Below, piece after piece: positions 1 to 32,672 of a DNA stretch of 32,672 nt. A program made the position numbers and the translations under genes. The stretch is from Flavobacteriaceae bacterium (GTDB taxonomy: Bacteria; Bacteroidota; Bacteroidia; Flavobacteriales; Flavobacteriaceae), in the NCBI GenBank assembly GCA_002862715.1, contig PKDV01000010.1, forward strand, positions 1 through 32,672. The letters run 5' to 3'. A model generated the notes under the pieces. That model saw nothing but the letters and a program-made list of their open reading frames with translations, ran no database searches and was not told the DNA's origin. Every line of letters begins with the position of its first letter. Position 1 is the first letter of the stretch.

Positions 1-1005
1 AAGTGGTTCATTTGTTTTTCCATTTATCCACATTTCAACAAGTTTAGCGTCATTATTCCAACTGTAATCCTTTTCCAAAATCCCACCAATTTTAAAAATA
101 GAATTTCCATACTTCATAGAAATATATTTGAAATAATCTCTCCATATTAGTTCAAATATTAACCAATAAGTTGAGTTATTTTTTGTAACATTTTTTTCAT
201 ATTTTTTCACCTCATGATAAATTGTAATTGGAGATAATGAACCTAATGCTAGCCAAATTGAAAACTTTGAACTATAATTTTTGCCAATTAAACCATTCCT
301 AGTTTTTTTATAATTAGATAATTGTTTTGTTTTCCAAAAATATTCGTCAAGTCGCGATAAACCTTCTTGCTCTCCTCCCTTAAATGGAATAGCTGTTCGA
401 TTATCCCAAAATATTTTTTCATATCCTAAATCTTCTAGAGTTGGTATCGGTGGCACATAGTTTAAAAGATTTTCTTTTGGCATTGTCGATAGAGGTAGAA
501 GTGGTTTACGAATCTTTACATTTTTCTCACAAATTTTTCTAAAGACCGTAAAAACATTGGGCAAAGAATTCTGCTCAAAAGGAATGTCATCTGGATGGAA
601 GAGAAACTGATCGTAGACCCAATGCTTTTTAATATTTTCTGGAATGTAACTGTCATCAACAATTTCTTCTTGTGTCCATTCTTTCTGTGCATAAATATCA
701 GTAATGTTATGTTTATCGATTAAAAATTTTAAACATTTTTCCCATTTTCCAACAGTTATCCAAAGTGAAATATTGATTTTTTCTAGGTCAATTTTAAGTT
801 GAGTAAGAGTTTGAATTAAAAATGACGCTCTAAAATGTTCCATTTTCTTAAATCCCCATTCTGTTGTTTTAAACCAATGAATTGGAAAATGAAAAATTCC
901 AATAATATTTTCATGATTTGCAATTGCATTTGATAGGCTTTGTTGATTTGTAATTCGTAAATCATTTCTAAACCAAACCAATGCTGTTTTTTTTACTTTC
1001 TGCAT
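1..1005 (-). CDS. Cryptochrome DASH / photolyase family protein (3'-truncated by window edge)
   Basis: Not in ORF track because no stop lies in the window. My translation starts [28 protein letters not shown]... and continues ...[30 protein letters not shown]..., ...[16 protein letters not shown]..., open to base 1. N-terminal photolyase domain and Cry-DASH-like LxHPxDLPF and RDYF motifs. Confidence 0.9.
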
Positions 1006-1124
1006 TTTTTACTACAAAATTTAATTTTTTCCCAATTTTTTTCCCACTTTTTTCGCCATGTAAATGGTCTACCACAATTGAAGCAAATTTTAACTGGTAA
1101 ATTTTCTTTTTTAACACCTCTCAT
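993..1124 (-). CDS. DUF2256-family small Cys4 protein (43 aa)
   Basis: Missing from ORF track. Translation [43 protein letters not shown]. CxxC...CxxxC plus [10 protein letters not shown] is characteristic of DUF2256. ATGA overlap with upstream photolyase stop; 13-nt overlap with downstream Cry-DASH start. Confidence 0.92.
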
Positions 1125-2413
1125 GTTTTTAATCCAGCTTTGTAAGTATCTAAGCATCTGGAACGTGCAAATTTATGGTCAATTATTGGTTCTGGGTATT
1201 CTGGAGATTCATATTCTGGAACCCATTTTCTTATATATTCGTGTTTTTTATCAAATTTTTTTACCTGTTCAGTTGGATTAAAGACACGAAAATATGGTGC
1301 CGCGTCAACTCCACATCCAGCTACCCATTGCCAATTACCAACATTGCTAGATTGTTCATAGTCAAGAAGTTTTTCAGCAAAATATGCTTCTCCCCATCTC
1401 CAGTCAATTAACAAGTGTTTGCACAAAAAACTTCCTGTTAGCATTCGAACTCTGTTATGCATAAAACCAGTTTTATTTAACTCACGCATACCGGCATCAA
1501 CTAGAGGAAAACCCGTCATACCATCACACCACCTTTTATAATCATTTTCATCATTGATCCACTCAATTTTATCATATTGAGGCTTGAAACTTGAATGAAT
1601 AGTCTTCGGAAAATGCCACAAAATATGCATGAAAAATTCTCTCCAAATTAACTCTTTTAAAAATGTATTTATAACACTCTTTTTAGCTTTTGAAACCATT
1701 TTACGAATAGAAATAGTACCAAACCTCAAGTGCACACCAATTCTGCTTGTTCCATTTATTGATGGATAATTGCGAACTGAGTCATATTTGTCAATTAAAT
1801 CTGAAGAATAAGTTGGTTCTATTGGTTTAATTTCTGATTTTATAAATCCAATTTCCTCCAATGTTGGGATATTTGGTAATGGAATTTTGTGTAAGTTGTT
1901 TAAAAGATTAATAGTAGAATATTCTTTAATATCTTCTGATTCTAGTTTTGAAATCCATAACTTTGAGAATGGGGTATAAACTTTATAGGGAGTACCATCT
2001 TTCTTTAGTACTTCATTAGGAGCGAAAATTACTTGGTCTTTAAATGATTTAAATTTTACACCATTATCAGATAATTTTTCTGAAACTTCCAAATCTCTTT
2101 TTCTAGCATAGGGCTCATAATCCTCATTTGTATATACTGACTCAATCTTATATTTTTCACACAATTTGGGGATAAGTACAATCGGATTACCTTTAGCCAC
2201 GAGCATGGAGCTTCCATATTTATAAAATTCTAACTGCATTTTTTGTAGATTTTTATAAATAAAATCAATGCGTGCATCAGACTTTGGAATTTTTTTTAAA
2301 ATATTTTTATCAAAAACAAAAACTGGAAGTACTTTCTTACCACTATTTAAAGCATTGTATAAGCCAACATTATCCCCAATTCTTAAGTCCCTTCGAAACC
2401 AGAATAAAATCAT
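1121..2413 (-). CDS. phr: Deoxyribodipyrimidine photolyase (class I CPD photolyase-like)
   Basis: [22 protein letters not shown]..., FAD-domain motifs [64 protein letters not shown]-track start 2416 is TTG; ATG at 2411-2413 is more likely. Confidence 0.95.
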
Positions 2414-3111
2414 CAATTGATATTTAAAGTAGAGATACCTCCATCAAGTCCAATTACCTGACCTGTCATCCAACTACTTTTTTCAGTAAGGAGAAATACA
2501 GCTAATTCAGCAACATCATTAACACTTCCAATTCTTTTTAATGGATGCCTCAATGAAGATTTTTCTTTTTTAATTTCATTATTCAAAAATCTATTAGCTA
2601 AAGGAGTATCTGTTATTGAAGAGGCTATTAGGTTGACCCTTATTTTTGGTGCCCATTCTGCTGCAAGAGATCTTCCAAGGCCTTCTAGTGCACCTTTTGA
2701 TGCTGCTACACTAGCATGAAAAGGTATGCCAGTTTGCACGGCTACTGTACTAAATAAAACTACACTCGCTTGTTCGCTTGCCGCTAATAGTGGTTGAATA
2801 ATTTGTAGACATTTTACTGCTCCCAGAACATTGAGTTCAAAATCGTTTAGAAACGCTTCGGATTTGAGGCCCTTAAACGGACGTAAATTTATACTTCCAG
2901 GACAATATACAAAACCATCAATTTTTGGTGGTAATTCCTCTAAAGATAATGTGTCTTCAGTTGCGTTAAAAGTTATGTGTTTTACTTTTTTGTTATGTAA
3001 TCCTTCTTTTGTTCTTGAGGCTACTATGATTTCAGATTCCTTTGGTAAAAGATCAATAATTTTATTTCCAATTCCATAACTACCTCCAATTAATAAAAAT
3101 GTTTTATTCAT
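2413..3111 (-). CDS. SDR-fold oxidoreductase, photolyase-operon type (atypical active site)
   Basis: GGSYGIG Rossmann motif and C-terminal WMTGQVIGLDGG typical of SDRs. The YxxxK position reads VAASK (V135...K139). Confidence 0.88.
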   Translation of the reverse strand: MNKTFLLIGGSYGIGNKIIDLLPKESEIIVASRTKEGLHNKKVKHITFNATEDTLSLEELPPKIDGFVYCPGSINLRPFKGLKSEAFLNDFELNVLGAVKCLQIIQPLLAASEQASVVLFSTVAVQTGIPFHASVAASKGALEGLGRSLAAEWAPKIRVNLIASSITDTPLANRFLNNEIKKEKSSLRHPLKRIGSVNDVAELAVFLLTEKSSWMTGQVIGLDGGISTLNIN

Positions 3112-3566
3112 GATTCTGTATTAAAAATTTTATCCAATGCTTGTTCTCTATATTTAAAAATTTGTCTGACTTTAAATTTTACAAACAATATATGTGCTAA
3201 CCAACCAATAGGACCAAGAGGTAGTTTATAATCAACAATATCCTCCATTATTACTCCATTTTTTGATTTATTTATAAAATGTTTGTGATGCCAAAAAGTA
3301 TATGGACCAAAACGTTGTTCATCAACAAAATATGAGCCTTTTTTTACATGAGTGATTTCTGTAACCCAACGAAATGGGATTCCTAGGATTGGAGTTAATC
3401 TGTATTGAATAATTTGGCCGGGGAACATTATTCTGTCTGCGCCAGAAATAATGTCAAAGCCCATATATTTTGGTGTAATAAGCTTTAAGTTTTTAGGATT
3501 AGAAAGAAAATCCCAGGCTTCGTCAATAGTAATAGCAAGCTCCTGCTTGGATCTATACTGATACAT
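3108..3566 (-). CDS. SRPBCC (START/Bet v1-like) family protein
   Basis: 152 aa, YRSKQELAITIDEAWDFLSNPKNLKLITPKYMGFDI...FVDEQRFGPYTFWHHKHF; typical SRPBCC ligand-binding/cyclase-like sequence. ATGA overlap with the SDR. Confidence 0.85.
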   Translation of the reverse strand: MYQYRSKQELAITIDEAWDFLSNPKNLKLITPKYMGFDIISGADRIMFPGQIIQYRLTPILGIPFRWVTEITHVKKGSYFVDEQRFGPYTFWHHKHFINKSKNGVIMEDIVDYKLPLGPIGWLAHILFVKFKVRQIFKYREQALDKIFNTES

Positions 3567-3644
3567 AGCATTTTTTTTGCTAATATACCTATTTTGATAA
3601 ATGTCAAATGAGTTAAGAGTTTAATTTTTTGCTTATAAATTAAA

Positions 3645-4376
3645 TTATTTAAGTTTTTTTGTACTCATAACATATAAGGTGTAGGTAAAAATTATAATAA
3701 TTATTTCCCAAAAAAATATGTAAATTGGCCATTCTCCAATTATTAATGGGTTATTAACTTCAGGTTTGCCATTAACATACATATAATTAGATCCAATAAA
3801 ATAATTGATAGGCATAACAATTATTAACAATATATTCAAATATACAACAACTCTTAACCAAGAGAACTTAGTTAACCTAAAACCAAGGTTTTTAAGCATG
3901 TAAATTGGTAGCAACATAATTCCGATGTGAGAAAGATACCATTCAATATACTCATAATTACTCCCGTCAAAATTATTTATCTGAGGAGTAAAAAAAGCTT
4001 GAAATGCTCCAATGATTCCTGCATAATATAAAAATTCGAAAAATTTACTTTCTTTTGAAATCTTAGGAACAAATAAAATGAAACATGCGATAAAATTAGA
4101 AATACTGCAGAGGTGAAGAGGTATATTGTCAACAGGGTTCCAATAACCATTAATTATATTTCTAGTGTGTCCAGTAATTGTAATAAAAATTAAAATAACA
4201 GAAATAGCTTTTGCAAAAATTAATTTGTTTTTATTACTCAAAAACTTTCCAAAAAACAAGTACGTTACAATGAATAAAATTGTTAAAACTGTATTTCTAA
4301 TCCATTCCCCAGAAAAAACTTCTATGACATATGCCTCAGGACTCATAATGTAAATATAAGGATAATGAAATAGCAT
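3645..4376 (-). CDS. YwaF/TIGR02206-like integral membrane protein
   Basis: Multiple hydrophobic helices with NIPLHLCSISNF motif. Track start 4382 is TTG; ATG at 4374-4376. Confidence 0.75.
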   Translation of the reverse strand: MLFHYPYIYIMSPEAYVIEVFSGEWIRNTVLTILFIVTYLFFGKFLSNKNKLIFAKAISVILIFITITGHTRNIINGYWNPVDNIPLHLCSISNFIACFILFVPKISKESKFFEFLYYAGIIGAFQAFFTPQINNFDGSNYEYIEWYLSHIGIMLLPIYMLKNLGFRLTKFSWLRVVVYLNILLIIVMPINYFIGSNYMYVNGKPEVNNPLIIGEWPIYIFFWEIIIIIFTYTLYVMSTKKLK

Positions 4377-4423
4377 TTTCAAAATCGAGTTTAATCATTA
4401 AAAACGATTTTTTAAATACTAAA

Positions 4424-4447
4424 TAAATATTAAAAAATATTTATTAT
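4424..4447. repeat. Perfect 10-bp inverted repeat, 4-nt loop
   Basis: aataaatatt-aaaa-aatatttatt, spanning the kdsC-like stop codon. Confidence 0.55.
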
Positions 4448-4965
4448 GTAATTCTTGCTGATTTTAATTTTCCCCACTTCCCTTGAACTTTCAGTACTTG
4501 TTCTATAATATCTCTAACACAACCTTCACCACCATTTTTATGTGATACATAATCTGCAAAATCTAAAACTTCCTGAACAGAATCTTTAGGGCAACAACTT
4601 AAACCAACAATTTTCATTGCAGGTAAATCAGGGATATCATCTCCCATGTAAATAGTTTTTTTTAAGTCAATCGAATTTTTTTTTGAATATTTAATCAATT
4701 CTGATTGTTTTTCATGGCATCCTAAGTAAACATTCAAAACACCCAATTGATTTAATCTATCTTTTACAGCTTTATTTGTACCACCGGTAATTACTGCAAT
4801 ATTAAAACCCTCCTCAAGAGCAGCCTTTACAGCGTATCCGTCTTTTGTATTCATTGTTCTAACCATTTCTCCATTTTCCATTATTGTGATGCTTCCATCG
4901 GTAAAAACCCCATCAACATCAAATATGAATGAGGTTATGTCACGAAATTTTTTTTTATAATCCAT
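4444..4965 (-). CDS. kdsC: HAD-IIIA phosphatase, KdsC-like (KDO-8-phosphate phosphatase)
   Basis: FIFDVDGVFTDGSI, VITGG, YMGDDIPDLPAMKIVGLSCCPKDS motifs. Confidence 0.88.
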   Translation of the reverse strand: MDYKKKFRDITSFIFDVDGVFTDGSITIMENGEMVRTMNTKDGYAVKAALEEGFNIAVITGGTNKAVKDRLNQLGVLNVYLGCHEKQSELIKYSKKNSIDLKKTIYMGDDIPDLPAMKIVGLSCCPKDSVQEVLDFADYVSHKNGGEGCVRDIIEQVLKVQGKWGKLKSARIT

Positions 4966-5713
4966 TTTTTGAACTTTTATAAATTGATTTTGAAATTTTC
5001 AAGTAAATTTCTTTCTCATTTTTATTTAAAACTGACAAATGCTTCTTTTGAGTTTCTTCATCATTTCTTATTGCTGGACCACTTTGTGTATCAATACAAT
5101 TGTTGGTAAAACTACGATTAAATGTTTCATTGACTAAAGGATGTAATAATTTATATGACAAATTTGACTTTTTTAAGAGTTTTTGACTAATAGAAATTAG
5201 ATGATTAGAAAAATTATTAGCAAATACTGCTGATGTATGAATTTTCAGCCTTTGCTTATCATTAATGTGATGCACAAGAGAACTAAATTTTTTTGAAAAT
5301 TCTTTTAAAAAATCTAAATCATTTTTATATGCTGCGTCGATACAAATTGGGTATTCTTTTAAATTTAATTCAATCCCTTTTATGAAACTCTGAATAGGAT
5401 AAAAAACCCCTTTTCTTTTTACACTCTTTATGTCATTAATTGATGATGCTCCTGAAGTATGTACTACAAGTGATTTAATATTTTTCAATTTTTTTGAAAT
5501 AATACTTATTTGTTTGTCTGGGACTGCCAATATACATATATCAGATTCAATTTGGAATTGATAGTTGTCAAAGAATCTATTGTTTAGACGTATATTTTGG
5601 CCATTTTCACTTTTTCCTATCCACTGAACACATTTTAATGAACTGATTTTTTCAATCTTATTAAAAATATGTGTCCCCAAATTTCCAGCACCAATAATTG
5701 ATACCCTTGTCAT
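4955..5713 (-). CDS. Rossmann-fold / DUF2520 domain protein
   Basis: SIIGAGNLGTHIF N-terminal NAD(P)-binding motif; C-terminal HTSAVFANNFSNHL typical of DUF2520 proteins. Confidence 0.85.
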   Translation of the reverse strand: MTRVSIIGAGNLGTHIFNKIEKISSLKCVQWIGKSENGQNIRLNNRFFDNYQFQIESDICILAVPDKQISIISKKLKNIKSLVVHTSGASSINDIKSVKRKGVFYPIQSFIKGIELNLKEYPICIDAAYKNDLDFLKEFSKKFSSLVHHINDKQRLKIHTSAVFANNFSNHLISISQKLLKKSNLSYKLLHPLVNETFNRSFTNNCIDTQSGPAIRNDEETQKKHLSVLNKNEKEIYLKISKSIYKSSKNGL

Positions 5714-5784
5714 TATATAAATCTACAAATATCTATTTAGTTGTAGTTATCTTACTTCAAAATGGTTAATTTTGAAATAAAAAA

Positions 5785-6204
5785 ATGACTGAAGAGCTCA
5801 CATTTACTATGATTAAGCCTGATGCAGTGGAAAAAAAGCATATGGCTTCAATATTAAGTTTAATTGCAAATGCCGGATTTGAAATAATTGCTATTAAAAT
5901 GAAAAAGTTAAAATTAAAGGAAGCAGAATCTTTTTACGGTATTCACAAAGAACAACCCTTTTTCTCAAATTTAATTTCATTCATAACAAGAGGCCCTGTC
6001 GTAGTGGCTGTACTAAAAAAAAATAATGCCGTTGAAGACTTCCGAAAACTTATTGGAAATACAAACCCTGAAAAAGCCGAAAATGATACAATTAGAAAAA
6101 GATTTGCAACTTCAGTTGGAGAAAATGCTATCCATGGTTCTGATAGTCTTGAAAATGCAAAAAACGAAATAAGTTTTCATTTCTCGGAAAAAGAAATTTT
6201 TTAA
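5785..6204 (+). CDS. ndk: Nucleoside diphosphate kinase
   Basis: TFTMIKPDAVEKKH, active-site NAIHGSDS. Confidence 0.96.
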   Translation: MTEELTFTMIKPDAVEKKHMASILSLIANAGFEIIAIKMKKLKLKEAESFYGIHKEQPFFSNLISFITRGPVVVAVLKKNNAVEDFRKLIGNTNPEKAENDTIRKRFATSVGENAIHGSDSLENAKNEISFHFSEKEIF

Positions 6205-6476
6205 CAAAGAATAATTTCTTCAATACATTCTTTTTTAAGTTCCTCATTTAACATTTTTACAATTTCTTCTTTTCCGTAGTTTAGTTCTTCTCTTAAAACC
6301 GAGGAATTAAGTTTTACATATAATTTTCTATTCGAAAGTTCAAGAGAATTAGTGTAAGATTTAATATTCTTACCCAGAAGCTTTTCCCAAATTTTATCAA
6401 TTTTTACAGCATCTATTCCTGATTCTAAATTATTTTGTTTTATAAAACTCTTAACAACTTCATTAATTTTTTTCAT
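6201..6476 (-). CDS. DUF721 domain protein
   Basis: MKKINEVVKSFIKQNNLESGIDAVKIDKIWEKLLGKNI...LNSSVLREELNYGKEEIVKMLNEEL. ORF track begins at 6503; the internal ATG at 6476 better fits the family N-terminus. Confidence 0.8.
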   Translation of the reverse strand: MKKINEVVKSFIKQNNLESGIDAVKIDKIWEKLLGKNIKSYTNSLELSNRKLYVKLNSSVLREELNYGKEEIVKMLNEELKKECIEEIILC

Positions 6477-6480
6477 AAAC

Positions 6481-6885
6481 TCAATAATGTTTTTTGTAAA
6501 CAAATATTACTCCTTTAGAGTCCATTAGTCTAAGTTCTTTTTTATTTAATTTAATAAGCTCTTCTTCCCAATAAAAATCATTTCTTAGATATTTAAAGAA
6601 CACTTTATCTTTTTTAAAATTTAATGAAAAAAATAATGTATCATTATTAGAAAAAAAATCATTCACAGAATTTAAGCTCGAAATTACTTTTTTTCTATAA
6701 CCTTTTTCGCCTTTTATTCCAAAAAAATCATATTCCTCAACATTTTTATAAAATTTTTTTTCTCCGTTTGGTGCAATTGCTTTTTCTATTAACCAAAAAC
6801 CGTTTAATTCTTGAAAATTATGTTTTTTGTGATTTGAACAACAAAAGAAAATTGAAAATATAATAAATAATAGAATTTTCTTCAT
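6481..6885 (-). CDS. Small putative lipoprotein (lipocalin-like)
   Basis: MKKILLFIIFSIFFCCSN signal/lipobox, then GFWLIEKAIAPNGEK...; ATGA overlap with recF stop. Confidence 0.55.
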   Translation of the reverse strand: MKKILLFIIFSIFFCCSNHKKHNFQELNGFWLIEKAIAPNGEKKFYKNVEEYDFFGIKGEKGYRKKVISSLNSVNDFFSNNDTLFFSLNFKKDKVFFKYLRNDFYWEEELIKLNKKELRLMDSKGVIFVYKKHY

Positions 6886-7970
6886 AATTTAAATATTTTG
6901 AATTCTTGGTTTGTTTGTTTTATAACTTCTTTTGTCCTTTGGTAATGTGTATCAGTTATGAAAAGTTGTCCAAAAGAGGATTCATTAACAAGATTTATAA
7001 TCTTTTTAACTCTATTTTCATCTAACTTATCAAAAATATCGTCTAAAAGTAATATTGGTGTTACTAATAATGAATTTTTTATCATATCAAATTGTGCCAA
7101 CTTTAAGGAGACTAAAAATGATTTTCTTTGTCCTTGACTTGCGAACCTTTTCATAGATTCGCCGTTTATTTTAAAGATTAAATCATCTCTGTGAACACCA
7201 ACATTTGATTGCATAAGTTTTTTATCATATCCAAAAGAATTTTTTAATAATTCGCTGAATCCTAAATCACAATTTAATTGGCTTTTATAATCTATAGTTA
7301 CATTTTCAACATTACCACTAATCTGCATATATCTTTTTATGAAATATGGACGAAAAGAACTTAAATATTTTTTTCTGGTGTTGTAAATCTTGGTTCCAAA
7401 TATTGAGAGTTTATCGTCGTAAATTTCCAATGTACTTTTAATGATTTTTTCAGAAATTTCATTTTTTAAAAGTGAATTACGTTGTGAGATTAATCTAGTG
7501 TAATCTACAAGTGTTTTTAGATAAGTTTTATCTGATTGTGATATGAGTTTGTCAATAAAACCTCTTCTATTTACACTTCCCTCGTTAATTAAATCAATAT
7601 CTGAGGGTGATATCATTACGACTGGAAGCAAACCAATATGGTCAGAAAATTTTTTATATTTTTTTCCATTTCTAATAAAAATTTTTGATTTTCCTTTAAT
7701 CAATTTACATTCAATGGTTTCTGACATAGCATTAAGATCATAAATTCCTTTAATTTTTGAGAAATTTTTGTCGTGTGATATTGAGTCAGAATTAATACTT
7801 GAAAAATAACTTTTTGCCATCGATAAATGGTAGATTGCGTCTAAAGTATTGGTCTTACCAATACCATTATTTCCAACAAAACAATTTACAGGTTTGTCAA
7901 AAGAATATTTTGATTCCAAAATATTTTTATAGTTATATAGTTCCAGAAAATTTAATTTTAGAAAGCTCAA
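6882..7970 (-). CDS. recF: DNA replication/repair protein RecF
   Basis: VGNNGIGKTNTLDAIYHLS Walker A, SQGQRKSFLVSLKLAQF signature, LLLDDIFDKLD Walker B. Start is TTG, with an in-frame TAA upstream and no ATG between. Confidence 0.95.
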   Translation of the reverse strand: MSFLKLNFLELYNYKNILESKYSFDKPVNCFVGNNGIGKTNTLDAIYHLSMAKSYFSSINSDSISHDKNFSKIKGIYDLNAMSETIECKLIKGKSKIFIRNGKKYKKFSDHIGLLPVVMISPSDIDLINEGSVNRRGFIDKLISQSDKTYLKTLVDYTRLISQRNSLLKNEISEKIIKSTLEIYDDKLSIFGTKIYNTRKKYLSSFRPYFIKRYMQISGNVENVTIDYKSQLNCDLGFSELLKNSFGYDKKLMQSNVGVHRDDLIFKINGESMKRFASQGQRKSFLVSLKLAQFDMIKNSLLVTPILLLDDIFDKLDENRVKKIINLVNESSFGQLFITDTHYQRTKEVIKQTNQEFKIFKL

Positions 7971-8064
7971 TAGATAATTTTTTTAAAATTAAATTATTTT
8001 AAGATTAATTTTAATGGATTTGAAACAATTATAAAATTTTTATTTTAGCAGCTCAAAATTACAA

Positions 8065-8832
8065 ATGGCTACATACAAAAAAAAAGGTAATAAGAGCAAA
8101 ATTGATAGCAAAACCCTAATTGAGAATCAAAGCGCGACTGCTGAAGTTTTTACAAAATTAGATTCCTCCTCAAACAAAGCTCAATTGTGGGTTGCTAAAA
8201 ATCAAAAATATATCTTTGGTTTCATATTAATTATTTCTTTGTTAATCTTATCTTATTTGGCATATAATAAGTATGTAAGTACCCCAAAAAATATTGAAGC
8301 AACAAATTTAATTTTTAAGCCCCAATCTTTTTATAAAAAAGCATTAGAAGATCCTGTACTGCAAGACTCATTATTTTTACTTGCGTTAAATGGTGACAAC
8401 TATAATCCTGGATTTTTAGAAATCATTAAAAACTTTAAATCTACAAATGCAGCAAATATTTCTTTTTACAATGCTGGTATGATTTATCTTAAGTTGGGTG
8501 AATTTGATAAGGCTATTAAATTTTTAAATAAGTTTTCGTCTGATGATCCTATGCTTGCATCTTTATCTAAGGGTGGTATTGGTGATGCTTTCTCTGAATT
8601 AAACCAATATAAAGAAGCATTGGATTTTTATGAAAAGGCTGCTTACCATTCCAAAAATGGAATTACTACTCCAAGATATTTATTCAAAGGAGCTCAGGTT
8701 GCACTTTATTTAGGTGATAATAAAAAAGCAATTAAATTATTGGAATTATTAAAAAATGAATATAAATCATCAACGCAGGCAGCTTCAATAGAAGTATTGT
8801 TAGCCCAAGCTAAGCAAAAAGATGCTCAATAA
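8065..8832 (+). CDS. TPR-repeat membrane-anchored protein
   Basis: One TM helix (YIFGFILIISLLILSYLAY), then TPR-like repeats (GMIYLKLGEFDKAIKFLNKF, GDAFSELNQYKEALDFYEKA). Confidence 0.85.
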   Translation: MATYKKKGNKSKIDSKTLIENQSATAEVFTKLDSSSNKAQLWVAKNQKYIFGFILIISLLILSYLAYNKYVSTPKNIEATNLIFKPQSFYKKALEDPVLQDSLFLLALNGDNYNPGFLEIIKNFKSTNAANISFYNAGMIYLKLGEFDKAIKFLNKFSSDDPMLASLSKGGIGDAFSELNQYKEALDFYEKAAYHSKNGITTPRYLFKGAQVALYLGDNKKAIKLLELLKNEYKSSTQAASIEVLLAQAKQKDAQ

Positions 8833-9289
8833 AGATTACTCTGAATTAAATCTTGAATCGATTCCAAATATTGCTGGGAAAGAGGTTTTTATAATTGTTT
8901 CAACTTGGAACAAGAAAATTACTGATAAACTTTATGAAGGAGCTAAGTTTGTTTTAGAAAATAAAAAATGTATTATAAAAAAAGTTAAAGTCCCAGGAAG
9001 CTTTGAGCTAGTATATGCGTGTAAAAAAGCTCTTATAAAAAAACCACATGCAATTATCGCAATCGGATGTATTGTTAAGGGTGATACACCTCATTTTGAT
9101 TTTATTTCAAGCTCTGTTGCTAACGGTATTTCTCAACTAAATCTAAAAGGAGAAGTACCTGTTGTTTTTGGAGTTATTACTGCAAATAATTACCAGCAAG
9201 CAGTTGAGAGATGTGAAGGTTTTAGCTATAAAAATAAGGGCGTCGAAGCAGCTGTTACAGCTATTAGTATGATAAACTTTACTGTTTAA
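8822..9289 (+). CDS. ribH: 6,7-dimethyl-8-ribityllumazine synthase
   Basis: VPGSFELVYACKKAL, IAIGCIVKGDTPHFDFISSSVANGI, PVVFGVITANNYQQAVERC. Confidence 0.96.
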   Translation: MLNKDYSELNLESIPNIAGKEVFIIVSTWNKKITDKLYEGAKFVLENKKCIIKKVKVPGSFELVYACKKALIKKPHAIIAIGCIVKGDTPHFDFISSSVANGISQLNLKGEVPVVFGVITANNYQQAVERCEGFSYKNKGVEAAVTAISMINFTV

Positions 9290-9728
9290 AGAACTTTTTG
9301 GGTACAAAAAGCATCCCAAAGCATTCTCCATCTTCTTTTGTTAAATGTTTGTGGTGTATTTTATGTGCTCTTCTCACTGCCTTTGCATATCGATTATTTA
9401 CTCTTTTCCAAATCTTAAATCTTTGATGAATAAAAATGTCATGAACAATAAAATAAGTAACTCCATATGCAAAAATTCCTATAGCAATGGCTAAACCGGG
9501 GAAAAAACTAAATTCACCCCACAAAATCACAAAAAAAGCACTAACAAATGCATAAAAAACAAAGAACAAGTCATTTCTTTCGAACCATGATTTTTTATTT
9601 TTAACATGGTGGTCTTTGTGTAAATTCCATAAAAACCCATGCATAATGTATTTATGGCTAAACCATGCCATTCCTTCCATTATTAGAAACGTACAAACAA
9701 AAATTAATATTTGAACAAATAAATTCAA
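9279..9728 (-). CDS. crtZ: Beta-carotene hydroxylase (CrtZ-like, fatty acid hydroxylase superfamily)
   Basis: Four His clusters: HKYIMH, HKDHH, HDIFIH, HKIHH; ~149 aa; next to crtB. Confidence 0.92.
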   Translation of the reverse strand: MNLFVQILIFVCTFLIMEGMAWFSHKYIMHGFLWNLHKDHHVKNKKSWFERNDLFFVFYAFVSAFFVILWGEFSFFPGLAIAIGIFAYGVTYFIVHDIFIHQRFKIWKRVNNRYAKAVRRAHKIHHKHLTKEDGECFGMLFVPKKFFKQ

Positions 9729-9736
9729 GGTTTAGA

Positions 9737-10576
9737 TTAAAGAAGATTGAATTGATATCTAATAAAACTACGTGCAAGTACATCAGCTTTTTGGTAATTT
9801 GCAACTCTTATTCTTTTAGATTTAATTTCAGTAGAGGGGGTTTTTTTTAGTTTTTTTAACAATCTCAAATAATATTTGTAGGCTGTGTATACTCCGAATT
9901 TTGATTCGTTAGGAAGTTGAAAAATACCCGTTTTACCTTGCTTGAAATCTTCTTTTATTTCATTTATAATCTTGGATTTAGAATATTCATCAAATGAATC
10001 TATATTAACATCTGGAAAATATAATCTGTTTAAATTTTCAGTATCAGATTTTAAATCTCTAAGAAAATTAACTTTCTGAAAAGCTGAACCTAGGTGCATA
10101 GCAGGTTTCTTTAACTTTTCGAAGAGTCTTTTATCCCCTTTAACAAATACCTTTAAACACATTAAACCAACAACATCAGCTGAACCATATATATAATCTT
10201 TATATTCTTTTTCTGTCTTATAATTTTTTTTTGACAAATCCCACCTCATACTAGTCATAAAGGATTTAATGTAATCAATATCAATATGGTATAAGTTCAC
10301 AGTCATCTGAAAACTATTAAGGATAGGATTTAAACTAATTTTATTGGAAATTGCAAGGTAAAGTGATTCTTCAAAACGATCAAATAGTTCCATTTTGTTG
10401 TACGAATGAAATGTATCTACAATTTCATCAGCAAATCTAACAAAGCCATAAATGTTATATATATGAGTTCTGATGCTTGAGGAAAGCATCCTTGTAGCCA
10501 ATGAAAAAGAAGTACTGTATGAATTTGTAACTATCTTACTACACTCATAAGAAACACTATCAAATAACTCTTTCAT
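9737..10576 (-). CDS. crtB: Phytoene synthase (squalene/phytoene synthase family)
   Basis: YGFVRFADEIVD, GSADVVGLMCLKVF, AFQKVNFLRDLKSD motifs. Confidence 0.95.
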   Translation of the reverse strand: MKELFDSVSYECSKIVTNSYSTSFSLATRMLSSSIRTHIYNIYGFVRFADEIVDTFHSYNKMELFDRFEESLYLAISNKISLNPILNSFQMTVNLYHIDIDYIKSFMTSMRWDLSKKNYKTEKEYKDYIYGSADVVGLMCLKVFVKGDKRLFEKLKKPAMHLGSAFQKVNFLRDLKSDTENLNRLYFPDVNIDSFDEYSKSKIINEIKEDFKQGKTGIFQLPNESKFGVYTAYKYYLRLLKKLKKTPSTEIKSKRIRVANYQKADVLARSFIRYQFNLL

Positions 10577-10633
10577 TATTAAAATTAATTGTAAATATAA
10601 ATTTAATTTAGTTTGATTTGAAATTTTTGAATA

Positions 10634-11536
10634 TTAGCACTGAGCCAATTTTCCAATTACTTGTTCTATAGAAGTAAATTTTGATACATTTTGCGGTAAA
10701 AACTTAACAAATTGTACTTGATATCCAAGAATCCAGAAATCACAATTCATATTTTTTAGTATCTCCTCATTAAAGTCATTTAAATATTCATCAATTTTCT
10801 CTTGATTCGGTTCAATAGTAAAATATGATATAAAAGTAATAGGTTCACCAATGTCAACTAAATTCTTTAAACTTTCAATTGGAACGGATTGTCCCAAAAA
10901 AACACATTGAAAACCATGATTCAAAACCTCATATTGTAAATATAAAAGTCCAAGCTCATGAATTTCGTTGTCTGGAAGAAAAAGCACAAATTTTCTATCA
11001 TTTCTTTTTATTTTAGTTTGTTGTAGGTCTTCACATATTGAGTGAATTTTTTGTTTAATTAAACTTGTAATAAAGTGTTCGTGTGATGGGCTGATAGAAT
11101 TTGTTTGCCAAAGTGTTCCTAACTCATTCATTAATGGTACAAATACATTTTTAAAAACTTCTCTAAACGAAAAGTTTTCTAATAACTCGCTAAAAGTTTT
11201 AGAAAAAAGTCTTTGATCGAAATTAATCATTGCTAATTTAAACAGACCTAATGACCAGTTATTAGAGTTTTTGTTTACTGTTAATTCAAGGATTTTTCTT
11301 GATATTTCATTTTCGTTGTAAGCAGCAATTTTTGATATTTTATGTCCATTATTGTAGAGAAGAGTTACATTTAAAAGTTTTTGAAGATTTTCAAGATTAT
11401 ACATTCGTATATTAGTATTTGTCCTTTCAGGTTGAAATAAGCTATATCTTTTTTCCCATATTCTGATAGTATGTGCTTTAATGCCTGATAAATGCTCTAA
11501 ATTTTTTATATTAAAACTATTTTTAACGCGGTCCAT
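10634..11536 (-). CDS. MerR-family regulator with C-terminal B12-binding-like domain (CarH/LitR-type candidate photoreceptor)
   Basis: MerR HTH: FNIKNLEHLSGIKAHTIRIWEKRYSLFQPERTNTNIRMY. C-terminal LWQTNSISPSHEHF (W-x9-EH) and NEIHELGLLYLQYEVLNHGFQCVFLGQSVP (ExHxxG). ORF-track start 11554 is TTG; ATG at 11534-11536. Confidence 0.88.
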   Translation of the reverse strand: MDRVKNSFNIKNLEHLSGIKAHTIRIWEKRYSLFQPERTNTNIRMYNLENLQKLLNVTLLYNNGHKISKIAAYNENEISRKILELTVNKNSNNWSLGLFKLAMINFDQRLFSKTFSELLENFSFREVFKNVFVPLMNELGTLWQTNSISPSHEHFITSLIKQKIHSICEDLQQTKIKRNDRKFVLFLPDNEIHELGLLYLQYEVLNHGFQCVFLGQSVPIESLKNLVDIGEPITFISYFTIEPNQEKIDEYLNDFNEEILKNMNCDFWILGYQVQFVKFLPQNVSKFTSIEQVIGKLAQC

Positions 11537-11540
11537 TTGT

Positions 11541-11573
11541 TTAACAATTTTCAAACAATATTAAACAAAAATA
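11541..11573 (-). promoter_or_regulatory. Phased AAACAA repeats overlapping the -10 region of the merR-type gene
   Basis: + strand ttaACAAttttcaaACAAtattaaACAAaaata; cytosines at 11545, 11556 and 11566 (11 and 10 nt apart), the last inside the -10 box. Confidence 0.4.
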
Positions 11574-11595
11574 AAATAATTTATATTAAAACAAA
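11566..11595 (-). promoter_or_regulatory. Bacteroidetes-type promoter of merR-type gene
   Basis: Minus strand TTTG (11592-11595) - N18 - TATTTTTG (11566-11573), matching TTG/TAnnTTTG. Confidence 0.6.
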
Positions 11596-11600
11596 AAGTG

Positions 11601-11686
11601 TGCGCACGAGAGGAATCGAACCTCCACGGGATTTTAATCCCACTAGGCCCTCAACCTAGCGCGTCTACCAGTTCCGCCACGAGCGC
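11601..11686 (-). tRNA. tRNA-Leu (anticodon GAG)
   Basis: Minus strand GCGCTCGTGGCGGAACTGGTAGACGCGCTAGGTTGAGGGCCTAGTGGGATTAAAATCCCGTGGAGGTTCGATTCCTCTCGTGCGCA; long variable arm; anticodon loop TTGAGGG. Confidence 0.96.
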
Positions 11687-11698
11687 TTGTTTTGGTTG

Positions 11699-11771
11699 TG
11701 ACTTGGCTGGGGCTCGAACCCAGGACCCTCTCCTTAAAAGGGAGATGCTCTACCAGCTGAGCTACCAAGTC
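11699..11771 (-). tRNA. tRNA-Lys (anticodon TTT)
   Basis: Minus strand GACTTGGTAGCTCAGCTGGTAGAGCATCTCCCTTTTAAGGAGAGGGTCCTGGGTTCGAGCCCCAGCCAAGTCA; anticodon loop CTTTTAA. Confidence 0.97.
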
Positions 11772-11786
11772 TTTTTTAAATGAATG

Positions 11787-11817
11787 CAAATATATATTCA
11801 ATTTGATTATTTTCAAA
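11787..11817 (-). promoter_or_regulatory. Consensus Bacteroidetes promoter for tRNA-Lys/tRNA-Leu
   Basis: Minus strand TTTG (11814-11817) - N19 - TATATTTG (11787-11794), 15 nt upstream of the tRNA-Lys 5' end. Confidence 0.85.
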
Positions 11818-11860
11818 TGTAAAATATCATTAATATTTTAATTTACATTTGATAAATATT

Positions 11861-12397
11861 ATGAGTAACGGAATTATTGTTTTTATGGGTTACATGGGTT
11901 CTGGAAAAACCAAACTTGGAAAGATGGTTTCAAAAAAATTAAAAATCCCCTTCTTTGATTTGGATGAAATAATTTCAAAAAAAGAGAATTTGAGTATAAA
12001 TGAAATTTTTAGATTTAAAGGTGACAAGTACTTCAGAGATATTGAAAAAAAAACTTTACATCAAATATTAAACAGCGAAAATGAAATCGTTTTATCTCTT
12101 GGAGGTGGAACACCATGTTATTTCGACAACATCGATAAAATTATTTCAGCTACAAAAAATAATTTTTATCTAAATGCATCTTCCTCGGTTTTAGCAAAAA
12201 GACTTTTTAGTGAAAAAAATACTAGACCATTAATTTCTAGATTTAAATCATTTGAAGATTTAAAAATTTTTATATCAAAACATTTATTTGAAAGGGAACC
12301 ATTTTACAGCAAAGCAAATTTCAGAGTAGAAAGCACTAATGAATACCAAAAAGTTGTAAAACAAATTTTAAAAAAAATTAGTTTAAATATGCAGTGA
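11861..12397 (+). CDS. aroK: Shikimate kinase
   Basis: GIIVFMGYMGSGKTKLGKMVSKKL, FFDLDEII, LSLGGGTPC. Track start 11849; internal ATG 11861 (MSNGIIVF) is likely. Confidence 0.9.
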   Translation: MSNGIIVFMGYMGSGKTKLGKMVSKKLKIPFFDLDEIISKKENLSINEIFRFKGDKYFRDIEKKTLHQILNSENEIVLSLGGGTPCYFDNIDKIISATKNNFYLNASSSVLAKRLFSEKNTRPLISRFKSFEDLKIFISKHLFEREPFYSKANFRVESTNEYQKVVKQILKKISLNMQ

Positions 12398-12872
12398 GCT
12401 TATTATTTTCAAAATTAACTTCAATGTTTTTATTAATTGATGTTGAAAATGAAAGACCCTTGAAGTCGGCTTTTATTGGAAACAATTTATGATTTCTGTT
12501 AATTAAAACAGCTGTTTTGCATTGCTTAAGTTTTACTTCTAAAAAATGTTTAACGACATATATTAGTGTTGTTCCCGTGTGAAGCACATCATCAACAATT
12601 GTAACCGAAACATTTTTATATATTTCATTTCCTAAAGATGTAATAATCTTCTTTTGAGGATTTTTTTTATCTACAATCACTTCACATAAAATTATTTCTT
12701 TATCGCAAATTATTTTCAAATTTTCAACAATTTTTTTTGCAACATGAAATCCATTTTTTGCAATACCGGCAATAAAAATTTTATTAAAATCTAAATTAGA
12801 TTCTAATATTTGATACGCAATTCGTTCAATCTTTTTTTCAATTTCATCAGGCTTTAAAATAATTTCCTTCAT
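12378..12872 (-). CDS. Phosphoribosyltransferase-family protein (PyrR/Hpt-like)
   Basis: VTIVDDVLHTGTTLIYVVKHF PRPP-binding motif. Confidence 0.85.
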   Translation of the reverse strand: MKEIILKPDEIEKKIERIAYQILESNLDFNKIFIAGIAKNGFHVAKKIVENLKIICDKEIILCEVIVDKKNPQKKIITSLGNEIYKNVSVTIVDDVLHTGTTLIYVVKHFLEVKLKQCKTAVLINRNHKLFPIKADFKGLSFSTSINKNIEVNFENNKLTAYLN

Positions 12873-12884
12873 CTTTTATAATTA

Positions 12885-13256
12885 TTAATTCTTGTTTTCT
12901 AGGAACGAGATTAATTCTCTTCGATTTTTTTTTGTTGGTTTTCTTTCTGATTTTGGTGTTTTTAAAATTTTATTAGCAACTATTAAATTTTTCTTTTCCT
13001 TCATTTCTTGAGTTTCAATATTTTTATAATAATTACTAATTTTTTTATTTGAAATTCGATTATTTGGTAAATCAATTATCATAATATTATAAAAAATTTG
13101 ATTTTTTCTCACCAAAATTTCATCAGAAATATAAACTTCTTTTGAGGCTTTTGCTTTAATTCCATTAAGTTTAATATTTCCTTTTTTACAACTAATTGCG
13201 GCTAAGCTTCTAGACTTAAAAAATCTTGTGGCCCATAAAAATTTATCTATTCTCAA
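12885..13256 (-). CDS. S4-domain RNA-binding protein, HslR (Hsp15)-like
   Basis: (M)RIDKFLWATRFFKSRSLAAISCKKGNIKLNGIKAKASKEVYISDEILVRK. TTG start with an in-frame TAA just upstream. Confidence 0.88.
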   Translation of the reverse strand: MRIDKFLWATRFFKSRSLAAISCKKGNIKLNGIKAKASKEVYISDEILVRKNQIFYNIMIIDLPNNRISNKKISNYYKNIETQEMKEKKNLIVANKILKTPKSERKPTKKNRRELISFLENKN

Positions 13257-13308
13257 GCTTATGAATTATAAAAATTACTAATGTTGTATCTTGCAAACAA
13301 ATATACCA

Positions 13309-14193
13309 ATGAAATATTATAAGTTTAATTTACTTGTTTTATTTGTTCTTTTTATGATTTTTTCATGTGAAGAAGAAAGGTTGGGATTTGTTAGTCAAGT
13401 CAGAGACTATAATGAACAAAAAACAACGGATAACGATTCAATATTATATTTTTTAAATACAATGTTTTACAATTATGAAGAGTATGAATCTTCAGGAAAT
13501 AACGAGTTAGTTGATTTTAAAATTGATACAATACAAGGTGAGAACTCTGATAAAACTCCTTTAATTGATATGGTACAAGAAATATCATTTTCTGTAAGAG
13601 ACAATAATGAAGATTACGTTGACCACAAAGCTTATGTTTTACAAATTAGAGAGGGAATGGGAGATTCACCAACAGTAGCTGACAGTGTTTTTGTAACCTA
13701 TAAAGGAATGTTACTTAATTTATATGAGTTTGACAAAACACAAGTTCCAATATGGCTTGAATCCTTAACTGTTGTAAAAGGATTTAGTTCCTTAATGCCT
13801 TACTTAAAATCTGCGACTTACCAAATAAATTCTGATGGGACGTATGATTTTGATAATTTTGGAACTGCTGCTATTTTTTTCCCCTCAGCATTGGGTTATT
13901 ATTCAAGAGCGCAATCGGCAATACCCCCTTACTCACCATTAATTTTTGTTGTTGATTTGCATACATTTAATCAAACGGATCATGATGGTGACTCAGTCCC
14001 TAGTTATTTAGAGGATATTGATTCAAATAGATATTTTGATGATGATACAGATGATGATGGTTTACCCAACTATCGTGATTTAGATGATGACGGAGATGGT
14101 GTTCCAACAAGACAAGAATATGATATTAATAATGATGGTATTCCAGATGACTCAGATGGTGATGGAACTCCTGATTATTTAGATGACAACTGA
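13309..14193 (+). CDS. FKBP-like lipoprotein with Asp-rich, Ca-binding-type C-terminus
   Basis: Signal/lipobox FVLFMIFSCEE; FKBP-like core DSVFVTYKGMLLN...FFPSALGYYSRAQSAIPPYSPLIFVVDL; tail DHDGDSVPSYLED...DDDGDGVPTRQEYDINNDGIPDDSDGDGTPDYLDDN. ATG at 13309 preferred over track start 13291. Confidence 0.75.
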   Translation: MKYYKFNLLVLFVLFMIFSCEEERLGFVSQVRDYNEQKTTDNDSILYFLNTMFYNYEEYESSGNNELVDFKIDTIQGENSDKTPLIDMVQEISFSVRDNNEDYVDHKAYVLQIREGMGDSPTVADSVFVTYKGMLLNLYEFDKTQVPIWLESLTVVKGFSSLMPYLKSATYQINSDGTYDFDNFGTAAIFFPSALGYYSRAQSAIPPYSPLIFVVDLHTFNQTDHDGDSVPSYLEDIDSNRYFDDDTDDDGLPNYRDLDDDGDGVPTRQEYDINNDGIPDDSDGDGTPDYLDDN

Positions 14194-15158
14194 TTTTTTT
14201 TTTCAATTAATTTTATTGTTTTTTCAACAATTGTTTCAGAATCAAGCCCATATTTTTTCATCAATAAGCGTGGCGTACCTGACTCACCGAAAGTGTCGTT
14301 TGTTGCAACATAAGATTGTATTGTAGGTTTTCTTTTTGAAAGAAATCCCGCAATACTTTCGCCTAAACCCCCTATGTAGTTATGTTCTTCACACGTAATA
14401 ATTGCACCTGTTTTTTTTACAGACTCAAGAATTATATCTTCATCTAGCGGTTTTATCGTATGAATATTTATAATATCACAGCTAATACCTTTTTTGTTTA
14501 ATTTCTTACATGCTTCCAGAGATTCCCAAACCAGATGTCCGGTGGCAACAATTGTTACATCATTGCCATTTTGTAATTTAATTCCTTTACCTATTTCAAA
14601 TGGAATTTCAGTTGAAAAGTTTGGTACTTTTGGGCGCCCAAATCTTAGATAAACCGGTCCTAAAAAATTTGCAACTGCGTGGGTAGCTTTTCTAGTTTGT
14701 TCATAATCACAGGTATTAATTACAGTCATCCCAGGAAGCATTTTCATTAAACCTAAATCTTCCAAAATTTGATGAGTAGCTCCATCTTCTCCTAAAGTTA
14801 TTCCAGCATGAGAAGCACATATTTTGACATTTTTATTTGAATATGCTATTGATTGACGAATTTGATCATATACTCTTCCAGTCGAAAAGTTTGCAAAAGT
14901 TCCTGTGAAAGGAATTTTACCACCTATTGTTAAACCTGCGGCAATACCCATCATGTTAGCCTCAGCAATTCCAATTTGGAAAAATCTTTCAGGAAAATTC
15001 TTTTTAAAATCTCCCATTTTTAAAGATCCAGTCAAATCAGCACAAAGTGCCACAATATTTTTATTAATTTTTCCAACTTCTAGCAGGCCAACACCAAATC
15101 CAGTCCTTGTATCAATTTTTTCATTGAACGAATAATTTTTTAAATCAGTAGTCCCCAT
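14175..15158 (-). CDS. Transketolase, C-terminal subunit
   Basis: GLLEVGKINKNIVALCADLTGSLKM, ...GIAEANMMGIAAGLT, RFGRPKVP. ATG at 15156-15158 preferred. Confidence 0.93.
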   Translation of the reverse strand: MGTTDLKNYSFNEKIDTRTGFGVGLLEVGKINKNIVALCADLTGSLKMGDFKKNFPERFFQIGIAEANMMGIAAGLTIGGKIPFTGTFANFSTGRVYDQIRQSIAYSNKNVKICASHAGITLGEDGATHQILEDLGLMKMLPGMTVINTCDYEQTRKATHAVANFLGPVYLRFGRPKVPNFSTEIPFEIGKGIKLQNGNDVTIVATGHLVWESLEACKKLNKKGISCDIINIHTIKPLDEDIILESVKKTGAIITCEEHNYIGGLGESIAGFLSKRKPTIQSYVATNDTFGESGTPRLLMKKYGLDSETIVEKTIKLIEKKNQLSSK

Positions 15159-16062
15159 GAGTTTCTTTATTTTGCGAAAGAGCATTTTTTAATTCTTCAT
15201 CATTGGGTGCTTTACCATGCCAAGCGTGTGTATGCATCATAAAATCTACACCATTTCCCATAATAGTGTGCAATAAAATCGCTATTGGTTTTTGTTTTTT
15301 AGTTTCTTTTTTAGCAATATCCATAACTTCAATAATGTTAGATATATTATTACCATCATCAACTTCAAATACAATCCAATTAAATGACTCCAGTTTTTTC
15401 TTAAGATTACCTAAAGAGAGGACATCTTCAGTTGAACCATCAATTTGTTGTTTATTATAATCAATAGTGGATATTAAATTATCGACTTTTTTTGAACCGG
15501 CATACATGATTGCTTCCCAATTTTGACCCTCTTGTAATTCACCATCACCATGTAGACTATACACTATTGATTTATCTCCATTAAGTTTTTTTGATAAACA
15601 CGCACCGATAGCCACAGAGAGTCCTTGACCTAAGGAACCAGAAGAAATCCTGACACCAGGAAGCCCCTCGTGGGTAGTTGGATGCCCCTGAAGTCTAGAA
15701 TTAATTTTTCTAAAGGTTGAAAGCTCAGAAATTTCAAAAAAACCATTTCTTGCAAGAACACTATAATATACCGGTGAAATATGTCCATTTGATAAAAAAA
15801 ACAAATCCTCGTGTTCTCCATCCATGGAGAATTGATTTTTCGAATTCATTACATGAAAAAAAAGTACTACAAAAAATTCAGCACAACCAAGAGATCCACC
15901 TGGGTGGCCTGAATTTACTCCATGAACCATTCTCAAAATATCTCTTCTGACTTGAGGCACTAATTCTTCTAATTTTTTGATATTTTTCACAATTGTAAAA
16001 GTAAAGTTTTGAATTAAATTATATCCTTGGGTACTTTTTTTTTTCAAAAAATTAATAAACAT
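15145..16062 (-). CDS. Transketolase, N-terminal (TPP-binding) subunit
   Basis: VRRDILRMVHGVNSGHPGGSLGCAEFFVVLF, SSGSLGQGLSVAIGA, SLHGDGELQEGQNWEA. Confidence 0.94.
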   Translation of the reverse strand: MFINFLKKKSTQGYNLIQNFTFTIVKNIKKLEELVPQVRRDILRMVHGVNSGHPGGSLGCAEFFVVLFFHVMNSKNQFSMDGEHEDLFFLSNGHISPVYYSVLARNGFFEISELSTFRKINSRLQGHPTTHEGLPGVRISSGSLGQGLSVAIGACLSKKLNGDKSIVYSLHGDGELQEGQNWEAIMYAGSKKVDNLISTIDYNKQQIDGSTEDVLSLGNLKKKLESFNWIVFEVDDGNNISNIIEVMDIAKKETKKQKPIAILLHTIMGNGVDFMMHTHAWHGKAPNDEELKNALSQNKETHGDY

Positions 16063-16108
16063 TTTTAATAAGTAGCGATATATTAACTTTAAAACCTAAT
16101 TTAAACTT

Positions 16109-17239
16109 GTGGAATTTGTATTAAATCACAGATGTAAAAAAACTAGTGCAAGAGCAGGAGTAATTAAGACAGACATGGGGTTAATAAAAACACCAATTTT
16201 TATGCCTGTCGGGACAGCTGCAACTGTTAAAGGAATCCATCAAAAAGATTTAGATGAAGATATTTGTCCTGATATAATACTAGCAAATACGTATCATCTT
16301 TTTTTAAGACCTGGTACAGAAATAATTAAAGGCGCGGGAGGTATTCATAAATTTATGAGCTGGGAAAAACCAATTTTGACTGACAGTGGTGGATATCAAG
16401 TTTATTCATTATCAAAAAAAAGAAAGATTAGCGAAGAAGGTGTTTCATTTCAATCACATATTGATGGGTCAAGATGTTTTTTTTCTCCCGAAAATGTTAT
16501 TGATGCGCAAAGGGCAATAGGATCAAATATAATTATGGCATTTGATGAATGTCCACCGTATCCTTCCACTAGTCCATATATAAAAGATTCAATGGAATTG
16601 ACACACAGGTGGCTTGAAAGATGTATAAAAAGATTTGATGAAACAAAAAAAATGTATGAACAATCGCAAGTTCTTTTCCCCATTGTTCAGGGAGGTACCT
16701 CAAAATATTTTAGACAAAAATCAGCCGAATACATTGCAAAAAAAAATTTATTTGGTAATGCAATCGGTGGTCTGTCAGTTGGTGAGCCATCAGATTTAAT
16801 GTATGAGATGGTAGAAATTACAAACAAAATATTACCATATGATAAGCCAAGATATCTTATGGGTGTTGGAACCCCAATCAATATATTAGAAAATATTTCC
16901 TTAGGTGTTGATATGTTTGATTGCGTGATGCCAACTAGAAATGCTAGAAATGGAATGCTATTTACATCAGAGGGTTTTATTAACATAAAAAATAAAAAAT
17001 GGGAGAAAGATTTTTCATTGTTAGACTCTAATGGGAATAGTTTTGTTGATGAGATTTACACCAAAGCTTATTTAAGGCATTTGTTTGTTACTAATGAGAT
17101 GCTAGGAAAACAAATTGCAACGCTTCACAATTTGAATTTTTATCTTTGGCTGGTGAGAGAATCAAGAAAAAAAATATTAGACAATAATTTTTATGAGTGG
17201 AAAGAAAAAATGGTAAAAAGCATGAACAATAGACTCTAA
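16109..17239 (+). CDS. tgt: tRNA-guanine transglycosylase
   Basis: FMPVGTAATVKGI, ILANTYHLFLRPG, LTDSGGYQVYSLSKKRKISEEGV, GGLSVGEP, YLMGVGTP. GTG start. Confidence 0.96.
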   Translation: MEFVLNHRCKKTSARAGVIKTDMGLIKTPIFMPVGTAATVKGIHQKDLDEDICPDIILANTYHLFLRPGTEIIKGAGGIHKFMSWEKPILTDSGGYQVYSLSKKRKISEEGVSFQSHIDGSRCFFSPENVIDAQRAIGSNIIMAFDECPPYPSTSPYIKDSMELTHRWLERCIKRFDETKKMYEQSQVLFPIVQGGTSKYFRQKSAEYIAKKNLFGNAIGGLSVGEPSDLMYEMVEITNKILPYDKPRYLMGVGTPINILENISLGVDMFDCVMPTRNARNGMLFTSEGFINIKNKKWEKDFSLLDSNGNSFVDEIYTKAYLRHLFVTNEMLGKQIATLHNLNFYLWLVRESRKKILDNNFYEWKEKMVKSMNNRL

Positions 17240-18316
17240 ATGAAAACACTCGACCTATATATTATAAAGAACTATTTCAAGACTCTAATTGTTATGTTAA
17301 CTATGTTTATTCCAATAAGTGTTTTAGTCGATCTATCTCAAAATATAGATAAGTTTAAACAGCATGATCTTTCGTTTAATGAAATTTTGATTCATTATTA
17401 TGATTTCGTTTGGGTATTTGGATACATGCTTTTCCCAATATTCTTATTTCTCTCTGTTATTTGGTTTACTTCAAAACTAGCAATGAATTCTGAAATAATT
17501 GCGATTTTGAGTTCTGGAATTTCATTTTATCGTTTTTTATTTCCATTTGTAATTTCTGCATGTATTGTTACAGTTATTGCTTTTTTTTCAAGTATGTTCT
17601 TCGTTCCAAATGCTAGCAAGAATTATAATGATTTTGAATATAAATTCATTAACAAGTCCAAAAAAATTAGAAAAACTGAAAATATTTATAAACAAATTAG
17701 CGACGATGATTTTATTTACGTTAGTAATTATAATTCTAATAGAAATATTGGATATAATTTTGCTTGGGAAAGTTTTGATGGCAATAAATTAAAATATAAA
17801 ATAAATGCACAAAATATAAGATGGATAGAAAAAGATACTATTCACAGATTAACAAATTTTTTTGAAAGAAAAATTATTAATAATAAAGAAATAATTAGAT
17901 TTAAAAAAAGACTTGATACTTTGCTTCCCATTGATCTTGAATCAATTTCTCCGACAATTTATAAAGCGCAAACCTTGAATTTTTTTGAACTAAATGAATT
18001 CATTGACTTTGAAAATAAAAATGGTAGTCCATTAATAAACCAACATTTATTTGAGCGAAATAAAAGGTGGTCAATTCCTGTTTCTGCACTAATTTTAACA
18101 ATTATTGCTGTAGCTGTATCTTCATTTAAAAAAAGAGGAGGGATTGGTTTAAACCTAGCAGCAGGAATAATCATCGCTTTTATATATATTTTTTTCGACA
18201 AAATTTTTGAGGTAATGGTTGAAAAATCGAATTTTAGTCCTTGGATAGCAGCTTGGACTCCAAATTTCATATTTTTTCTGATTTCTATTTATATGTTGAA
18301 AAATGCAAAAAAGTAA
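17240..18316 (+). CDS. LptF/LptG family permease
   Basis: YIIKNYFKTLIVMLTMFIPISVLVDLSQNIDKF; YjgP/YjgQ-like topology. Confidence 0.9.
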   Translation: MKTLDLYIIKNYFKTLIVMLTMFIPISVLVDLSQNIDKFKQHDLSFNEILIHYYDFVWVFGYMLFPIFLFLSVIWFTSKLAMNSEIIAILSSGISFYRFLFPFVISACIVTVIAFFSSMFFVPNASKNYNDFEYKFINKSKKIRKTENIYKQISDDDFIYVSNYNSNRNIGYNFAWESFDGNKLKYKINAQNIRWIEKDTIHRLTNFFERKIINNKEIIRFKKRLDTLLPIDLESISPTIYKAQTLNFFELNEFIDFENKNGSPLINQHLFERNKRWSIPVSALILTIIAVAVSSFKKRGGIGLNLAAGIIIAFIYIFFDKIFEVMVEKSNFSPWIAAWTPNFIFFLISIYMLKNAKK

Positions 18317-19181
18317 ATTTAAAAGTTTATTACATTATCATTTTATCGTATTTATTTTTGGCTTCACAGCAGTTCTTGGTGCGTTGATTTCGTTAGACGC
18401 AACCCCATTAGTGTGGTATCGCATGGTTATTGGAACATTAGGCTTAGGAATTGTATTATTCATTTTAAAACAATCTTTTATTGTTTCTAGAACTATTTTT
18501 TTTGTTGCAATTTTAAGTGGAATAATGATTTCTTTACATTGGATCACATTCTTCGGTGCCGTAAAGCAATCAAGCGTTTCATTGACTCTATCCGTATTAT
18601 CATCGGGAGCATTTATAACTTCATTATTAGAACCTATTTTTTATAAAAGAAAAATAATTTTATATGAGGTCTTGTTTGGATTATTAATAATAATTGGTTT
18701 GATACTTATATTAAACACTCAAATTGATAATTTAAGGGGATTTGTTTATGCAATAATTTCAACATTTCTAGCAGTTGGTTTTACTTTAATTAATGGAAAA
18801 TATGTTAACAAAACAAACCCATATGTTTTGTCTTTTTATGAATTACTTGTCGGTAGTTTAGTTGTTAGTATTGTTATAATAATTGGCGGTGGTTTTTCAG
18901 TTGAGTTTTTCATGATTAGTAGAGAAGATTTGATTTGGATTGTAATTTTAGCATTAATTTGCACATCTTACGCATTTGTAATTTCAATAGTTGTTATGAG
19001 AGAATTGTCACCATACTCAATTATGTTAGGAATTAATATGGAGCCTGTTTATGGGATATTGTTGGCCATAATCATTTTTGGTGAAAAAGAGAAAATGAGC
19101 CCTACTTTCTATTTTGGTTTGTTTATAATTTTAATTTCAGTCTTATTAAACGGCTATTTAAAAATTTTCAAATCAAAATAA
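18303..19181 (+). CDS. DMT-superfamily (EamA) transporter
   Basis: 10-TM pattern, HWITFFGAVKQSSVSLTLSVLSSGAFITSLLEPIFYKRKI, ELSPYSIMLGINMEPVYGILLAIIIFGE. Confidence 0.9.
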   Translation: MQKSKFKSLLHYHFIVFIFGFTAVLGALISLDATPLVWYRMVIGTLGLGIVLFILKQSFIVSRTIFFVAILSGIMISLHWITFFGAVKQSSVSLTLSVLSSGAFITSLLEPIFYKRKIILYEVLFGLLIIIGLILILNTQIDNLRGFVYAIISTFLAVGFTLINGKYVNKTNPYVLSFYELLVGSLVVSIVIIIGGGFSVEFFMISREDLIWIVILALICTSYAFVISIVVMRELSPYSIMLGINMEPVYGILLAIIIFGEKEKMSPTFYFGLFIILISVLLNGYLKIFKSK

Positions 19182-19209
19182 GTTAGTTTTTATCAGCATT
19201 CAAAATAAT

Positions 19210-19217
19210 TATATTTG
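19210..19217 (+). promoter_or_regulatory. TATATTTG -10 element upstream of accA
   Basis: Matches TAnnTTTG; 18 nt before accA ATG; no clear -33 TTG. Confidence 0.5.
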
Positions 19218-19234
19218 TATTTAATATTAGATTC

Positions 19235-20188
19235 ATGGAATATCTTGATTTTGAACAACCAATCAAAGAGCTTGACCAACAATTAAAAAAGTGTCAAAAT
19301 ATTGGTGAAGAAAGTGATGTTGATGTTACACAAACATGTAATAATATTAATAAAAGACTTGAAGTTTTAAAGAAGGAAATTTACTCTAATTTAACTCCAT
19401 GGCAAAGAGTTCAAGTATCTAGACATCCATCTAGACCTTACACATTAGATTACATAAAAGCTATAACTAATGATGTTTTTTTAGAACTTCATGGAGACAG
19501 AAATTTTAGTGATGATAAAGCAATCATTGGTGGTCTTGGTAAAATTAATCAGCAGAGTTTTATGTTCATTGGTCACCAGAAGGGATATAACACCAAAACA
19601 AGACAATATAGAAACTTTGGAATGGCAAACCCTGAGGGATACAGGAAAGCACTTAGATTAATGAAATCAGCTGAAAAATTTAACATACCTATAGTTTCGT
19701 TTATTGACACGCCTGGAGCCTATCCTGGGCTTGAAGCTGAAGAAAGAGGTCAAGGAGAGGCAATAGCCAAAAATATATTCGAAATGTCACATTTAAAAAC
19801 CCCGATTATAATAATAGTCATTGGAGAAGGCGCTTCAGGAGGAGCTTTGGGAATTGGAGTTGGGGACAGGATATACATGCTTGAAAATACATGGTATTCT
19901 GTAATCTCTCCAGAGTCTTGTTCATCAATTTTGTGGAGAAGTTGGGAAAATAAAGAACAAGCTGCAGATGCATTGAAGCTTACCGCCAAAGACATGAAAA
20001 AGCAAAAATTAATTGATGCAATAATTAAAGAACCTGTTGGAGGCGCACATTCAGATAGAAACTTAATGTTTGATACTGTAAAAAAATCAATATTAAAAAC
20101 TTTTGATGAATTAAAAGATGTCCCAAAACAAAAACTAATAGACTTAAGAAGAAAAAAGTTTTTTTCTATGGGTGTTTTTAATGGTTAA
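19235..20188 (+). CDS. accA: Acetyl-CoA carboxylase carboxyltransferase subunit alpha
   Basis: [72 protein letters not shown]. Confidence 0.97.
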
Positions 20189-20279
20189 TTTTATTTATTA
20201 ACATTTTTCAAAAAATTATTAACTTTTGATGTTTGTTATTTTCTGGAGGATTTTTCTATCAATTTATTAGTTTAGTGGT

Positions 20280-21794
20280 GTGGAAAAAAAACAATTTTCA
20301 AGTTCTATTAACAAAATAATTCCTGTAGTAAAACTTCAACAGGGAAAGTTGCCACCTCAGGTTTTAGACTTCGAGGAAGTAGTCCTAGGAGCAATGATGA
20401 TTGATAAAAAAGGTGTTGACGAAGTAATTGATATACTGAACCCTGAAGCTTTTTATAGTGAATCTCATAACTTAATTTTTACTGCAATGGTAAAATTATT
20501 TGAGGAAACAAAACCAATTGACTTATTAACAGTTTCATCTCAATTAAAAAAAGAAAATAAATTAAATCAAGTTGGTGGTGATTTTTATTTAATTCAACTA
20601 ACTAAAAAAGTTTCATCATCTGCTCACATAGTTTACCATGCAAGAATTATTCTTCAAAAATATATACAACGAAGACTTATAAAAATTTCAAATGAAATTA
20701 TTGAAGATGCTTATGACGAGACTAAGGATGTATTTGATATGTTAGATAATGCTGAATCAAAATTATATGAAGTTACTCAAGGAAATATTAAAAAAACTAC
20801 TGTACAAGCCCGTGATTTAGTAATTCAAGCAAAAAATAAAATTGAAGAAATTGCGAATAAAGAAGGTATGAGTGGAGTCCCATCTGGTTTCACAAAAATT
20901 GACAAAATAACTTCAGGATGGCAAAATAGCGATTTAATTATCGTCGCTGGTAGACCTGGTATGGGAAAAACTGCTTTTACACTCACTATGGCAAGAAATA
21001 TTGCAATAGATCAAAAGATTCCAATTGCTTTTTTCTCATTAGAAATGTCATCTGTACAATTAATCACTAGACTTATTTCTTCAGAAACAGGTTTATCATC
21101 TGATAAACTTAGAACTGGAAAATTGGAAGACCATGAATGGAAGCAATTAAACGTAAAAGTTTCTGAGCTTGAAAATGCTCCATTATATATAGATGATTCC
21201 CCTTCACTATCAATTTTTGATTTAAGAGCAAAAGCGAGAAGACTTAGTTCACAATTTGGAATTAAAATTATTGTTATTGATTATTTACAGCTGATGACAC
21301 CAGGAGGAAGTAACAAATCTGGAAACAGAGAGCAAGAAATATCAACAATTTCAAGAAATTTAAAAGCATTAGCTAAGGAGTTAGATATTGCGGTTATCGC
21401 TTTATCCCAATTATCAAGAGCAGTTGAGACTAGGGGTGGTAGTAAGCGTCCTCAACTTTCTGATTTAAGAGAATCTGGTGCGATAGAACAGGATGCAGAT
21501 TTAGTAACTTTTATTTACAGGCCAGAATATTACAAAATGGATGAATGGGATGATGATGAAAGAACTCCTGCAAGTGGCCAAGCGGAATTTATCATTGCTA
21601 AACACAGAAACGGTGGTCTAGATAGTATAAGACTTAAATTTGTTAAGGGCATTGGTAAATTTGAAAATTTAGATGATTTTTCAAACCAACAACAGTACTT
21701 CTCAAAAATAAATTACAACAAGGATTTTAATGATAATGATGTCCAAGAAGGTAATTTTTTTGATAAAAAAAGTGAAGATGACGTGCCTTTTTAA
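20280..21794 (+). CDS. dnaB: Replicative DNA helicase
   Basis: IIVAGRPGMGKTAFTLTMARN, IDYLQLM, QLSRAVETRGGSKRPQLSDLRESGAIEQDADLVTFIYRPEYY; no intein. GTG start. Confidence 0.97.
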   Translation: MEKKQFSSSINKIIPVVKLQQGKLPPQVLDFEEVVLGAMMIDKKGVDEVIDILNPEAFYSESHNLIFTAMVKLFEETKPIDLLTVSSQLKKENKLNQVGGDFYLIQLTKKVSSSAHIVYHARIILQKYIQRRLIKISNEIIEDAYDETKDVFDMLDNAESKLYEVTQGNIKKTTVQARDLVIQAKNKIEEIANKEGMSGVPSGFTKIDKITSGWQNSDLIIVAGRPGMGKTAFTLTMARNIAIDQKIPIAFFSLEMSSVQLITRLISSETGLSSDKLRTGKLEDHEWKQLNVKVSELENAPLYIDDSPSLSIFDLRAKARRLSSQFGIKIIVIDYLQLMTPGGSNKSGNREQEISTISRNLKALAKELDIAVIALSQLSRAVETRGGSKRPQLSDLRESGAIEQDADLVTFIYRPEYYKMDEWDDDERTPASGQAEFIIAKHRNGGLDSIRLKFVKGIGKFENLDDFSNQQQYFSKINYNKDFNDNDVQEGNFFDKKSEDDVPF

Positions 21795-21805
21795 TTTAAA
21801 AAAGT

Positions 21806-22150
21806 CTATTTAATTTTTTCAATAATTGCTTTGAAAACATCGGGGTGATTCATTGCTATGTCAGCCAAAACCTTTCTATTCAATAAAACATTTTTTTCTT
21901 GAATCTTATTAATTAGTTCGGAGTATGACATTCCATATAACCTTGCACCTGCATTAATCCGTAGTATCCATAAAGATCTAAAACTACGTTTTTTATTTCT
22001 TCTATCTCTGTAAGCGTATAGCATTCCTTTTTCAAATGCATTTTTTGCAATTGTCCAAACATTTTTTCTTCTTCCAAAATAACCTTTGGTTTTCTTAAAA
22101 ATCTTTTTTTTTCTTGCTTTTGTAGCGACAGAGTTAACGGATCGTGGCAT
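21806..22150 (-). CDS. rplT: 50S ribosomal protein L20
   Basis: [43 protein letters not shown]. Confidence 0.98.
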
Positions 22151-22156
22151 TTTTTA

Positions 22157-22354
22157 TTATTTTAATCTTAGTTGTTTTTTTACATTTTTTACATCACTGT
22201 CATCAACCAATGTACTGTGTGTAAGTTTCAGTTTTCTTTTATTTGACTTTTTTGTTAGGATATGGCTTTTGAATGCGTGTTTCCTTTTGATTTTTCCGCT
22301 GGATGTTAGTTTAAATCTTTTTTTTGCACTTGATTTTGTTTTCATTTTTGGCAT
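22157..22354 (-). CDS. rpmI: 50S ribosomal protein L35
   Basis: [33 protein letters not shown]. Confidence 0.98.
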
Positions 22355-22362
22355 GGCTTCGA

Positions 22363-22914
22363 TTATTTTTTTGGATTTATTAGCATTATCATTCTTTTTC
22401 CTTCGAGTTTTGGTAATTGTTCAACTTTTCCATATTTCTCTAAATCTTGCGCTAATCTAAGCAATAAAATTTGTCCTTGTTCTTTAAAAATTATTGAACG
22501 CCCTTTAAAAAAGACAAAAGCCTTTAATTTAGCACCCTCCTCCAAAAATTTTACAGCATGTTTTTTCTTAAATTCATAATCATGATCGTCAGTCTGTGGT
22601 CCGAACCTAATTTCTTTGATTATAACTTTTGAGGCATTTGATTTAATTATTTTTTCTTTTTTTCTTTGTTCATAAAGAAACTTCTTATAGTCAATAATTT
22701 TACATACGGGCGGTACTGCATTTGGAGAAATTTCAACCAAATCTAGTTCAAGCTTACTTGCTTTTGATAGTGCAGAATTTAAACTGTATATTCCCATTTC
22801 AACATTTTCACCAACCAGACGTACTTCATTGCTTCGAATTTTTTCGTTGATTCTGTGTTTGTCTTCTTTTATTATTCTTGAAGGTCCTCTGCTTCTTCTT
22901 CTTCTTATAGCTAT
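22363..22914 (-). CDS. infC: Translation initiation factor IF-3 with probable AUA start (longer than ORF-track call)
   Basis: Upstream extension reads ATA GCT ATA AGA... = (M)[38 protein letters not shown] before [25 protein letters not shown]. The only in-frame upstream stop is the thrS TAA at 22918-22920; no ATG/GTG/TTG between it and the IF3 N-terminus. Confidence 0.85.
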
Positions 22915-22917
22915 GAC

Positions 22918-24882
22918 TTAAAATTTAGAGTTAATAAAGGGTTTAATTTCATTATTTATATCGTACTTAATAGTCTTTATGAAATCATTAATTTCCATTG
23001 TACCAAGATTTTCACCACCATACTTTCTTACTGAAATTTTCTTATATACTTCTTCTTGATTTCCAATAATTATCATGTAAGGCGTTTTTTCAATCTCCGC
23101 TTGACGAATTTTTTTACCAATTGTCTCGTTTCTATTATCAACGAAGGCGCGAATTTCGCTATTTTCTAATAAAACTGAAACTTTTTTCGCGTATTTTTCA
23201 AATTTATCGCTAATACATAAGATTTTCACTTGAGTGGGGGTTAACCAAATTGGGAAATTTCCTCCTGTGTGTTCTATCAAAATCGCTACAAACCTTTCCA
23301 TACTTCCAAAAGGTGCTCTATGAATCATTACAGGTCTTTCAAATTCATTTCCCTCAGATTTATATTTTAAATCAAACCTTTCTGGTAAATTATAGTCAAC
23401 CTGAATAGTTCCTAGTTGCCAACTCCTGCCAAGTGCATCTTTGACCATAAAATCAAGTTTGGGGCCATAAAAAGCAGCTTCTCCCTTTACAACCTTGAAA
23501 TCAAGTTTCTTAAACTCAGCTGCTGAGATAATTGCCTTTTCAGCTTTATCCCATGAATTTTCATCACCAATATATTTTTTATCGTCATTATAATCTCTCA
23601 CCGAAACTTGAGAAACGAAATTTTCAAAACCAAGTGACTTAAAAACATATAAAACAAGATTTATTACACCAACAAACTCATCATGCAACTGCTCAGGAGT
23701 ACAAAATATGTGTGCATCATCTTGTGTAAAACCCCTAACTCTTGTAAGACCATGTAGTTCACCACTTTGTTCGTATCTGTAAACAGTTCCGAATTCTGCA
23801 TATCTTACAGGTAAATCACGGTAGCTCCACATTGATGATTTAAATATTTCACAATGGTGGGGACAATTCATTGGCTTGAGCAAAAATTCTTCATTTTCAT
23901 TAGGTGTTTTAATTGGCTTAAAACTGTCATCACCATATTTATCATAATGTCCTGATGTTATAAAGAGTTGTTTATTTCCAATGTGAGGTGTAATTACTTG
24001 CTGGTATCCTGCTATTTTTTGGGCTTTACGTAAGAAATTTTCTAATCTAAACCTTAAATCAGCGCCTTTTGGTTTCCACAGCGGAAGACCTTGACCAACA
24101 TTTTTTGAAAAAGTAAACAGATCTAACTCTACGCCTAACTTCCTATGGTCCCTTTCTTTTGCTTTTTCTAATAAATCTAAGTATTCAACTAGCATTTTTT
24201 TCTTGGGAAATGAAATACCATATATCCTTGTGAGTTGTTTATTGTTTTCATCTCCCTTCCAATAAGCACCAGCAACATTTAATATTTTTACTGCTTTAAT
24301 AATTGATGACTCAATAATGTGTCCACCTTTACATAAATCGCAAAAACTATCGTGATAACAAAAGGTTATTTCACCATCATTTAAATCATTTAAAAGTTCA
24401 ATTTTATATTCATTTTTTTTATCTGTGTAATATTTAATTGCTTCACTCTTGGAAATATTTTTCAAATAAAAATTATGTTTTTCTCGAGCAATTTCCAACA
24501 TTCTTTTTTCAATTTTTGGAAAATCATTTTCTGAAATTTTATTTTCTTCTAGATCAACATCATAATAAAATCCATTTTCAATTGGTGGACCAATGGTTAA
24601 TTTGATTCCAGGATATAATTCTTCTAACACTTGCGCCATTATGTGCGATGATGAATGCCAAAATGATTTTTTTCCTTCAAAGTCATCAAAAGTGAATAAA
24701 TTAATCTTTCCATCATTTGATAATGGAGAATTTGGTTCAATTAATTCATTGTTATATTTTACTGCTAACAATGATTTACCTAGGCCTAAACTTATCGATT
24801 TTGCAATATCCAGCGGAGTTATTCCACTATGCATTACTTTATGATTTCCATCTGGAAAGGTTATTCTAATTTCTTTACTCAT
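22918..24882 (-). CDS. thrS: Threonyl-tRNA synthetase
   Basis: TGS domain, HSSSHIMAQVLEELYPG, LKPMNCPHHCEIF, RYAEFGTVYRYEQSGELHGLTRVRGFTQDDAHIFC. Confidence 0.97.
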   Translation of the reverse strand: MSKEIRITFPDGNHKVMHSGITPLDIAKSISLGLGKSLLAVKYNNELIEPNSPLSNDGKINLFTFDDFEGKKSFWHSSSHIMAQVLEELYPGIKLTIGPPIENGFYYDVDLEENKISENDFPKIEKRMLEIAREKHNFYLKNISKSEAIKYYTDKKNEYKIELLNDLNDGEITFCYHDSFCDLCKGGHIIESSIIKAVKILNVAGAYWKGDENNKQLTRIYGISFPKKKMLVEYLDLLEKAKERDHRKLGVELDLFTFSKNVGQGLPLWKPKGADLRFRLENFLRKAQKIAGYQQVITPHIGNKQLFITSGHYDKYGDDSFKPIKTPNENEEFLLKPMNCPHHCEIFKSSMWSYRDLPVRYAEFGTVYRYEQSGELHGLTRVRGFTQDDAHIFCTPEQLHDEFVGVINLVLYVFKSLGFENFVSQVSVRDYNDDKKYIGDENSWDKAEKAIISAAEFKKLDFKVVKGEAAFYGPKLDFMVKDALGRSWQLGTIQVDYNLPERFDLKYKSEGNEFERPVMIHRAPFGSMERFVAILIEHTGGNFPIWLTPTQVKILCISDKFEKYAKKVSVLLENSEIRAFVDNRNETIGKKIRQAEIEKTPYMIIIGNQEEVYKKISVRKYGGENLGTMEINDFIKTIKYDINNEIKPFINSKF

Positions 24883-24888
24883 TTAAAA

Positions 24889-24896
24889 CAAATATA
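24889..24896 (-). promoter_or_regulatory. TATATTTG -10 element upstream of thrS
   Basis: 6 nt separate it from thrS ATG (24880-24882); no clear -33. Confidence 0.45.
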
Positions 24897-24921
24897 AATC
24901 AATGTTAAATATTAATGGATT

Positions 24922-25143
24922 TTAATTTTTTTCATTAAAAAATCCTTTCATTAAGAGTTTTATACCCTTAAACCCGGATAATATTGATATTAAACAAATT
25001 ATTAGAGAAATTCCTAATATTGGAAGAAAAAATGGATGGTCTTGATTTTTAAATGAAGATGTTAGAATAATTGGACCTAAGAACGCTAACAAGATTGCAT
25101 AAAAAATAAATTTTAGGCCATTAATTATATGGACTTTCTTCAT
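24922..25143 (-). CDS. Small two-TM protein (DUF6095-like)
   Basis: 73 aa, two hydrophobic segments; overlaps icd stop by 4 nt. Confidence 0.6.
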
Positions 25144-26387
25144 TTATTTTTTAATGCTGACGAATACAAAGACTTTTCTAAATTTTTTTTGATTTCTGCC
25201 AAAAACTCTTGGGTAGTTAAATAATCTTTTCTTGTCATCTCTTCCTTATGAATTAACATTGCCAAGTCTTTCGTCATTTTTCCTTTTTCAACTGTTTTAA
25301 TACATACTTTTTCAAGTGTTATGCAAAACTCCCTCAGGTCACGATTATTATCTAGTTTTGCTCGATGAGCCAGTCCTCTTGTCCATGCAAAAATTGATGC
25401 TATAGGATTTGTTGAAGTTTCTTTTCCTCTTTGAAATTCTCTGTAATGTCTAGTAACAGTACCATGTGCAGCTTCAGCTTCAAGAGTTTTGCCGTCGGGT
25501 GTAACTAATGTTGATGTCATAAGCCCAAGTGAGCCAAAACCTTGTGCGACAGTGTCGGACTGAACATCGCCATCGTAATTTTTACAAGCCCAAACAAAAC
25601 CACCATCCCATTTCATGGCAGCTGCAACCATGTCATCAATTAATCTGTGCTCATACTTTATTCCCAAAGATTCAAACTGGTCCAAGAATTCATTTTCGTA
25701 GATCTCTTGAAAAATATCTTTAAATCTTCCATCATATGACTTCATAATTGTATTTTTTGTTGACAAATAAAGAGGCCATTTTTTACTAATTGCTCTATTC
25801 ATACAAGATCTTGCAAAGCCATATATTGAAGAATCAAGGTTGTACATGCTCATTGCAACACCAGGCTCTTCAAAGTCATAAACCTTCCAAACCTTAGAAT
25901 TTCCACCATTTTTTGGTGTAAATGTCATGGTTAAAGTACCAGCTTCATTAATAAGGGAGTCAGTCGCTCTGTATTGATCACCAAATGCATGTCTTCCAAT
26001 GCATATAGGCTTGGTCCAACCTTGAACATACCTAGGAACATTTTTCATTATTATTGGTTCACGAAAAACTGTACCACCCACAATATTTCTTATTGTTCCA
26101 TTAGGTGAGCGCCACATTTTTTTTAAACCGAACTCTGAAACTCTATTTTCGTCTGGAGTTATTGTAGCACATTTAATACCTACATTGTGTTTTAAAATTG
26201 CATTAGCAGCGTCAACAGTTACTTTATCGTCAGAAGAATCTCTTGAAATAATACTTAAATCATAATAATGAAGCTTTATGTCAAGGTATGGAAGAATTAG
26301 TTGTTTTTTTATGAAATCCCAAATCACTCTTGTCATTTCATCACCATCGATTTCGACAACAGGATTTTTAACTAAAATTTTAGACAT
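25140..26387 (-). CDS. icd: NADP-dependent isocitrate dehydrogenase
   Basis: [74 protein letters not shown]. Confidence 0.96.
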
Positions 26388-26389
26388 GT

Positions 26390-26752
26390 TTATTTTTCGA
26401 TTTTAAACTTACTCTCTTTAATTTTTGCTTTTTTCCCGGTAAGTTCCCGAAAGTAATAAATTCTAGAACGCCTTACTTTGCCACGATTATTAACTTCAAT
26501 TTTTTTAATTCCTGGAAGTTTGATAGGAAAAATTCTTTCAACTCCAACAGTACCAGAAATTTTTCTTACAGTAAATGTTTTGGTTGCACCACTTCCTTTA
26601 ATTTGGATTACAACGCCTTTGAATAATTGTGTTCTAACTTTTTCTCCCTCACGAATTTCATAATATACTGTAACTGTGTCACCAGCTTTAAACTTAGGGA
26701 AATCTTTATTTGGTAAAAATTCATTCTGAACATATTTAACTAAATCTTCCAT
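26390..26752 (-). CDS. rplS: 50S ribosomal protein L19
   Basis: [67 protein letters not shown]. Confidence 0.97.
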
Positions 26753-26817
26753 TATTTAAATATTAAATTAAAAGCTAAAAACGTTCACGACTATCGTCAG
26801 AGGTTTATTAGCGAATG

Positions 26818-26825
26818 CAAATATA
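26818..26825 (-). promoter_or_regulatory. TATATTTG -10 element for rplS-icd operon
   Basis: CAAATATA on + strand; ~65-nt leader to rplS ATG; a possible TTG lies ~21 nt upstream. Confidence 0.55.
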
Positions 26826-26866
26826 CATTTTATCAAAAAAAAACAGCAACTGATGTTTTTTTAATT

Positions 26867-27532
26867 TTAAAGATCATTTTTTCTTGATGAAAGTTCAATT
26901 GACTTTTTGTCTCTCCATTTTTCTATCTCGGATGAGTTACCAGATAAAAGAATTTTAGGCACTGTCATCCCTTTATAATTTTCTGGTCTAGTATAAATTG
27001 GAGCAGAAATTAGACCATCCTGAAAAGAATCGTTTAAAGCAGAAGTTTCATTTCCAATCCCACCTGGCAATAAACGAATTATACTGTCGCAAAAAACTGC
27101 AGCTGGCAGTTCTCCACCTGTTAAAACGTAATTCCCGATGGAAACTTCATGAGTAATCAAATAATCCTTAACTCTTTGATCAACTCCTTTGTAGTGGCCA
27201 CATACAATAATAATATTCTTAAACAATGAAAATTTATTAGATAACTTTTGATCTAATTGTTTACCACTTGGAGTCATAAGTACAATTGCATCGTATGATG
27301 TTTTACTTTTTAATTGGCTTAAACAATTTTCAATAGGCTCAATCATAAGAACCATACCTGGACCACCACCATATTGGTAGTCATCAACTTTTTTGTGTTT
27401 ACTTTTTGAGTAGTCTCTTAAATTGTGAAAATGAACTTTGACAACTCCACTTTCAATAGCTCTTTTTATAATTGATGAACTAAATGGACTCGAAATAAGC
27501 TCTGGAATAACACTTATAATATCAATTCTCAT
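26867..27532 (-). CDS. trmD: tRNA (guanine-N1)-methyltransferase
   Basis: MRIDIISVIPELI, YGGGPGMVLMIEPI, VCGHYKGVDQRV, SIGNYVLTGGELPAAVFCD. Confidence 0.97.
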   Translation of the reverse strand: MRIDIISVIPELISSPFSSSIIKRAIESGVVKVHFHNLRDYSKSKHKKVDDYQYGGGPGMVLMIEPIENCLSQLKSKTSYDAIVLMTPSGKQLDQKLSNKFSLFKNIIIVCGHYKGVDQRVKDYLITHEVSIGNYVLTGGELPAAVFCDSIIRLLPGGIGNETSALNDSFQDGLISAPIYTRPENYKGMTVPKILLSGNSSEIEKWRDKKSIELSSRKNDL

Positions 27533-27543
27533 GGACTTCAGAC

Positions 27544-28929
27544 TTATTCAAATATAAATCTCATTTTTTCCCCATTTTTGTTCATAAATTCCAATTCAAA
27601 AATTGAATTAAGTTCGATTTTGTTTAAATCTTCTTTATCATAAATTGAATTTCCATTTATTGAAATAAGTATGTCACCAGTTTTTATTCCTCTGGAATAC
27701 AACCTGTTATTTTGTAAGTCTGAAATAACCAAACCGTTTTGTCCATTGAATTTTTTGGTTTCATTTTCGTTCATATTTCTAACTCTCATTCCATAAAATA
27801 AAACGTATGGTGTTTTTTTGAGTTTAACTTCAAAATTTAAAACTTCACTATTTCTAATAACAGTAACATTTACAATATCACCAGGTCTTTTCGTATTTAA
27901 ATATCCTGTTAAATCTGAAAATTTTTTGATATCTGCATTATCTACTTTAATAATTACATCTTTTTCTTTTATTCCAGCTTCGTAGGCACCCATGTTTATT
28001 TCTAATCCACTAACAAAAAAGCCTTCAGTTTCAGTTGAGTTAAGTTGATCTGACAATCTTGAGTTTAGTCCCACACCATTAACTCCAAGTAGTGCTTTTT
28101 GAACATTTCCAAACTCAACCAAATCTTCATAAATTTTTCTTGCAATATTGCTTGGAACTGCAAATGAATATCCAATAAAAGTACCTAATCCGTTACTTGT
28201 TATAGCTGTATTTATTCCAATTAAATCACCTTCAAGATTAACCAAAGCACCTCCACTGTTTCCAGAGTTAACAGCAGCATCAGTTTGAATAAATGATTGA
28301 TTTTTACCATCATAATCGCTCAAATCCCTTGATTTTGCACTAATAATTCCAGCCGTTACCGTTGAGTTGAGATTGTATGGATTTCCGACAGCTAATACCC
28401 ATTGTCCAACATCAGTTTGATCAGAATCTGCAAACCTGATGTATGGGAATATCTTTTCATTTTCAATTTTTAAGACTGCGATGTCTGCATTTTCATCTGA
28501 TCCAATTAGTTGAGCTTCAAAAACTTTATTGTCGTTAGTAGTAACTTGAATCTCATTTGCACCTTTAATAACGTGATTATTTGTTAAAATATAACCATCG
28601 CTTGAAACTATTACTCCAGATCCCATACCAATTCTTGGATACTCCTTTGATGGTGAGTTGTAAAAAAAGTCCCATAAACTCCCAAATTGATTTCCTCTCG
28701 ATGTACTTTTATTTGTAATATGAACGACTGCATCAATAGTTTTTTTTGCCGCAAATGTAAAGTCAGTTTCGGTATTGATTGTTTTTTTTACTGGAACAGA
28801 GAAGTTTGTATTATAAATTACTGGTTCATTAATATTTTTTTTTGATGATTTACTCAGAAATAAAAAAGTAAATGATGATATAACAAAAATCATCAAACAG
28901 AGTCCTAAAAGCTTCAAGATATTTTTCAT
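27544..28929 (-). CDS. HtrA/DegP-family periplasmic serine protease with PDZ domains
   Basis: GSGVIVSSDGYILTNNHVI, NADIAVLKI, TDAAVNSGNSGGALVNLEGDLIGINTAI. ATG at 28927-28929; the track start 28947 is a TTG inside the -10 box. Confidence 0.95.
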   Translation of the reverse strand: MKNILKLLGLCLMIFVISSFTFLFLSKSSKKNINEPVIYNTNFSVPVKKTINTETDFTFAAKKTIDAVVHITNKSTSRGNQFGSLWDFFYNSPSKEYPRIGMGSGVIVSSDGYILTNNHVIKGANEIQVTTNDNKVFEAQLIGSDENADIAVLKIENEKIFPYIRFADSDQTDVGQWVLAVGNPYNLNSTVTAGIISAKSRDLSDYDGKNQSFIQTDAAVNSGNSGGALVNLEGDLIGINTAITSNGLGTFIGYSFAVPSNIARKIYEDLVEFGNVQKALLGVNGVGLNSRLSDQLNSTETEGFFVSGLEINMGAYEAGIKEKDVIIKVDNADIKKFSDLTGYLNTKRPGDIVNVTVIRNSEVLNFEVKLKKTPYVLFYGMRVRNMNENETKKFNGQNGLVISDLQNNRLYSRGIKTGDILISINGNSIYDKEDLNKIELNSIFELEFMNKNGEKMRFIFE

Positions 28930-28944
28930 TGTTATTTTTTTGTT

Positions 28945-28952
28945 CAAATATA
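28945..28952 (-). promoter_or_regulatory. TATATTTG -10 element for htrA-like gene
   Basis: CAAATATA on + strand, 15 nt upstream of the ATG. Confidence 0.55.
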
Positions 28953-29020
28953 TATTATGTGAATTTATTCGAAAAGGTATTTAACTGATTTTTAACAAAA
29001 GAGATAGCCTTCAAAATAAC

Positions 29021-29028
29021 TATATTTG
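29021..29028 (+). promoter_or_regulatory. TATATTTG -10 element for dapF
   Basis: Ends 3 nt before the dapF ATG (29032); no clear -33. Confidence 0.5.
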
Positions 29029-29031
29029 ATA

Positions 29032-29811
29032 ATGCGACTGCCATTTGTTAAATACAACGGTACTGGAAATGATTTTATAGTAATTGATAATAGAAAAAAT
29101 ATTTTTTCTTCACTAAATAAAAATCAAATTTCAAATTTATGTAACAGAAACTTCGGTATTGGAGCTGATGGTATAATTCTAATTCAGGACGATGAGGACT
29201 CTGATTTTAATATGATTTATTATAATTCTGATGGTAATATTGGTACATTTTGTGGCAATGGTTCTCGGTGTGCTGTTCATTATTCTAAATTAATTGGAAT
29301 GCTAAATCATGAACCCAAATTTAAATTTCATGATGAAATTTATACAGCTGAAGTAAATGAGAATCTAGTATCGATTCATTTCCCTAATATAAAGAATTGG
29401 CAAATCAAAGATGATAATATTTTTATAAATACAGGTTCTCCTCATCACGTTCTTTTTAAAGAAGATATAGGTTTTATCGATGTTGATATATTGGGAAAAA
29501 AATTATGTGAAAATTCAATTTTTACTTTGGAGCACACAAATGTAAATTTTGTTTCAATCAACAGTGAAAAATCAATAAGTGTAAGAACCTATGAAAGGGG
29601 TGTTAATGCAGAAACACTCTCATGTGGAACTGGAGTTGTTGCATCTGTGTTATCTTCAGACATTAATAATTACATATCAAATAAAGAAATTTTAGTAAAA
29701 ACCAAAGGAGGGGATATCATTGTTTCTTTCAATAAAAAAAATGAATATTACGAAAATATTATTATGAGTGGTAAAGTTCAAAATGTTTATTCTGGAATAA
29801 TTAATCTTTAA
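29032..29811 (+). CDS. dapF: Diaminopimelate epimerase
   Basis: MRLPFVKYNGTGNDFIVIDNR, FCGNGSRCAVHY, YERGVNAETLSCGTGVVAS. ATG 29032 preferred over TTG 29026. Confidence 0.96.
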   Translation: MRLPFVKYNGTGNDFIVIDNRKNIFSSLNKNQISNLCNRNFGIGADGIILIQDDEDSDFNMIYYNSDGNIGTFCGNGSRCAVHYSKLIGMLNHEPKFKFHDEIYTAEVNENLVSIHFPNIKNWQIKDDNIFINTGSPHHVLFKEDIGFIDVDILGKKLCENSIFTLEHTNVNFVSINSEKSISVRTYERGVNAETLSCGTGVVASVLSSDINNYISNKEILVKTKGGDIIVSFNKKNEYYENIIMSGKVQNVYSGIINL

Positions 29812-29814
29812 CTA

Positions 29815-30849
29815 ATGAAACCAAGTTTTATTAAGTTTTTCTTGTTTACAATGATAATATCACTATTAGTTATAATTGGTATTTTTAGTAAGATTTTTTT
29901 TACTTCAAATACATCCTTTAAAACTTCCTCTAAAGAAATTTTTATACCATCTGTTGATACAAAAAACTCTGCATATGATTCTATAATTTTTCTTGTGGAT
30001 AATCTTAATTTTTTCAGAAAAGCCGCTGAACTTAAAAAATTTAACCCTAGCCCTGGCAGATATATTTTAAAAAAAGGGATGTCAAACAATGAAATAATAA
30101 ATAATCTACGATCAAAAAATAAGCCTTTAAATCTAACTTTTAATAACAAACTAACCATTGCTCATTTTTCATCTCACGTGAGTAACTTTATTGAGCCTGA
30201 CAGCATTTCAATCATTGAATCTTTTTATGATAAAACTTTTTTAATCGCTAACAATTTGAATAAGCAAAATGTTTTTTCAATTTGTTTACCAAATACTTAT
30301 CAGTTTTTTTGGAATACGTCGGCGAATCAATTTAGAGATAGGATGCTTAAAGAGTATAATAAATTTTGGAATAAGAAAAGAGAGGAAGCTAGAAAAAAAA
30401 TTAATCTTACAAGAACAGAAGTATCAATTTTAGCATCTATTGTTCAGATGGAATCATACAGAAATGATGAAAGAAAAATGGTCGCAAAAGTTTATTTAAA
30501 CAGATTAAAAAAAAGAATGAGATTGCAAGCCGATCCAACAGTCATATTCGCAAAAAGAAATAAACTTAATAATTACAATTTAAAAATAAATAGAGTTTTG
30601 TATGAAGATTTAAAAATAAATTCACCATACAATACTTACATGTTTAGAGGATTACCACCAGGTCCTATATGTATGCCTGATATCAGCTCAATTGATGCGG
30701 TTTTGTTTCCATCAAATCATAACTATTTATATTTTGTAGCAGATCCTTTAAGAGCAGGATACCACAACTATGCCACGAATTTAATCTCACACAATAAAAA
30801 TAAAAAGGTTTATACAGATTGGCTTAAAACTAAAAAAAACTCATTTTAA
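29815..30849 (+). CDS. mltG: Endolytic murein transglycosylase MltG
   Basis: N-terminal TM; SILASIVQMESYRNDERKMVAKVYLNRLKKRMRLQADPTVIFA; SPYNTYMFRGLPPGPICMPDISSIDAVL; DWLKTKK. Confidence 0.95.
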   Translation: MKPSFIKFFLFTMIISLLVIIGIFSKIFFTSNTSFKTSSKEIFIPSVDTKNSAYDSIIFLVDNLNFFRKAAELKKFNPSPGRYILKKGMSNNEIINNLRSKNKPLNLTFNNKLTIAHFSSHVSNFIEPDSISIIESFYDKTFLIANNLNKQNVFSICLPNTYQFFWNTSANQFRDRMLKEYNKFWNKKREEARKKINLTRTEVSILASIVQMESYRNDERKMVAKVYLNRLKKRMRLQADPTVIFAKRNKLNNYNLKINRVLYEDLKINSPYNTYMFRGLPPGPICMPDISSIDAVLFPSNHNYLYFVADPLRAGYHNYATNLISHNKNKKVYTDWLKTKKNSF

Positions 30850-31565
30850 ATCCTTAAAAAGGAAAAAATCGTGGGTTTTCGATTTATAGATGGTTTATTT
30901 TTTTTCCAAAATGATATTCTATCGGTTTTAATGAATTCAGAATCACATGTTAAGTTTGTTGCGATACTCAATAATGTTGAGTCTTCTAATGTCTCACACA
31001 TATCATCAAATAACGACTCATTTCTGTATGGAGTTTCAATAAATATTTGAGTCTGATTATTTTTTGATGATTGTCGTTCGTAAAACTTAATTTTTGATTT
31101 TCTTCTTGACTTTTCTATTGGTAAGTATCCGTTAAAGGAGAATGATTGTCCGTTAAGCCCTGATGACATTGATGCCAATAAAATAGATGAAGGTCCAACT
31201 AGAGGAATAACTTTAATATTTTTTTTATGAGAAAAATAAATTAATCTCGAACCGGGGTCAGCTATGGCTGGACATCCTGAATCAGTAATTAACCCCATGT
31301 CATTCCCATTTAGTAAAATTTCAATTATATTTTGAATTTCATTTTCAGTGGAATTTTTATTTAAAATATGAACAGTCAAATTTTTTTGACAAATTTTAGA
31401 AGAAATTTTTTTTATATATAATCTTCCAAATTTTTCATTTTCAAAAACAAAACAATTAAGAGATTTAATAATTTTTTTTGTTACTTCAGGGATTACATCT
31501 GTGCACGAATTAACACTTAATGTATTGGGAATTAAATAAAGCTTACCAAAACTACTTTTGTACAT
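30846..31565 (-). CDS. SAM-dependent methyltransferase, RsmI-like
   Basis: GKLYLIPNTLS, LITDSGCPAIADPGSRLI, VIPLVGPSSILLASMSSGLNGQSFSFNGYLP, IFIETPYRNESLF. Confidence 0.88.
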   Translation of the reverse strand: MYKSSFGKLYLIPNTLSVNSCTDVIPEVTKKIIKSLNCFVFENEKFGRLYIKKISSKICQKNLTVHILNKNSTENEIQNIIEILLNGNDMGLITDSGCPAIADPGSRLIYFSHKKNIKVIPLVGPSSILLASMSSGLNGQSFSFNGYLPIEKSRRKSKIKFYERQSSKNNQTQIFIETPYRNESLFDDMCETLEDSTLLSIATNLTCDSEFIKTDRISFWKKNKPSINRKPTIFSFLRI

Positions 31566-31598
31566 GATTAAAGCAATTAGGTTTTAAAAATCAAAAAA

Positions 31599-32672
31599 TT
31601 AGTTTGAAAGTTTTTTTGTTAAATCCTCAACATATTTTCTGAACTGCTTATCAGTAAAAGCAAGGTTGTCAACAGTTTTACATGCATGCAAAACAGTGGC
31701 ATGGTCACGGTGGCCAATTTTAGCTCCGATACTCGCTAATGAGGCTTTTGTCATTTTTTTAGAAAAAAACATTGCAAGTTGTCGAGCTTGAACTATATGA
31801 CGTTTTCTTGTTTTTGATTGTAGCGTAGTTACGTCCATTTGAAAATATTCTGATACTATTTTTTGGATGTGATCAATTGATATTTCTCGTTTAGTATTTC
31901 GTACAAATTTTTCAACTATTTGTTTTGCTAGCTCAATTGTTACCTCTTTTTTATTAAATGATGCTTGAGCAATAAGCGAAATTACTGCACCTTCTAGTTC
32001 TCTAATATTTGTTTTAACAGATTTAGCAACGTATTCAATTATTTCACTAGGTAATTCAACTCCGTCTCGGAATAACTTGTTGTTTAAAATAGAAATTCTG
32101 GTTTCATAGTCTGGAACTTGCAACTCGGCAGAAAGCCCCCACTTAAAACGTGATAAAAGCCTTTGTTCAATGTCTTGCATATCAACTGGGGCTTTGTCCG
32201 ATGTCAATACAACCTGTTTTCCATTTTGATGCAAGTGATTAAAAATGTGAAAAAAAACGTCTTGTGTTCCAGATTTTCCAGAAAAAAATTGAACATCATC
32301 AATAATTAAAACATCCATAATTTGATAAAAGTGAATAAAATCATTTCTAGTGTTCTTCTTTACGGACTCGATGTATTGTTGTGTAAATTTTTCAGCTGAA
32401 ATATATAAGACAGTTTTTTCAGGATATTTTGATTTTATGTTAACTCCAATTGCATGGGCCAAATGAGTTTTTCCTAAACCCACACCTCCAAACACAAGAA
32501 GCGGATTGAATGATGTACCACCAGGCTTGTTTGATACAGCAATACCTGCTGACCTTGCCAACCTATTAGCATCACCTTCTAAAAAATTATCAAAACTATA
32601 ATTTGGATTTAGTTGTGATTCAACTTTTAAATTTCTAATACCAGGAATAACAAATGGATTTCTTAATTCACT
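31599..32672 (-). CDS. dnaA: Chromosomal replication initiator DnaA (5' end outside window)
   Basis: NPLLVFGGVGLGKTHLAHAIG, VLIIDDVQFFSGKSGTQDVFFHIFNHLH, C-terminal GAKIGHRDHATVLHACKTV. Frame stays open to the window edge (...RNPFVIPGIRNLKVESQLNPNYSFDNFLEGDANRLARSAG), so track start 32561 (TTG) is internal. Confidence 0.97.
   Translation of the reverse strand, partial: SELRNPFVIPGIRNLKVESQLNPNYSFDNFLEGDANRLARSAGIAVSNKPGGTSFNPLLVFGGVGLGKTHLAHAIGVNIKSKYPEKTVLYISAEKFTQQYIESVKKNTRNDFIHFYQIMDVLIIDDVQFFSGKSGTQDVFFHIFNHLHQNGKQVVLTSDKAPVDMQDIEQRLLSRFKWGLSAELQVPDYETRISILNNKLFRDGVELPSEIIEYVAKSVKTNIRELEGAVISLIAQASFNKKEVTIELAKQIVEKFVRNTKREISIDHIQKIVSEYFQMDVTTLQSKTRKRHIVQARQLAMFFSKKMTKASLASIGAKIGHRDHATVLHACKTVDNLAFTDKQFRKYVEDLTKKLSN

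Follow-up and report, generated by a model that had tools for sequence, protein, structure and literature searches.

The locus raises the question of whether the gene at the head of the carotenoid operon of this small marine Flavobacteriaceae bacterium encodes a regulator that senses light through vitamin B12. A preliminary description of the stretch of DNA analysed here (the window, 32,672 nucleotides) had proposed a B12 photoreceptor of the CarH/LitR type adjacent to carotenoid genes. The fold, the pocket residues, the conserved operon and a retained enzyme that makes adenosylcobalamin (AdoCbl) support this proposal, which as a whole is borne out in part. Our reading, to which we assign a probability of about 0.72, is that the protein is a class I CarH/LitR-type, AdoCbl-dependent photoreceptor that represses in the dark and is released by light, and that it is a variant of CarH whose operator is an inverted repeat and whose regulon is wider. 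The computed basis of this reading consists of the domains, the fold, the pocket residues, the operon, a DNA dyad, the co-occurrence of dyad and regulator, and the retained adenosyltransferase. The genes in question lie on one strand:

10634..11536, minus strand: CarH/LitR-type MerR regulator, 300 amino acids from the ATG at 11536, the TTG at 11554 being an unlikely start
9737..10576, minus strand: crtB, phytoene synthase (PF00494), second gene of the operon
9279..9728, minus strand: crtZ-like beta-carotene hydroxylase (PF04116), third gene of the operon

The order of the operon is strongly conserved, with crtB and crtZ downstream of the regulator in 74 of the 75 loci that have enough flanking sequence. 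The crtI gene is also found just downstream in 48 of those loci, between the regulator and crtB where inspected, and is missing from the regulator locus in the clade of the window. An alternative reading frame from TTG 11554 encodes 306 amino acids, and its residue numbering is used below. Judged from the sequence, the true start is almost certainly ATG 11536, because the TTG, some 12 bases away from the -10 box, falls inside the candidate operator, and because homologues begin at the equivalent methionine (MDRVK/MNNVK).

The regulator comprises the following elements:

11318..11512, minus strand: MerR winged-helix DNA-binding domain (PF13411 MerR_1, residues 15-79, 42.1 bits)
11045..11239, minus strand: four-helix B12-binding_2 domain (PF02607, 43.5 bits, with identical coordinates in the genome search)
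11075..11110, minus strand: W149-Q150-...-E159-H160 signature, corresponding to W131, H132, E141 and H142 of Thermus thermophilus CarH (TtCarH), from sequence, TtCarH alignment and conservation
10637..11005, minus strand: Rossmann-like cobalamin domain with E197-I-H199-E-L-G, from the alternating strands and helices of the model, the TtCarH match and the alignment

The MerR_1 and B12-binding_2 scores both exceed the Pfam cut-offs. The Rossmann-type B12 domain, PF02310, was not called in the regulator by Pfam, even at E 10; the structural model predicts a C-terminal Rossmann cobalamin domain, as expected of class I. LitR proteins of class II have the four-helix domain only, without the Rossmann domain predicted here. 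The AlphaFold (AF2) model, computed with 43 homologues, has a pLDDT of 88.2 and a pTM of 0.82. A Foldseek search of the PDB returned TtCarH as all of the first 12 matches (E 5e-13 to 4e-10), headed by 5c8d/5c8e and followed by the B12 domains of CtMerR and TtCarH with target TM values of about 0.8; TtCarH thereby ranks above every other solved structure as a match for the regulator. The narrow equivalog model NF052513 (TransRegCarH) of NCBIfam scores 72.8 bits (E 2.7e-20), against a cut-off of 400 bits. The class I features found are the MerR domain, B12-binding_2, the predicted Rossmann domain, the Trp cap with Glu-His, the axial His, a TnnACA operator and the carotenoid linkage.

The open reading frame and the residues that the preliminary description had quoted (W149, Q150, E159, H160 and E197-I-H199-E-L-G) are present exactly as given, and its match of W-x9-EH and ExHxxG to the TtCarH signatures is upheld: the HMMER alignment places the motifs residue for residue on W131, E141-H142 and H177 of Thermus CarH. 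His199 is accordingly the predicted lower axial His, equivalent to TtCarH H177. Among the 80 readable Flavobacteriaceae homologues, W-x9-EH is kept in 79 (the exception, L072, has EQ) and so is ExHxxG (exception L068, EIHDIW). Both motifs persist down to about 50% identity and, as far as alignments can tell, are far from chance. The adenosyl pocket of L072 (218-1123), with EQ and not EH, appears to be a natural variant; its genome, G089, retains the adenosyltransferase and has no PF02310 protein.

A rather improbable alternative is a B12-independent relative, of the Myxococcus CarA or Pseudomonas class II LitR type, that keeps the fold and the DNA site and takes its signal from a partner protein or a different photoreceptor instead of bound AdoCbl. 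The uncalled PF02310 would suit such a protein, whereas class II LitR is without the Rossmann domain that is present here, and a Trp cap, Glu-His pair and axial His so widely conserved are unlike a lost cofactor site. The cofactor economy of the genomes bears on this point as well. The genome that carries the window (G000) measures 1.37 Mb and is 87% complete, so that absences in it may be gaps. It contains no PF02310 protein and no methylmalonyl-CoA-type mutase, and its single PF02607 match is the regulator itself, which is the sole B12-binding protein detected in this 87%-complete genome. Its ribonucleotide reductase is of class I, with nrdB adjoining nrdA; NrdJ was considered as a further AdoCbl user and rejected, since its matches lie below the cut-off and the genome's own gene stands beside nrdB. 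No cobalamin riboswitch was found in this genome, which again would suit B12 independence.

By contrast, a PduO-type cobalamin adenosyltransferase, the enzyme that makes AdoCbl, is present in the genome (L083); CobA-type PF02572 is absent, so PduO is the only type found. The gene (L083:8301-8879) is a solitary one, flanked by a phosphatidyltransferase-like gene and secA and without a neighbouring B12 uptake gene. The adenosyltransferase is kept in all 15 of the closest relatives, seven of which have MetH-sized PF02310 matches and none a mutase-type match. Other relatives without a mutase match include one with both regulator and adenosyltransferase (G002), four with neither (G004, G035, G045 and G051) and one with the adenosyltransferase and no regulator (G047). 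The draft genomes G074, G085 and G091 depart from the pattern in the opposite sense, as does G008 (99% complete), which has the regulator and mutase genes with the adenosyltransferase undetected. Taken alone, G008 would speak for B12 independence; as a clean counter-example it was rejected, because its mutase genes also need AdoCbl and the lack of the enzyme does not concern the regulator in particular. The retention of the adenosyltransferase in genomes without another AdoCbl enzyme argues against a B12-independent protein. Within the limits set by incomplete genomes and common descent, the simplest reading is that the enzyme persists in order to supply the regulator.

The residue that follows the Trp is Gln150, where TtCarH has His132. 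Gln is found in 79 of the 80 readable Flavobacteriaceae homologues (L013 has Leu), and in more distant Flavobacteriales the position is taken by Gln, Leu, Met, Thr, Gly or Arg; His is absent from all order-level relatives parsed. The position also varies in photoreceptors for which chemistry with AdoCbl and light has been demonstrated, being Arg in CtMerR (8jbs/8jbt), Gln in SasPcob and Tyr in AbDPcob (PMC11796333). These proteins share the signature without His at 132 and differ in coming from other phyla and, for SasPcob and AbDPcob, in their biliverdin-binding architectures. Gln is therefore a rule of the lineage that occurs in other B12 photoreceptors as well, and nothing special to the protein of the window. 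The earlier remark that the photoproduct could differ is sound, yet neither specific nor new. Because His132 is missing, the regulator probably does not form the bis-His light adduct of TtCarH, to judge from its residues. A light response without this adduct is possible, since CtMerR with its Arg passes from tetramer to monomer in light (PMC11796333) and SasPcob has Gln; it is not guaranteed, since TtCarH H132A stays mostly tetrameric in light, the substitution largely blocking light-driven dissociation (PMC10442372).

Three elements precede the gene and define its presumed promoter:

11536..11569, minus strand: candidate operator dyad TTTGTTTAA-N16-TTAAACAAA, 34 bp, each half holding TnnACA (TAAACA)
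11566..11573, minus strand: Bacteroidota-type -10 element TATTTTTG (TAnnTTTG), overlapped by the left half of the dyad
11592..11594, minus strand: TTG at -33, 18 bp from the -10 element, by consensus match only

The region 11536-11600, which had been suggested for EMSA, is well chosen in that it holds this dyad. The dyad occurs once in the 32.7-kb window, against 0.02 occurrences expected, and stands at the own promoter of the CarH-like gene in nearly all homologues, with 0-2 mismatches within the clade of the window. Of 77 MerR promoters, 67 have the right-half T-n-n-ACA at precisely this spacing, any other shift reaching at most 3, even though the start codon precedes the right half-site in some lineages and follows it in others. 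TnnACA is the published CarH half-site, where it is arranged in tandem 11-bp direct repeats (PMC9304148). Such tandem repeats form the published operators of Thermus and Bacillus CarH, in contrast to the inverted pair found here. A layout of three 10-11 bp direct repeats as in TtCarH was considered for the operator of the window and rejected as a general design, as relatives conserve the inverted pair only.

The same dyad marks further genes in relatives, among them an operon that is also present in the window:

1121..3566, minus strand: SRPBCC-SDR-photolyase operon, with the dyad about 29 bp upstream in relatives and lost here

Every clade relative for which this stretch was fetched (L121-L133) has the dyad there with 0-1 mismatch. 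It is also found upstream of msrA-folE in three clade relatives and, with 1-3 mismatches, before the proteorhodopsin gene and divergent to blh in the clade; a perfect copy lies between proteorhodopsin and blh in G034, a genome outside the clade and within the same family. Many genomes have dyads before crtI. In a scan of 381 upstream regions, not an unbiased sample as part of them were chosen because of the dyad, no other region scored as high as these groups and htpG; next in rank came an unrelated kinase-like gene (12.6). The proteorhodopsin promoters gave Markov p values of 0.001-0.05 in regulator-bearing genomes, with G020 weak (0.14); the signal is absent at the corresponding promoter of the regulator-less G004 (0.20). 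Genome-wide counts at no more than one mismatch in 36 Flavobacteriaceae genomes amounted to 129 dyads versus 23 for the reversed control in the 28 regulator-positive genomes, and to 4 versus 5 in the eight regulator-negative ones (Mann-Whitney p=6e-5, uncorrected for kinship). Proteorhodopsin and blh are thus, as these sites suggest, very probably under the regulator in relatives.

Dyads were also observed at other genes. Most of the clade has a two-mismatch copy ahead of htpG (G000:C25:13238-13271 in L137, and L138), and a perfect one lies between htpG and a TetR_C_23-like gene in G012 and G027; the htpG dyad may mark a regulon member or a different site. A protein of 140-160 amino acids is encoded behind a dyad in G034, G017, G013 and G029 (L213:1535-1960, L220, L240 and L244); the one copy scanned has no Pfam match, and the protein is a candidate light-response protein by its position. 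One or two tandem dyads accompany fasciclin-domain lipoprotein-like genes that diverge from an mnmA-like gene (L205, L216, L232 and L238), which suggests a light-regulated surface protein.

The position and the targets of the dyad bear on a second alternative, namely that the protein binds cobalamin as a B12 or redox sensor, or acts as a classical MerR activator, and is not a light-released repressor. Sequence cannot show a light response, and Gln occupies the position at which replacement of His impairs TtCarH, both of which would fit this alternative. Classical MerR activators occupy the spacer that separates -35 from -10, whereas the dyad overlaps the -10 box and the start region, the place of a repressor and not of a MerR activator, and its targets are light-protection genes; together with the monomerization of CtMerR despite its Arg, this makes a sensor or activator quite unlikely.

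A third alternative assigns the dyad as operator to a different regulator, such as a TetR_C_23 protein, with the CarH-like gene merely among the targets of that regulator. TetR-type proteins bind palindromes and autoregulate, and TetR_C_23-like genes, one of them Pfam-checked, follow the dyad in G012, G013, G017, G027, G034, G036 and G083. The half-site is, however, the CarH half-site TnnACA at exact spacing, the dyad tracks the presence of the CarH-like gene and is found at that gene's promoter in nearly all homologues, and 25 bp is a long half-site separation for a single TetR dimer; the probability of this alternative is accordingly low. A MliR-type iron regulator was rejected, MliR being described with a coiled coil and no B12 domain (PMC9478572).

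In the light-released repressor that we favour, AdoCbl binding, repression and release, which we infer, would proceed as follows. In the dark, AdoCbl would be held between the four-helix bundle, with Trp149 as cap next to Glu159/His160, and the Rossmann domain, with His199 on the cobalt. The AdoCbl-bound regulator would oligomerize, and the oligomer would sit on the inverted TnnACA pair that overlaps the -10 box and the start region, shutting off its own regulator-crtB-crtZ operon. Light would break the Co-C bond and weaken the oligomer, allowing expression of the operon. In relatives, the regulator would through the dyad also control crtI, the photolyase operon, msrA-folE and, very probably, proteorhodopsin/blh, which would amount to a daylight regulon.

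The species of the window differs from these relatives. Its photolyase operon has lost the dyad, the best score there being 1.0 as against 19-25 in relatives. At no more than two mismatches, the genome retains the regulator's own dyad, a copy at htpG and a further, weak match. Proteorhodopsin is encoded, but the assembled match does not include the start of the gene or its promoter. Because of this loss and this missing promoter, the wide regulon is a statement about the relatives, and the window accounts for the carotenoid operon only. Comparison of window positions 3566-3645 with L121:2470-3500 indicates that an aquaporin-like gene and a short SdpI-like gene (names by sequence), which in relatives lie between a TMEM164-family gene and SRPBCC, were lost together with the dyad. 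The SRPBCC protein (3108-3566), which heads the light-linked operon, is about 80% identical among relatives and has no Pfam match. An apparent second photolyase/cryptochrome-type gene on the minus strand (1-1010) is cut by the edge of the window; in relatives, a second photolyase homologue also follows phr.

Comparison with known systems delimits what is new. The regulator shares with TtCarH (5c8d/5c8e/5c8f) the combination of MerR, four-helix and Rossmann folds, W-x9-EH and ExHxxG, the carotenoid-gene neighbourhood and an operator built from TnnACA units; it differs in its 16-18% identity in the structural alignment, its Gln, its inverted half-sites 25 bp apart as opposed to three 11-bp direct repeats, and its wider target set. 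Myxobacterial CarH/CarA likewise repress a carotenoid operon through plastic operators, that of CarA having been described through inverted repeats (PMC9304148), whereas CarA is B12-independent, needs CarS and has other neighbouring genes. The class II LitR regulon of Pseudomonas includes the light-induced phrB, folE and cry genes (PMC9758184), and the photolyase and folE operons of the relatives carry the dyad; class II LitR works with LOV proteins and lacks the Rossmann B12 domain. CarH itself is already known, and a gene for a MerR protein with a B12 domain has been noted ahead of the crt genes of a flavobacterium: the report on the zeaxanthin-producing flavobacterium GF1 describes such a gene in the same order and suggests regulation by photo-oxidative stress, and the passages concerned contain no argument on operator, regulon or cofactor (PMC6974559).

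Among open-licence papers, no report was found of the dyad, the regulon, the proteorhodopsin link or a cell that seemingly retains AdoCbl solely to sense light. Research on how light stimulates the growth of Flavobacteriia with proteorhodopsin goes back years, and the open-licence literature searched names no regulator for it. The analysis names a regulator, defines a precise site of 34 bp and lists targets that are testable in cultured relatives, and structural photobiology gains a large family of probable B12 photoreceptors natively without His132. We propose tentatively, with rather more doubt than confidence, that some streamlined marine Flavobacteriaceae keep B12 only as the chromophore of a repressor that switches on carotenoids, photolyase, and proteorhodopsin with its retinal-making enzyme. 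If this is true, the supply of B12 in seawater would set the use of sunlight by these cells. The findings also suggest that B12 and the use of light are ecologically connected in the surface ocean, where these bacteria may turn on their whole daylight programme by means of B12.
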